NCBI GenBank assembly: GCA_025454925.1
Contig: JALONM010000015.1
Location: forward strand, 1 to 55,647
DNA length: 55,647 nucleotides
Direction: 5' to 3'
From: Cytophagaceae bacterium
GTDB lineage: Bacteria; Bacteroidota; Bacteroidia; Cytophagales; Cytophagaceae
This document shows, in pieces, positions 1 through 55,647 of this stretch. Each line of letters starts with the position of its first letter. Position 1 is the stretch's first letter. Both the position numbers and the translations under genes were made by a program. The notes under the pieces are model-generated. The model was not told the origin of the DNA, searched no databases, and was given only the letters and a program-made list of their open reading frames with translations.

Positions 1-1
1 G

Positions 2-97
2 GCAGAAGAACGCAACAAAGCGACGGCAGACCTCTACAACAAATTAGGACTGGCAGAATACGCAGCCATGGAGGCCTTCGTCCGCTGGAAGTATTGA
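2..97 (+). CDS. 3' end of an unidentified protein (partial)
   Basis: A reading frame enters from the left edge and ends with a TGA stop after 31 residues. The visible tail is rich in Ala, Lys and Glu and ends with FVRWKY. The composition looks coding, but the fragment is too short for me to assign a family. The next gene starts 56 bases downstream on the same strand. Confidence 0.55.
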   Translation, partial: AEERNKATADLYNKLGLAEYAAMEAFVRWKY

Positions 98-153
98 TCA
101 TTATCTCCGGAGTGCACCCCTGCACTCCGGTTTAACCCTAAATCACAAAACCT

Positions 154-759
154 ATGAATCATCTGGCAAATCTATACCTGGCTCGTCACAAGGGTGATCG
201 TATGCTGGGCTGTCTCATTGGAGAAATTATCCGTACTACCAACCAGGATAAATACAATGAGCATATCATGGAGGGGATTGAGCTCAATAAAAATATTACC
301 AACTTTTGTCTTCAGCACCCTGCCTATTTAAGAAGTAAAAATCGCTTGCATCCTAAATATTCCAAACACTCCGGAAAGATCATCGATATATTCTACGATC
401 ATTTTCTGGCATCCAACTGGAATCATTATTCCGAATTAGAGCTTGCAGAGTATTGCACACAGACGTATGCCTTTATCAACGAAAACTACCAAACCTTGCC
501 TTATAAATTGCGCAAGCTAACCAACGTGATGATTCAGGATAATTGGCTGTTTCATTATTCCAGTGTGGAAGGCATACATCGCTACATGCGAGAAATTACT
601 CGGCGCGATACGTTTCAAACAAACCTGGAGTATTCGCTGGAAGATTTGATTCAAAGTTATCATGCTTTCAAGGCAGATTTTGATGAACTATTTCCTGCTT
701 TGATTTCTTTTGCTGATGAGCAGATGAGAAAGCGGGAATTGGTGCTGCAGATCGCCTGA
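154..759 (+). CDS. acpH: acyl carrier protein phosphodiesterase-like protein (AcpH/DUF479 family)
   Basis: AcpH-family proteins hydrolyse the 4'-phosphopantetheine group from acyl carrier protein in the cytoplasm. The 201-residue product begins MNHLANLYLA, close to the usual MNFLAHLHLA start. It then shows the GDRMLGCLIGE stretch, a basic region with HPKYSKHSGKIIDIFYDHFL that fits the family's G-hh-hD-hhYDHFLA motif, and a helical C-terminal part (family knowledge). The length is normal for the family of about 190-200 residues. The early acidic position, usually Asp in GNhhAD, appears here as Glu in IGEII. The start at 154 is supported by the conserved N-terminus. The gene appears single, with a possible gene remnant following directly after the stop. 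Confidence 0.8.
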   Translation: MNHLANLYLARHKGDRMLGCLIGEIIRTTNQDKYNEHIMEGIELNKNITNFCLQHPAYLRSKNRLHPKYSKHSGKIIDIFYDHFLASNWNHYSELELAEYCTQTYAFINENYQTLPYKLRKLTNVMIQDNWLFHYSSVEGIHRYMREITRRDTFQTNLEYSLEDLIQSYHAFKADFDELFPALISFADEQMRKRELVLQIA

Positions 760-981
760 TGGTAATGGCCTCTGTTCAGAGAGTACCATTGCGGAATTAA
801 GATTCTTTGTAAAGTTGTACCACGCAGGTGTAAATGTTTGGAATACAAATCCAATGGATCTCAGTAAAGAATTCATTATATCCGTTGAAAGAATTTAACG
901 AAGGGAGGCCTGAATATAAAATAGTACTTATCCTAAGTCTATGTCTTTGCTTGGGCGCACGGAGGGCAAAAGGTAAGTAGA
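758..981 (+). pseudogene. possible gene remnant in the 502-base gap after acpH
   Basis: The gap 760-1261 has no intact gene. One frame, starting inside the acpH stop region and ending at TAA 896-898, reads through about 46 codons with protein-like composition (for example STIAELRFFVKLYHAGVNVW, then NPMDLSKEF). A +1 shift at its end lets the reading continue as NEGRPEYKIVLILSLCLCLG to a TAG near 979-981. I see no start codon in a good context and cannot name the family. It may be a decayed gene, perhaps with one frameshift, or a chance open stretch. From 982 to 1261 I see nothing except a weak -7-like TAGTTTTA before the next gene. Confidence 0.3.
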
Positions 982-1261
982 TGCTTAGGAACAAAAAAAC
1001 ATACATCCGGATTCGTTACGACCGTTGAAACTCCTGAATACTGCTATTTAAGTGGTGTTTGAGCATTCATTTAACGCTCACAAAAGAATAGTATTTAAGA
1101 AATATTTTTACATTGAATGGATTCCATCGCATGCGGCGACAGGGTCCATTTTTTTTAGGTGAATTAGTTTTAATGCTCCATAAATTATAAATTGCCGTGA
1201 TAAAATTGACCAGTATAGGTTCAACAATCATTTTTTAACAAAATTAGCATACACAAAAACT

Positions 1262-2497
1262 ATGGCCGGAGGAGCATCGAATACCGAAACCTTTAAGGTA
1301 GAGGTAGACAAGAATCAGAAATATGTACTCCCTTTAATTGTACTTACTTCGCTTTTTTTCATGTGGGCGGTAGCCACCAACTTCAACGACATTTTAATGC
1401 CGAAGTTGAAAGCTGCATTAAACTTAACGCACCAGCAAACATCTTTTGTGCAGGTGTTCTTTTTTTTAGGATATGGATTAATGTCTATTCCGGCAGGTAT
1501 CATTATTAAAAAGGTTGGTTACAAGGCGGGTATCTTGATAGGACTTCTTACTTGTGCTTCCGGGGCAGCATTGTTTATTCCAGCAGCTAATTTCCTCCAG
1601 TACGAATTATTTCTCGCGGCTCTTTTTGTGTTGGCGGGAGGTATTACATTCCTTCAGGTAGCAGCCAATGCGTATGTGGCAGTATTAGGAGATCCAAAAT
1701 CTGCTTCTGCTCGTTTAAATCTTTCCCAGGCTTTTAACTCCATTGGTGCGTTTGGTGGTCCATTGTTTGCCAGCATGGTAATGCTGGATGGGGACAACAG
1801 CAGCGTAGAGTCAGTAAAAATGCCGTATATGCTGTTAGCAGTATTATTCATTTTAGTTGCTGTAATTATTGGGTTATCCAAGCTTCCCAAAATTTCAGGC
1901 ACCTCTGAATTTGTAAATCCTTTCTCCGCCTTTAAATTTCGTCACACCACCATGGCTACCATCGCGATATTCTTTTATGTAGGTGCGGAGGTTGCAATCG
2001 GAAGTTATTTTGTTCAGTTTACCGAACATCTGGATCTGAATTTAACAGAGAAACAAGCATCCATATTTATTTCAGCCTATATGGCTTGCGCCGCACTGGG
2101 CAGATTCCTTGGTGCCGGACTTCTTACCAGAATCAATCCTGGTAAAGCCGTTGGTTTTAATGCTCTTGGAGCCGTTGTATTGATTCTGATATGCGTGTTT
2201 GGAAGTGGATATGTATCCTTGGTTTCCCTGGTATTGATAGGCTTGATGAACTCCATTATGTTCCCAACCATCTTTACTCTGGGTGTAGCTAAATTAGGAG
2301 ACTATACCGAAGCGGGTTCATCGCTCATCATTACAGCCATATTGGGCGGTGCTGTTATTACACCTGCTATGGCTTATGTAATCGATAAAGACCCGAGCTT
2401 ATTCAACATTTCCTATTTGATTCCGGCTGCGTGTTATTTATTCATTGCTTACTTCGGATTCAAAGGTTCTGACTCTTCTTATTTGGATAAGAAATAA
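1262..2497 (+). CDS. FHS-family (FucP/GluP-like) sugar:H+ symporter, MFS
   Basis: This is a 12-helix major facilitator permease of the fucose/glucose/galactose:H+ symporter family, acting in the inner membrane. The 411 residues match the family length. TM1 carries the hallmark FFMWAVATNFNDILMPKLK stretch, whose Asp43 corresponds to the proton-coupling Asp of FucP. TM4 reads ITFLQVAANAYVAVLGDP. The position that I recall as the second acidic residue of FucP (a Glu) is Gln132 here, as in glucose/galactose-type members, so the substrate is not clear. RLNLSQAFNSIGAFGGPLFA is another family signature. No sugar catabolic genes lie next to it. The gene is monocistronic and is followed by a strong terminator. 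Confidence 0.85.
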   Translation: MAGGASNTETFKVEVDKNQKYVLPLIVLTSLFFMWAVATNFNDILMPKLKAALNLTHQQTSFVQVFFFLGYGLMSIPAGIIIKKVGYKAGILIGLLTCASGAALFIPAANFLQYELFLAALFVLAGGITFLQVAANAYVAVLGDPKSASARLNLSQAFNSIGAFGGPLFASMVMLDGDNSSVESVKMPYMLLAVLFILVAVIIGLSKLPKISGTSEFVNPFSAFKFRHTTMATIAIFFYVGAEVAIGSYFVQFTEHLDLNLTEKQASIFISAYMACAALGRFLGAGLLTRINPGKAVGFNALGAVVLILICVFGSGYVSLVSLVLIGLMNSIMFPTIFTLGVAKLGDYTEAGSSLIITAILGGAVITPAMAYVIDKDPSLFNISYLIPAACYLFIAYFGFKGSDSSYLDKK

Positions 2498-2514
2498 AAA
2501 TAACCAATCCATGG

Positions 2515-2542
2515 AAGGGGGGCACTAGCCCCCTTTTTTTTT
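2515..2542 (+). terminator. Rho-independent terminator of the FHS permease gene
   Basis: The stem GGGGGC/GCCCCC with an ACTA loop (2518-2533), extended by G-T and A-T pairs, is followed by a run of nine T residues. It lies 18 bases after the permease stop codon. Confidence 0.9.
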
Positions 2543-2650
2543 GCCATACTTCCGGGAATGCAATGGTAAGAAAATGATAGCATGTAACATTATGCCTTTG
2601 CGGAAGTCTAATACTTGAGCGGTTCCCAGGTTGGAATCATCCTTGAGAAG

Positions 2651-3019
2651 ATGCATTCAAAACAAACAGATTACAAGGCAAAGAAGGCCACCCGATTATT
2701 AGGGGAGGCCATGGAGCAAAAAGCCTGTCAGTATTTGCAGTCACGTGGATTTGTCCTCTTGAAAAAGAATTACCGCTACCGACGAGGAGAAATTGATGCC
2801 ATTATGCAGCATGAAAATGTATTGGTATTTGTAGAAGTGAAATATCGAAGGAACAATCGATTTGGTTTTCCGGAATGTTCAGTAACTGAAAAAAAAATTG
2901 TGATGATACAAACCACTGCGGAACAGTATATGTTGGAGACGGCATGGCAAGGAAGAATTCGTTTTGATATTGTGTCTATTTGCGGAGAACAACTCATTCA
3001 TTTGGAAGACGCCTTTTAA
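2651..3019 (+). CDS. YraN/UPF0102 family nuclease-fold protein
   Basis: The 122-residue product shows the UPF0102 pattern: GEAMEQKACQYLQSRGFVLL, then KKNYRYRRGEIDAIM, then VLVFVEVKYR. The GEID...E-x-K arrangement is the active-site signature of the PD-(D/E)XK / Holliday junction resolvase-like nuclease fold (family knowledge). The cellular role of YraN proteins is not settled. An in-frame TTG at 2615 would add 12 residues with no family counterpart, so I choose the ATG at 2651, which gives the usual length of about 120. The gene stands alone and is followed immediately by a cluster of inverted repeats. Confidence 0.85.
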   Translation: MHSKQTDYKAKKATRLLGEAMEQKACQYLQSRGFVLLKKNYRYRRGEIDAIMQHENVLVFVEVKYRRNNRFGFPECSVTEKKIVMIQTTAEQYMLETAWQGRIRFDIVSICGEQLIHLEDAF

Positions 3020-3020
3020 A

Positions 3021-3087
3021 CCGGCTTTTCTCCATAGAAGCGAAGCGCACTATGGAGAAAGTTCATGGATCGAAGATCCATGGCCGG
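3021..3087. repeat. nested inverted repeats that can fold as a three-way junction
   Basis: An outer 5-bp stem, CCGGC 3021-3025 with GCCGG 3083-3087, encloses two hairpins. The first has an 11-bp perfect stem (TTTCTCCATAG 3027-3037 with 3050-3060) and a 12-base loop. The second has an 8-bp perfect stem (CATGGATC 3064-3071 with 3075-3082) and a GAA loop. It starts one base after the yraN stop. There is no T run, so it is not a standard terminator. The TCCATAG-AAGCG...CTATGGA core recurs in the next hairpin at 3157-3206. Confidence 0.75.
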
Positions 3088-3156
3088 TAATCCCGACATA
3101 GAAAATCATGGGCTTTGGAAAGTTTTTTTTGTGTTCGATCCTTACTTGTGAAGCCC

Positions 3157-3206
3157 TTGATGGAATTTTTTCCATAGGAGCGTTTCTATGGAAAAAATTC
3201 CATCAA
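3157..3206. repeat. perfect 21-bp inverted repeat with 8-base loop
   Basis: The arms 3157-3177 and 3186-3206 are exact reverse complements over 21 bases and are separated by GAGCGTTT. The inner part, TCCATAG-GAGCG...CTATGGA, matches the inner part of the hairpin at 3027-3060, so the two look like diverged copies of one element. No gene or transposase lies within it. Confidence 0.8.
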
Positions 3207-3242
3207 ACTGCATGGTTGGTTTTGCGTGAGGGATAGAGTGTA

Positions 3243-3327
3243 AAGCCAAGGTGGTGGCGCTACAGGCGCCACCACCTTGGCTTGCAGCGATAGCCCGGCC
3301 CGCAGTGGAATGGCGCCTTTGGCGCCA
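3243..3327. repeat. REP-like GC-rich hairpin pair
   Basis: A perfect 18-bp inverted repeat (3243-3260 with 3266-3283, loop TACAG) is built on GGTGGTGGCGC. About 28 bases later a smaller hairpin, TGGCGCC-TTT-GGCGCCA (3311-3327), ends in the same GGCGCCACCAC. The segments before and after read GAGGGATAGAGTG and GCGATAGCCCGGCCCGC. These resemble short dispersed palindromes found between Bacteroidota genes (recollection, not searched). From 3328 to 3445 I see nothing further. Confidence 0.7.
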
Positions 3328-3445
3328 CCACAAGGGACACGCCCAAAATAAAATCTGGAGATTAAATACTAACGTAGGGCAACGCAGAGGATGGAGATTT
3401 AGTGGCCCAACCCAATGCTGTCAATACTTTGCAGATAAGGATGCA

Positions 3446-3982
3446 TCAGAAGGGGAGAGGGATATGAAAAATCTTCCAGGCTTTCTTTTTCATTACTCTA
3501 AAACCGATTACCCATTCCTTCCGGCGTAAAATCTTGGCATCGACACTATCGGAAGCCTTCTGTTTAAAGAGTCGATAAGGATTTTGATGAAAATAGAAGT
3601 TTCCTTCCGGCAAGCTGCAACGCAACAGAAACCGTTCCCAGCGCAACAATGTTTGGGTATCGGCAGGTACCCATTCTTCCACCCAGGAAGCAAAGGCAAT
3701 GGCATCCCTGGTATGTTTCAGGTGAAGGCCTTGCAATCGTTCCTGCTGGCTGTATTGCAGAAATTTTTCTCTCAAGTATTCGGAGTGTTTAGCAAACGAG
3801 AAAGGAAGTAAGGATTCTACCTGATGGAGCCTTTTGCGTTTCAATCCTTCTGCGAAGATGTTCACTTCTTCCGCCGACATGCCATGCTTGTGCAATTCCA
3901 ACTCGTCCTCGCGCAATGCAGCATTGGTATACCATGCGGCTAACTGGATTTGCCATTGATGTAATTCCTGGTTATAGGACAT
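3446..3982 (-). CDS. unknown protein translationally coupled to the DUF692/MNIO gene; candidate partner protein
   Basis: The 178-residue protein is rich in charged and aromatic residues, with no signal peptide or membrane segment and a basic C-terminal region. Its ATG shares a base with the stop codon of the upstream MNIO gene (TAATG on the minus strand), so the two are almost certainly co-translated. Many MNIO (DUF692) enzymes need a small partner that binds the precursor peptide and are encoded next to it, often of the DUF2063 or MbnC type (established for methanobactin and related systems). The stretch LPFSFAKHSEYLREKFLQYS is loosely like the N-terminal part of such partners, but I do not recognise the family with confidence. 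The partner role is inferred from position. Confidence 0.7.
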   Translation of the reverse strand: MSYNQELHQWQIQLAAWYTNAALREDELELHKHGMSAEEVNIFAEGLKRKRLHQVESLLPFSFAKHSEYLREKFLQYSQQERLQGLHLKHTRDAIAFASWVEEWVPADTQTLLRWERFLLRCSLPEGNFYFHQNPYRLFKQKASDSVDAKILRRKEWVIGFRVMKKKAWKIFHIPLPF

Positions 3983-4830
3983 TAGCGATAGGAGTTAATC
4001 GTATTATTTTTCTTCATGAAAGTGGATGCTTTTCGTAGATCCTCCAGCAGGATGTTCCAATCCGGATGGTTGTCGTCGCGTTCCAGCACGGCTCCACGCA
4101 CATTGCATCGTTCTGTTAATGCTTGCATTAGGTTCCATACTTCTGGTGGAGTAGGCGCTGCATGGTTGTCAATCCAACGGCCCCATTTAAAAATACCACC
4201 TGTAAAATGGAATTGAATAACCGAGTCCAGGGGCAACGTAGTTAAAAAATCTTCTTCCTTGTATTGATGATTGGCGGCGTTGTACACCAGGTTGGTGAGG
4301 TCTAACAACAATCCGCAGCCACTTTCTTGAATAATTTTTCGGATAAATTCTTCCTCTTTCATTTGGTGCATCGGCTGCTGAACAAGGTAGGAGATGTTTT
4401 CCAGGATCAATGGGGTTTTAATTTTTTTCTGAACCAAGGCAATGTTTTTGCAGATCGTTTCTATGGAAGCATCGGTGTGTGGCAAGGGGCTAAGGTGTCC
4501 GATTTCTATGTTGTTTATTTTACTGAAAGAAATGTGTTCGCTCCAGTAAGGAGGTTGAATAAATTCGATGAGCGAAGCCAGCTTATCTACATACGATTCG
4601 TCAGGAGCTTCGGCACTTCCCAGCGAGGTATTAATAGCATGAGGAATGAGTACAAAGTGATCGTTGAGGACCTGCAGTTCGTGCCATTTTTCAGGGCTTG
4701 CATCGAGGTAGTGATCGGCAACTATTTCTAAAAAATCAATTTCTGCTTTATGTTGGAATACTTTTGAGCTGAAATGAGGGCGGTAGCTGATGCCGGTTCC
4801 TAATTGGGGTATGCTTGCTAATGATTTCAT
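3982..4830 (-). CDS. DUF692/MNIO family protein (multinuclear non-heme iron-dependent oxidative enzyme)
   Basis: The 282 residues match the DUF692 TIM-barrel family, now called MNIO. Characterised members (MbnB, TglH and others) modify Cys or other residues of ribosomally made peptides using two or three iron ions. Visible motifs are GTGISYRPHF near the N-terminus (family G-hG-hR-H), IPHAIN at about 62-67, SEHISF (His99), LILENISYL (Glu144), CGLLLDLTNLVYNAANH (Asp177, Asn180, His188), QFHFTGG (His208), IDNHAAPT (Asp221, His223) and AVLERDD (Glu250). The usual DxNN appears as DLTN, and the usual AGH after the His strand appears as TGG, so it is a divergent member. It lies between a Cys-rich membrane protein upstream and a coupled small gene downstream. 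Confidence 0.85.
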   Translation of the reverse strand: MKSLASIPQLGTGISYRPHFSSKVFQHKAEIDFLEIVADHYLDASPEKWHELQVLNDHFVLIPHAINTSLGSAEAPDESYVDKLASLIEFIQPPYWSEHISFSKINNIEIGHLSPLPHTDASIETICKNIALVQKKIKTPLILENISYLVQQPMHQMKEEEFIRKIIQESGCGLLLDLTNLVYNAANHQYKEEDFLTTLPLDSVIQFHFTGGIFKWGRWIDNHAAPTPPEVWNLMQALTERCNVRGAVLERDDNHPDWNILLEDLRKASTFMKKNNTINSYR

Positions 4831-4906
4831 AGTAATACAGGAACGTAATGTTTTTAATATTCAATTGAAAAATGAATGTACGGTTTCATTGCATTATATA
4901 CCATTG

Positions 4907-5860
4907 TTAATCGCCGCCACCGCAACCGCCGCAGCCTCCGCCACAACCATCGCCCCCTCCGTCTCCTCCGCTGCTGGAGCCGCTGCAGGAGGAGCAGCCT
5001 CCGCTGCTCGAAAAGCTACTATAGTCTTCAGCTTTATTCGGGGAGAGGTGATTGTAACCAACGATAGAAAAACCTCCGAATACAGCAACAAGCGCCATGC
5101 CTTCGCTGGTAGAAATTGTTTGTGCGTCCTTGTTTTTTAAATCCTGGTAAATAACCTCCTGGGATTTTAGAAACTCCGTCGTTGCAAGCGTTACCTTAGG
5201 TACTTTTAAGGCCGTTTTATGAATAAGTGTTCCAATTAATCCAAAGCAAATTATTCCTAAAAAATTATCATGCTCATGAATGACCGCAGAAATGAATTTG
5301 TAAACTCCAAGGGTAATGAATGCAACCCTTGCCCAGTATCCGATTTTTAATAGTTTTTCCCTTGTGGTTTCGGGAATCAGGAAGGCTTTCATGTTAGCTT
5401 TCTCAAGCAGTTCCTGACATTTTTGTTCAACTTTTATTAGTAACCCTAATCGGTTTATGATTTCAGAAATGCTCTTTGAACTATCAATATCTTCCGCTAC
5501 GATTTTTTCTATCGGGTGCACGTTATCGGCAAGCACTCGGCCTTCATACGGCCGGGTTTTATCCTTTCGATTACTTTGTTCCAGAAAATTTTCGGCTTGT
5601 AGTTTATACAAAGCTAATCGGATGGCGCCTTGTGCTCCTGATTTCAAAAATGCAATCAGGTACATATCAGCTGTGCTGGGCGCTTGTTCCCGGGGCCAGC
5701 CGGGATCTAGTGCTTTTAATTTGATACGTAACCAAATCTTTGCAATGATTAATATTACAAACAATGTTCCTGCGTAGATCATCAGAAACCAGGGCCCATG
5801 CAGGGTAGCCAGTGGATTCTCAAATAACAGATTGAAAATTTTATTCATAATTGTTTCCAT
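4907..5860 (-). CDS. TIGR04222-like membrane protein with Gly/Ser/Cys-rich C-terminal tail
   Basis: The 317-residue protein has a hydrophobic segment at about 24-43 and two more at about 176-195 and 200-217. Between them is a soluble region with STADMYLIAFLKSGAQGAIR, which fits the TIGR04222 domain. The last 40 residues change abruptly to low complexity: GGCSSC (Cys289, Cys292), then DGCGGGCGGCGGGD (Cys306, Cys310, Cys313). Proteins of this type are often encoded beside DUF692 enzymes (recollection), and the tail is the obvious candidate substrate. The MNIO gene follows after 76 bases on the same strand. ATGs at residues 1 and 5 are both possible starts. The function is unknown. The tail could be an oxidatively modified metal-binding or peptide segment, or simply a structural low-complexity end. 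Confidence 0.8.
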   Translation of the reverse strand: METIMNKIFNLLFENPLATLHGPWFLMIYAGTLFVILIIAKIWLRIKLKALDPGWPREQAPSTADMYLIAFLKSGAQGAIRLALYKLQAENFLEQSNRKDKTRPYEGRVLADNVHPIEKIVAEDIDSSKSISEIINRLGLLIKVEQKCQELLEKANMKAFLIPETTREKLLKIGYWARVAFITLGVYKFISAVIHEHDNFLGIICFGLIGTLIHKTALKVPKVTLATTEFLKSQEVIYQDLKNKDAQTISTSEGMALVAVFGGFSIVGYNHLSPNKAEDYSSFSSSGGCSSCSGSSSGGDGGGDGCGGGCGGCGGGD

Positions 5861-6214
5861 AGTTTTTTTTGTTTTTCATATTCATACTTTTTTTAATGTA
5901 GAGAGAGAAGAGAGGAAATTTCAGATATAGATTACATACACCGTAATGGTTTTAAATTCATAAAGAGTAATACGTATAATGAGAGGCAAAGAGGAGGAAG
6001 TGCTGAAGAAAAAAGAGATCGGGAGAAGATTGGCGGCGGTTTGAGCTTATTGGGGCCTTTGTTTTGGTATGGTATTTTTTTTCTTATCATTCATTTAAAT
6101 ATACGAATGGTATTAAAAAAAGTAGACGGTTTTGTGTTAACGAATTGTTAAGGATTTCATGCGTGGAAATGATTTTTTAGATGCATAATGTGCCGATAGA
6201 ATTTTTACCATGGA
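5861..6214. other. 354-base intergenic region upstream of the TIGR04222-MNIO cassette
   Basis: No gene longer than a few dozen codons was found. On the plus strand, an ATG at 5979 opens a 21-codon frame ending at 6044 (MRGKEEEVLKKKEIGRRLAA...). A one-base shift after it would continue into a hydrophobic stretch (LLGPLFWYGIFFLIIHL), so a decayed small membrane protein is possible but not supported. I found no exact TAnnTTTG box on the minus strand for the cassette. Confidence 0.3.
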
Positions 6215-6913
6215 TTAGCCATATACCAGCTCTTCGAGGTCGGCCGGTAAAATGTATTTTAGTCGGCCCGGTGTATAAAAGCTATACAAGCGTTCATAAT
6301 GGCCTTGGTAATACCAAAAAATCTGGTCACTGAGTTGTGTTTCTCCAGCTTTTTCAAACAGTTCCTGACAGCTTGGAATCATGCGTTGAAGGCTTACCTC
6401 CAGGTCGATGTCCCCGGCAATCGGCGCGCACCAGAGCACATCACGCTGAGGCATACAAAAGAGTGTTCCGAATTTTCCGATGCACATGGTATGCCGATCC
6501 AGCAGCAGCGCTTCGGTGCAGGCAAAGGAATCGGGTTCGGTAATTTCCAGGAAAAGATTTTTTCCTTTTTGCCATTGGCGTGAATATTTTTCACGCATAT
6601 TCCGAAGGGCTATGGCAAATACTTCTTCCTCCTTTTTATTCCAACGTTCCAATTGTGTTCGTAAGACGCATTCTACTGAGTCGGGTAAATCGAATACTAA
6701 AACAGATAGAATACCATCCAGGTCCTGGCGGCTGAGGAGTTCTTCTACTGGAAACGATTGCAAGGAGGAAGGATGGTGGAGTCTTATAGCCAGGTAGGCT
6801 TGGGCATATTCCCACTGGTCCAGAAATGGCGGCATTAATTCTGCCGACTCTTCCGGAGCTAAGTCCGCAGTGTTTTTTTTGCGGAAACCAAAAAGCCTGC
6901 GCCAGTAGTTCAT
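6215..6913 (-). CDS. hypothetical protein
   Basis: The 232-residue protein has no signal peptide or membrane segment. Its N-terminus is basic (MNYWRRLFGFRKK), followed by an acidic, Pro-containing linker and an alpha/beta-looking region rich in Leu, Glu, Tyr and Trp. It contains four scattered Cys and no obvious catalytic motif. I do not recognise a family. It reads in the same direction as guaB, 69 bases downstream of it, and may be cotranscribed with it. It is separated from the MNIO cassette by 354 bases. The composition and continuous frame support a real gene. Confidence 0.65.
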   Translation of the reverse strand: MNYWRRLFGFRKKNTADLAPEESAELMPPFLDQWEYAQAYLAIRLHHPSSLQSFPVEELLSRQDLDGILSVLVFDLPDSVECVLRTQLERWNKKEEEVFAIALRNMREKYSRQWQKGKNLFLEITEPDSFACTEALLLDRHTMCIGKFGTLFCMPQRDVLWCAPIAGDIDLEVSLQRMIPSCQELFEKAGETQLSDQIFWYYQGHYERLYSFYTPGRLKYILPADLEELVYG

Positions 6914-6982
6914 TGGAATGTATACGAAAAAAAGAAGCAGGTAGTTGGTAAACTCCTGCTTCTATGAAATTTTACACGCACA

Positions 6983-8476
<1,494 letters not shown>

Positions 8477-8488
8477 TTATTTGCCGGA

Positions 8489-8496
8489 CAAAGGTA
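8489..8496 (-). promoter_or_regulatory. Bacteroidota -7 promoter box for guaB
   Basis: TACCTTTG on the minus strand fits TAnnTTTG, 37 bases before the guaB ATG. I see no clear TTG -33 element at the expected spacing. Confidence 0.55.
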
Positions 8497-8619
8497 TCCA
8501 AATTCCTGGAATTAAAAAAGAAATGCCCGGAACGAAGTGTATTTGTGTAATAAGTTTACTCTTTTTTAGCTAAAACTGGATTTAACAATAGAAGTTAGAG
8601 TATCGAAAAGGCTTATACG

Positions 8620-8636
8620 GCAAGCATGGTGCTTGC
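8620..8636. repeat. small inverted repeat between guaB and the Rrf2 gene
   Basis: GCAAGCA-TGG-TGCTTGC is a perfect 7-bp hairpin followed by TTT, located about 110 bases before the Rrf2-family ATG. Its role is unknown. It could be a weak terminator or a regulator site in this divergent region. Confidence 0.35.
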
Positions 8637-8748
8637 TTTACGATGCATACAGAGCGATTCTACACCGGTTTCAATGCGGGCTTTTCCCAAGAGCTAAGAT
8701 AATACCGTTCTCATTTTCAATAGTTTTATTAAATTAGCGCCTAGAAGT

Positions 8749-9183
8749 ATGTTATCGAAAAAAGCAAAATACGCACTGAAGGCGCTGATCTTCTTGGGAA
8801 GAAGGCACGATAAAGAAATGGTTCTCATTTCTGAGATTTCAGAAAAAGAAAGAATTCCGAAAAAATTTCTAGAGCAAATTTTGCTGGACATGAAAAAGCA
8901 TTTCCTGTTGCATTCAAAAAGAGGAAAAGAAGGTGGATATTATCTGAGTAAAGATCCTTCGGAGATCAACATTGGAAACATAATTCGTATCATCGATGGC
9001 CCGTTGGCCCCAATTTCCTGCGTGAGCCGCCTGGGCTACCAGAAATGCGAGGAATGTGTAGACGAAGAAACGTGTGAAATTCGCTTCATCATGAAAAAGG
9101 TTAGAGACGCTACCTGCGATATTCTCGATAATACCACACTCGCCGACCTCATAAAATTGGAAGGGAAAATAAATCTCTTCTAA
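8749..9183 (+). CDS. Rrf2-family transcriptional regulator (Fe-S type)
   Basis: Rrf2 proteins (IscR, NsrR, RsrR) are winged-helix regulators, many of which sense redox state, NO or Fe-S supply through a cluster. The 144 residues begin MLSKKAKYALKALIFLG, the typical first helix. They continue with IPKKFLEQILLDMKK (the recognition helix), KRGKEGGYYL (the wing) and IIDGPLAPISCVS. The sensory loop contains Cys91, Cys100, Cys103 and Cys109, which could bind a cluster. An extra Cys123 follows. The gene is divergent from guaB and seems to stand alone. I cannot identify its targets. Confidence 0.9.
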   Translation: MLSKKAKYALKALIFLGRRHDKEMVLISEISEKERIPKKFLEQILLDMKKHFLLHSKRGKEGGYYLSKDPSEINIGNIIRIIDGPLAPISCVSRLGYQKCEECVDEETCEIRFIMKKVRDATCDILDNTTLADLIKLEGKINLF

Positions 9184-9340
9184 CCCGAATTGTATCGATC
9201 TACCCGACGGAGTGCCTCGTGGTATCCATGATCCGGAGCCAGCAATGCCGAATGGGAGTGCAGCTATTTCCAAATAGCTTTCTCATGCAGTCGTTCATTC
9301 GGCAATCTTTTATTTTGGGATTCTCAACCATAAAATATGT
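9180..9340 (-). pseudogene. possible minus-strand gene remnant after the Rrf2 gene
   Basis: In the 426-base gap 9184-9609 a minus-strand frame ends at TAG (9180-9182). Read backwards it has protein-like content: LLAPDHGYHEALRRVDRYN before the stop and RLPNERLHEKAIWK before a single in-frame TAG near 9264. No start codon or family could be assigned. An 8-bp palindrome, AGCTATTT-CC-AAATAGCT, lies at 9262-9279. The rest of the gap to 9609 shows nothing I can name. This may be decay or chance. Confidence 0.2.
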
Positions 9341-9609
9341 ATGGAGATTTTTTTCAGGATTCCTCACTCTGAATAGTTTCCTTTTAGTATGTATTTCCAC
9401 GCAACACAAAGCTTCTTGCAAAGCGATGATATATCCTGGTTTTATTCTTCAACACACACCATAGCGGTATCATTTTTTTTAGCAAGGGTAGGATTGTAAA
9501 AATTGAAATGCAATCCGAAATGTAATATTCCAATAGATAGAAATAATAAGAATAGTTCGATAGTCCTTGCCTAAAAATCCGCTATATTGTTCGTACATCT
9601 TGCCGTACC

Positions 9610-11208
9610 ATGTTGTTCCAGACTTTAGACTTGGTGATCGTTTCCATCTATGTTGTTGGCATCATAGTGTATGTGTTTTTTACGGCAGAAAAATCAAAAA
9701 ATGTATCTCAATATTTTTTAGCCAACCGTTCCATGCCCTGGTACATCATCGGGCCTGCTCTATTCATGACCGATGTGAGTTCCATGGCGGTGATTGGCCT
9801 GGTGCAAGAGGGGCATGATGCAGGCCTGGCAGTATCCAATTTTGTGCTTTCGGCATGCGTAGTATTGTTGTTACTGGCCTGGTTTTTTGCTCCCTTTTAT
9901 CTCAAAACGGGAGTGCTCACGCTTCCAAAGTATTTGGAAAAACGATACAACCGTCAATGCAAAATGTATCTCAGTGTAATTTCTATTCTTGCTTACGTGC
10001 TTACCAAAGTATCGGTAATATTGCTGGCGGGAGGACTTATCATAAGTGCTGCCATGGGTTGGGATTTATACACGTCCTGTTTGATGTTGGTTTTAATTAC
10101 AGGCATGTACACACTTGGAGCAGGCTCTAAGGGCATTATCAAAGCGCAGTCAATACAGTTTGTTGTTTTTTTGATAGGATCGATAGTATTGTTGTGGTAT
10201 GCCTGGCAAGGCATAGGCGGTTTGGAGGGAGTACAAACACGCATTCCGCAAAGTCATTTTAATATTTTTAAACCCATTACCGATTCTTCTTTTCCCTGGC
10301 CCGGAATGGTAGTAGGAGCTTTGATATTGGGCATTTGGTATTGGACCACCGACCAGTATATTGTGCAAATTGTGTTGAGTTCGAAAAATACAGAGCATGC
10401 CCGCTCCGGCGCCATCTGGGCTGCTTGGCTTCGTTTACTCCCCATCGTGCTGTTGGTTTTTCCAGGAATGATTGCAAAAGGATTGTATCCCGACATCCCA
10501 TCCAGTGAAGCGTATGTAACCATGCTTCGGGAATTGATTCCTCCGGGCGTAAAAGCGGTGGTGGTATTAGGCCTTTTGTCTGCGCTGATGTCTTCACTCT
10601 CCAGTTGTTTTAATGCTACGGCCACGTTGTTCACGCTGGATATTTACAATACCTTATATCCGAAAGCCAATGATTTTGTACTGCTAAACATCGGACGCAT
10701 TGCCACGTTTGTAATGGTTATTTTTGGGATCATTTGGGTGCCATTTATCAACGCAATTTCCAATGATATTTATCGCTACGTGCAGGGTGTGCAGGCGTAC
10801 ATAGCGCCGCCTGTTTGTGTGGTATTTATGGTGGGTATTTTGTGGCCACGAGCCAACGACAAAGCCGCTATCAGGGTGCTTATGGGAGGCTTTGGATTGG
10901 GGGCCCTGAAATTTTTGGCCGATATTTTATTTTATACCTTCGATTGTTCCTGGTATGCCGTGGCATTGGTTGCACAATGGCATTCCTTGTATTTTGCCAT
11001 TGCCTTATTCTTCCTGAGTATCGTGTGCATGGTGGTGATCAGTTATGTGTATGAAAAACCTTCCAAACATAAAATCATCGGATATACTTTACAGTATGCC
11101 AATCCCGGATCCAGTCTGCATCAAAGACCTCGATGGCACCTGCTCAATGTGTTGGCGACAGTTGGATTAATACTGGCCTTACTGGTATATTGGCTTTTGT
11201 TTGGGTAA
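9610..11208 (+). CDS. sodium:solute symporter (SSS family, SGLT-like)
   Basis: This is a sodium-coupled transporter in the inner membrane with about 14 helices, 532 residues long, comparable to vSGLT. The N-terminal FLANRSMPWYIIGPALFMTDVSS matches the SSS signature, in which the first unwound helix binds substrate and sodium. GIWYWTTDQYIVQIVLSS corresponds to the family motif around the W-x-x-D-Q region. LLSALMSSLSSCFNATATLFTLDIY carries the adjacent serines that form the Na2 site. The motif set fits sugar-type SSS transporters best, but the substrate is not determined. The gene stands alone, with hemW starting 122 bases later. Confidence 0.88.
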   Translation: MLFQTLDLVIVSIYVVGIIVYVFFTAEKSKNVSQYFLANRSMPWYIIGPALFMTDVSSMAVIGLVQEGHDAGLAVSNFVLSACVVLLLLAWFFAPFYLKTGVLTLPKYLEKRYNRQCKMYLSVISILAYVLTKVSVILLAGGLIISAAMGWDLYTSCLMLVLITGMYTLGAGSKGIIKAQSIQFVVFLIGSIVLLWYAWQGIGGLEGVQTRIPQSHFNIFKPITDSSFPWPGMVVGALILGIWYWTTDQYIVQIVLSSKNTEHARSGAIWAAWLRLLPIVLLVFPGMIAKGLYPDIPSSEAYVTMLRELIPPGVKAVVVLGLLSALMSSLSSCFNATATLFTLDIYNTLYPKANDFVLLNIGRIATFVMVIFGIIWVPFINAISNDIYRYVQGVQAYIAPPVCVVFMVGILWPRANDKAAIRVLMGGFGLGALKFLADILFYTFDCSWYAVALVAQWHSLYFAIALFFLSIVCMVVISYVYEKPSKHKIIGYTLQYANPGSSLHQRPRWHLLNVLATVGLILALLVYWLLFG

Positions 11209-11330
11209 AAGAAGAATGAAGCGTTGTAGGAATTTGGATTTAAGGGAAGTAAGGCAATACATGGGGTTCACTACCAATTTTTAATTCAGTATAAAAACGT
11301 AATATTTCGTTGACAATTGTCAAGTATTTG

Positions 11331-12452
11331 ATGGCATCTATTTATTTTCATATTCCATATTGCAGGCAGGCATGCCATTATTGCGATTTTCATTTTTCAA
11401 CCAATACCAGCACACAGGCCCGTGTAGTGGCGGCCATGCGAAAAGAATTAGAATTACGCAGAGCATATATTGGCAAGGATACAATTCAAACCATTTATTT
11501 TGGAGGAGGAACACCTTCGGTATTACACCAAGAGGAATTGTCGTCGTTGCTGGAAGATTGTTTTCGCTATTTCAGCGTGTCGCCTGGTGCCGAAATAACA
11601 CTCGAAGCCAATCCGGACGATGTAAGTCTGCCTGTCTTGCGCGATTGGAAAGCTCTTGGTGTAAATCGAATCAGCCTAGGGGTGCAAACATTTCAGTCTC
11701 AGCCGTTGCGTCAAATGAACCGCATACATACCGGAGACTCTGCCAGGCGCGCTATACAAGAGGTACAGGAAATATTGCCCAACATTACGGTAGACCTTAT
11801 GTATGGCTTGGTAGGCGATACGTTGGATCGACTGAAGGAAGACACGGAAGCCTTGATTCAATTGAATATTCCTCATCTTTCGGCCTATTGTCTTACCATC
11901 GAAGAAAAGACTGCCTTTGGGCAATGGCATAAAAAAGGAAAATTAGAAACTCCGGAGGAAGACATCAGTGTTGCCCAATTCGATTATTTGATGGATGTGC
12001 TGGAATCACAAGGGTATTTGCATTATGAAATTTCAAATTTTGGAAAGCCTGGCTACCTGAGCCAGCACAACCGTAACTACTGGCAAGGGGGCAATTACCT
12101 GGGGATTGGCCCGGGTGCGCATTCATACAACCAACAAAGCAGGCAATACAATGTAGAGAATAACGTTTCTTATTTTACTTGTATCGAAAAGTCTGAAACT
12201 TTCTACGAAATAGAATATTTGGACGAAAAAATCAAACTTAATGAATACCTTCTTACAGGAATACGAACCATGGAAGGAATCGATTTGGAATATATCCGCG
12301 CAACTTATCCGCAATATTGGGGAGAACTTTCGGCCCCTTTGCCAATCTTATTAACCAATGGTTTGGTGTTACAAAAAGAAAGTCGTATCTTATTAACGCG
12401 AAAGGGAAAGCATTTGTCGGATAGAATTACTCGCGACCTGTTTATTAGTTAG
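11331..12452 (+). CDS. hemW: HemW, radical SAM heme chaperone-like protein
   Basis: HemW is a radical SAM protein related to coproporphyrinogen dehydrogenase HemN that binds heme and acts as a chaperone for respiratory enzymes (family knowledge). The N-terminus SIYFHIPYCRQACHYCDF carries the CxxxCxxC cluster motif. IYFGGGTPS, TLEANPDD, RISLGVQTF and NITVDLMYGLVG are the usual radical SAM and HemW blocks. The C-terminal HemN-like domain is present. An in-frame TTG at 11310 would add seven residues before the conserved start, so the ATG at 11331 (373 residues) is preferred. HemW lacks the fourth N-terminal Cys of HemN, which fits here. Confidence 0.92.
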   Translation: MASIYFHIPYCRQACHYCDFHFSTNTSTQARVVAAMRKELELRRAYIGKDTIQTIYFGGGTPSVLHQEELSSLLEDCFRYFSVSPGAEITLEANPDDVSLPVLRDWKALGVNRISLGVQTFQSQPLRQMNRIHTGDSARRAIQEVQEILPNITVDLMYGLVGDTLDRLKEDTEALIQLNIPHLSAYCLTIEEKTAFGQWHKKGKLETPEEDISVAQFDYLMDVLESQGYLHYEISNFGKPGYLSQHNRNYWQGGNYLGIGPGAHSYNQQSRQYNVENNVSYFTCIEKSETFYEIEYLDEKIKLNEYLLTGIRTMEGIDLEYIRATYPQYWGELSAPLPILLTNGLVLQKESRILLTRKGKHLSDRITRDLFIS

Positions 12453-12473
12453 TAATTTTAATGAGTTAAATGT

Positions 12474-12481
12474 TATATTTG
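12474..12481 (+). promoter_or_regulatory. -7 promoter box before the 124-residue protein
   Basis: TATATTTG is an exact TAnnTTTG match. It overlaps the possible GTG start at 12481, which favours the downstream ATG at 12505. Confidence 0.5.
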
Positions 12482-12504
12482 TGGAACTAGAGCAAGAAAC
12501 CTTA

Positions 12505-12879
12505 ATGGATAGTGCACAAAAGAAGTCCTTACTTCTGCTAAAGCTTGTTATTTTTAATTATCATGGTCTGGACCTTCAGGAGAAGAAAATTCTCTCTGAT
12601 ACTGCTATGAAAATAGAAGCGACGGAAGAGCTTGCTTGGGCCTATGAATTTTCCAACCAGGATCCTGTTACTTCGTTTGAAAGAGCGCGTGCTTTTTTTG
12701 CTAATACAGTATCCACCTACGACAAGGAAGTTCGTTTTTCATTTATAAAGTCGGTATGGGAAGATACTCAATCCAAGGGCTACGTAAGCGAAATAGAAGC
12801 CATGAGTATGCTCAAGCTTGCCAAAGACTGGGGCGTTCAAAAAGAGTTGCTCGCCATGGTGCGCAATTTATCGCACTAA
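12505..12879 (+). CDS. hypothetical helical protein
   Basis: This is a predicted soluble, mostly helical protein of 124 residues with many Leu, Lys and Glu and no signal peptide or motif that I recognise. A GTG at 12481 would add eight residues but overlaps a -7 box, so I use the ATG at 12505. It ends inside the beginning of the M1 peptidase frame, overlapping it by up to 124 bases. That overlap suggests translational coupling or a mis-set peptidase start. The function is unknown. Confidence 0.65.
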   Translation: MDSAQKKSLLLLKLVIFNYHGLDLQEKKILSDTAMKIEATEELAWAYEFSNQDPVTSFERARAFFANTVSTYDKEVRFSFIKSVWEDTQSKGYVSEIEAMSMLKLAKDWGVQKELLAMVRNLSH

Positions 12880-14387
12880 TATTCCTCACGTTATTTTTTA
12901 CTTTTTCACCCGCAGTGGCTCAGCAGCCGCTTCAGTGCAATGAAGGTCCTCTCCGGAACTTTGATGTAAAATTTTACTCCTTGTCGCTCACACTCCAGCC
13001 AGAACAGAAATATATTCAAGGATATGTGGATATGCACATCTCCACTTCCTTACAGCAAGATACCATACAACTTGACCTTGATGCTCGCTTGAAAACCGAT
13101 TCTGTTTGGGTCAATAATAGTTCTGTAAATTTTCGTCGAGATTCTTCGGCCTTGTTTGTTCCTCTCCCGACTCAACGAAACCATGTGCTACGAGTATTTT
13201 ATCAAGGCATTCCGTTAGAATCCAACAACCCACCCTGGCAAGGAGGATGCACCTGGACGCGGGATGCTCGTGGCAACTATTGGGCAGGAGTGAGTATTCA
13301 AAACGATGGGGCACATAAGTGGTGGCCGTGCAAAAACTCCTGGTGCGACCGACCCGATAGCGTAGCGCTTCAATTCAAGGTTCCCGCTTCCTACCAAGCT
13401 ATTGCCAACGGAAAGTTGCAATCAGTGAAGAAAGAAAACGCGTATCGTTTATTTCAATGGAAAATTTCAGTTCCCATTGCTTTGTACAACATCACTTTTT
13501 ACCTGGGTAAATTTGCTTACGTTACACAAGAGTGGCAGGGAAACAGACTACAGTATTATCCCTTGCAATATCAAAAACGTGCAGCCAAAAAACACTTTAG
13601 GCAGTGCAAAGATATTCTTCAGGTTTATGAACAATTATTTGGTAAGTACCCTTTTTACCGCGATGGTTTTAAAGTAGTAGAAGCACCCTATTGGGGAATG
13701 GAACATCAAACCGCGATAGCCTATGGAAATAGTTACCACAACGATATTGCTGACTATGATTTTATTTTACTTCACGAAATAGCACATGAATGGTGGGGAA
13801 ATAATGTTGGAGCTTCGGATCCCGCGTATATGTGGATTCATGAAGCATTTGCTACATACAGCGAAGCCTTGTTTATGGAAAAAAGGTATGGAATGGAAGT
13901 AGCTACGGACTATCTTCTTCAACAACAAAAACGAATTAAAAATAAAGAAATCATGGAGGGAACGCCAGGCGCTACCCTTCACTACTCCGATGCAGACATG
14001 TATTACAGGGGCACTTGGATGTTGCACACCTTGCGGCATCACGTACATAATGATTCCCTTTGGTTCGAGTTGTTTAAGAAAATACAATCTCAACCGGGTT
14101 TGTATACTGCACAATCGTTTCGAGCGGCCATACAATCTTTCCTGAAATTAAACTTAGAAGACTTTTTTGATTTTTTCACCAAGACAACAGAGGTGCCGAT
14201 GTTGTATTACCGAATCAATGAGGAGGGGAACGTGGAATGTCGTTCTGATGCCCCATTGCCATTTACAATTTGGTGGAAAAATGCGCCGCTTACCATCACT
14301 ACATCGTTCAGTCAGGTTTCGATTCCGCAGGATCAACTACGGTCGCTGGAGCAAGAGTATTATTTGAAATGCATAGCTACTAAATAA
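12756..14387 (+). CDS. M1-family metallopeptidase, exported
   Basis: M1 aminopeptidases remove N-terminal residues using one zinc ion. The zinc motif HEIAHEWW (His340, Glu341, His344) is followed by Glu363 after 18 residues, the classic HEXXH-x18-E. GMEHQTAIAYG stands at the GxMEN position, in a variant form also common in secreted Bacteroidota members. A hydrophobic segment, IALIFLTLFFTFSPAVAQ, looks like a signal peptide. The start is uncertain. The only in-frame ATG (12756) leaves a 38-residue basic leader inside the preceding gene. An in-frame CTG about 26 codons later would give a normal signal peptide. The ORF is shorter than large M1 enzymes, as is usual for this subgroup. Confidence 0.85.
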   Translation: MGRYSIQGLRKRNRSHEYAQACQRLGRSKRVARHGAQFIALIFLTLFFTFSPAVAQQPLQCNEGPLRNFDVKFYSLSLTLQPEQKYIQGYVDMHISTSLQQDTIQLDLDARLKTDSVWVNNSSVNFRRDSSALFVPLPTQRNHVLRVFYQGIPLESNNPPWQGGCTWTRDARGNYWAGVSIQNDGAHKWWPCKNSWCDRPDSVALQFKVPASYQAIANGKLQSVKKENAYRLFQWKISVPIALYNITFYLGKFAYVTQEWQGNRLQYYPLQYQKRAAKKHFRQCKDILQVYEQLFGKYPFYRDGFKVVEAPYWGMEHQTAIAYGNSYHNDIADYDFILLHEIAHEWWGNNVGASDPAYMWIHEAFATYSEALFMEKRYGMEVATDYLLQQQKRIKNKEIMEGTPGATLHYSDADMYYRGTWMLHTLRHHVHNDSLWFELFKKIQSQPGLYTAQSFRAAIQSFLKLNLEDFFDFFTKTTEVPMLYYRINEEGNVECRSDAPLPFTIWWKNAPLTITTSFSQVSIPQDQLRSLEQEYYLKCIATK

Positions 14388-14741
14388 AAAAACTCATAGC
14401 TACAATGAGCATATGAGTATAAATTCTAATAATGAACGAAATAAGAATAATTAATTAATTAGGATAAGGATATAAACGGGAATTGGAGGCATAGGTTATT
14501 GTGTTTGCCGCTTAATCCAATTTCACTTATCCACACACCCGTGTGAATTGCTAATGAGCTGATACATATTTAATTATATTCCAAATCCAGCACCAACTGT
14601 TGCCACTATGAAATGGAAGGAGTCCAGGTCTGAAAATGACGATCGCTATTAGGAGAAGTTCAATGTTATGGAGAATGCAAGTTGAGCTGGAAAAAATTCA
14701 TCGAAATGATGCCAACCTCGTATATTGGAAAAAAAATTACT

Positions 14742-15782
14742 ATGCGTTCCCCATTCGTTTTTTTATTGTCAGGATGGATATTCCTTTCCATACCTGTCAT
14801 GTCAAAACCTTATAAAGGTGCAGAAATTCGTACGAATGATTCCTTCTTGTACGGACGATTCGAAGTGAAGATGAAAAGTTGTCAGGCAAGTGGAATGTTG
14901 ATGTCATTCTTTACTTTTTACGACAATCCGGATTTTGTAACCCGATGGAATGAAATTGACATCGAAATTTTGGGTAGGTACAACAACGAGGTGCAATACA
15001 ATGCCATTGTTGGCAAGCACGAAATGCATGAACACCGACAGGTGTTGGATGTTAACCCCCATCTTGACTTTCATGTGTATGCGTTTGATTGGACGCCCTC
15101 TTACATTGCCTGGTCGGTAGATGGGAAAGAATTATTCCGTCAAACAGGCGAACACATTGCGCGCATGAATCAGAAGCAAAAAATAATGATGAACATATGG
15201 CCTTCGGAATTTTGGGATTGGACAGGCCCCTGGAACGAATCGGTATTGCCTTTGAGAGCCGCCTATGATTTTGTTCGCTATTATGAATACAAGCCAACTA
15301 CCAAAGATACATTTCAATTAAGCTGGGAAGATCCATTTGATCAGCTAGACATGAGTCGTTGGTCTTTCGCAACACATACCTTTGATGGAAATGCCTGCGA
15401 TTTCACACCTTCGAATGCGATTTTTAAAGACGGAATTTTGTATTTGCTGCTAACCAAAGGTGAGTTTGAAGAAAAGGTAGAAATTAAATCCGAAGCTCCT
15501 CCAACTGATTTTAATGCCGTGCAGCTCGCTTCGGCAGAGCTTATAAAACCCAATACTCTGAAAGTTCAATTCACTGGGAAAATAAATAAGGTGAACGCAA
15601 GAAAAGAAAATTTTTCCGTAGCAGGTACTCAGGTTGTTAAATGTAAATTCGACATTTCTATGACTTTTGTAGAGCTTGAGCTCAGCAATTACACGTACAA
15701 AGAAGGGGATACGCTGATCTTTAATCCACCTGCCAAAAGTTTGGCCAAAGAGAAACAAGAAATTCCTATTCAAAAAAAATAA
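14742..15782 (+). CDS. GH16 beta-glucanase (lichenase-like), circularly permuted, with C-terminal extra domain
   Basis: This is a secreted glycoside hydrolase of family 16, expected to cleave beta-1,3-1,4-glucan. The catalytic motif NEIDIEILG gives Glu71, Asp73 and Glu75. The order of parts is unusual. The strands beginning YKGAEIRT...YGRFEVKMK come first, followed by the catalytic motif, TPSYIAWSVDG and the C-terminal strands. Only afterwards comes SWEDPFDQLDMSRWSF...TFDGNACDFTPSN...DGILYLLLTK, which in Bacillus lichenase is the N-terminus. The same permutation is known in the Fibrobacter succinogenes enzyme. A remaining segment of about 90 residues looks like a small beta domain. The ATG at 14742 gives a signal peptide; an upstream start at 14682 is less likely. 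Confidence 0.88.
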   Translation: MRSPFVFLLSGWIFLSIPVMSKPYKGAEIRTNDSFLYGRFEVKMKSCQASGMLMSFFTFYDNPDFVTRWNEIDIEILGRYNNEVQYNAIVGKHEMHEHRQVLDVNPHLDFHVYAFDWTPSYIAWSVDGKELFRQTGEHIARMNQKQKIMMNIWPSEFWDWTGPWNESVLPLRAAYDFVRYYEYKPTTKDTFQLSWEDPFDQLDMSRWSFATHTFDGNACDFTPSNAIFKDGILYLLLTKGEFEEKVEIKSEAPPTDFNAVQLASAELIKPNTLKVQFTGKINKVNARKENFSVAGTQVVKCKFDISMTFVELELSNYTYKEGDTLIFNPPAKSLAKEKQEIPIQKK

Positions 15783-15789
15783 GAACAAC

Positions 15790-16299
15790 ATGCTGGCTTT
15801 AAAAGAGTGGTCGGGCATTGTAGATGTGCTCGGAAAGGGTAAACAAAGTATAGTGCTGAGAAAGGGTGGAATTGCAGAAGACAACGATCAGTTTGATGTA
15901 AAGGGAAAAACTTTTTTATTATTCCCTACTCAATTCCATGAAGCAGAAAAGCATCTGAAACCACAGTGGCATCCTTTTATGAATGGGGAGCGCTTTTTTC
16001 AGGAAGGTTTAACACGTATTCAGTATTATGCTACCTTGGCTCATTACGAAGTGCTGAAGGATTGGGAGAAGGTTCACAAATTGGATTCCTGGCATGCCTG
16101 GACAGAGGAAACCATTCGCGAACGTTATGAGCGATGGAATGCTTCCATTGCCTTATTAGTCCTTCAGGTTTTTGAATTAAATACGCCTCTTGTTATTGAT
16201 GCAGGCCTGCCGGCTTACAGCGGCTGCAAGTCCTGGGTAGAGGTGGAAGCCGAAGGCAACTTCCTGGGTAAAGAAGTAATAAACAAAACTATTCTTTAA
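15790..16299 (+). CDS. DUF1802 family protein
   Basis: The 169 residues match the DUF1802 pattern: ALKEWSGIVDVLGKGKQSIV, LRKGGIAE, FLLFPTQFHEAEKHL. The family has no established function but often sits near mobile or restriction genes and shows a conserved LRKGG-I-E core (family knowledge). There is no signal peptide. It starts 7 bases after the GH16 stop and may be cotranscribed, although a functional link is not evident. Confidence 0.85.
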   Translation: MLALKEWSGIVDVLGKGKQSIVLRKGGIAEDNDQFDVKGKTFLLFPTQFHEAEKHLKPQWHPFMNGERFFQEGLTRIQYYATLAHYEVLKDWEKVHKLDSWHAWTEETIRERYERWNASIALLVLQVFELNTPLVIDAGLPAYSGCKSWVEVEAEGNFLGKEVINKTIL

Positions 16300-16304
16300 C
16301 ACAT

Positions 16305-16393
16305 TTTTTCAATAGAAATTCTTCTGTTGAAAAACGACAACTAAAATCAAGGGCTTCAGAAGGAATCGAATAGAAGAATTTCTTTTCGATTCC
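16305..16393. terminator. two hairpins between convergent genes, possible bidirectional terminator
   Basis: Hairpin one has a 13-bp stem with one G-T pair (TTTTTCAATAGAA 16305-16317 with 16322-16334) and an ATTC loop. Hairpin two has GGAATCGAA (16362-16370) pairing with TTCGATTCC (16385-16393) and a partly paired interior. Both contain AGAA/TTCT cores, so AGAAATTCTTCT at 16314 is the exact reverse complement of AGAAGAATTTCT at 16372. This allows an alternative long-range fold. The pair lies between the converging DUF1802 and O-antigen ligase genes. Confidence 0.55.
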
Positions 16394-16447
16394 CATAATT
16401 TTAGTAGTCGCGATTAACGGCCATAGATCTACAATCCATAAACGTTC

Positions 16448-17761
16448 TCAATCATGCGCTTCGCTTCTACTGTGAAAAGCTGGTTTAATATTTTCCTCTG
16501 CCTGCAAGCGCTCTGCATATGCGATGGAGAGCCAGAAGGTAAAGCCATACAGCATACTACCCAATTGATTTTCCAAGGTAGCCTCTGAAATAAAAGAGCT
16601 TATAAAAATGAGCTGAATCAATAACGGGAAAATATATTTCAATAAAGTCCGATGAAAAAAGGGCGATAGCACCAAACAAAAAAATGCCAGTAATCCTGCA
16701 ATGCCTGAAGCCAGCCAGATGAATAGAAATTGATTGTGTGGAATAAGGCGGAATTCAGAAGGATAGGTGGGAAACTTTTGTTCGTAAAGCGCAAACATTT
16801 CATGTTGTACATCGCCGATGCCTACGCCTGTCCAGGGCTGTTCTTTTATCAACTCCAGGGCCAACATCATCGATACCAACCGATTGTTGTCGGAATATCC
16901 TAAATCCATTTTTCCGGATAAGAATAAATTCACATCACGGATCATGTAATCCGCTTTATTGTGAATAGTAGGAACAGTATGATAAAGCACAAAGGGTAGG
17001 AGCAGGGTGCCACTCAGAGCCGATAAGCCTAGTATATATTTTTTTTTCTGAAAGGTTTTTAATCCAATGAAGAAAATCAAGGAGGCATAAAAGGCAAGTA
17101 AACCACTGCGTACAGAAAGCAAATGCAAAAATGCCAGATTCAGAAACAAGAAAGCAATAAGTAAACGTTTCTCAAGCAAGGGTTTTCCGCTAATGAATTT
17201 CTTTTCGATAAGAATGAAATAGCTGAGAAATATTGCGATGACCAACATCAGGCTATATCGGGTATGGGTAACTTTAAATGGAAGAGGAATAACCTGGCCG
17301 GCAATGTATCGTTCTGTAATATCGGCAAAGTCTCGGAAGTAATTCCAATAACCGGCCAGCGCGATAAGCCCTACTTCAACAATAAAAACATACACAATAA
17401 AGCGAAGGGTTGTGTGAGAAAGTTTTCGCATACTTATCCAGGCCATTGGGAAAAGGATAAGACTCAATTTCAACATCATTCGGTGTTGAAGGTATTCTTT
17501 GTCTTCAGAATATAAACTGGTAAGAGCAAGTATCGCTACTACCGCCACAGAGCTTAAAAAAAGCCAGGAGCGAGAAGCAAACCGGATATTATTTTTAAAT
17601 CCCCATATGAAAAATGGCAAGGCTAGTCCGGCCATGCCAATGGACATAAAAGCCCTCGAAACAAACAGGCCTGTAATGAGCATGATGGAAGAGATCACCA
17701 ATACGTAGATGCCAAAAGAAGGTAATATCGTGGAGTCTTTTATATTTTTATTTTCAGTCAT
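16448..17761 (-). CDS. O-antigen ligase/polymerase family membrane protein (Wzy_C-like)
   Basis: The 437-residue protein has about ten to twelve predicted membrane helices. A periplasmic loop near the C-terminal third carries WTGVGIGDVQ...RLIPHNQFLFIWLASG, the pattern of the Wzy_C (WaaL/O-antigen ligase) family with its conserved GxG and HNxFL-type motif. Members join polysaccharide to lipid A core or glycosylate proteins in the periplasm; which of these applies here is unknown. No sugar transferase genes are adjacent. The gene is divergent from the ECF sigma gene, with a 13-bp palindrome in between. Confidence 0.82.
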   Translation of the reverse strand: MTENKNIKDSTILPSFGIYVLVISSIMLITGLFVSRAFMSIGMAGLALPFFIWGFKNNIRFASRSWLFLSSVAVVAILALTSLYSEDKEYLQHRMMLKLSLILFPMAWISMRKLSHTTLRFIVYVFIVEVGLIALAGYWNYFRDFADITERYIAGQVIPLPFKVTHTRYSLMLVIAIFLSYFILIEKKFISGKPLLEKRLLIAFLFLNLAFLHLLSVRSGLLAFYASLIFFIGLKTFQKKKYILGLSALSGTLLLPFVLYHTVPTIHNKADYMIRDVNLFLSGKMDLGYSDNNRLVSMMLALELIKEQPWTGVGIGDVQHEMFALYEQKFPTYPSEFRLIPHNQFLFIWLASGIAGLLAFFCLVLSPFFHRTLLKYIFPLLIQLIFISSFISEATLENQLGSMLYGFTFWLSIAYAERLQAEENIKPAFHSRSEAHD

Positions 17762-17764
17762 GAA

Positions 17765-17797
17765 AATCGTATCTTTATAAAAATTAAAGATACGATT
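17765..17797. promoter_or_regulatory. 13-bp palindrome in the divergent promoter region, with -7-like boxes in both arms
   Basis: AATCGTATCTTTA (17765-17777) is exactly inverted at 17785-17797, with a 7-base spacer. Each arm contains TATCTTTA, one mismatch from TAnnTTTG. The minus-strand copy faces the O-antigen ligase gene and the plus-strand copy faces the sigma gene. This fits a shared operator or divergent promoters. It starts three bases from the ligase ATG. Confidence 0.4.
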
Positions 17798-17888
17798 AAT
17801 CTTTTAACACCTAAAGAAACCGGATCTGGAAGAGCAAATCAAAAATAGAAGTAAAGAAGCCAACGATGCGCTGTTTGAAAAGGAGTTT

Positions 17889-18404
17889 ATGCCCCTCATC
17901 AAGCCCTTGTATAACTTTGCGTTTCGTTTGACTTTTGACGAAGATGACGCGCACGACCTGGTTCAGGAAACCTATCTAAAAGCCTATCGTTTTATAGATT
18001 CATACGAAAAGGGAACTAATGCCAAGGCTTGGTTGTTCCGTATTCTAAAGAACAGTTTCATCAATGATTATCGGAAGTCCAGCAAACAGCCGGGCATGGT
18101 CGATTATCAGGAAGTGGAGTCTTACTATAATTCTGATGAGGTGGATGAGCCCATCACTTCTGATTTGCGGGTAGATGCGTTTAAAGATATGCTGGGAGAC
18201 GAAGTGGCCAACGCCCTCAATGCCCTTGATGTAGATTTCAGAACCATCATCATTTTGTGTGACCTCGAAGGTTTTACCTACGAAGAAATGGCCAAAATCT
18301 TGGATATACCGATTGGTACCGTCCGGTCCAGGTTGCACAGAGCCAGACAACTGCTGAAAGATAAACTAAGAGAATACGCCAAAACGATGGGTTTTAAAGA
18401 GTAA
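17889..18404 (+). CDS. ECF-type RNA polymerase sigma factor
   Basis: The 171-residue protein has both sigma regions. Region 2 has LYNFAFRLTFDEDDAHDLVQ and TYLKAYRFIDSYEKGTNAKAW with LFRILKNSFINDYRK. Region 4 has ALDVDFRTIIILCDLEGFTYEEMAKILDIP and GTVRSRLHRARQLL. Such factors direct RNA polymerase to stress or envelope genes and are held by a cognate anti-sigma. The gene is followed after 7 bases by a zinc-finger anti-sigma. The ATG at 17889 cuts into the first helix. The frame is open 27 codons further back without ATG, GTG or TTG, and a CTG at 17826 would restore the N-terminal part. The start is therefore uncertain. Confidence 0.92.
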   Translation: MPLIKPLYNFAFRLTFDEDDAHDLVQETYLKAYRFIDSYEKGTNAKAWLFRILKNSFINDYRKSSKQPGMVDYQEVESYYNSDEVDEPITSDLRVDAFKDMLGDEVANALNALDVDFRTIIILCDLEGFTYEEMAKILDIPIGTVRSRLHRARQLLKDKLREYAKTMGFKE

Positions 18405-18411
18405 TATCATT

Positions 18412-18693
18412 ATGAAATCACTGATTGCATTCTTCCAAAAGATCACCGGCAAGAAAAAAGCCTATTGTTGTAACGACTGCCTCTGCAACCTATACATGGT
18501 GTTGGATGGGGAAGCCTCCCCAGAGCAGCAGGAAAAATTCATGAAACATATTGACACCTGTTCCCATTGTTTTGAATGTTATAAAGTAGACCGGTCCGTT
18601 AAAGAACTCATCAAGTACAAAATCCAAAACATGGAAGTTCCTTCCTCTCTCATCGAAAGCATTAAAAATAAAATAGGGCCGGGCAAATGTTAG
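18412..18693 (+). CDS. zinc-finger anti-sigma factor
   Basis: The 93-residue soluble protein contains HIDTCSHCFECY, the H-xxx-C-xx-C motif of ZAS/zf-HC2 anti-sigma domains. An upstream CCNDCLC may complete a metal site. There is no membrane segment, so it is a cytoplasmic anti-sigma that probably responds to redox or zinc. It starts seven bases after the sigma gene and is surely co-expressed with it. The remaining length is helical, with a Cys at the very C-terminus. Confidence 0.85.
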   Translation: MKSLIAFFQKITGKKKAYCCNDCLCNLYMVLDGEASPEQQEKFMKHIDTCSHCFECYKVDRSVKELIKYKIQNMEVPSSLIESIKNKIGPGKC

Positions 18694-18802
18694 TGTAAGT
18701 TCCCATCCGCATTCCCATTCCTCTAACGATTCTCTTCTCTCCGTCTGGCTTTTCCTACACTCATTTCAACTACCGCGTTAACCCCAACCTTGGAGGTTGA
18801 TT

Positions 18803-20341
18803 TTATTCCAGGTTAAATACGATTCCCTGTGCCAAAGGCAAATCTCTCGAGAAGTTGATGGTATTGGTTTGTCTTCTCATGTAGGCTTTCCAGCTATCGG
18901 ATCCTGATTCTCTTCCGCCACCGGTATCTTTTTCTCCGCCAAAGGCCCCTCCAATCTCGGCTCCCGAAGTGCCGATGTTGATGTTGGCGATACCACAGTC
19001 GGAACCCCAATGCGCCAAAAATGTTTCCGATTCATCAAGCCGGGTGGTAAACAAGGAAGAGGAAAGGCCTTGCGGAACGGCATTCTGCATGGCAATGGCT
19101 TGATCGATGGAACCTGAATATTTTAATAAGTAAAGAATAGGAGCAAAGGTTTCTTCCTGAACAATGCTCATTTCATTTTTGGCTTCTGCCAGCACGGGTT
19201 GCACATAACAACCGTTTTCGAATCCGGTTCCCTGAAGTACTTCTCCTCCTGTCAACAGTGTTCCACCTTCCTGTATGAGCAGTTGTTGTGCTTTTAAAAA
19301 CGATTGTACAGCGTCTTTGTCTATCAAAGGTCCCACCAGCGTTCCGGAATGCAGGGGATTTCCAATGGGCAACTGTTGATATGCTTTTTTAAGACGGCTT
19401 ACAAAGGCATCGTAAATTTTTTCGTGGATGATTAAGCGGCGAGTGCTGGTGCATCGCTGTCCGCAAGTGCCCACCGCACCGAAAACTACGGCGCGCAAAG
19501 CCAATTCCAGATTGGCATGTTCACTGATAATGATGGCGTTGTTTCCTCCTAATTCGAGCAGCGATCTGCCGAGGCGCTCTCCTACGGCTTTCCCCACCGC
19601 TCTTCCCATGCGTGTAGATCCTGTGGCCGAAACCAAGGGCACGCGTTTGTCTTGAGCCATCGCAGATCCTACGTCGGCTTTGCCCAACAGCAAGGCAAAC
19701 ACACCTTCGGGTACCTGGTTGCGTTGAAGTACCGGTTCAATAATTTTCTGACAAGCAAGGGCTGTAAGCGGTGTTTTCTCGGAAGGCTTCCACAGTGAAG
19801 CATTGCCACAAACCGCTGCAATCATGGCGTTCCAAGACCACACAGCCACCGGGAAATTGAATGCGGAAATGATTCCTGTAATTCCCAACGGATGCCATTG
19901 CTCATACATGCGATGGCTAAAACGCTCGGAATGCATGGTAAGTCCAAACAGTTGGCGCGACAGGCCGGTGGCATAATCGCAGATGTCGATCATCTCCTGC
20001 ACTTCCCCCAAGCCTTCCTGGAGAATTTTTCCCATCTCCAAGGTAACCAAAGTTCCCAGCGCTTCTTTGTGAGTTCGCAGTGCCTCACCGATTTGCCGAA
20101 CGACCTCTCCACGCTTGGGAGCAGGCCACTGTCGCCAGGCTTCAAAGCCAGCTTGCACCACAGGAATCAGTTTTTCATAATCCTGCACACTTCCCATTTG
20201 AACACGCGCCAGCACGGAACCGTCTACCGGTGAATACACCGTGTGAACCGCTCCGGAAGTGTTTATCCATTGTGTACCTGTGGTGCAGCCTGTATTCAAT
20301 TCATGCAGGCCTAAGGAGCGAAGGAGGGTGCTAGGATTCAT
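18803..20341 (-). CDS. aldehyde dehydrogenase of the ALDH7 type (alpha-aminoadipate semialdehyde dehydrogenase-like)
   Basis: This enzyme oxidises an aldehyde to an acid with NAD+. ALDH7 (AmaB, antiquitin) acts on the alpha-aminoadipate semialdehyde of lysine breakdown. Visible features are ITGIISAFNFPVAVWSWN, LWKPSEKTPLTA, the catalytic Glu in LLELGGNNAIII and the catalytic Cys in GTCGQRCTSTRR. The ending AEIGGAFGGEKDTGGGRESG with SDSWKAYMRRQTNTINFS is typical of ALDH7. The 512 residues from the ATG at 20341 match the family. An upstream TTG-like extension of 39 residues has no homology-like features and is rejected. No other lysine-degradation gene is adjacent. Confidence 0.9.
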   Translation of the reverse strand: MNPSTLLRSLGLHELNTGCTTGTQWINTSGAVHTVYSPVDGSVLARVQMGSVQDYEKLIPVVQAGFEAWRQWPAPKRGEVVRQIGEALRTHKEALGTLVTLEMGKILQEGLGEVQEMIDICDYATGLSRQLFGLTMHSERFSHRMYEQWHPLGITGIISAFNFPVAVWSWNAMIAAVCGNASLWKPSEKTPLTALACQKIIEPVLQRNQVPEGVFALLLGKADVGSAMAQDKRVPLVSATGSTRMGRAVGKAVGERLGRSLLELGGNNAIIISEHANLELALRAVVFGAVGTCGQRCTSTRRLIIHEKIYDAFVSRLKKAYQQLPIGNPLHSGTLVGPLIDKDAVQSFLKAQQLLIQEGGTLLTGGEVLQGTGFENGCYVQPVLAEAKNEMSIVQEETFAPILYLLKYSGSIDQAIAMQNAVPQGLSSSLFTTRLDESETFLAHWGSDCGIANINIGTSGAEIGGAFGGEKDTGGGRESGSDSWKAYMRRQTNTINFSRDLPLAQGIVFNLE

Positions 20342-20448
20342 AGTGAATAATTTCTTTGTGTAATAAGTATTCAAAAATAAGTAATCGTAACGTAGTTTGC
20401 TATGGAACCTTTTATACCGTTTATGTTTTTCGTGTGCAGGCGAATGCG

Positions 20449-20976
20449 TTAGTTCCATCGATATACCGGATAATGATAGCCTTCCTCTTCACGACCTTTA
20501 TATTCGGAGGAGCAGCGCTTGCAGCGGACCACATATTCAGAATAGTATTCTTCGCTGTGCACTACGCAAGATACAATTTCAAACATATCGATATGAGGGG
20601 AAGTTCCGAAATCAATTTTATTTTTGCATTCGCAGATGCCAGCTGCTTTTTTTTGCAAATGGGCGATTAGTTCGCTGGCATCTATCCGGTAATCGCGTAA
20701 GCCCTTGCGAGGGGGAAGTATAGGTTTTATTTTTTCCAATTCAGGCAGTATATCGGGAGTTCCGTAATCGTGCAACCAACGAAGCAAGCCAGCAATAACA
20801 GAATAGGAATCTTGTTCCTCCAACTGATACAGGTACTGCAACGCAAAGCGGACAAAACTTTCCTCTTCCCGCTTGGTCAAGGGCTTCCTGGAAAAAAACT
20901 GCATCACCTTGTCCAAATCATGGCGGCAAGCTTTCAACTCAAGCGTTAAGGCTTGTTCTAATATATCCATGCGCAA
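20449..20976 (-). CDS. hypothetical protein with putative zinc ribbon
   Basis: The 175-residue protein has an N-terminal helical half with many Leu and Glu. The C-terminal part carries two Cys pairs, CECK and VVRCKRCSSEY, separated by about 35 residues, which looks like a zinc-binding ribbon. No membrane segment or signal peptide is visible. I do not recognise the family. It lies 107 bases upstream of the ALDH7 gene on the same strand and could share its transcript. An ATG two codons in is an alternative start. Confidence 0.65.
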   Translation of the reverse strand: MRMDILEQALTLELKACRHDLDKVMQFFSRKPLTKREEESFVRFALQYLYQLEEQDSYSVIAGLLRWLHDYGTPDILPELEKIKPILPPRKGLRDYRIDASELIAHLQKKAAGICECKNKIDFGTSPHIDMFEIVSCVVHSEEYYSEYVVRCKRCSSEYKGREEEGYHYPVYRWN

Positions 20977-21000
20977 ATTCCCTTATACTATTGATTTTAC

Positions 21001-21008
21001 TATATTTG
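21001..21008 (+). promoter_or_regulatory. -7 promoter box for nhaA operon
   Basis: TATATTTG matches TAnnTTTG exactly, 19 bases before the ATG at 21027. This supports that start and rejects the upstream TTG at 20991. Confidence 0.55.
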
Positions 21009-21026
21009 TTCAGCAACGGTAAACTT

Positions 21027-22367
21027 ATGGCATCGTTTACGCCTGCCTATATAGTACGCATATTTAATCCGCTGGTTGAGTTTTTTAAAGCACAACAGCA
21101 GAGCGGCTATTTATTGCTTATTGCAACAGCTCTTGCATTGGCAATTGCTAACAGCCCTCTGGGCGATTACTTTTTAGATTTTTGGAAAATCCCATTAACG
21201 GTTGGAGTAGGTCCTTTTATAGGAAGTTTTTCGTTGGAAGTCCTTATCAACGATGGCTTGATGACGATATTTTTTCTTGTGGTAGGCCTGGAAATAAAAC
21301 GGGAGATGATAGAAGGGGCGCTCTCTACCAGAGAAACCGCGTTGCTGCCGGTGGTAGGAGCATTGGGAGGAATGGTTGCTCCTGCATGTATTTTTATTTT
21401 CTTTAACGACCATAAAGATTCCGCAGCTGGATGGGGCATTCCGACGGCCACTGATATTGCCTTTTCTCTTACTGTCATATCCTTGCTGGGCAAGCGAGTA
21501 CCCATCAGCTTAAAGGTATTTCTTACTGCTTTAGCCGTTGTCGATGATTTAGGGGCCATCGTGGTTATCGCCTTTTTCTATTCTCATTCCTTGCATGTTG
21601 TTTTTTTAATGTACGCTGCAGGCATTACACTTTTACTCATGTTCATGAACTATAGAGGTGTGCGAAATATTTATGCCTATATTTTTGTTGGAATTTTTCT
21701 TTGGCTGAGTTTACACCACGCAGGTGTACATGCCACCATCAGTGGGGTAGTGCTCGCCATGACCGTTCCGTTTCGTTTCCACAACTATGAAGAAAATTAT
21801 GAGAAAGGCTTACATAAATTTTTAGAATTTGTAAAATTGTTGGAAACGCCTAAAAGCACAGGCCATCTTGAGCGTGCGCAACGCGACAGGATAATAGAAG
21901 AAGCACAGCGGGTGAGCACTACCATGGAATCGCCGCTCAATAATATGCTCTATTTATTCAGTTGGTTTTCCAGTTTTATCATTATGCCTTTATTTGCATT
22001 ATCCAATGCTGGGGTAAAAATTGATTTTAATGTTTTCTCACATTTCAATTATTCCATCGGAGCAGGTATTTTTCTGGGCTTGATATTAGGGAAACCACTG
22101 GGCATAACACTCTTTACCTGGCTTACCTCAGTATTAAAAATTACCCGATTTGAAAAAGGCGTAAGTTGGTTGCAGATTTTTTGTGTAAACATATTGGCTG
22201 GAATAGGCTTTACTATGTCAATTTTCGTGACCAATATTGCCTTTACCAATCCAGACTACATTCAGACCGCAAAAATTAGCATCATTGTTGCATCGCTACT
22301 TTCGGGCTTGCTTGGATATGGCATTCTCACCTTATTGAATAAATCTAAACCGGTTTCTGAACCATGA
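21027..22367 (+). CDS. nhaA: Na+/H+ antiporter NhaA
   Basis: NhaA exchanges one Na+ for two H+ across the inner membrane. The 446-residue product has about 12 helices. ALAVVDDLGAIVVIAFFY carries the paired Asp residues that form the ion site. The GIPTATDIAFSL loop and the broken-helix region near GKPLGITLF also fit. A hydrophilic insert of about 50 residues (from KGLHKFLEFVKLLE to RVSTTMESPL) is longer than in E. coli NhaA and occurs in other NhaA of about 440 residues. It overlaps the next gene by four bases (ATGA). Confidence 0.96.
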   Translation: MASFTPAYIVRIFNPLVEFFKAQQQSGYLLLIATALALAIANSPLGDYFLDFWKIPLTVGVGPFIGSFSLEVLINDGLMTIFFLVVGLEIKREMIEGALSTRETALLPVVGALGGMVAPACIFIFFNDHKDSAAGWGIPTATDIAFSLTVISLLGKRVPISLKVFLTALAVVDDLGAIVVIAFFYSHSLHVVFLMYAAGITLLLMFMNYRGVRNIYAYIFVGIFLWLSLHHAGVHATISGVVLAMTVPFRFHNYEENYEKGLHKFLEFVKLLETPKSTGHLERAQRDRIIEEAQRVSTTMESPLNNMLYLFSWFSSFIIMPLFALSNAGVKIDFNVFSHFNYSIGAGIFLGLILGKPLGITLFTWLTSVLKITRFEKGVSWLQIFCVNILAGIGFTMSIFVTNIAFTNPDYIQTAKISIIVASLLSGLLGYGILTLLNKSKPVSEP

Positions 22368-22999
22368 AAAAGTACTTCTTTATATGTTTCTTTCTGGTAT
22401 CGGTGGCTTTGGAAGCCCAGCTATCCAAGTCGTTTGGAGAAAATAGTTTTGTGCTCAACGGGGATGGTTTTGTAAACAAGAAAATCATATTGAATATTCC
22501 GGGCAACGATTTTAAAACCAATTATTTTTCAAGATTTACAAAGTATACTTACCAGGACGACTCTAACCACACTGTGAAAACCAGCGGTAAATCAGGCCTT
22601 CCGGCCTTACCCATTGCTGGCTTTGAGATTGTTTTCGATGAGTTTAGAGGGCTAGGAACTTACGACCTGGAAGACATCAGCATGATGCTGTATTTAAAAC
22701 TCGACAATTTGGAACCTTACAAGCAAGTGTATATGCAAGGTGTAGGAAGCCTTACTGTAACCAGGGCCGATACGGTTGGGAAATTAATGGAAGGTACCTT
22801 TTCCGGAACGTTTACACGATTTAGCTTTAATGCATCCACTAAATTATTCGAAGCCAAAACAACCAAAGTACAAGTAAGCGAAGGAAAATTTTCTACGGTA
22901 CATTATCCCGATTGGCAATGGGACAAGCCCTACAGCACAGGGGAAGAACCTGCTTCTTTTATAGAGGAAGAGGAAGCGAAGAAAAAGAAGAAAAAATAA
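22364..22999 (+). CDS. secreted hypothetical protein coupled to nhaA
   Basis: The 211-residue product starts with a signal peptide (MKKYFFICFFLVSVALEAQ) and continues with an alternating beta-strand pattern and no Cys in the mature part. It ends in a highly charged tail with EEEEAKKKKKK. The ATG overlaps the nhaA stop. No domain is recognised. It may be a periplasmic or outer-membrane protein of the nhaA operon. Confidence 0.7.
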   Translation: MKKYFFICFFLVSVALEAQLSKSFGENSFVLNGDGFVNKKIILNIPGNDFKTNYFSRFTKYTYQDDSNHTVKTSGKSGLPALPIAGFEIVFDEFRGLGTYDLEDISMMLYLKLDNLEPYKQVYMQGVGSLTVTRADTVGKLMEGTFSGTFTRFSFNASTKLFEAKTTKVQVSEGKFSTVHYPDWQWDKPYSTGEEPASFIEEEEAKKKKKK

Positions 23000-23020
23000 C
23001 GGTTAATCATTAGTGAACAG

Positions 23021-24280
23021 GTGGAGGGTAAAGGCAGCACAATAGAATGGAAACCTTGGTTGCTGCGTGTGCTTGTGCCGCTTTTGTGTGCAGGCTTTGC
23101 AGGACCTGCTTCAGCTATTTTTTTAATGGCACTCGATGGGCTCAGTACCCTCAGGCTTGCTCATCCGCCTCTTGTATTCTTTATGCCTTTTGCCGGACTG
23201 CTCACGTATGTTATATACCATCGGCTAGATTCAGACTTAAAAAAGGGGAATAATCTGATCATCATACAAACATTGCGACCTTCCAAGCCAATATCGTGGT
23301 GGATGGCCCCTGCTATATTGATCACTACATTATTAGCACAGGTAGGTGGGGCCTCAGTGGGTAGAGAGGGAACCGCCGTGCAGATGAGTGCAGCGCTCAA
23401 TGACCTCTGGACAAAAGTATTACAATTAAAAGAAAAGCAACGATCGGAACTTCTTATTTGTGCCACCAGCGCCGGATTTGCGTCGGTGTTCGGAACACCT
23501 TGGGCGGGGTGTATTTTTTCCATAGAAGTTTTGGCTCAGGGAAAATACCGTTGGCAATCTTTTTTGCCATCCTTGCTGGCAGCATACACAGCCCATGGTA
23601 TCGCTTCTTTATTTCCTATTCCTCATGCGGAATATAGCTTGCACACAGCATTCGCAAGTACACCCTCTTCTCTTTTTTCTTTGTTGTTATTGGGAATACT
23701 ATTCGGTCTGCTGGCCGGGTTTTACGTAGCATTGGGCAAGCACATTACGACGGCCTGGACGCATGTACCGTTGCCTGAATATTGGCGACCGGTGTTGGTG
23801 GGAAGCCTTTTGGCATTTCTTTTTTTTACAACAGAGGCATCCGTTTGGGCTGGATTGGGCTTGTCAGAAATTAAACAGGCTTTTGTGAGCCAAAGTGGCT
23901 GGATGCTGCCCCTCGGGAAATTGGTATTTACGGCACTTTGTTTACATTCAGGTTTTAAAGGAGGGGAAGTTACGCCTTTGTTTTTTATGGGGGCAACAGC
24001 AGGCAGTGCACTTTCCGGAGTTTTTGCTTTGCCATTGGATTTGGCGGCAGGACTAGGTTTCATAACTGTTTTTGCGGCGGCAGCCAAAACACCGCTGGCT
24101 TGCCTGGCCATGGGATTGGAATTGTTCGGTCCCACCCATTGGTTACCTATGTTGGTTGTAGTGGTGGTGGCTTGTATTTTCTCCGGGCCCAACAGCATTT
24201 ATGCTTCCCAGGAGAAGTCTAACAGAATTCCATTTTTTTCGTTTAATCGGGTATGGGAGAAATTTTTTCGGAGGAAGTAA
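23021..24280 (+). CDS. CLC family anion transporter, possibly fluoride-type (CLC-F)
   Basis: CLC proteins move Cl- or F- in exchange for protons or by channel flow in the inner membrane. The 419 residues have about ten to twelve helices. GASVGREGTAVQMSAAL carries the gating Glu, with Thr in place of the usual Pro of GREGP. SGFKGGEVTPLFFMGATAGSAL is the G-x-FxP-type motif, with GGEVTP. The Ser-containing GSGIP motif near the N-terminus is missing (the region reads DGLSTLRLAHPP). These traits are those I recall for the fluoride-exporting CLC-F group. The start is a GTG at 23021. It overlaps the next gene by 28 bases. Confidence 0.85.
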   Translation: MEGKGSTIEWKPWLLRVLVPLLCAGFAGPASAIFLMALDGLSTLRLAHPPLVFFMPFAGLLTYVIYHRLDSDLKKGNNLIIIQTLRPSKPISWWMAPAILITTLLAQVGGASVGREGTAVQMSAALNDLWTKVLQLKEKQRSELLICATSAGFASVFGTPWAGCIFSIEVLAQGKYRWQSFLPSLLAAYTAHGIASLFPIPHAEYSLHTAFASTPSSLFSLLLLGILFGLLAGFYVALGKHITTAWTHVPLPEYWRPVLVGSLLAFLFFTTEASVWAGLGLSEIKQAFVSQSGWMLPLGKLVFTALCLHSGFKGGEVTPLFFMGATAGSALSGVFALPLDLAAGLGFITVFAAAAKTPLACLAMGLELFGPTHWLPMLVVVVVACIFSGPNSIYASQEKSNRIPFFSFNRVWEKFFRRK

Positions 24281-24891
24281 TCAAGTTATTAGTATCATTG
24301 CTGGTAGGCTCCATTATAGGGGCCGAGCGCGAATACCGCAGTAAAGCTGCCGGATTTAGAACGGTAATTTTGGTGACAGTAGGATCTTGCCTGTTTACCA
24401 TTCTTTCCATACAGTTGGGAGACTATGGAAACAAAGCACGCATTGCGGCCAATATCGTAACAGGTATTGGTTTTTTGGGAGCTGGTGCCATTTACCGCGA
24501 TAAAATCAGCATCAGAGGACTCACCACTGCCACCACCATTTGGATATCGGCGGCACTTGGAATGGCCATAGGAAATGGAGAATATAAACTTACTTTTGTG
24601 GTGACCACCATCGTAATGGTGATATTGCTGAGCTTTAATGGCTTTCAAAAAGTAATTGATACCGTTAATCAGGAGCGAACCTACAAAATTATTTATTCGT
24701 TAAAACCGGGTTCTATAGACTATATAGAGAAGTTATTTGAAAAACACGATCTGGCCTTTTCAAAAGTAAAACAAACCAGGCATGCTGCTGAAATAATCAT
24801 TCTCTATGCCGCGGAGGGCAAGCAGGACCGTCATGAAACGTTTATAGCCGAATTGTATCAGGATGAGCATATAATTGGGTTCGAAGTATAA
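24253..24891 (+). CDS. MgtC/SapB family membrane protein
   Basis: The 212-residue protein has four to five N-terminal helices with the family signatures LLVGSIIGAEREYRSKAAGFRT, GIGFLGAGAI and ISIRGLTTATTIWISAALGM, and a small C-terminal soluble domain. MgtC/SapB proteins are linked to growth at low magnesium and to ATP synthase regulation in some bacteria, but the molecular role here is unknown. Its ATG lies 28 bases inside the CLC gene, showing coupling within the nhaA-CLC-MgtC run. Confidence 0.93.
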   Translation: MGEIFSEEVIKLLVSLLVGSIIGAEREYRSKAAGFRTVILVTVGSCLFTILSIQLGDYGNKARIAANIVTGIGFLGAGAIYRDKISIRGLTTATTIWISAALGMAIGNGEYKLTFVVTTIVMVILLSFNGFQKVIDTVNQERTYKIIYSLKPGSIDYIEKLFEKHDLAFSKVKQTRHAAEIIILYAAEGKQDRHETFIAELYQDEHIIGFEV

Positions 24892-24906
24892 TTTTTTTTA
24901 ACGCAC

Positions 24907-25797
24907 TTGGAATCCTTGTCAACACCACCTTCTAAAATTTTTACCGCCGGCATGGTGGCTTCCATGCTTTGTTGGGGCATTAGCTGGCCATCGGCCAAAG
25001 TGCTGAGCACATACGGCAGCGCCGAAGGGATTGCTTTGCTTCGATTTGCCTGCACATTTATATCTTTGGTGCCCATCGTATTGCTAATGAAGGAACCTGT
25101 ACTGGTTAAAAGGCAAGGCCTATCCTACATTTTTCTGGCGGGCCTATGTTTGTCATTTTATTCATTTTTCTTTTTAAAAGGTATTCGGGTCAACAAAGCA
25201 GGCTTTGGAGGTGTGTTAGTAACCACGCTCAATCCTATGTTGGCAGCCCTGATAACCATGCTGGTTTCGAAAAAATGGATTACCGGCCGGCAGTGGATGG
25301 GCCTTGGAATCGGATTGGTGGCAGGAATTATTTTGTTGCGATTATGGGACAATTGGCAATCGATGGATGTTGGAGTTTTTTGGTTATTACTCGCAACGGG
25401 TATTTGGGCATTGCTCAGCCGCTTTACTTCCATGTCCTCGCATTTCGGATCTCCCATTGCCTTTAGCGCCTGGATGTATTTACTCTGTACCTTTTTATTG
25501 GCACCTTTCATCACCTGGCACGAGCTGAATCAAATTCTCGTGAAAGGTGATTTTTTCTTTTGGCTAAATCTTATTTTCAGTTCTTCCATCACCACTGCTG
25601 GTGCCACAACTTTTTTCTTTTACGCCACCAGCAAGATTGGTGCTTCAGCGGCTAGTAACTATATGTTTATGGTTCCCTTATCGGCTTCCCTGGGGGCATT
25701 TATGTTATTAGGGGAAACCCAGGCCTGGAATACTATTGTGGGGGGATTCGTTGGATTGCTGGCGGTATATATTCTGCAAAAACCTTCCACTCAATAA
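24907..25797 (+). CDS. EamA/DMT superfamily transporter
   Basis: This is a ten-helix inner-membrane transporter with two EamA repeats, 296 residues long. The first repeat starts ASMLCWGISWPSAKVLSTYG, and the second contains ATGIWALLSRFTS followed by the GASAASNYMFMVPLSASLGA block. Substrates in this superfamily range from amino acids to nucleotides and cannot be inferred. The reading frame starts with TTG (24907). An ATG at 24952 would shorten the first helix. It follows the MgtC gene by 15 bases and probably ends that operon. Confidence 0.88.
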   Translation: MESLSTPPSKIFTAGMVASMLCWGISWPSAKVLSTYGSAEGIALLRFACTFISLVPIVLLMKEPVLVKRQGLSYIFLAGLCLSFYSFFFLKGIRVNKAGFGGVLVTTLNPMLAALITMLVSKKWITGRQWMGLGIGLVAGIILLRLWDNWQSMDVGVFWLLLATGIWALLSRFTSMSSHFGSPIAFSAWMYLLCTFLLAPFITWHELNQILVKGDFFFWLNLIFSSSITTAGATTFFFYATSKIGASAASNYMFMVPLSASLGAFMLLGETQAWNTIVGGFVGLLAVYILQKPSTQ

Positions 25798-25840
25798 TTC
25801 CTTCCAGATCTCATTTATTGCCATTATGGGTTGGCAGCAA

Positions 25841-25862
25841 AAAAAAACCTCCTTTCGGAGGC
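25841..25862 (-). terminator. terminator of the minus-strand LRR/anti-sigma/sigma operon
   Basis: Read on the minus strand, CCTCC-GAAA-GGAGG forms a GNRA-loop hairpin followed by at least nine T residues. It lies about 210 bases beyond the LRR gene stop. Confidence 0.85.
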
Positions 25863-26070
25863 AAAACTTTACACAATTGGGGTCCTACACATTTCTGTGC
25901 TTGACAAACATTCTGGAACAATGTTTATCATTCATAAGTCATGAGTAATATTACTATTTAAAATTGATATTTCCTAATTTTTGTTGGAATAATTATAGTG
26001 AAAAACGCCTTGATTTTGAGGTTTTAAAAATAAAATTGAATTTGGAGTGCTATGGAAGAAATAAATACAA

Positions 26071-27708
26071 CTAATACATCAGGTTTAGTTGAATTTTAAC
26101 TTTTTCATTAATAACCAACACATATAAACCGGCGGGAAGTCGGCCTCCTGAAGTGGATCTGCCGTTCCAATAGCCAGGGGTTGTAAAGGAACACACAACA
26201 TTGCCGTTGATATCATATATTTTGGCTTCCCCCGTTTCTGGTACGAAATAGCTTGATTCTGTTCCCGCTAGGTCGGGATATAAAACAGGTTCACATGCTT
26301 CGTTTTTCTTCACTTCAATTTTTTTAGACAAGAATACCTCACATCCGGCTCTATCGGATATTGATAAATGATAAATTCCAGGCGAAGGAACCGTCCAGCT
26401 TGCACGCTGAAAGGTATAACGGTTTCCGTTGTTGGAATTTTCCAACACATATTGTAGTGGAAATTCGGCATTGAGCAGGGATGCCGTATCCAATCGAATT
26501 TCCAAGGGGGCCTGACAGGGGGAGCTGGATTGTTCCCAGGATAGAAGAGACGCATCCATGCAATTACTTACTTCTACAGCAATGGGCACTGAGTTCAACA
26601 CGATAGAGGAAAACCCGGATAATGAGCTTTTTACTTTTGCTTCATACATACCACCATCCGATAATGACAGGTTGGTTTTGGTAAACGCAGGAATAGCAGT
26701 GGTGTCAACGGGAATTCCATTGCGGTACCAAATCCAGGTATTGGTGGTGACTTGTTTATCGAAGTCGAACGATAGGGTAACGCTTTTTCCAACTTTAGAA
26801 TACAACGTGTCGGGAGTCCCCAGATTTTTTTGTGGGGATAGTTTAAACAATGCAAAGTTCGGATGCGATCTGAGTGGTGCTAAATCCTCAAAGGAAAATT
26901 TGTTTTCATGCAATTCCAGCAGCGATAGATTTACATAGGAGCTTAGGTCGGGCAGGGAATCAAGCAGGTTGCCGCTTAACATGAGCTGAGTAATCTGGGT
27001 CATGCCAGCAATGTTGGGAAATTTTACGAGTTTGTTATTCCGCAAGGAAATCTCTTTTACATGGGGAATTTGCCGGAGGTCAATTTCTGTGAATTTATTA
27101 TTAATGAGCAGCATTCTGTTCAGATTGGTTAAGCTGCTGAAGTCTGGTATGGAGGTTAGTAGATTGTCGGAACCAATGAAATGATAGAGGCCCGTCATGC
27201 CTGTCATATCAGGCAAAGCCGTTAATTTATTTTCCCTGCAAAAGAATTGATGAAGCTTAAACATGCCATTCATCGGAGGCAGGTATGTAAGTTTGTTAAA
27301 ACTAACCCGAAGTCGATACAGGTTGTAATTGGGTCTGAGATCAGGCAATTCCGTTAATTGATTAGAATCTAAATCTAATTCTGTCAGATTGATAAGTTTG
27401 GGAATAGGGGGAAAATAGCGAATGGAGTTATTGATTAATAGCAAAGTTTGAAGGCCATGGAAATACTGTATTCCCTCCATATTGGTAAATCCCTTTCTTC
27501 CTCCATTAAAACTTCCGGTGATTAATTTGGCAGCGCTCGTGTCAAGTTGTTTGGATGCATTGCACACACTCGGATAAGTGGTTGCCAGATAATTGGCCAA
27601 CACTGTATCCGGAAGGGTTATGTATTGCGCCTGCAATCCCATGGAAAGCAGCACACCATATCGCAAGCATTTTTTTATATGTAGTAATATGGTAGTTAAA
27701 AATCGCAT
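26071..27708 (-). CDS. secreted leucine-rich repeat protein with T9SS/CHU_C-type C-terminal domain
   Basis: The 545-residue protein has an N-terminal export segment ending near GLQAQ. It then has about nine or ten leucine-rich repeats of roughly 22 residues (NLTELDLDSNQLTELPDL, KEISLRNNKLVKFPNI and similar), an Ig-like region (VGKSVTLSFDF...IWYRNGIPV) and a second beta region (SSSPCQAPLEIRLDT). The last 65 residues (EAKIYDINGNVVCSF...GYWNGRSTSGGRLPAGLYVLVI) match the CHU_C/gliding-type C-terminal domain used for type IX secretion. It is probably a cell-surface binding protein, with no catalytic motif. It is third in a minus-strand operon after a sigma factor and an anti-sigma-like protein. 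Confidence 0.8.
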   Translation of the reverse strand: MRFLTTILLHIKKCLRYGVLLSMGLQAQYITLPDTVLANYLATTYPSVCNASKQLDTSAAKLITGSFNGGRKGFTNMEGIQYFHGLQTLLLINNSIRYFPPIPKLINLTELDLDSNQLTELPDLRPNYNLYRLRVSFNKLTYLPPMNGMFKLHQFFCRENKLTALPDMTGMTGLYHFIGSDNLLTSIPDFSSLTNLNRMLLINNKFTEIDLRQIPHVKEISLRNNKLVKFPNIAGMTQITQLMLSGNLLDSLPDLSSYVNLSLLELHENKFSFEDLAPLRSHPNFALFKLSPQKNLGTPDTLYSKVGKSVTLSFDFDKQVTTNTWIWYRNGIPVDTTAIPAFTKTNLSLSDGGMYEAKVKSSLSGFSSIVLNSVPIAVEVSNCMDASLLSWEQSSSPCQAPLEIRLDTASLLNAEFPLQYVLENSNNGNRYTFQRASWTVPSPGIYHLSISDRAGCEVFLSKKIEVKKNEACEPVLYPDLAGTESSYFVPETGEAKIYDINGNVVCSFTTPGYWNGRSTSGGRLPAGLYVLVINEKVKIQLNLMY

Positions 27709-27716
27709 CCTTTGTT

Positions 27717-28781
27717 TTATTTCATGATGGTAATGTAGCCTGAATTTGCAGATTTTTTTTCATAGTTAATCGTAAACGCGTAATAGCCGGGCTCACAAAA
27801 GGATCCTTGCATGTCTCTGCCATCCCAGGCAACCTCTTCACCTTCCTGAAACCACAGTTGCTTCACTAACCTTCCGGATTGGTTATAAACATTGAGAGTG
27901 CACGCTTCCGAAATGGACTCAGCATATTTCCAGGATTCAAACTCGGGCTGGAATGCCTGGTGCAGCTCCTGACGGCATGCTTTTGCCGGAATGATAATCG
28001 TTTCAATGGAACGGCAACCTTCGTTGTCTTCCACTTTTAATTCGTAAGAACCGGGAGCTAAGAACGAAAATTCTGGAATCGAACTTTTTTGACTATTGAG
28101 CCAATAAATATAGGGAGATTTGCCTCCCTTAATCCGGTATAATTTAATTTTTCCTTCGGATGTATTTTCGCAGGACTCAATCGCATGGAAATCAAATTGG
28201 ATGCTATTGGGTGGACATTTCTCAGGCATTGTGCTTGGATCTGGCAAGCGCTCTGGTTGCGTATTTATGTTGTATTCGGGGGTGGTTTTTGCTTCCTGAA
28301 GCGGTACAGCTGAATTAACCTCGGTCGTTGGAGAGGCCACCGGACTGGCGGGTTCTTTTGGGCGATTGTAAAGGGTAGTGTTGGACGTAGTATTCACTAC
28401 TATACGTTGGTTCGAACTATCGAGCGTATCCACAGAAACCTTCGGTTCCTGCGGATACGTAGGCACACCTGTTTCCTGAGGATGAGTTCGCTTCCAAGAG
28501 AATGTCAATACAACGAACAAACATCCGAGTGCGGCCAAGCCAATCAAATACCAATACCAACCAGGTTTGCCTGAAGCACGCAGGTCCTGTTGCATGCGTT
28601 CTTTAAGGCCATGCAGGCGCCAGGTGTAGAGGGCTTCCTCCGCTGCCGATTGCAAGGCAAATTCGTATTGCAAATCGGCATCCGTGGATATGCGCTTTTC
28701 CAGCGCCTTTCGCTCCTCATCGTTCATCTGCCCTCGAAGGTAGCGATCAATTTCTTCGGATATGGGATGCTTTGTGTTCAT
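27717..28781 (-). CDS. membrane anti-sigma-like protein with SprB-like repeat and CHU_C-type C-terminus
   Basis: The 354-residue protein combines three parts. Residues 1-75 are a helical cytoplasmic domain (ISEEIDRYLRGQMNDEERKA...) like the N-terminus of FecR/RskA-type anti-sigma factors. One membrane helix follows at about 75-93 (WYWYLIGLAALGCLFVVLTF), then a Pro/Thr-rich linker. The periplasmic part has a repeat GGKSPYIYWLNSQ...LAPGSYELKVEDNEGC of the SprB type. It ends with a C-terminal domain, LNVYNQSGRLVKQL...VAWDGRDMQGSFCEPGYYAF, of the CHU_C class. Its start lies 35 bases inside the sigma gene. The membrane topology puts a T9SS-like domain in the periplasm, which suggests sensing rather than secretion. 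Confidence 0.75.
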   Translation of the reverse strand: MNTKHPISEEIDRYLRGQMNDEERKALEKRISTDADLQYEFALQSAAEEALYTWRLHGLKERMQQDLRASGKPGWYWYLIGLAALGCLFVVLTFSWKRTHPQETGVPTYPQEPKVSVDTLDSSNQRIVVNTTSNTTLYNRPKEPASPVASPTTEVNSAVPLQEAKTTPEYNINTQPERLPDPSTMPEKCPPNSIQFDFHAIESCENTSEGKIKLYRIKGGKSPYIYWLNSQKSSIPEFSFLAPGSYELKVEDNEGCRSIETIIIPAKACRQELHQAFQPEFESWKYAESISEACTLNVYNQSGRLVKQLWFQEGEEVAWDGRDMQGSFCEPGYYAFTINYEKKSANSGYITIMK

Positions 28782-29364
28782 TGCCTAATAATTCAAGCAA
28801 ATAAGGTTTTGAGGCAATTAAGTCCATTAATTTTTTCTTACAACGGTAGTGATAGGTTTTGGCTACATCTTCCGACGAATATCCCATTTTGTGCACGATT
28901 TCTTTCATGCTGAGATTTTCGTAAACCGTGTAGGTGAGCAATTGCTTGCATCCATCGCCCATTTGATTCATTAGATCTTTAACGGCATTAACCCGTTCTT
29001 CCGAAATGACATCTTCCAATAGATTTTTGTCGTCGTGTCTGTCGGTAATTTCTTCCTGTTTGTCGTACCGGTTTTTGATCCGGAGGGAGTTGAGATAAAG
29101 GTTTTTACTAATTCCGAAAATAAACGAGCTGATGCTACAATCTCCCCGAAACCTGTTTTGTTTTACTGCATGATAAAATCGAATAACTGCATCCTGAAAT
29201 ATGTCATGTGCTTCTTCTATGCTTCCCTTGTTCGAAACAATGTATTTTCGAACCGAAGGCAATACTTCTTTGTATAAAAAACGCAATACCCTGTCTTCGG
29301 AATTATTTCGAATAGATTCCAGAATTTCTTGATCAGAATATCTTTTTTTTACAAATATTTTCAA
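28747..29364 (-). CDS. ECF RNA polymerase sigma factor coupled to an anti-sigma-like gene
   Basis: The 205-residue sigma-70-family protein has region 2 visible as IEEAHDIFQDAVIRFYHAVKQNRFRGDCSI and SSFIFGISKNLYLNSLRIKNRYD. Region 4 is visible as LLTYTVYENLSMKEIVHKMGYSSEDVAKTYHYRCKKKL. The C-terminal extension is longer than in a minimal ECF. Its stop overlaps the next gene by 35 bases, so sigma and anti-sigma are translated together. A divergent PorP/SprF-like gene starts 75 bases away. In Porphyromonas the ECF factor SigP controls T9SS genes. A related role here is inference from context. Confidence 0.85.
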   Translation of the reverse strand: MKIFVKKRYSDQEILESIRNNSEDRVLRFLYKEVLPSVRKYIVSNKGSIEEAHDIFQDAVIRFYHAVKQNRFRGDCSISSFIFGISKNLYLNSLRIKNRYDKQEEITDRHDDKNLLEDVISEERVNAVKDLMNQMGDGCKQLLTYTVYENLSMKEIVHKMGYSSEDVAKTYHYRCKKKLMDLIASKPYLLELLGNEHKASHIRRN

Positions 29365-29439
29365 TAATATTCCCTTTACATTATCTCTGACACGGGATGC
29401 TTTCAGAGGTAAACAATAATTTAGTAAAAATTACTGCAT

Positions 29440-30324
29440 TTGAAAAGAATTATTCCCCTGAGTGTACAGTTACTGCCATTTCTGGTAGTAGCTTGCGGTG
29501 CGCAATCCCTTGCGCCACCTCGTTGGGATCAATTTTACAAGCAATCTACGATGCTTAACCCGGCCCTGGCTGGTCGAAATGCGAAAATACAGGTACTGGC
29601 AGGATACCGGATGCTAACGAATCTTTTTGATGGTGTAAATACCAGTTATGCCGGTGTACACCTCACACCCTGGAAAGCCGACTCCACCCGTATTGGAAAA
29701 CATGGCTTGGGTATGTATTTGCATAACCAGCGAGAAGGGCTCTATTTCAACAGAGGGCGCATGATGGCACAATATGCCTATCATTTACAAGTGAATGCAC
29801 GATGGTGCCTTTCTTCCGGAATTTCTGCAGGAATTATTAACCATAGTTTCAGAGCTACAGATTTATTACCAGCCAGATCTCTGGCCCGTCCCAACCTCGA
29901 TGTGGGGATTTCATTCTTGAACAATGATTTTCTACAGTTTGGTTTTGTGGTGGGGCAACTGCTGCCTTCTTCCATGGAACCTCTTGAGCCAGAGAGAAAC
30001 ATACACCCGTATTGGCAAAGTCATGCACATGCTGTGCTAGCCAGGAATTCAAGAATACAATGGTGGTTTCACGCCTTAACGAGAAAAACCAACAGAGATC
30101 CTCAGGAACTTGTACTTTCTTCCTTGCTAGAAATCAACAAAACACTGAGCGTAGGAGGTTATTACTCGTTGAAGAGGGGATATGGTTTGAGTGCAGGAAT
30201 GTATGCCCATACGTCTGCCCATACCGCATTTGAATTAATGGCCAGTTGGTATGTGCCATCTTTGCTTCAGTCCGGATTAACGGTGCAACAACTGGAATTC
30301 AGTTGTAATTTTTTTTATCGTTAG
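29440..30324 (+). CDS. PorP/SprF family outer-membrane protein
   Basis: The 294-residue protein has a signal peptide (MKRIIPLSVQLLPFLVVACGAQS) followed by RWDQFYKQSTMLNPALAGRN, the PorP/SprF start (Q-hhN-hhhNPAhAG). Alternating beta strands of an outer-membrane barrel continue to the C-terminal aromatic-basic ending FFYR. SprF-type proteins attach T9SS-secreted adhesins to the cell surface. The start codon is TTG (29440); no ATG is positioned to preserve the signal peptide. It is divergent from the ECF sigma operon and overlaps the RNA methyltransferase gene by four bases tail to tail. Confidence 0.82.
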   Translation: MKRIIPLSVQLLPFLVVACGAQSLAPPRWDQFYKQSTMLNPALAGRNAKIQVLAGYRMLTNLFDGVNTSYAGVHLTPWKADSTRIGKHGLGMYLHNQREGLYFNRGRMMAQYAYHLQVNARWCLSSGISAGIINHSFRATDLLPARSLARPNLDVGISFLNNDFLQFGFVVGQLLPSSMEPLEPERNIHPYWQSHAHAVLARNSRIQWWFHALTRKTNRDPQELVLSSLLEINKTLSVGGYYSLKRGYGLSAGMYAHTSAHTAFELMASWYVPSLLQSGLTVQQLEFSCNFFYR

Positions 30325-31502
30325 TTAGCTTCCTGATTGCTGGCTTTTCGGCTACCATCATAGAGTTCGAATTCGAGCAGGCGGCATTCAATTTTGCCAT
30401 TGAAAAAAGGAATGCGTCGTTTGGTTTTTAAACCAACCATCTTCCCTAAGTCTGCATTTCCGGTGAACACATAGGCCCAATATCCTTTGCATTTTTTTTT
30501 GAAAAAATCTCCAATTCCCTGGTAGGTCTCAACCAGAGTATCTTGCATGCCTAATCGCATTCCGTATTCAGGATTCAGGATAACTATTCCGGCCTGGTCC
30601 GAAGGAATAGTGCTTTGACTAAAATCTTCCACGGAAAATTCTATCAGATGATCGACTCCTGCTTGTTTGGCATTTTGGCGCGCCGCTTTGATAGCACCTG
30701 CATCATGATCGGAGGCGAGAATTCGGAAGGACAATCGAGGTAATTTTTTCTGTGCTGCTTCTTTGCATAAGGAATCCCATTGTTCCTGTTTAAAAAAGAC
30801 CAGGTGTTGAAAGGAAAAATTTTTTCGGTACAGGCCCGGTGCGGTTTGTGTCGCAAGAAGTGCGGCTTCTATAGCTAAGGTGCCTGTGCCACACATGGGA
30901 TTCACCACTGGACTTTTTTTATCCCATCGAGTGCTCAGTAAAATGGCGGCGGCCAATGTTTCCTGCAAAGGAGCTTCGTTTATTTGTGTGCGGTATCCGC
31001 GTCGGAATAGAGGAATACCTGTGGTATCCCAATACAGACTGGCATCATGATCTTTCCAATAAAGAAAGATGGAAGCTCCTTTGAATTCCGGGCCACTATC
31101 GGGCCGGCGACCCTTTTGCTCTACCATGCGGTCAACTACCGCATCTTTTACTTTCAAATTTGGAAATCGACTATCCCGGATATCTTCCCTGTTCGTTCTA
31201 GAATCGACACTAATATAGCCATCGGGAGCCAGCCAATTTTCCCATGGCAATGCTCGTACTTGATTGTATAGATGATCGGCCGACTTGGCTTCAAACGATT
31301 CAATCAAAAGCATCACCCGGTAGGCGGTCCGGATATGAAGGTTTAAAATCATGCTATCCAGAAAGGTACCTTCCGTGCGTACAAACAGTTCAGATTTTTC
31401 TTTTATTTCAAAACCCAAATGTTCCAGCTCGGAGGCAAGTACTTCAGAGGTGCTGGGGGCGCAGGTAAGGAGAATGGTAGTGGTATTTTCAGGATTAAAC
31501 AT
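30321..31502 (-). CDS. THUMP-domain class I SAM-dependent RNA methyltransferase (RlmL-N/YpsC-like)
   Basis: The 393 residues resemble the guanine-N2 methyltransferases that act on 23S rRNA or related RNA. A THUMP domain of about 150 residues comes first. SPVVNPMCGTGTLAIEAALLATQTAPG follows as the SAM-binding motif I region. The catalytic motif IV, normally NPPYG, reads ILNPEYGMRLG, with Glu in place of the second Pro, which is a notable change. The C-terminal FTGNADLGKMVGLKTKRR matches the family ending. The gene stands alone, convergent with the PorP/SprF gene. Confidence 0.85.
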   Translation of the reverse strand: MFNPENTTTILLTCAPSTSEVLASELEHLGFEIKEKSELFVRTEGTFLDSMILNLHIRTAYRVMLLIESFEAKSADHLYNQVRALPWENWLAPDGYISVDSRTNREDIRDSRFPNLKVKDAVVDRMVEQKGRRPDSGPEFKGASIFLYWKDHDASLYWDTTGIPLFRRGYRTQINEAPLQETLAAAILLSTRWDKKSPVVNPMCGTGTLAIEAALLATQTAPGLYRKNFSFQHLVFFKQEQWDSLCKEAAQKKLPRLSFRILASDHDAGAIKAARQNAKQAGVDHLIEFSVEDFSQSTIPSDQAGIVILNPEYGMRLGMQDTLVETYQGIGDFFKKKCKGYWAYVFTGNADLGKMVGLKTKRRIPFFNGKIECRLLEFELYDGSRKASNQEAN

Positions 31503-31750
31503 GATCGGTCACGTGCAAGTATGGGGCAAAGGAACAGCTATTTTGTTTACAAGACAAATGACCCATTTCAATTTACAATACTACCAGACACTTAATGAGA
31601 GGATAGAGCTATCCTGCAGGATATTTTCACAGGAACTTAGCCTGCAGGATTTCGTATATACAGGCACTACGAAGCTGACTTTGATGCAAAGGTAGATACC
31701 TGAAGCGCGACCGCCAGATTCATTTAGTTTCGACTTTAAGAATATCTTTT

Positions 31751-31758
31751 TATTTTTG
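31751..31758 (+). promoter_or_regulatory. -7 promoter box for the ACBP operon
   Basis: TATTTTTG matches TAnnTTTG exactly, 22 bases before the ATG at 31780. This favours that start over the upstream TTG at 31756. Confidence 0.5.
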
Positions 31759-31779
31759 ATTCGCCCAAATTCAAAATGT

Positions 31780-32031
31780 ATGGAATTAATCCAGGAATTC
31801 GAGGAATCCGTCAATAATGCCAAAAACCTGCCCGACCAGGCCAATGAGGTGCTGCTTAAGTTTTATGGTTTATACAAGCAAGCCACCGAAGGGGATGTAA
31901 ACATCGAAAAGCCAAGTAATATGTTCGATTTTAAAGGAATCGCCAAGTTTAATGCCTGGGAGGCATTAAAAGGCATGAGCAAGGAAGAGGCTATGCGATC
32001 CTACATCCAATTGGTAAAGTCGTTGCAATGA
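31780..32031 (+). CDS. acyl-CoA-binding protein (ACBP)
   Basis: ACBP binds long-chain acyl-CoA in the cytoplasm with a four-helix fold. The 83-residue product shows LKFYGLYKQATEGDVNIEKP (family LhhLYGLYKQAT-GD), FDFKGIAKFNAWEALKGMSKEEAM and the terminal YIQLVKSL. All are hallmarks of eukaryotic ACBP, which is also present in some Bacteroidota. The usual KW of KAKWDAW is KF here. It overlaps the next gene by four bases (ATGA) and heads a tight operon. Confidence 0.9.
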   Translation: MELIQEFEESVNNAKNLPDQANEVLLKFYGLYKQATEGDVNIEKPSNMFDFKGIAKFNAWEALKGMSKEEAMRSYIQLVKSLQ

Positions 32032-32423
32032 GTAGGGGCGCACAATCTTCGGCTGAAGCCATTTTGCGTATGAAATGCCCCAGGTGCAGAAAAGGAGATC
32101 TATTCTGTCGTCCAACGTCATTTAATTTTCAAACCTTGCCTCAAATGCCTGCTCAATGCGCGCATTGCAGCCAATCGTTTGAACCTGAGCCGGGCTTCTA
32201 CTATGGAGCCATGTATATTAATTATGCGTTTTCAGTAGTTCTGCTAGGCGTTTGTGTTTTTTTTCTACTCTATTTCAAAATGGACCCCTATGTAATCTTT
32301 GGGATGTTTATTGGCTTTGTGCTTCTGCTAGGTCCCTGGATGTTCAGATATTCAAGAGTAGTTTATCTTAATTTTTTTGTTCATTTTGATCCGGCTGTAA
32401 ATAAGCCCAATCATCTAGATTAG
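32028..32423 (+). CDS. DUF983 membrane protein
   Basis: The 131-residue protein has a Cys-rich head, MKCPRCRKGDLF, and a second pair, QCAHCSQSF (a zinc-ribbon-like site). Then come two or three hydrophobic helices with the family motif EPGFYYGAMYINYAFS. DUF983 is uncharacterised but conserved in Bacteroidota and alphaproteobacteria. It starts on the ACBP stop and ends seven bases before the next gene, so it is in the same operon. Confidence 0.9.
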   Translation: MSRGAQSSAEAILRMKCPRCRKGDLFCRPTSFNFQTLPQMPAQCAHCSQSFEPEPGFYYGAMYINYAFSVVLLGVCVFFLLYFKMDPYVIFGMFIGFVLLLGPWMFRYSRVVYLNFFVHFDPAVNKPNHLD

Positions 32424-32430
32424 TGATTTC

Positions 32431-33495
32431 ATGTACGTAGAAATTTTTATACGGATTATTGCTTCGTTTACCTGGGCTTTTCTGATAGCAGTATTTGCCA
32501 TTCCTTCTATTATTCAGGTGGCACATAAAAAGCGCTTGCTCGATGAACCCAATACCCGCACGGTGCACGAAATGCTTACACCCCGTTTAGGTGGCTTGGC
32601 AATTTTCGCCGGCTTTATATCTGCTCTCACTATTTTCGGAGGAGTAGATTTTGGTATTCAAAACCTGTTGGCAGGTTGCGTGCTTATCTTCTTTGTTGGG
32701 CTTAAAGACGATATTGTAAGTGTATCCGCGTTTAAGAAGTTTTTAGTACAATTATTAGGAACTTGCATCATCATCCTGATGGCGGATATCCGCATCACGA
32801 ATTTTCAAGGCATTCTGGGGATTTACGAACTCAATGAAAAATTCAGTTATGCTTTTACTTTTGTAACGGTTGTTGGTATCACCAACGCCTTTAACCTGAT
32901 TGATGGATTGGATGGATTGGCCGGAAGTGTGATCATGGTTGCATGCATGGTATTTGGGGTTTATTTTGCAATTGCTGGCGAAGGCACCGATTATTTCAGG
33001 TATTGTTTTGTTGCGTTTTCGCTTCTGGGCAGCGTACTCGGTTTTCTGCGTTATAATTTTTATAAGGCAAAAATTTTTATGGGCGACACGGGTTCTCTTG
33101 TTTGTGGTTTTATTGTGGCGGTTTTAGCCATTCAATTTATAGAGATGGGTAAGATTACCGGAATTCCTAATGCGCCAGCCCTCGCAGTTGCTATTCTGCT
33201 TATCCCTCTGTTAGACACGAGCAGGGTATTTATAGTGCGAATTCTGGCTGGAAGATCTCCCTTTGCCCCCGACAAAAATCACATCCATCACCGGCTCATA
33301 GCATTGGGCTTTACACAAATGGCAACCGTGTTGATTTTAGTTATTATAAATTTGGTGGCTGTCGCTTTGTGCATTTCCTTGGCTAAGCTGGCTGTGACGT
33401 ATATGATTTTGCTTCTAGTTGCCTATGCTGGGTTAATTACTGTAACCATCGATATTTCTTTATCCCTAAAAAAGAGAGCTGAGTTAAAAAAATGA
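32431..33495 (+). CDS. polyprenyl-phosphate N-acetylhexosaminyl-1-phosphate transferase (WecA/TagO/MraY family)
   Basis: This is a membrane enzyme that transfers a sugar phosphate from a UDP-sugar to a lipid carrier. The 354 residues have about 11 helices. Visible motifs are GLKDDIVSV (the DD-type Mg site), NAFNLIDGLDGLAG, FMGDTGSLVCGF and DKNHIHHRLIALG (the WecA-type HIHH). The last motif favours WecA/TagO over MraY. It probably starts O-antigen or other surface glycan synthesis. It overlaps the DUF4271 gene by four bases. Confidence 0.9.
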   Translation: MYVEIFIRIIASFTWAFLIAVFAIPSIIQVAHKKRLLDEPNTRTVHEMLTPRLGGLAIFAGFISALTIFGGVDFGIQNLLAGCVLIFFVGLKDDIVSVSAFKKFLVQLLGTCIIILMADIRITNFQGILGIYELNEKFSYAFTFVTVVGITNAFNLIDGLDGLAGSVIMVACMVFGVYFAIAGEGTDYFRYCFVAFSLLGSVLGFLRYNFYKAKIFMGDTGSLVCGFIVAVLAIQFIEMGKITGIPNAPALAVAILLIPLLDTSRVFIVRILAGRSPFAPDKNHIHHRLIALGFTQMATVLILVIINLVAVALCISLAKLAVTYMILLLVAYAGLITVTIDISLSLKKRAELKK

Positions 33496-34583
33496 GATAC
33501 AGGTGGTATATATGGGCCTTAGCGCTGATTTGTTTTCATCAGGCGTTCGGGGGGGAATTAGAAATCAAACATCTTAGTCAAAACTGGTTATTCTACGACC
33601 GTTATTATCAGGCCTACGTTCCACTCATCAAAAAAAGTCAGGTCCAAACCAGCCAGCATTTGTGGCTCACTCCCTCGGAGTATTCCGGCTGTTTTTTAAG
33701 GTTTACCGCAAAACCTGGGCTTACCTTACTGGTCAATCATCAACTTATTTTTCGACAGGCAGATTCCACCAGCGTTGTCCGAATACCCATAAAAGATTTA
33801 CTTCCCTTTGCTCAATCCCAAAAATTAGGAACTATTTTACTCACGTTTTTTCACGAAAGGGCATGGCAACCTCAGGAAGTAAGCATTGTGAGGGAAGTTC
33901 CTCAGGTAGAAAGTGTATCGCAAAGTTTACTATCGGATGGCTTACCGGTTTTACCGAGATCCAACACTGATTTGGCTGCCAAGGTGATTTTTTTATTTCT
34001 GCTCACCTTCTTGCTACTCACGTTTATGAAAAACTTGTATCCCAGGGATTTTTTGTTTTTCTGGTCCTTAAAAAGGGAGTTTTTGGATGAGCATTTAAAA
34101 CCCAAAATATTAGGCGCTTCGTTTTGGATTATTATCACTTGCATATGCTTGCTCGCTTCAGTGAGTTTTTTCCTGTTGTATCACCGGGTGGACACCGATT
34201 TGTGGATTTTGGTGAAAGTAATGGTGGCTGTATTTGTTGCCATAGGCACCAAAATGATTTACAATTTTATATTAGCACTGGTATTTGGAACTGTGCGGAC
34301 AGTAGGCGCTGAGTTTTTAGAGTTTCTGCGTGTGGTTGTACTTTCGATGGCATTTATGGGTACAGCCTTGCTTCTTTCTTACATTAGTATTGGATTCTAT
34401 TTGGATTTAGAGATTACGGTATTCTTTGGATTATTGCTCGCAATAATGTTGATAACTGTTGTTCGTATGGTTTTGGTTCAATTTAACATCCTAAATGCAC
34501 GAAATTTGCATATTATTTCTTACATTTGCGCTGCGGAAATTTTACCCCTAGTGGTTGCTGCGAAGGTGTTACTTTTCCGTTGA
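33492..34583 (+). CDS. DUF4271 membrane protein
   Basis: The 363-residue protein has a signal-like N-terminus (RYRWYIWALALICFHQAFG), a periplasmic beta-rich part of about 150 residues, then six or so membrane helices (from VIFLFLLTFLLLTF to the C-terminus). DUF4271 proteins are found only in Bacteroidota, commonly just before hemD and near gliding/T9SS genes (recollection). The order seen here (hemD next, porP and gldK after) matches that. The function is unknown. Confidence 0.85.
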   Translation: MRYRWYIWALALICFHQAFGGELEIKHLSQNWLFYDRYYQAYVPLIKKSQVQTSQHLWLTPSEYSGCFLRFTAKPGLTLLVNHQLIFRQADSTSVVRIPIKDLLPFAQSQKLGTILLTFFHERAWQPQEVSIVREVPQVESVSQSLLSDGLPVLPRSNTDLAAKVIFLFLLTFLLLTFMKNLYPRDFLFFWSLKREFLDEHLKPKILGASFWIIITCICLLASVSFFLLYHRVDTDLWILVKVMVAVFVAIGTKMIYNFILALVFGTVRTVGAEFLEFLRVVVLSMAFMGTALLLSYISIGFYLDLEITVFFGLLLAIMLITVVRMVLVQFNILNARNLHIISYICAAEILPLVVAAKVLLFR

Positions 34584-34605
34584 TCTTCTGTAAAAAGTTA
34601 ATTTA

Positions 34606-35406
34606 ATGGCTCAGGTTAAGACCAAAGAAAAAGAAGTCAAGGAAAATCGCCTTGCAAAAGTATCTTCGATTTTGGTAACACAGGCGAAACCCGCCGATGA
34701 TAAATCTTCCCCCTACACGGCACTAGCCCAAAAGTATAATCTAAAAATCGATTTCAGACCATTCATTGAAGTGGAGCCTTTGGATTATAAAGAATTCAGA
34801 AAGCAAAAGGTCGAAATTCTTCAGCATACCGCTATTATCTTTACAAGCAGAAATGCGGTAGATGGCTTTTTCAGAATTTGCCAGGAGGCTAAGCTGGAAA
34901 TGCCAGCAGAAATGAAGTATTTCTGTGTTTCCGAACAAACAGCAAATTATCTTCAAAAATATATTGTTATTCGCAAGCGCAAAATTTTTGTAGGCGAGAA
35001 AACTGCGAAAGATCTCGAAGAGATCATTAAAAAACATAAAGACGAAAAGTATTTATTCCCCTGTTCAAATATCCGTAAAGACGAGTTGCCTGTTTTCCTT
35101 AAAGAAAACGGATACCAATTCTCCGAAGCAGTAATTTATAAGACCGTAGCCAGCAATCTTTCTGATTTGAAAGATGTGAAATACGATATTCTTGCTTTTT
35201 TTAGTCCTTCGGGGGTGAATTCACTCTTTACCAATTTTCCCGAATTCAAACAAAATAAAACTAGAATCGCAGCCTTTGGCCCTACTACAGCCAAAGCTGT
35301 AACCGATGCCGGACTTATTTTGGATATTGAAGCACCACTACCAAACGCTCCTTCAATGGCTGGAGCCATTGAATTATACATTAAAAAAGTAAACGGTGGT
35401 AAATAG
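34606..35406 (+). CDS. hemD: uroporphyrinogen-III synthase
   Basis: HemD closes hydroxymethylbilane to uroporphyrinogen III in heme synthesis. The 266 residues are two-domain, with SSILVTQAKPADD near the start, IIFTSRNAVDGFF (the usual hhhTS-NAV), then ILAFFSPSGVNSLF and RIAAFGPTTAKAVTDAGL (the typical C-terminal SP-GV and GpTTA motifs). A basic extension of about 18 residues precedes the first strand. The stop lies inside an inverted repeat. It ends the ACBP-to-hemD run. Confidence 0.9.
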   Translation: MAQVKTKEKEVKENRLAKVSSILVTQAKPADDKSSPYTALAQKYNLKIDFRPFIEVEPLDYKEFRKQKVEILQHTAIIFTSRNAVDGFFRICQEAKLEMPAEMKYFCVSEQTANYLQKYIVIRKRKIFVGEKTAKDLEEIIKKHKDEKYLFPCSNIRKDELPVFLKENGYQFSEAVIYKTVASNLSDLKDVKYDILAFFSPSGVNSLFTNFPEFKQNKTRIAAFGPTTAKAVTDAGLILDIEAPLPNAPSMAGAIELYIKKVNGGK

Positions 35407-35435
35407 TATAATTTTCGACAGAAAAAATTATACTA
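35404..35435. terminator. AT-rich inverted repeat overlapping the hemD stop
   Basis: The 12-base arms TAGTATAATTTT (35404-35415) and 35424-35435 are exact reverse complements around an 8-base loop. The left arm begins with the hemD stop codon. There is no clear T run after it, so it may be a weak terminator, an operator, or both. Confidence 0.45.
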
Positions 35436-35451
35436 ATTAGATTTAATATAT

Positions 35452-35459
35452 TAGCTTTG
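35452..35459 (+). promoter_or_regulatory. -7 promoter box for the porP-like gene
   Basis: TAGCTTTG matches TAnnTTTG, about 84 bases before the ATG at 35543. Confidence 0.5.
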
Positions 35460-35542
35460 TTATATGTTAATAGCTCGTACGCTATAGAATATGCCTGTAC
35501 GTACGATTGTTAATGTTTTTGAAAAGGGCTACATTCAAATTC

Positions 35543-36574
35543 ATGAGAGTTCAGATAAAAGTTTTAATGCTGACTTTGTTGTTGTGTACCGGCTCATGGA
35601 GCCTGCTGGCACAACAAGATGCGCAATGGAGTCACTACATGTTTAACGGGCTTTACTACAATCCTGGCAATGCTGGAATTGAGAAAGTTACCAGACTCAC
35701 ATTAATAACAAGAAAGCAGTGGTTGGGCTATGCCCGCAATACGGTGGATGCAGGTGGTACGTCTCCTACTTCCAGTGTTTTCAGCATCAATACCCGTTTG
35801 CCTTTTTTATCCGGACGCACGGGTGCAGGAGCTTATATCATTGCGGATAATAAAGGACCTCTCACTTCTATAGAATTCCAACCATCTCTTGCGTATCATA
35901 TTCCGATTGGCAACGGCTTGCTGGGCATTGGGATAAGGGCCGGATTGGTGACACAGCGATTGAATACAGATTGGTACCGCGTGGTGAGTGAGGATGATCC
36001 CAGTTACATTGCCCTTAAAAGCGCCAGGGCCTCTCAATTCAAAATGGATTATGGAACCGGTCTTTGGTACGAAAGCAATCGATGGTATGCCGGAGCCAGT
36101 GTTAATCACCTTTCTCGTAGTAAATTTTCTTATGGAACAGATTCTATTCAATCCATATTAAATAATCATTTACATGTTACCGGTGGGTATCGATTCCAGG
36201 TTTCTACCAATTTGGTGATAACCCCTTCAGCCATAGTTCAAAGCGATCTTAAGCAGTTCACATTTGTGTATGGTCCTTTGGCCACGTTGAATAATAAATA
36301 CTGGCTTGGTCTAAATGCACGTAACTCAATTGCCAAGAGAGACGTTACGGTAGGTGGAAATACGCTAGGTTTTGATGATCTTATTTTTTACCTTGGGTTA
36401 AATACCTTGAAAGATAATGCCTTACGCTTGGGATATTCTTTTGATTTGGTAACTTCAGGTCGAAGAGCGAAAGCAGGTACTTCCCATGAAATTATGATTT
36501 CTTATATGTTGCCGGCAGTAGGTGCTGTTCCGAAACCTCCGGTTCATACTCCGAGGTATCGTCACACGGAATAA
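35543..36574 (+). CDS. PorP/SprF family outer-membrane protein of the T9SS cluster
   Basis: The 343-residue protein has a signal peptide (MRVQIKVLMLTLLLCTGSWS) followed by AQQDAQWSHYMFNGLYYNPGNAGIE, the PorP/SprF signature. A beta-barrel pattern follows, with a Pro-rich C-terminal end. It stands directly before gldKLMN, as porP does in Porphyromonas, so it is likely the T9SS PorP that links secreted PorE-type or CHU_C proteins to the outer membrane. An ATG at 35507 (12 residues earlier) is less likely because it spoils the signal peptide. The 220-base gap to gldK holds a separate promoter. Confidence 0.88.
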   Translation: MRVQIKVLMLTLLLCTGSWSLLAQQDAQWSHYMFNGLYYNPGNAGIEKVTRLTLITRKQWLGYARNTVDAGGTSPTSSVFSINTRLPFLSGRTGAGAYIIADNKGPLTSIEFQPSLAYHIPIGNGLLGIGIRAGLVTQRLNTDWYRVVSEDDPSYIALKSARASQFKMDYGTGLWYESNRWYAGASVNHLSRSKFSYGTDSIQSILNNHLHVTGGYRFQVSTNLVITPSAIVQSDLKQFTFVYGPLATLNNKYWLGLNARNSIAKRDVTVGGNTLGFDDLIFYLGLNTLKDNALRLGYSFDLVTSGRRAKAGTSHEIMISYMLPAVGAVPKPPVHTPRYRHTE

Positions 36575-36678
36575 AGGATTGAGTATTTTTTGACTCATAT
36601 TCAACTATTTGAGCAGGATATAAGAAAGAAAAGACATGAAAATTTGGAAATTAAGTTCCAATAGTGCATATTTGAAAT

Positions 36679-36686
36679 TAACTTTG
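36679..36686 (+). promoter_or_regulatory. -7 promoter box for gldKLMN
   Basis: TAACTTTG matches TAnnTTTG about 109 bases before the gldK ATG. The leader in between is AT-rich, with no strong hairpin. Confidence 0.5.
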
Positions 36687-36794
36687 GTCTTTTACGTAGT
36701 TAAAATTGCATTATAGAAATATAATAAATGTGAATGATCAACGTTTTAAAATAGACAGGTTAGTAAAAAAGAAATTAAGTTAAAGGATAACGTT

Positions 36795-37826
36795 ATGAAT
36801 AAATTGTGTGTTCTGCGTAAGGCATGGATTGCCTTGTCCTTGTCAGCGTTTGCAATCCTCAGTTGCGGACGCAAGGCTCCAGAAGATGGTGGTGGTGACC
36901 TCATCGGAGTTCAAGGACGTGAGGGATGGGTTCAAACCGTTCCCTATGGTATGGTGGTTGCTCCATCAGGTACCTTCCATATGGGTCAAGCGGATCAGGA
37001 TGTCCCTGCAACCCAGATAAACTTCAACAGACAAGTAACTATCGGTGGTTTCTACATGGATGAAACCGAAATCACCAATAACGAGTATCGTCAGTTTATC
37101 GACGTGATGCTTAAAGATTCCTTGGATGTATTGGGTCAACCATACATCATGACGGAATTGTATCCGGATACTACTGTGTGGGTACGTGACTTTGCTCACC
37201 ACATGGGAGATCCTATGATGGAATATTATTATGCACATCCTGCATTCGACGAATACCCTGTAGTTGGGGTAGACTGGTGGGCTGCCAAGTATTTCTGTGA
37301 ATGGAGAACCAAGCACATGAACAACTGGAGAGCTCAAAACGGTCTGTGGCAAATGCCAAGATTCCGTCTGCCTTCAGAAGCAGAATGGGAATATGCAGCA
37401 CGGGGTGGTCGCGATATGGCTAAGTACCCTTGGGGTAACCCTTACATCCGTAACTCTAAAGGATGTATGTTAGCAAACTTCAAACCTGGACGTGGAAACT
37501 ACTACGATGACGGTTTTATGTACAGCTCTCCAGTAGCTTCTTACTTCTCAAACGATTACGGTCTGTATGATATGGCTGGAAACATTTCCGAGTGGTGCGA
37601 AGATGCTTACTACGATGCAGCCATGCCTGTAACCTGGGACCTTAACCCTACTTATTTTGACGACAACGAACCTCGTAAAATTATCCGCGGCGGTTCTTGG
37701 AAAGATATTGCGTACTTCCTGGAAACTGGAACTCGTACCTTTGAATATCAGGATACCACTAAATCATACATCGGATTCCGTTGCGTGATGACGTATCTGG
37801 GACGTTCTTCAGGATTCGAATTCTAA
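36795..37826 (+). CDS. gldK: GldK/PorK T9SS ring lipoprotein
   Basis: GldK (PorK) forms, with GldN, a periplasmic ring attached to the outer membrane. The product has a lipoprotein signal with the lipobox ILSC (Cys24) and a formylglycine-enzyme-like fold: APSGTFHMGQ, YMDETEITNNEYRQFI, PVVGVDWWAAKYFCEWRT, RLPSEAEWEYAARGG, YPWGNPYI, YGLYDMAGNISEWCEDAY and IIRGGSWKD. It is 343 residues long, while GldK/PorK proteins that I recall are about 450-490, so this is a short form. It heads gldKLMN. Confidence 0.95.
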   Translation: MNKLCVLRKAWIALSLSAFAILSCGRKAPEDGGGDLIGVQGREGWVQTVPYGMVVAPSGTFHMGQADQDVPATQINFNRQVTIGGFYMDETEITNNEYRQFIDVMLKDSLDVLGQPYIMTELYPDTTVWVRDFAHHMGDPMMEYYYAHPAFDEYPVVGVDWWAAKYFCEWRTKHMNNWRAQNGLWQMPRFRLPSEAEWEYAARGGRDMAKYPWGNPYIRNSKGCMLANFKPGRGNYYDDGFMYSSPVASYFSNDYGLYDMAGNISEWCEDAYYDAAMPVTWDLNPTYFDDNEPRKIIRGGSWKDIAYFLETGTRTFEYQDTTKSYIGFRCVMTYLGRSSGFEF

Positions 37827-37911
37827 TAGCTTGAAATACGCAATAACAGAGACTTTACACAAAAAAAACAAACTGGAACTATTGTTAAACACTTAAATTT
37901 TTTTTCACAAA

Positions 37912-38730
37912 ATGGGAGCTATCAATTACAGAAGAAGAAACGAGCCTACAGGTTTGGAAAGTTTTGAAATTTCAGTGATGCCAAAAATCTACGGTATCGG
38001 TGCTGCAATTGTAATCGTAGGTGCGTTATTTAAAATTATGCACTGGCCAGGTGCTGACGTTGCGCTAATTGTTGGACTTGGTACAGAGGCCTTGATCTTC
38101 TTGGCATCCGCATTCATGGCTCCTCCTCAGGATCCAGATTGGACTTTTGTTTATCCTCAATTGGGTGCAGACGAGTCTGATTATTCCGATGATGGAAAAA
38201 AGGCTTCTTCTTCTAATTTAACGAAGTCACTTGACAAAATGATGAGCGATGCGAACATCAACCAGGATGTTATCAATCGTCTTGGTTCAGGTCTTAACAA
38301 TCTTTCTACCACGGTTCATAGCCTTGGAGATCTTACTAACTCCGCAGTAGCTTCTAACGAGTATACTGAAAATGTTAAGAATGCTTCTAAGTCACTTCTT
38401 GAAATGAATAAGTCTTATGCTAAAACTGTAGATGCTATGTCTGAAATGGCAAATGCTTCTCAGGATGCAAAAGAATACCATTCACAAGTTCAGAACATCA
38501 CTAAGAATCTTGGTGCTCTTAACGCGGTATACGAAATGGAACTTCAGGATGCTAACAATCACCTGAAAGCAATGAACAAATTCTACGCGAACCTTTCTTC
38601 TGCTATGGATAGCATGGCTGAGGCTAGCAAAGATACTCAGACACTTCGTGATGAAGTTTCTAAATTGTCTAAGAACTTATCATCACTTAACAATGTGTAT
38701 GGTAACATGTTAACTGCCATGAAAGGATAA
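37912..38730 (+). CDS. gldL: GldL, T9SS/gliding motor protein
   Basis: GldL is an inner-membrane protein that forms a proton-driven motor with GldM. Two membrane helices (about 25-42 and 50-68) flank ALFKIMHWPGADVALIVGLGTEAL, including the conserved KIMHWPGA loop and Glu59 in the second helix. The remaining 200 residues are a cytoplasmic coiled coil with repeated NLT/SLxxMN segments (NASKSLLEMNKSY, NHLKAMNKFYANLSSAM). The 272-residue length fits. It is followed by gldM after 55 bases. Confidence 0.95.
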   Translation: MGAINYRRRNEPTGLESFEISVMPKIYGIGAAIVIVGALFKIMHWPGADVALIVGLGTEALIFLASAFMAPPQDPDWTFVYPQLGADESDYSDDGKKASSSNLTKSLDKMMSDANINQDVINRLGSGLNNLSTTVHSLGDLTNSAVASNEYTENVKNASKSLLEMNKSYAKTVDAMSEMANASQDAKEYHSQVQNITKNLGALNAVYEMELQDANNHLKAMNKFYANLSSAMDSMAEASKDTQTLRDEVSKLSKNLSSLNNVYGNMLTAMKG

Positions 38731-38785
38731 TCCTTTCTTTTTCACTTAAATTAATTGTTAAACCTTTTAAAAGAGGAATACTAAA

Positions 38786-40390
38786 ATGGCAGGAGGAAAA
38801 GAAACCCCTAGACAAAAAATGGTCGGCATGATGTACCTGGTATTAACTGCGCTGCTGGCGCTTCAGGTATCTTCAGCGATCATGGAGAAATTTAAATTTC
38901 TAGACGATAGTTTGCAGTTTGCGAATGAAAATACCGATAAAGGTAACATTCAGATTGAAAAGAAAATCGAGAAAACGGTAACGGATGGTGGAAATAAAGC
39001 TACCGACTTGGCAGTATTAGAAAAGGCCAAATCCGTTCGCAAAGAAGCCGAAGAAATCAAACAACACATCGACAAACTTCGCAAGGAAATTATCGAGGTG
39101 ACTGGTGGTTTTGAAGATGGCGACCCTAAGAAAATGTACAAGGGTGCAAAAGAAGAAGAGAAAGTAGCCGTTATGATGATGGGTACTGGTAAGCAAGGAA
39201 AAGGGTATCAACTTCAAAAAGAAGTTAACCAGTTCGTTGCTGACGTGAACAAAGCTCTTAACAAACCTGGCAAATACAAAAATATTGCCTTGGACGCTAA
39301 AGAGGATCCACGTATCACTTCTGATGACCAAAAGAGAAAAGACTTCGTGGAATTGAACTTCGTGCATACTCCGATGGTGGCTGCCATGGCTGTGCTTTCA
39401 AACCTGGAGTCTGAAGTATTAAAAGTAGAAACTACCGCGTTGGAAGAATTAGCTTCTGAAGTAGGTGCTGCGGACTTAAAATTTGACCAGGTAATTGCGA
39501 TGGTGCGTCCTGCATCTAAAGTAGTTGCTGCCGGTACAAAATACGAAGCTGAAATGTTCCTGGCTGCTTCTGCCTCTACTATTACGCCAACTATGAAGGC
39601 TCGTGGGGCAAACATTCCGGTGGATTCTAAAACAAAACTTGGAAAAGTTACCTTTACTGCTCAAGGTGGTGCTTATGACAAAGAAGGTCTTAGCAAACAA
39701 TCTTGGTCTGGTGAAGTAACTTTCAAGTTCAAAGGAAAGGATACTACTTTTACAGTGAAGGAAGAGTATTTCGTAGCTAAACCAGTAATTCAAATTCAGT
39801 CAGCTTCCGTTTCTGCTCTTTATCGTAACTGTGGAAATGAGTTGAACGTTCAGGTTCCTGCCTTGGGATCTACTTACAGCCCATCTTTCCGTGCTGAAGG
39901 TGCCGATGTTATTCCTGGTACTCAAAAAGGACTGGTAACTTTAATTCCAACAGGAACAAAAGTTAACCTGAAAGTTTCCAGCAATGGTAACTACATTGGT
40001 GACCAATCATTCAACGTACGTTTGGTTCCGAAGCCAGAAATTCAGGCATTGTCTAATGGTAAGCCTGTAGATGAGAAACAAGGTATGGCTGCTCCTGGTC
40101 CTCGTTCCATTACAATGAAAGCTGTTCCTGACGAATCATTCAAGACTTTCCTTCCAAAGGATGCACGTTACCGTGTGGCTGAGTGGGATTGTATCTTGGT
40201 TCGTGGTAAGCGTCCAGTACAACAGCAAAAAGTTACTTCTGAAACGGCTAACCTGGCTTCTTTTGCAGCAGCAGCAGTTCCTGGCGACCGTATTCTGATT
40301 GAGGTGAAAAGTGTAATCCGTACCAACTACCAGAACAAAACTGAAAACGTTAATCTGGGTACTGTGATTAAGAACATCCCTCTGCATTAA
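38786..40390 (+). CDS. gldM: GldM, T9SS/gliding motor protein
   Basis: GldM has one N-terminal membrane helix inside the GldL bundle and four periplasmic domains reaching the outer-membrane ring. The 534 residues start MAGGKETPRQKMVGMMYLVL, with Arg9, the residue thought to interact with the GldL acidic site. The helix MVGMMYLVLTALLALQVSSAI is followed by a long helical domain and beta-rich domains. The length and the order after gldL are typical. Confidence 0.95.
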   Translation: MAGGKETPRQKMVGMMYLVLTALLALQVSSAIMEKFKFLDDSLQFANENTDKGNIQIEKKIEKTVTDGGNKATDLAVLEKAKSVRKEAEEIKQHIDKLRKEIIEVTGGFEDGDPKKMYKGAKEEEKVAVMMMGTGKQGKGYQLQKEVNQFVADVNKALNKPGKYKNIALDAKEDPRITSDDQKRKDFVELNFVHTPMVAAMAVLSNLESEVLKVETTALEELASEVGAADLKFDQVIAMVRPASKVVAAGTKYEAEMFLAASASTITPTMKARGANIPVDSKTKLGKVTFTAQGGAYDKEGLSKQSWSGEVTFKFKGKDTTFTVKEEYFVAKPVIQIQSASVSALYRNCGNELNVQVPALGSTYSPSFRAEGADVIPGTQKGLVTLIPTGTKVNLKVSSNGNYIGDQSFNVRLVPKPEIQALSNGKPVDEKQGMAAPGPRSITMKAVPDESFKTFLPKDARYRVAEWDCILVRGKRPVQQQKVTSETANLASFAAAAVPGDRILIEVKSVIRTNYQNKTENVNLGTVIKNIPLH

Positions 40391-40412
40391 TAGAGTTTAA
40401 ACAAACAAGGTT

Positions 40413-41297
40413 ATGAAGAAGATAGGTGTTGTTTTATTTGGGTTGGTTTTCGCAGCGTCGAACGCGTTCGGACAAGCTGAAACGACCACCACTACTACCA
40501 CGACTACTACGGAGTCGAGTAACTCGGCCACACAGCCGGCTGGTGATAACGGATATAATCCGCTTTCACTTCGCCCGATACATGTGTCTGATATTATGTG
40601 GAAGAAGACGCTGATACGCGCGATTGATTTACGTGAAAAGCAAAACAAACCTTTGTTTTCCAAAAACAAAGAGATAACCCGTCTTCTGATTGATGCGGTT
40701 ACAAACGGAGATTTGACTATTTACGCAAACGACTCATTAGATCGCAAGATCACTATTGATGAGTTCAATGAAAATATCAAGATCCCGGTAGAAGGTGGTG
40801 AATTAACTGCGGAAGAGAAAGAAATCGCATTGGCAAACGGTGATAGCTCCGTATTGCAGTCCGGTGGTCCTTCCTTTTATTTCCCTACTGACCTGTATCA
40901 GCTGGAAATCAAAGAAGATCTGATCTTTGACAAACAACGTTCAAGATTGTACTATGATGTTTTGGCCTTAACCATGTATGTGCCTGCCGATCACCCTCAG
41001 AACGTGAAGGGTATACAGCAAACGATTGCTTCTTTCTCTTACAAAGAATTGGTAGAGAAAGTTTTCAAAGACAATCCGAAAGCGGTATGGTTTAACGTTC
41101 AGAACGATCAACAACATAAAAACCTGGCAGATGCTTTTGACCTGAGACTTTTCAGTTCTTATATCATCAAGGTATCTAACCCGTACGATGCGTACCTGGT
41201 AGATATTTATGGTGGTGATCAGCTTAAAGGTATCATGGCTTCTCAGTGGGCTGCTATGGAACTTATGGAATTCGAACATCATCTTTGGGAATTCTAA
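40413..41297 (+). CDS. gldN: GldN/PorN T9SS ring protein
   Basis: GldN binds GldK and GldM in the periplasmic ring. The 294-residue product has a signal peptide (MKKIGVVLFGLVFAASNAFG), nine consecutive Thr residues (24-32) and the conserved ISFR-like region HVSDIMWKKTLIRAIDLREKQN, followed by PSFYFPTDLYQLEIKEDLIFDKQRSRL. It ends with WAAMELMEFEHHLWEF. The Thr run is coded by an ACN repeat. A strong terminator follows, closing the cluster. Confidence 0.94.
   Translation: MKKIGVVLFGLVFAASNAFGQAETTTTTTTTTTESSNSATQPAGDNGYNPLSLRPIHVSDIMWKKTLIRAIDLREKQNKPLFSKNKEITRLLIDAVTNGDLTIYANDSLDRKITIDEFNENIKIPVEGGELTAEEKEIALANGDSSVLQSGGPSFYFPTDLYQLEIKEDLIFDKQRSRLYYDVLALTMYVPADHPQNVKGIQQTIASFSYKELVEKVFKDNPKAVWFNVQNDQQHKNLADAFDLRLFSSYIIKVSNPYDAYLVDIYGGDQLKGIMASQWAAMELMEFEHHLWEF
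40482..40508 (+). repeat. ACN trinucleotide repeat in gldN
   Basis: Nine Thr codons in a row (ACG, ACC and ACT mixed) follow the signal peptide. The repeat is imperfect and its unit is three bases, so slippage would keep the frame. Confidence 0.8.
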
Positions 41298-41316
41298 TAG
41301 TGAGTTCTTCGATATT

Positions 41317-41346
41317 AAAAATCCCGCTTCGGCGGGATTTTTTTTT
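41317..41346 (+). terminator. Rho-independent terminator of gldKLMN
   Basis: The stem ATCCCGC-TTCG-GCGGGAT (41321-41338) has a UUCG tetraloop, four A residues before it and a run of nine T residues after it. It lies 20 bases beyond the gldN stop. Confidence 0.97.
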
Positions 41347-41450
41347 GAGTACCGTCCATCAACTTGTGGTAGTGCCAGATTAACCATCTTGCCTAAACAG
41401 ACTCTCTCTTAGCCTTTGATACACCTCGCCTGCTGAGTCAGGAGGACGTT

Positions 41451-43256
41451 TCAGGAATTATTTTTACCTTCGTTTTCCTGGAAATACTGAAACACCTTTA
41501 ATGCTTTTGATTCACCTACACAAGCTTCTAATTCGGACAATGCGGCTGACTTAATTCGCTTTACGCTCTTAAATGTTTTCAATAGTTTTTCAATAGTCGC
41601 TTCCCCAACTTCAGGGATTCCTTGCAGACTGCTGTGTAAGCTTGTTTTACTCCTTTTTTTGCGATGATGGGTAATGCCGAAGCGGTGTGCTTCGTCGCGC
41701 AGGTATTGAATAAGCCGGAGAGATTCGGATTTTTTGTCAATGTATATGGGATATTGATCACCCGGAAAAAAAATTTCTTCTAAGTTTTTAGCGATCCCAA
41801 TAATGGGAATTTTACCATAAAGACCGAGTGCATGCAGGGCTTCACAAGCCGCACTCAGCTGACCTTTACCTCCGTCGATGATGATTAGCTTAGGCAAGGA
41901 CTGTTCTTCTTCCAGTGCACGTTTGTACCTTCTCCCAACGGTTTCCTTCATGGTGGCAAAATCATCTGGCCCTACTACATTTTTAACATTAAAATGTCGA
42001 TAGTCCTTTTTGCTTGGCTTTGCGTTCTTGAAGCATACCATAGCAGACACGGCATCTGTGCCTTGGAAATTTGAATTATCGAAACACTCGATATGATCGG
42101 GTAATTCGCTTAAATGTAAATCTTTTTGTAGTGTGCTAAGAATGCGCTTGGCTCGTTCGTCGCGAACATCACCACTATATTTGAGCAGTCGTTGTTGCGC
42201 ATTTTTGAGGGCAAGCTGAATCAATTTTACTTTGTCTCCTCGCTGAGGAACGGTAAGTTGAAGGCCATCTTCCGGATACTCTACGGCAACATTACTAATA
42301 ATTTCTTTGCTTTCGCTAGCGTTGGTTTCACGGATGTTTATCATCACTTGAATAATAATTTCCTCCTCCGTTTCATTTAATCTCTTTTTAATTTCTGTAT
42401 TTCTTGATTGTAGCACCATCCCGTTTAATACTTTTAAATAGGATACCACAGCCATTTGTTCATTGGAAGCGATTGCAAATACATCAGCATCTGTGATGGA
42501 AGGATTTACTACCACTGAAGTATGATGAAAACGCTCAAGTTTTTCCAGTTTCACTTTTAACTGGTGCGCTTTCTCAAACTCCATGTGGGAAGAGGCTTCT
42601 AGCATTGCCTCTTTAAAAAACTGACGGGCGGAACTGATGTTACCTTTTAAGATTTGGTGTACTTGTTTGATATGTTGCAGGTATTCTTGTTCCTCCTGTA
42701 AATTTTCACAAGGGCCTTTGCAATTCCCTAAATGATATTCCAGACAAACTTTAAATTTATTTTCCTGAACATTTTTTTCGCTTAAGGCATAGTAACAAGT
42801 GCGTAGTTGGAATATTTTAGTAATATGTTCCACTACTGTATTCATGGCTCCAACGCTGGTGAAGGGACCATAATAAGTGCCTTTAAATTCATCCTTGCGC
42901 CGTGTGGTAACTACACGGGGAAAGCGCTCCTCCGTTACACAAACATACGGGTAGGTTTTATCATCCTTCAGCAGTATGTTATACCGGGGCTGATGTTGTT
43001 TGATAAGATGATTTTCTAGAATCAGTGCATCGAATTCAGTAGGAACGACCGTATATTCCAGGTGGTCAATTAAACTAACCAGCCTGCGCGTTTTTACATC
43101 CAGGGAGTCGAATTTTTGGAAATAGCTGCCAACTCGTTTCTTAAGACTTTTCGCTTTCCCAACGTACAAAAGTTCGTTATCTGAATTAAAATACCGGTAC
43201 ACACCCGGTAAGTCAGGTAATTGGAGAACTTGTTCTTTGAGGGCATCAGAAACCAT
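41451..43256 (-). CDS. uvrC: UvrABC excinuclease subunit C
   Basis: UvrC makes both cuts around damaged DNA in nucleotide excision repair. The 601 residues have the GIY-YIG domain (LPGVYRYFNSDNELLYVGKA), the Cys-rich region (CLEYHLGNCKGPC), a UVR segment at about 200-240, and the C-terminal endonuclease domain (ECFDNSNFQGTDAVSAMVCF). The helix-hairpin-helix end is IPEVGEATIEKLLKTFKSVK. The gene overlaps the penicillin-binding protein gene by 11 bases and is in the same transcript. Confidence 0.98.
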   Translation of the reverse strand: MVSDALKEQVLQLPDLPGVYRYFNSDNELLYVGKAKSLKKRVGSYFQKFDSLDVKTRRLVSLIDHLEYTVVPTEFDALILENHLIKQHQPRYNILLKDDKTYPYVCVTEERFPRVVTTRRKDEFKGTYYGPFTSVGAMNTVVEHITKIFQLRTCYYALSEKNVQENKFKVCLEYHLGNCKGPCENLQEEQEYLQHIKQVHQILKGNISSARQFFKEAMLEASSHMEFEKAHQLKVKLEKLERFHHTSVVVNPSITDADVFAIASNEQMAVVSYLKVLNGMVLQSRNTEIKKRLNETEEEIIIQVMINIRETNASESKEIISNVAVEYPEDGLQLTVPQRGDKVKLIQLALKNAQQRLLKYSGDVRDERAKRILSTLQKDLHLSELPDHIECFDNSNFQGTDAVSAMVCFKNAKPSKKDYRHFNVKNVVGPDDFATMKETVGRRYKRALEEEQSLPKLIIIDGGKGQLSAACEALHALGLYGKIPIIGIAKNLEEIFFPGDQYPIYIDKKSESLRLIQYLRDEAHRFGITHHRKKRSKTSLHSSLQGIPEVGEATIEKLLKTFKSVKRIKSAALSELEACVGESKALKVFQYFQENEGKNNS

Positions 43257-45528
43257 CTGGGATATCCTGTTTAACCTTCTGCAAACTATTGCTGTCTGTA
43301 AGTTGACTTTGTTTGAAGCGTTCGCAATCGATTTGTATGGAGAGTTTTTCTGGTCGAGGGAAACGTTCCCGTTTAAATTGAAGATCTTTATCGTTAAATA
43401 AAGCTTCCATGAAATACGCGTAAATAGGCATTGCTACCCGAGCGCCTTGGGCTACGTAAAATCCTCGTAAATGTATAGCCCTGTCTTCTCCTCCTACCCA
43501 TACGCCGGCCGTAAGTTTGGGTACAATACCCATGAACCAGCCGTCGGAATAATTTTGAGTTGTACCCGTTTTGCCGCCTACTTCACCGCCTACCCCTAAT
43601 ACATTATAACTCCACAGTCCCAAGGCCGTTCCGCCTCTCTCTTCAGTGGCGCCTTTCAGCATATGTACCATTAGATAAGCCGTTTCTTCGTCAATGGCTT
43701 CTTTGGATTCCGGAACAAAACTTTCCAGCACATTTCCATTTTTATCTTCAATTCGAATCAGATACGTAGGGTCAATCCATACGCCTTTGTTTACAAAAGT
43801 ATTATAGGCCCCTACCATTTCATAAATGGAAACATCGTTTACCCCCAAGCAAAGTGCAGGTACTGCATCGAGGTCACTTTTAATACCCAACCGGTGTGCC
43901 ATAGAAACAACTTCTTCCGGAGAAACTTCCTGTATCATCCGGGCAGTAACCGAATTAATAGAGTTCGCCATGGCCTTGCGCAAAGTGAATGGCCGGTGGG
44001 TGAAAATATTGTCGGAATTTTGTGGTACCCAAATTTTGTTCGTATCCATCGTTGCAAATGACACGGGCGCGTCTAATACTTCATAACAAGGAGAATATCC
44101 ATGATCGATGGCGGTAGCGTATACAAATGGTTTAAACGTGGAACCCGGTTGGCGCTTTCCTTGGGCAACGTGGTCGTATTTAAAATATTTGTGATTAATA
44201 CCTCCGACCCAAGCTTTCACATGGCCCGTGTTCGATTCTACAGCTACCATGCCTGCTCTCAGAAAACGCTTGTAATACTTTAGTGAATCAAGTGTTGAGA
44301 AATTGGTATCGATTTCTCCTTTCCAGGAAAACACTTTCATTTTTCGTTTCACTTGTAACGCTTCCCAGATCTTGGCGGAATCCCCTTGGTATTTTTTACT
44401 TAACTCCCGGTATGGATCAATTCGTTTCACTGCGTTTTCAATGAAGTTGGGAATCTCTTTCATTTTTTCATCGCGCCAGGGAGTCATTCCTTTCCATTGC
44501 TGATCGAAAATTTTCTGGTTTTCTCTCATGTGTCGCATCACCGCATTTTCTGCATGATATTGCATTTTTGAATCGATGGTGGTGTATATGCGAAGGCCAT
44601 CGGTATACAAATCATAGCCTTTGGCTTTGCACCATTTGTTTAAATATTCTGTGATAAAGCTCCGGAAATACGTGGCACTCCCAGTATTGTGGTTTTCCAC
44701 CTCGTAATGCAATTCTATGGGTTTCACCTTCAGGCTGTCAAATTGTGCTTCGCTTAAGTAGCCGTATTTATGCAACTGTTCGAGAACTACATTTCTTCGA
44801 TTCAAACTGTTTTCGGGATTTAGTACAGGACTATAAAGGGTAGGGGCTTTAAGAACTCCTACCAGCACAGCTGCCTGCGATACACTAAGACTGTCAGGAC
44901 TGGTTCTGAAAAAAGTAGCCGAAGCAGTTTTTATACCATAGGCATTACTACCGAAATCAACGGTATTCAAATACATGGTAATAATTTCGCGTTTGGTATA
45001 AGATCGTTCGAGCCGAACTGCGGTAATCCATTCTTTCATTTTTACGATCACCAGATTGAGGGTACGGTTTCGTATGCTGCCTCGAAAATCTTTTTTACGG
45101 GTGTTGAATAAGTTTTTGGCTAATTGTTGAGAAATGGTACTGCCGCCTCCGGATTTTTTTTGAAGAATAAGCGATTTAAACGCCACCCGGAGCATTCCCC
45201 ATAAATCGATACCCGAATGTTCCTCAAACCGGAAGTCTTCGGTAGCGCGAAGAGCATGGATAAGATTAGGAGAAATTTGCTCGTACTCTACCGGGGTTCG
45301 ATTTTCTCTGAAATATTTGCCGAGAATAATTCCATCCGAGGTAATAAGCATAGAGGCTTCATCCTTCTTTGGATTTTCGAGCTGTTCCAGGCCAGGCATA
45401 GGGCCAAACAAACCGAATGTGTCGCGCGACACCATGAAAAACAAAAGAACAACAAACAAAAGACCAACTACAAAAGTGATCCAGATTCCTTTTATTATTC
45501 TTAAAAAAAACAGGCTTGATACGGCCAT
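43246..45528 (-). CDS. class A penicillin-binding protein (PBP1A-like glycosyltransferase/transpeptidase)
   Basis: This is a bifunctional peptidoglycan synthase on the outer face of the inner membrane. The 760 residues have an N-terminal membrane anchor at about 8-33. The glycosyltransferase motifs are ATEDFRFEEHSGID, GGSTISQQLAKNL and YLNTVDFGSNAYGI. The transpeptidase motifs are GSTFKPFVY (SxxK), SINS (SxN) and GGKTGTTQNYSDGWF (KTG). All residues needed for activity are present. It overlaps uvrC and lies 37 bases from the porW stop. Confidence 0.96.
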   Translation of the reverse strand: MAVSSLFFLRIIKGIWITFVVGLLFVVLLFFMVSRDTFGLFGPMPGLEQLENPKKDEASMLITSDGIILGKYFRENRTPVEYEQISPNLIHALRATEDFRFEEHSGIDLWGMLRVAFKSLILQKKSGGGSTISQQLAKNLFNTRKKDFRGSIRNRTLNLVIVKMKEWITAVRLERSYTKREIITMYLNTVDFGSNAYGIKTASATFFRTSPDSLSVSQAAVLVGVLKAPTLYSPVLNPENSLNRRNVVLEQLHKYGYLSEAQFDSLKVKPIELHYEVENHNTGSATYFRSFITEYLNKWCKAKGYDLYTDGLRIYTTIDSKMQYHAENAVMRHMRENQKIFDQQWKGMTPWRDEKMKEIPNFIENAVKRIDPYRELSKKYQGDSAKIWEALQVKRKMKVFSWKGEIDTNFSTLDSLKYYKRFLRAGMVAVESNTGHVKAWVGGINHKYFKYDHVAQGKRQPGSTFKPFVYATAIDHGYSPCYEVLDAPVSFATMDTNKIWVPQNSDNIFTHRPFTLRKAMANSINSVTARMIQEVSPEEVVSMAHRLGIKSDLDAVPALCLGVNDVSIYEMVGAYNTFVNKGVWIDPTYLIRIEDKNGNVLESFVPESKEAIDEETAYLMVHMLKGATEERGGTALGLWSYNVLGVGGEVGGKTGTTQNYSDGWFMGIVPKLTAGVWVGGEDRAIHLRGFYVAQGARVAMPIYAYFMEALFNDKDLQFKRERFPRPEKLSIQIDCERFKQSQLTDSNSLQKVKQDIPDGF

Positions 45529-45565
45529 ACTTCGCAGATAAACTTCCTACGAATGTACAAACTAA

Positions 45566-48088
45566 TCAGTAATTTTCTCTGAAAAAATTCTGGTAGGTTC
45601 TTACCCTACCATCGTTTTTAAATTTACGGTAATTTTCATCCGTGATATAAAACGAATCCTGAATGCTTTGCATAATGCCTGCCCTGAATAATGATTCATA
45701 AAACATTTTGGAAGGATACATAGCCTCAAACAACTGCACTGTAATTGCCGTGGTACTATCGCTGATCGCTTCTGCTTTAACTTGCAACCCAATTCCGGCA
45801 TAATTCTTCCGGATATGATCTTCAAGAGATTTAATTGTTTTACGTTGCTGCAATACATCGGTGCCCAACATAAGCACCACCAAATGCGGTTTGGAAGTAT
45901 TTGTGCTGTAGCGCACATCGTGAGCGCTGATTTTAGCACCCATGTTTTCCAAAGAAGCCAGGTGTTCTTGCGCGCTCTTTAGCAGTTCTTTCGCTTTGGG
46001 AATGGTAGGGCGATTGGCATATGCCTTTTCGGCAATAAACGCCTCCAGTTGGTCTTTATAAATAAGTGTATTTTTAGTTTCCCCAGTAATTAAAATACGC
46101 AAAAGATGAATTTTGTCATTGATGTCGCAACTGGGGTATTCTCGTTGCAAGTTGGCTAGCAAGGAATCGGCTTCTTTGTAATAGCGCTGTTGGTAAAGTG
46201 TAAACCCTTTTTCGTAATGCAATGCAATCTCTTTTTGTAATTTCTTATCCTCTTCTCTGTAATTAGGATTAAGCAGGAACCGCGCAAATTCGGATTTAGG
46301 ATATTCTGTAATCAAGCGGTTTTTGTAATGTTCTGCTTTTTCGACATCACTTTTTTCTTTATAAAGCAAATAGAGGGTATACAGTACCTCGGGATTTTTG
46401 GGGTTCTGTGGATAGCGTTTTAACAAAGATTCCAACATTTCTATGGAATTCTCTGGTTCATCCAATTTCAACTTATAGATTTTACCAACCTGCAGCATGG
46501 CTTCCTGAATCCGGTTATGAGAAGCCAGCCATTGTTCTTCCGTGCGGGGAATATCTTTCATGTAAGCTGCATAATCGATTTGTTTTTCTGTGGTGGCAAC
46601 TACCGAATCTTTACTTTCTGAAGTGGTATTGGTGGAGTCGTTTATAAATTCTGTTTCCTTGTTGCTTCTGCGCCAGTTAGGTTCCAGTACCCGGTTGCCC
46701 CATTTTTTCTTGAAGTCTGTGGCACCGCGTGCTACGGCCGTGGCATTGTCAAAATACCAATTGGAATTCGTAATTACAGGACTCCCGGTGGGCGTATTTT
46801 TTTGTTCCTGGGCTTTCTTCTTTGCTTCTTCGCGTTTTGCTTTCAGTGCTGCCAACGACTTTTCTCTAGCCACAACAGTATCGATGTGTACACGCAATTT
46901 TATAGAATCATACTGCGCTATACGCTGAAGGCTGTCTTCGTGCTTGATGGTTTTCAAACTTCGAACAAATTCTTCCAGAATTTTCTGACGTTCATTGATC
47001 TCTGGAAAATCTTTATTCGACTTGTCCCAAACAGACACTGTGCTGTCGTAATACAACTTCGCTAACTCGTAATTCTTTTTGTCGGAATAATAGATTTGTG
47101 CCGATTTTAGGTAGGAAGCCCCCTTCTGAAAATTATTGCCTTTATTCGATTGCACTGATAAATCAAGATGGGTAAGGGCTTCATCAATTCTTTTTTTCTT
47201 GTATTCAAACAAGGCCATCTCGTAATAAATCTTGTCTTTGTATTCTTCGTTCTTCTTATCCTTTAATAATTTCAGAAAGTACTTATCAATCTTTTTCTGT
47301 TCTTTACTCGATCCGGTGGATGCTACCTGATTCATGTAAAGTTTGGTATAAAAGAAAAGTTCGTAAGAGGGATTGTTTTTAAGTACTTTCCTGTAATTTT
47401 CATAGGCTGAAGAATCATTTCCTTGTAGTTGATAGATTTGCGCTACGATAAAATACATCTTTGCCTTTCTCTCTTTTTTCCCCCTCATTAAAGGAATGGC
47501 TTTCTCAAGGTATTGACGGGTTTGCTGGTATTGTTCTAGTTTTCGATAATACTGTGCTTGGGTAAGAAAAAAATCTTTTTGATTTATCGGAGATAAATTT
47601 TTGCGAAGCAAGTGCTCTGCAACAATACCTGCACTCCGGTAATCTTTTTTAAGAATAAAGAATTGTTCTAGCTGGATAAGGCCTTGATGCTTATCTTCTT
47701 CAATTTTACCATCGTTGATGACGTATCGGTACGTGTCGGCAGCAAGTTTCCATTCACCCCGGAGTATTCGGGATTTACCTACGAGCAGATAACTTTTTTC
47801 AACGTAATTACTGTTTTTATGTTTATAAATGGGGAAGGATGCTTTGGTGATGATATCGTCGGTTTTTTCCTTATAGGCTTTAGTCTCGTTGGTATCGATG
47901 GTTACCATGGGATAAAGCACATTGTTGTAGTCGTGCTTTTGTTTGTTTTCCAATTCATTTTCTAATTCCTTCATGCGCTCGCGACCAAGAAAATAGGCAT
48001 TGTCGCGTGCCGTTAGATTATGAAAGGTGCGGCTCAAAAACGAATTACTTTCCTGCGAACAAGACGAGAGTAGCATCAGCAGAAGCAA
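45566..48088 (-). CDS. porW: PorW/SprE, T9SS lipoprotein with TPR repeats
   Basis: PorW (SprE) is a periplasmic/outer-membrane lipoprotein that couples the T9SS motor to the Sov translocon. The 840 residues contain the lipobox LSSC at the start, FHNLTARDNAYFLGRERM, then many TPR units (VYPMV..., YYRKLEQYQQTRQYLEKAI, YENYRKVLKNNPSY, RYPQNPKNPEVLYTLYLLYKEKSDVEKAEHY). The frame starts with TTG (48088). The frame upstream is open, and a CTG at 48121 would give LKHHFHSIVPALLLLMLLSSC, a better lipoprotein leader. The promoter is at 48167-48174. Confidence 0.9.
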   Translation of the reverse strand: MLLLMLLSSCSQESNSFLSRTFHNLTARDNAYFLGRERMKELENELENKQKHDYNNVLYPMVTIDTNETKAYKEKTDDIITKASFPIYKHKNSNYVEKSYLLVGKSRILRGEWKLAADTYRYVINDGKIEEDKHQGLIQLEQFFILKKDYRSAGIVAEHLLRKNLSPINQKDFFLTQAQYYRKLEQYQQTRQYLEKAIPLMRGKKERKAKMYFIVAQIYQLQGNDSSAYENYRKVLKNNPSYELFFYTKLYMNQVASTGSSKEQKKIDKYFLKLLKDKKNEEYKDKIYYEMALFEYKKKRIDEALTHLDLSVQSNKGNNFQKGASYLKSAQIYYSDKKNYELAKLYYDSTVSVWDKSNKDFPEINERQKILEEFVRSLKTIKHEDSLQRIAQYDSIKLRVHIDTVVAREKSLAALKAKREEAKKKAQEQKNTPTGSPVITNSNWYFDNATAVARGATDFKKKWGNRVLEPNWRRSNKETEFINDSTNTTSESKDSVVATTEKQIDYAAYMKDIPRTEEQWLASHNRIQEAMLQVGKIYKLKLDEPENSIEMLESLLKRYPQNPKNPEVLYTLYLLYKEKSDVEKAEHYKNRLITEYPKSEFARFLLNPNYREEDKKLQKEIALHYEKGFTLYQQRYYKEADSLLANLQREYPSCDINDKIHLLRILITGETKNTLIYKDQLEAFIAEKAYANRPTIPKAKELLKSAQEHLASLENMGAKISAHDVRYSTNTSKPHLVVLMLGTDVLQQRKTIKSLEDHIRKNYAGIGLQVKAEAISDSTTAITVQLFEAMYPSKMFYESLFRAGIMQSIQDSFYITDENYRKFKNDGRVRTYQNFFRENY

Positions 48089-48134
48089 CGCAGGAACGAT
48101 ACTATGGAAATGATGTTTCAGAGTAAATTTTGGT

Positions 48135-48142
48135 TAACTTTG
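48135..48142 (+). promoter_or_regulatory. -7 box for the M23-like gene
   Basis: TAACTTTG matches TAnnTTTG, 46 bases before the ATG at 48188. It faces the minus-strand box at 48167-48174. Confidence 0.5.
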
Positions 48143-48166
48143 GCCTTTTGTTTATTATGCAATATA

Positions 48167-48174
48167 CAAATATA
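48167..48174 (-). promoter_or_regulatory. -7 box for porW
   Basis: CAAATATA on the plus strand is TATATTTG on the minus strand, an exact TAnnTTTG. On the minus strand a TTG lies 23 bases upstream of it (48198-48200), a possible -33 element. The predicted start sites of this and the plus-strand promoter face each other. Confidence 0.5.
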
Positions 48175-48187
48175 ATGGCCTACTTGG

Positions 48188-48970
48188 ATGCGTAAAACAA
48201 TTACTGAAAGATTAACGACCAAATACCAAATAATTGTAAGGAACGAGGAGAATTTTGCTGATCGTTGGATGATGTCCAGTACTCTTGCCAAGGGGCTGGT
48301 GTTTCTTGCCATTGCTCTGCTTTTGTTATTCGTTTTCTATTATTATCTATTGCAGCTTAGTCGTTTTATTTTTTCTGGAAATGATCAATTGGAAGAAAGG
48401 AAAGCTTTATTGGTAATGATGAGCAAAGTAGATTCCCTGGAGCAGCAATTGCAACACAACGACCAATTGCTCGCAGGCTGGAAGGTGATGATGAATGGCG
48501 GACAGCGGACAGTAAAAGACTCGTCCGTCTCTTCCACCCAGGCTCCTGTAGGAAATGATGCTGCGGACGCAGAGTTTGTGGAGGCCTATGAAAAAGTATA
48601 CGGAGTAAAACCCTATGAAGATCCAAATGGTTTTACTCGCCTGTATTTTATTCAACCACTCAAAAATGGCCGCTGGAAAGAGGAGTCTGGTCAAGCCTCG
48701 GTAGTTTCTAATAAGCCTGAAGCTGCCGTGGCCATTTCCAATGCTACTGTTTTAAACATCGATACTACAGCTGGGGACATATTGTTGCAGCACAAAGAGG
48801 GTTTACTCACTATCTATCGGTCGGTAAAAGGTATCTTAGTCCGACCCAAGCAATATGTGGCCGAAGGACAAGTGTTATCTCGCCCAGTCAATCAGAAGAT
48901 TCATTTTGAAATGTGGTTTCGATCCCGTTCTTTGCCGCCGGAAGATTACATCTCCTTTCCTTCAAACTAG
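48188..48970 (+). CDS. degenerate M23/LytM-like membrane protein
   Basis: The 260-residue protein has a membrane helix at about 33-56 (LAKGLVFLAIALLLLFVFYYY), a coiled coil and a C-terminal beta domain. This domain shows the peptidase M23 pattern, ending GDILLQHKEGLLTIYRSVKGILVRPKQYVAEGQ and KIHFEMWF. The first zinc ligand motif of active LytM enzymes (H-xxx-D) is absent and only one His near the end is kept. It is probably an inactive, regulatory protein like NlpD/EnvC-type amidase activators. A bactofilin gene follows after 270 bases. Confidence 0.75.
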   Translation: MRKTITERLTTKYQIIVRNEENFADRWMMSSTLAKGLVFLAIALLLLFVFYYYLLQLSRFIFSGNDQLEERKALLVMMSKVDSLEQQLQHNDQLLAGWKVMMNGGQRTVKDSSVSSTQAPVGNDAADAEFVEAYEKVYGVKPYEDPNGFTRLYFIQPLKNGRWKEESGQASVVSNKPEAAVAISNATVLNIDTTAGDILLQHKEGLLTIYRSVKGILVRPKQYVAEGQVLSRPVNQKIHFEMWFRSRSLPPEDYISFPSN

Positions 48971-48989
48971 TACCTTCGTTGATTGGCCT

Positions 48990-49235
48990 TTAATTTCTTA
49001 AGGGAATAGCATATCGATAGGGCATTCCACAAGCATAACAATCTTGTTTATTCATGGGTTGGGCCCAATTTATAATGTCAGCAGGCAACTTGAATTCAAT
49101 TTTTTTCGTATCTTCCAAAAGCAGTAAAAAAGTCCTTTTCTATTGCTATATACCTTAAAATAAAAATGGGCGGCTCAAAATTTCCTCAATACTAGGTTGC
49201 TTTGCCCCAATTAAAATTAAACCTGTAACCTCAGA
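48990..49235 (-). pseudogene. decayed coding remnant with a CxxC motif between the M23-like and bactofilin genes
   Basis: A minus-strand frame ending in TAA (48990-48992) reads, in order, EVTGLILIGAKQPSIEEILS, RPFLF, then three stops within seven codons (49140-49160), then KRTFLLLLEDTKKIEFKLPA and DIINWAQPMNKQDCYACGMP, ending in YAIPLRN. The sequence looks protein-like on both sides of the stops. In the stop region a different frame reads FKVYSNRK, as if two opposite single-base shifts had occurred in A/T runs. The intact C-terminal part could start at TTG 49118 (42 residues). No family is recognised. It may be a pseudogene, sequencing error or chance. Confidence 0.4.
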
Positions 49236-49240
49236 TTGTT

Positions 49241-49654
49241 ATGTTCAAAAGCGCCATCAAAAAAGAAGTAGAGCAAGTTATCAGCGCCAGTTCAATGATT
49301 GCCCAGGGAGTAGTGTTAGAGGGCAACCTCGAAACCACCGGTAATCTAAGAATAGAAGGAACGGTGAAAGGTAATATTAAATGTAAATCCAAAATAGCCT
49401 TGGGTGAATCTTCCATTATAGAAGGAAATTTGTATGCCCAGAACGCGGAAATAGCCGGCAAAATCGTAGGGCAGATAGAAGTGACTGAATTACTCGTGCT
49501 GCGTTCTACAGCCATTGTGCAAGGCGAGATTACAGCATCCAAAATTGTGATGGAAAGTGGTGCCGTATTCAATGGTACCAGCAAAATGAATTCCACCCTA
49601 ACCAAAATAGAGTTCGACGATGAGCGAATTTTTAAAGAAGCCAAAACCGCCTAG
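49241..49654 (+). CDS. bactofilin family protein
   Basis: Bactofilins are cytoskeletal proteins that polymerise near the membrane and often organise cell-wall enzymes such as M23 peptidases. The 137 residues have the beta-helix core: ISASSMIAQGVVLEGNLETT, NLRIEGTVKGNI, SKIALGESSIIEGNLYAQ, AEIAGKIVGQIEVTELLVLR. A charged C-terminal tail of about 35 residues overlaps the next gene by 35 bases. The M23-like gene upstream fits the known bactofilin-M23 pairing. Confidence 0.93.
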   Translation: MFKSAIKKEVEQVISASSMIAQGVVLEGNLETTGNLRIEGTVKGNIKCKSKIALGESSIIEGNLYAQNAEIAGKIVGQIEVTELLVLRSTAIVQGEITASKIVMESGAVFNGTSKMNSTLTKIEFDDERIFKEAKTA

Positions 49655-49844
49655 TAAAGCGTATGTCAAATATTCCAGCTTTGGCATACAATTTATTTTA
49701 ACGATCCTCCTCGCTGCTTGGGGTGGCCGTTGGCTTGATGCTCATTTCAAACAGAAAATCCCTGTTTTCTCTTTGATATTGATTTTATCAGCAATTGGAG
49801 GTATGCTGTACAAATTTATTCGAGACGTCACGAATGAACAATAA
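49620..49844 (+). CDS. AtpZ/AtpI-like F-ATPase accessory protein (ATPase gene 1)
   Basis: The 74-residue protein has two membrane helices, FGIQFILTILLAAWGGRWLD and FSLILILSAIGGMLYKFIRD, matching the short AtpZ-type protein upstream of atp operons that is thought to aid c-ring or Mg2+/Ca2+ handling (family knowledge, not firm). It begins 35 bases inside the bactofilin gene, so bactofilin and the ATPase accessory are translationally coupled. It has its own ATG at 49620. Confidence 0.8.
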   Translation: MSEFLKKPKPPSKAYVKYSSFGIQFILTILLAAWGGRWLDAHFKQKIPVFSLILILSAIGGMLYKFIRDVTNEQ

Positions 49845-49914
49845 AGTCTCTGGCCCTTAGTGAAAGCAGAGACTTTACAGGGTATCAAGTACCCATTCAT
49901 GAGTGAAATATCCC

Positions 49915-49922
49915 TATCTTTG
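49915..49922 (+). promoter_or_regulatory. -7 promoter box inside the atp region
   Basis: TATCTTTG matches TAnnTTTG, 25 bases before the ATG at 49947. It supports that start over the GTG at 49860 and suggests that the atp operon has its own promoter in addition to transcription from the bactofilin side. Confidence 0.5.
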
Positions 49923-49946
49923 TCTTCAGACGGTAGTTATTATTCC

Positions 49947-50333
49947 ATGAAGACCTTTACCCCTTTTCTTCTTTTCTTTAGTATCATAAGTCTGGTTGTG
50001 TGGTTATTAAGTCAATTTACCACGTGGATCAGCCATCAGATTTTATTGATTCAAGGATTTTTCTTTTGTATTTTTCTTATAGGACATAGGCTCTATTCGA
50101 TATCCAGGAGCAGGCCGGCTACCCAATTCCATATTTTCTACTTTACCTCCATGTCCTTACGTTTCCTAGGCTCAATTATTTTTCTTATGATTTTAGTTAC
50201 TCGTACTGATAATCAAAAGATTACCTTAATTGTGGATTTTCTTTTATTGTATTTACTTTACACCGGGTTTGAAATTTATTTTCTTATCAATAACTTGCGC
50301 ACCGATTTCAAAAAAGGTGATGAAAGTAAGTAG
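49947..50333 (+). CDS. hypothetical membrane protein of the atp operon (AtpI-like position)
   Basis: The 128-residue protein has four hydrophobic segments: FTPFLLFFSIISLVVWLL, the LLIQGFFFCIFLIGHRL region, FTSMSLRFLGSIIFLMILV and LIVDFLLLYLLYTGFEIYFL. The position between the AtpZ-like gene and atpB and the four-helix layout fit ATP synthase subunit I, but the sequence is too divergent for certainty. The frame from the GTG at 49860 is longer, but a -7 box sits within it. It overlaps atpB by 14 bases. Confidence 0.65.
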   Translation: MKTFTPFLLFFSIISLVVWLLSQFTTWISHQILLIQGFFFCIFLIGHRLYSISRSRPATQFHIFYFTSMSLRFLGSIIFLMILVTRTDNQKITLIVDFLLLYLLYTGFEIYFLINNLRTDFKKGDESK

Positions 50334-51366
50334 ATTTTTCCAATCCCTCGTAGTTGTATTCCTCCTAGGTATTGCACGATTGTCGTTTGCCGGTGATACT
50401 GCACACGTAAAAGATTTTAATGTTGGCGAGACCATCATGCATCACATTGGCGATTCTCATGAATGGCATTTCGCTACCGTTGGTCAAACACACGTTACCA
50501 TTCCGCTTCCTGTTATTGTTTACAATCCTGAAAAGGGATTGGATATGTTCATGGCTTCTAATTTTAAAGATGCCACTGGTCACATGAATCTTATGGATGC
50601 TCAATACGGCGACTACGTGATTCACCATGACAAAATCCATCATAAAAACGAAGCGATTCATGTAATGGATTTTTCGATTACTAAAAATGTGGTTTCGCTA
50701 ATGATCAGCGCGGCGTTGTTATTGTATATCTTCTTTACTATTGCTAAGCGTTACAAGAAAAATGCACTGTCTGCTCCTTCAGGTATGCAATCTTTTTTCG
50801 AACCTATCATCAATTATCTGATCGAGGAAGTAGCCAAGCCAGCCATTGGAGACAAATACAAAAAATACCTTCCATACCTTCTTACAGTGTTCTTTTTCAT
50901 TTGGTTTAACAACCTGCTTGGTTTGGTACCAGGTGGCGCTAACCTTACTGGAAACATCGCCGTAACGCTTTGCCTGGCAGTACTTACATTTCTGATTACC
51001 AATTTAAGCGGTAATGGATACTATTGGAAGCACATTCTGTGGACTCCTGGTGTTCCTCTGCCATTGCGTGTCATCATTCTTCCAATCGAAGTGGTAGGAG
51101 TATTTACAAAGCCTCTTTCCCTGATGATTCGTTTGTTTGCCAACATTACCGCAGGCCACATCATCATTCTTAGCTTTATTGGTTTGATCTTCATATTTAA
51201 AAGTGTGCTTATGGCTCCAGTTTCTATCGGATTCGGGTTGTTCATGAGTTTTATGGAATTATTTGTTGCCATCATGCAGGCGTATATTTTCACCCTGTTG
51301 TCGGCCATGTACATTGGTTCGGCGGTAGAGGTGCACGATCATGCGGATCATGACCATGGCCACTAA
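50320..51366 (+). CDS. atpB: ATP synthase subunit a
   Basis: Subunit a carries protons past the c-ring in the membrane sector. The 348-residue product has a signal-like N-terminus (MKVSRFFQSLVVVFLLGIARLSFAG) and a periplasmic segment of about 120 residues rich in His (HHIGDSHEWHF, VIHHDKIHHKNEA). It ends with the canonical membrane core, with PLSLMIRLFANITAGHIIIL holding the essential Arg and a FMELFVAIMQAYIFTLLSAMYIG end. The tail ends EVHDHADHDHGH. The His-rich N-terminal part and tail are unusual compared with E. coli. The start at 50320 follows AAAAAGGTG. Confidence 0.96.
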   Translation: MKVSRFFQSLVVVFLLGIARLSFAGDTAHVKDFNVGETIMHHIGDSHEWHFATVGQTHVTIPLPVIVYNPEKGLDMFMASNFKDATGHMNLMDAQYGDYVIHHDKIHHKNEAIHVMDFSITKNVVSLMISAALLLYIFFTIAKRYKKNALSAPSGMQSFFEPIINYLIEEVAKPAIGDKYKKYLPYLLTVFFFIWFNNLLGLVPGGANLTGNIAVTLCLAVLTFLITNLSGNGYYWKHILWTPGVPLPLRVIILPIEVVGVFTKPLSLMIRLFANITAGHIIILSFIGLIFIFKSVLMAPVSIGFGLFMSFMELFVAIMQAYIFTLLSAMYIGSAVEVHDHADHDHGH

Positions 51367-51412
51367 AAGTCTTAACTCCCATTAGGGACTTAAGTTTGTT
51401 TCACATAGTTAA

Positions 51413-51661
<249 letters not shown>

Positions 51662-51754
51662 TTACAAAGTCCGGAATGAGTCGCATTAGGTGACCATTCC
51701 GGAATTTGAAAAAATGAAACAAAATTGAATCGTTACTTATAACAAATCAATATT

Positions 51755-52249
51755 ATGAATTTAGTTACCCCGGAATTTGGATTACTCTTTTGGCAAATTC
51801 TAATTTTTGGAATCGTATTATTCCTGCTTTCTAAATTTGCCTGGAAGCCTATCGTGACGGCCCTGGAAGAGCGTGAGAATACCATTGCCGATGCATTGGG
51901 TGCTGCTGAGAAAGCAAAAGAGGAAATGAAGAATCTTCAGGCTTCCAACGAAAAACTTCTTCAGGAAGCTCGCTTGGAAAGAGATAAAATTCTAAAAGAA
52001 GCCCAGGTAACTGCCAGTGGACTGATTTCAGAAGCGAAAGATAAAGCATCGGCAGAGGCCAACCGTTTGGTAGATAATGCTCGCGTAGCGATTCAGAGCG
52101 AAAAGGCAGCGGCACTGGCAGAGGTTAAAAATACTGCCGCTTCTTTGGCACTTGAGATTGCCGAAAAGGTAATTCGCAAAAATCTAAGCAGCGATGGTGC
52201 TCAGAAAACATTGGTTGATGAATTCATCAAAGAAAGCAAACTAAACTAA
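51755..52249 (+). CDS. atpF: ATP synthase subunit b
   Basis: The 164-residue protein has an N-terminal membrane helix (LLFWQILIFGIVLFLLSKFAW, preceded by VTPEFG) and a long Ala/Glu-rich helix that dimerises as the peripheral stalk. The motif WKPIVTALEERENTIADALG is typical. It follows atpE by 93 bases and precedes atpH by nine. Confidence 0.96.
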   Translation: MNLVTPEFGLLFWQILIFGIVLFLLSKFAWKPIVTALEERENTIADALGAAEKAKEEMKNLQASNEKLLQEARLERDKILKEAQVTASGLISEAKDKASAEANRLVDNARVAIQSEKAAALAEVKNTAASLALEIAEKVIRKNLSSDGAQKTLVDEFIKESKLN

Positions 52250-52258
52250 TCCCTACTC

Positions 52259-52816
52259 ATGCAGGATGTTCTTGTAGCCTCGCGTTATGCCAAATCATTG
52301 CTTCAGCTAGCTGTTGAACGTAATGTGCTGGACTTTCTGAACCATGATATGGATCTGTTCAGTAAAGTTTGCGCTGAAAACCCTGCCTTGGTTCGTACCT
52401 TGCGCAGCCCTATCATTACCAGCGATAAAAAATTAACAATACTTCGTCGATTATTTGATGGCAAAGTGAATCCTCTTACCATTTCATTGTTTGAAATCTT
52501 AGGTCGTAAGGGGCGTGAAAATTACCTGCCTGAAATTGCAACGTCATTCAAATCGCAGTACCAGCAATTGAAGGGTATTGTGGTAGCGGAAGTTACTACC
52601 ACCTTTCCTTTGTCGGATGATTTACGCAGTAGCTTTAAAAATATTGTTTCCGAAGGACTTGGTAAACAAGTAGACCTGAAAGAAAAAGTAGACGCCAATT
52701 TAATTGGTGGTTTCATTCTCAAGGTAGGAGACAAACAATTAGATCAATCGGTGCAAGCTAAATTGCGCCGCTTGAAAAATAAAATGTTGGACAGTACTTA
52801 CATAGTCAAATACTAA
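52259..52816 (+). CDS. atpH: ATP synthase subunit delta
   Basis: The delta subunit (OSCP-like) joins the peripheral stalk to F1. The 185 residues begin [18 protein letters not shown] (family YAKAL) and contain [20 protein letters not shown]. They end with the conserved C-terminal block [20 protein letters not shown] and [16 protein letters not shown]. It precedes atpA by one base between stop and start. Confidence 0.95.
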
Positions 52817-52817
52817 T

Positions 52818-54395
52818 ATGTCGGAAGTAAGACCAGATGAGGTTTCTGCAATCTTAAGAGAGCAGTTATCCAATTTCAGAAGTGAAGCCGAACTCGAAGA
52901 AGTCGGCACCGTTCTCCAGGTAGGGGATGGGGTAGCACGTATTTACGGACTTTCTAAAGCTCAGGCGGGTGAACTGCTGGAGTTCGAAAACGGACTGAGA
53001 GGTCTGGTTTTGAACCTGGAAGAAGACAACGTAGGTGCTGTATTATTGGGCGATTACAGTGGCATCAAAGAAGGTGACACCGTAAAACGTACTGGTAAAA
53101 TCGGTTCTATCAAAGCGGGTGAAGGATTAGTAGGTCGTGTTGTGGATACCTTGGGTAACCCTATCGACGGAAAAGGTCCTATCAGCGGAGAGCTTTTTGA
53201 AATGCCTCTGGAAAGAAAGGCTCCTGGTGTAATTTATCGTCAACCAGTAAACGAACCACTTCAAACAGGTATCAAAGCGATCGATGCTATGATTCCTATC
53301 GGACGTGGTCAGCGTGAATTGATCATTGGCGACCGTCAGACTGGTAAAACAGCTGTGGCGATTGATGCCATCATCAATCAACGTGAGTTTTTTGAAAAAG
53401 GGGAACCTGTATTCTGCATCTACGTAGCCATCGGCCAGAAGGCTTCTACTGTAGCTCAGATCGTACAATCCCTTGAAAAAGGAAAGGCAATGGATTACAC
53501 TGTAGTAGTAGCTGCTACTGCTTCTGATCCTGCTCCTATGCAATTCTATGCACCGTTCACAGGTGCTGCCATCGGCGAATATTTCAGAGATACCGGACGT
53601 CCGGCTCTTGTTGTATACGATGACCTTTCTAAGCAAGCAGTGGCTTACCGCGAAGTGTCTTTGTTACTTCGTCGTCCTCCAGGACGTGAAGCGTATCCTG
53701 GTGACGTATTCTACTTGCACAGCCGCTTACTGGAGCGTGCTGCCAAAGTGAACAAATCTGATGAGATTGCTTCTAAAATGAACGACTTGCCAGTTTCTTT
53801 GAAATCAAAAGTAAAAGGTGGTGGTTCTTTAACGGCTCTTCCAATCATTGAAACTCAAGCAGGTGACGTTTCGGCATATATCCCTACCAACGTAATCTCG
53901 ATTACGGATGGTCAGATATTCCTTGAGTCCAACCTCTTCAACTCTGGTATTCGTCCTGCAATCAACGTGGGTATTTCGGTATCTCGCGTGGGTGGTAATG
54001 CTCAGATTAAATCCATGAAGAAAGTTGCCGGTACTTTAAAACTTGATCAAGCTCAGTTCCGCGAATTGGAAGCGTTTGCCAAGTTTGGTTCCGACCTGGA
54101 TGCTGCAACACGTCTTACCATTGAGCGTGGACGCCGTAACCAGGAGATGTTGAAACAAGCTCAGTTCTCTCCTGTTAAAGTAGAGGAGCAAGTGGCTATT
54201 ATCTATGTATCTACCACTGGTGGCATGGATAATGTTCCTGTGAACGATGTGAAGGCTTTCGAATCTGAATTCCTCACTGTGCTCAGAAATGCTCACCGTC
54301 CGGTTCTTGATGCTTTGAAAGCCGGAAAGCTTGACGACGCTGCTCCTAAACTAAAAGAAGTAGCCGCCGACGTATCCAAAAAATTCGCAAAATAA
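52818..54395 (+). CDS. atpA: ATP synthase subunit alpha
   Basis: The 525-residue F1 subunit carries a non-catalytic nucleotide site. The P-loop is [15 protein letters not shown]. The conserved [16 protein letters not shown] and [28 protein letters not shown] blocks are intact, as are the N-terminal [13 protein letters not shown] and the C-terminal helical domain. It is full length. Confidence 0.99.
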
Positions 54396-54453
54396 TAGTA
54401 GGCAAACCTGAGTCCTTGAAACGAAGGACTCAGGCCCCTTACTCCTTGTAATT

Positions 54454-55344
54454 ATGCCAAGTTTAAAAGAAGTCCGCAATAGAATTGTTTCTGTAAATTC
54501 CACGCAGCAAATCACCAAAGCCATGAAAATGGTGGCGGCTGCCAAGCTGCGTCGTGCGCAGGACGCTATTCTTCGCATCCGTCCATATTCGGAAAAGTTA
54601 ACAGCGGTTTTGAACAATGTTTCAGAATCCCTGGAAGCTCAAACCGAAAATCCGTATGCTGAAGATAGAGCCATTGCTCAGGTAGTCATTGTGGTGATTA
54701 CCTCCGACCGTGGTCTCGCTGGTGCCTTCAATGCTAACGTTTGCAAGGCAACGCTCCATTTGATTTCAAGTCAGTATGCTGACCTGCATGCAAAAGGAAA
54801 AGTAGAGTTGGTTTGTCTTGGTAAAAAAGGACAGGAGTTTTTCTCACGTCGTGGTTACAAGGTCAATTCTGATTACACTACGATTTTTACTGGCCTGTCA
54901 TTCGATAATGCGCGTAAAGCAGCGGAATATGTAATGAAACAATTCGTCGATAAAAAGGCTGATCGTGTACATTTGATATTCAACGAATTTAAAAATGTTG
55001 CCACCCAGATTGTGCGTACAGAACAATTCCTTCCTCCTGTAAAGAAAATAAACTTTGCTAAAAAGGAATTGAACACCACTATCACGGATTATATTTTTGA
55101 GCCTTCCAAAGAAGAGATCGTAAAAGAACTTATTCCAAAGTCGCTCAAAATTCAGTTTTACAAAGCCATCCTCGAGTCAAATGCATCTGAAAATGGTGCG
55201 CGTATGACTGCCATGGATAAGGCTACTGATAATGCCAAAGAATTGTTGAAAGAGTTGAGATTGGTGTACAACCGTTCTCGTCAGGCCGCTATCACCAAGG
55301 AAATCCTGGAAATTGTAGGTGGTGCTGAAGCCTTGAATAATTAA
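54454..55344 (+). CDS. atpG: ATP synthase subunit gamma
   Basis: The gamma subunit is the central rotor shaft. The 296 residues begin MPSLKEVRNRIVSVNSTQQI with TKAMKMVAAAKLRRAQ, and show SDRGLAGAFNANV and the C-terminal SENGARMTAMDKATDNA with YNRSRQAAITKEILEIVGGAEAL. The beta and epsilon genes are not here; in Bacteroidota atpD-atpC are often elsewhere. A strong terminator follows. Confidence 0.98.
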   Translation: MPSLKEVRNRIVSVNSTQQITKAMKMVAAAKLRRAQDAILRIRPYSEKLTAVLNNVSESLEAQTENPYAEDRAIAQVVIVVITSDRGLAGAFNANVCKATLHLISSQYADLHAKGKVELVCLGKKGQEFFSRRGYKVNSDYTTIFTGLSFDNARKAAEYVMKQFVDKKADRVHLIFNEFKNVATQIVRTEQFLPPVKKINFAKKELNTTITDYIFEPSKEEIVKELIPKSLKIQFYKAILESNASENGARMTAMDKATDNAKELLKELRLVYNRSRQAAITKEILEIVGGAEALNN

Positions 55345-55369
55345 TTCGAATAAGTTATTTCCGATTCAT

Positions 55370-55406
55370 AAATAGTCCCGCTCAAAAGGCGGGACTATTT
55401 TTTTTG
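55370..55406 (+). terminator. Rho-independent terminator of the atp operon
   Basis: The perfect 11-bp stem AATAGTCCCGC/GCGGGACTATT (55371-55399), with loop TCAAAAG, is followed by a run of T residues. It lies about 26 bases after the atpG stop. Confidence 0.97.
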
Positions 55407-55647
55407 GTGAACTAGTTGAATCAGATTTTTTATCTTTTCTTCCCTATGTAAACCCATTCACTACTTAGTCACTCGGCCTCCGTTGATATTCTATCGTTGA
55501 AACGATTCATGTCCGCCTTCGTATGGAAGAATAACCATTACCTTTTCCATGATGAGAGATTATTTAAAATCGGAGCATTCTTCTGGGATCAAGTTTGAGA
55601 AGATCCATACGGAGGTATTTTTAAATTCGAGCATTGGCTCCCAGATG
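55407..55647 (+). other. right-edge region with the possible start of one more gene
   Basis: From 55407 to 55548 I see no gene or named element. From 55549 an ATG-ATG opens a frame to the window edge (33 codons: MMRDYLKSEHSSGIKFEKI and on). It could be the start of a protein, but there is no recognised domain and no promoter box. Confidence 0.25.

Follow-up and report, generated by a model that had tools for sequence, protein, structure and literature searches.

A candidate MNIO protein-modification cassette with a Cys/Gly-tailed TIGR04222-type membrane protein in a Cytophagaceae bacterium

The minus strand of the window (the whole stretch of 55,647 nucleotides analysed here) carries a three-gene cassette coding, in this order, for a TIGR04222-type membrane protein, an MNIO enzyme and a protein of 178 amino acids. 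We propose that this is likely a RiPP-like protein-modification cassette with the Cys/Gly tail of the membrane protein as its substrate. The preliminary description considered such a system undescribed, which proved not to be the case: a combination of TIGR04222 tail, MNIO and "PME-type 2" partner is put forward in the available text of Antoine et al. 2025 (PMC12452194), and by its sequence the window cassette is a Bacteroidota member of this published, hypothetical kind.

According to that text, more than 3,500 TIGR04222 proteins exist, mostly actinomycetotal, with Ser/Gly-rich C-terminal regions and interspersed Cys. A subset is proposed to be MNIO substrates, the tails are predicted to be periplasmic, and the partners in such clusters, where present, are of PME-type 2; more than a quarter of the proteins lack C-proximal Cys, and MNIOs are absent from one third of the genomes that carry TIGR04222 genes. 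Next to its MNIO gene the window encodes the hallmark of the proposed subset, a Cys-bearing Ser/Gly tail at the C terminus, and it shares with these clusters the three protein kinds, the several-helix membrane protein and the substrate hypothesis. It differs from the published, mostly actinomycetotal set in coming from Bacteroidota and in belonging to a clade that extends across seven phyla. The short-anchor variants and the cytosolic tail discussed below are additions to what the available text contains, and neither "Verrucomicrob" nor "bacteroid" occurs in the main text of that paper. Among the matches listed by full-text literature searches for TIGR04222 or DUF692, PMC12452194 alone had TIGR04222 occurrences, and among the MNIO papers listed since 2025 no title concerned a TIGR04222 product.

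Genome organization

The membrane-protein gene (4907..5860, minus strand) codes for 317 amino acids, the proposed substrate, and its product scores 49.9 bits against TIGR04222 (cut-off 43). After a gap of 76 bases (4831-4906) it is followed by the MNIO gene (DUF692, PF05114; 3982..4830, minus strand), whose 282 amino acid product scores 253.5 bits against PF05114 (cut-off 25), and then by the gene for the 178 amino acid protein (3446..3982, minus strand), which by position and predicted fold is MNIO-partner-like (DUF2063/TglI/MbnC-like fold, "PME-type 2"). The ATG of the last gene falls inside the MNIO stop codon, giving a TAATG overlap on the minus strand (3980..3984 in plus-strand numbering). 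This start and the 76-base spacing, both reported in the preliminary description, were confirmed, as was the five-Cys Gly/Ser tail of the membrane protein. Each of the three proteins has a single match in the source genome, and the window cassette contains no further short Cys-rich gene. An Rfam search of positions 2400-7200 returned zero matches, and promoter and terminator scans performed no better than on shuffled sequence. In a plasmid collection there was no match to the membrane protein and none to the partner; 357 records matched the MNIO, all at less than 60% identity.

The cassette adjoins a YraN-family gene (2615-3019). YraN-like sequences, recognised by eye only, lie within 4 kb in several acidobacterial loci among those collected below (L100, L102, L109, L115 and L136), which may be coincidence. 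Strong inverted repeats occupy the region between the YraN-family gene and the cassette (3015-3450), one with perfect 21-nt arms (3157-3177/3186-3206) and another with perfect 18-nt arms (3243-3260/3266-3283); the window holds no second copy of the latter at two or fewer mismatches.

Distribution and phylogeny

The cassette is rare in Bacteroidota. Among 395 Bacteroidota genomes, TIGR04222 matches were found in 16 (four over the cut-off) and MNIO matches in 27 (25 over the cut-off). The two families occur together in three genomes, those of the window, G291 and G431, and are adjacent in the window only. When 84,980 species genomes were searched with an alignment (A1) of three MNIOs, from the window, G080 and G076, 46 loci of one MNIO subclade emerged, two of them (L135 and L137) cut or partial. 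Going by record titles or tree labels, these loci cover seven phyla: Planctomycetota, Verrucomicrobiota, Acidobacteriota, Myxococcota, Pseudomonadota, Actinomycetota and Bacteroidota. Cultivable carriers among them are Aquisphaera insulae and a Methylocystis strain. Using profiles built from these loci, a partner gene was located downstream of the MNIO in 41 of the 46. A TIGR04222-type gene lies upstream in 33, all 33 of which also have the partner, and 37 loci encode a membrane protein of some kind with the tail. That this order is found again in other phyla is more than chance would give. A lack of conservation, which the preliminary description named as refuting, was seen within the 395 Bacteroidota, where adjacency is confined to the window, but across other phyla the cassette is conserved.

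In a tree of 90 MNIOs, the cassette MNIOs form one clade of 46 rows, window included, with support of 99/96; the bufferin-like and other Bacteroidota enzymes fall outside it. Five planctomycete MNIOs adjoining TIGR04222 genes join this clade (support 95/92). The window enzyme stands alone on a long branch (1.09), apart from the other Bacteroidota rows, and is nearest by identity to that of Uabimicrobium (51%). The neighbourhood follows the clade: by script, a membrane protein with a tail occurs within 1.5 kb of the MNIO in 36 of 43 clade loci (L130, scored as a miss, does carry a tail) vs three of 39 others. Read by eye, these three are bufferin-like Cys repeats and not the cassette tail, and the Fisher comparison used 36/43 vs 0/39, with the three set aside on that reading.

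The partner profile matched one of the 395 Bacteroidota genomes, the window's, and twice in 288 Verrucomicrobiota (the centre genome itself and one 24-bit match); both scans scored at most 8-11 candidates per genome, so that misses are possible. The partner was found in three of four genomes having the MNIO clade and scattered genes (not in G484) vs none of ten with TIGR04222-like genes and no MNIO of the cassette clade, two of which (G012 and G075) carry other MNIOs; this comparison leaves out the window genome, where the partner is found and whose own sequence is in the profile. Gene order, partner co-occurrence and the clade-specific neighbourhood jointly support the earlier suggestion that these three families form a unit.

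A recurrent neighbour family of about 250 amino acids occurs in nine of the 46 loci (L097, L103, L105, L118, L121, L126, L127, L129 and L130), in three of which (L127, L129 and L130) its gene immediately precedes the TIGR04222 gene. Judged by eye it resembles a degenerate nucleotidyltransferase; Pfam gave no match for the single member that was scanned.

The tail and its anchors

The membrane protein ends in SSSGGCSSCSGSSSGGDGGGDGCGGGCGGCGGGD. Its Gly/Ser/Cys/Asp tail (residues 283-317; 4910..5014, minus strand), the proposed modification site, has five Cys, at residues 289, 292, 306, 310 and 313. In an AlphaFold2 model (pLDDT 80.7, pTM 0.72) the tail is disordered, with pLDDT below 50 at 270-300, 302-309 and 314-317. 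A GGCGGC-like tail end is present in 27 of 32 aligned relatives. The relatives start like MDFLFDNPLANLYGP, and Met5 (about 5848) appears a likelier start than Met1.

Thirteen of the 46 loci are without a TIGR04222-type gene. In four from Verrucomicrobiota, two of which (L118 and L126) are near-identical, short tail-bearing membrane proteins near the MNIO and partner replace it (L105:6514-7096, L118:2869-3304, L121:4453-5190 and L126:7412-7907). There are nine such frames, measuring 55-104 codons stop to stop; each specifies a single hydrophobic helix, except for one with two, and all carry the same Gly/Ser/Cys tail. The script that covered all loci collected by then found them in these four only. 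Two Bacteroidota genomes (G481 and G484; loci L099 and L106), reached through the MNIO alone, both encode a Cys-tailed TIGR04222 protein elsewhere in the genome, against a background of 3/394 over the cut-off. Only these two were used, since a Fisher value on four of four genomes is biased by G076 and G080, which had been chosen for TIGR04222. L128 (in G076) is accompanied by two Cys-tailed TIGR04222 genes elsewhere in its genome. As far as the sequences go, what unites the membrane proteins beside the cassette MNIOs is the tail rather than the TIGR04222 domain, and because of this the tail is probably what the enzyme acts on; it is the best evidence we have for that proposal. Against it stand four loci (L103, L119, L133 and L134) with an MNIO and a partner, in which no tail protein was found.

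Cys-rich tails of the same make-up also occur in 14 genomes lacking any PF05114 match, 11 from Bacteroidota (G006, G011, G018, G041, G053, G071, G118, G178, G377, G412 and G465) and three from Planctomycetota (G784, G1019 and G1101). One of them, G053, is a one-contig genome of 98% completeness. Ten of the 11 Bacteroidota proteins score below the TIGR04222 cut-off, that of G465 above it, as do all three from planctomycetes, for whose genomes completeness was not given. A dependence of tail Cys number on an adjacent MNIO was rejected (medians 6 and 6, p 0.21) on 21 proteins not beside an MNIO, with G076 and G080 dropped (MNIO elsewhere) and 12 others dropped because their reading frame, in the region of the match, closed with at most one tail Cys; some of these 12, several in number, look wrong-frame or partial. 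In a survey of planctomycetes, six of 15 over-cut-off TIGR04222 proteins adjoin an MNIO, and four of these six pairs have no detectable partner gene. Because of the MNIO-free tails, the equal Cys numbers and the partner-less pairs, the tail may function independently of the enzyme.

The MNIO-free tails and the partner-less pairs count against the tail as substrate. Perhaps the tail stays unmodified and serves as an assembly element or as a thiol ligand for metal, and MNIO and partner modify another substrate that escaped us. Tails of like composition without an MNIO, equal in Cys number, favour such an arrangement, which we nevertheless hold to be improbable given that the neighbourhood is specific to the MNIO clade, that the tail is kept while the membrane anchor changes and that the window cassette offers no other short Cys-rich gene.

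Cys/Gly tails were seen on TIGR04222-like proteins at L020-L026, L080-L082, L086-L089, L178, L180 and L181, mostly in MNIO-free genomes, and some of these proteins resemble GRDP-like (PF07173) or DUF2207_C families below the Pfam cut-offs.

The MNIO and its relation to known systems

The candidate iron ligands of the window MNIO are H64, H99, E144, D177, N180, H208, D221, H223 and E250. All nine iron ligands reported for TglH in the text available (H71, H107, E151, D184, N187, H216, D229, H231 and E258; PMC10880893) align with these residues in a phmmer alignment, the mapping being counted by hand. Within the clade they are kept in 46 of 46 rows at four sites and in 45 of 46 at five. The window enzyme, judged by this alignment, retains an intact iron-ligand set and is a candidate peptide oxidase. 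Its best PDB sequence match is the TglH-TglI structure 8hci (E 6.8e-24); the residue given as catalytic in TglH, Asn73 (PMC10880893), aligns to a gap.

The cassette is like the pearlin (3-thiaglutamate) pair TglH-TglI in MNIO sequence, in all nine iron ligands and in its TglI-like partner fold, and unlike it in the gap at Asn73 and in having no peptide scaffold with added Cys. It resembles the bufferin systems (Buf1/Buf2, BufB, BufC) in pairing an MNIO and a partner with Cys-rich products, and MNIO_BufB is the best NCBIfam model for the enzyme. Bufferin precursors, as described in the available text of PMC12452194, carry Sec signal peptides, and their partners are DUF2063 proteins (PME-type 1), whereas the cassette has a membrane protein and a partner without a match to PF09836 (DUF2063), which gave a weak match in two of 37 relatives. 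With the enzyme at 214 bits, below the BufB cut-off of 310, a bufferin system was rejected. A methanobactin system was likewise rejected: MNIO and partner fold recall MbnB-MbnC, but the score against TIGR04159 is 48.1 bits (cut-off 325) and no MbnA-like precursor was seen.

The partner-like protein

NCBIfam contains no match to the 178 amino acid protein, and in Pfam nothing scored better than E 0.16. An AlphaFold2 model built from 37 relatives reached a mean pLDDT of 85.5 and a pTM of 0.78, and in VIA-align, where coincidence is possible for helical folds at Z below 13, its seven best chains were all MNIO partners. These are NGO1945 (3dee; Z 9.3, 121 residues, rmsd 3.0), TglI (8hci, Z 8.7, 166 residues, rmsd 3.9; 8hi7, Z 8.6) and MbnC (7dz9, 7tcu, 7tcr and 7fc0; Z 6.3, 5.7, 5.5 and 5.4), the next chain, an unrelated one, having a Z of 4.2. 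Foldseek also ranked 3dee first, but with an E-value of 0.55, and this reliance on a modelled fold is a further point against the tail-substrate proposal. Since its gene follows that of the MNIO, Pfam detects no DUF2063 and the predicted fold is NGO1945/TglI-like, the protein appears MNIO-partner-like and fits the PME-type 2 description. The predicted fold supports the earlier assignment of the small protein as an MNIO partner.

When the PDB was searched with the partner profile, the N-terminal helix motif drew weak hits to nitrile hydratase (best E 0.012) and nothing else came up. This motif, LARLYTDxxLRxxF..DP, also shows weak matches to the nitrile hydratase alpha, Nif11 and Frankia_peptide models, families that are linked to RiPP leader peptides. 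In three acidobacterial loci a zinc-ribbon protein, Pfam-checked in L101 only, is encoded between the MNIO and partner genes (L101:6847-7356, L104:5221-5745 and L115:6858-7385).

Membrane topology

Scored with a hydrophobicity scale, the membrane protein has three clear helices. Transmembrane segment 1 (residues 26-44; 5729..5785, minus strand) is followed by four K/R on its C side and preceded by none. Segments 2 and 3 (residues 176-194 and 200-218; 5207..5335, minus strand) and a weak fourth hydrophobic segment directly before the tail (residues 249-267; 5060..5116, minus strand) are indicated by hydrophobicity and the model. At a loose threshold, the fourth is absent from some aligned rows. 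Around helix 1, K/R are more numerous after than before in 32 of 32 aligned relatives (0-1 on the N side, 1-5 on the C side), so the N terminus should be outside and the folded domain cytosolic. If the fourth segment crosses the membrane, the tail would lie outside; if it fails to cross, inside.

The tail, once modified, might accordingly be exported and periplasmic, like a tethered bufferin, in keeping with the topology of Antoine et al. We regard this as plausible, though somewhat short of an even chance. Three solid helices with an outside N terminus in all 32 relatives, plus a fourth crossing, would deliver the tail to the periplasm, as predicted in the available text of PMC12452194; the fourth segment is, however, only weakly hydrophobic, and at least three Bacteroidota/Planctomycetota-type rows fail the loose threshold. 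The short variants also speak against it, since seven of the nine have a K/R excess on the tail side of the helix, which suggests a cytosolic tail, contrary to the periplasmic reading of Antoine et al.; this charge bias is a rule of thumb applied to few and partly related sequences. Of the other two, one, with two helices, is a tie, and one is reversed as scored, with a likely start codon inside the scored segment that would make the charge neutral. The surface display of the tail envisaged in the preliminary description was not borne out: the charge rule points to a cytosolic tail in most short variants, and in the TIGR04222-type protein the side would depend on the weak fourth segment.

For the fold of the membrane protein, a PDB sequence search with its profile gave nothing credible, GOLPH3/Vps74 chains being absent from the matches listed, and Foldseek with the model gave none at E 0.001 or better. 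GOLPH3/Vps74 chains came top in VIA-align for the predicted cytosolic domain (window 5060-5860): 3kn1 with Z 8.1, 9qpq with 8.2 and 2zih with 6.6. The GOLPH3 chains, at Z 8.1-8.2, superpose over some 150 residues with an rmsd of 4.5-4.8. We treat this modelled likeness as a weak lead.

Proposed mechanism and implications

In the mechanism that we consider likely, the membrane protein would bear the disordered Cys/Gly tail, the 178 amino acid partner would dock on the MNIO in the manner of TglI and MbnC and present the tail, and the MNIO would oxidise some of the tail Cys, we infer probably forming a thiooxazole- or oxazolone/thioamide-type group that binds metal. The product would be a membrane-tethered chelator buffering copper or a similar metal. 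Alternatively, cleavage or rearrangement of the tail by the MNIO might set a peptide free, for which the membrane part would be no more than a carrier. The varied chemistry of MNIOs on other precursors (described in the available text of PMC12452194) and the disorder before the tail in the model would allow this, but no recurrent protease or exporter gene appeared in the neighbour clusters, partly annotated, that were examined by eye, and we think release very unlikely.

Within the tail-substrate mechanism, we tentatively suggest a more specific form, less probable than its general outline: a modular C-terminal Cys/Gly tail would be the substrate on any membrane anchor, whether a TIGR04222 domain or just a protein of one or two helices, the tail would be cytosolic, MNIO and partner would work at the inner membrane face, and the product would be a permanently tethered, modified metal buffer. 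If this is true, there would be a class of MNIO products made without export. The short verrucomicrobial variants, whole candidate substrates of about peptide size, would make the TIGR04222 question easy to test. The MNIO-free tails imply that the tail may serve some purpose by itself, which modification might tune rather than create. If the tail is indeed modified, MNIO chemistry would reach beyond small secreted peptides to integral membrane proteins, at their tails, in seven or more phyla.
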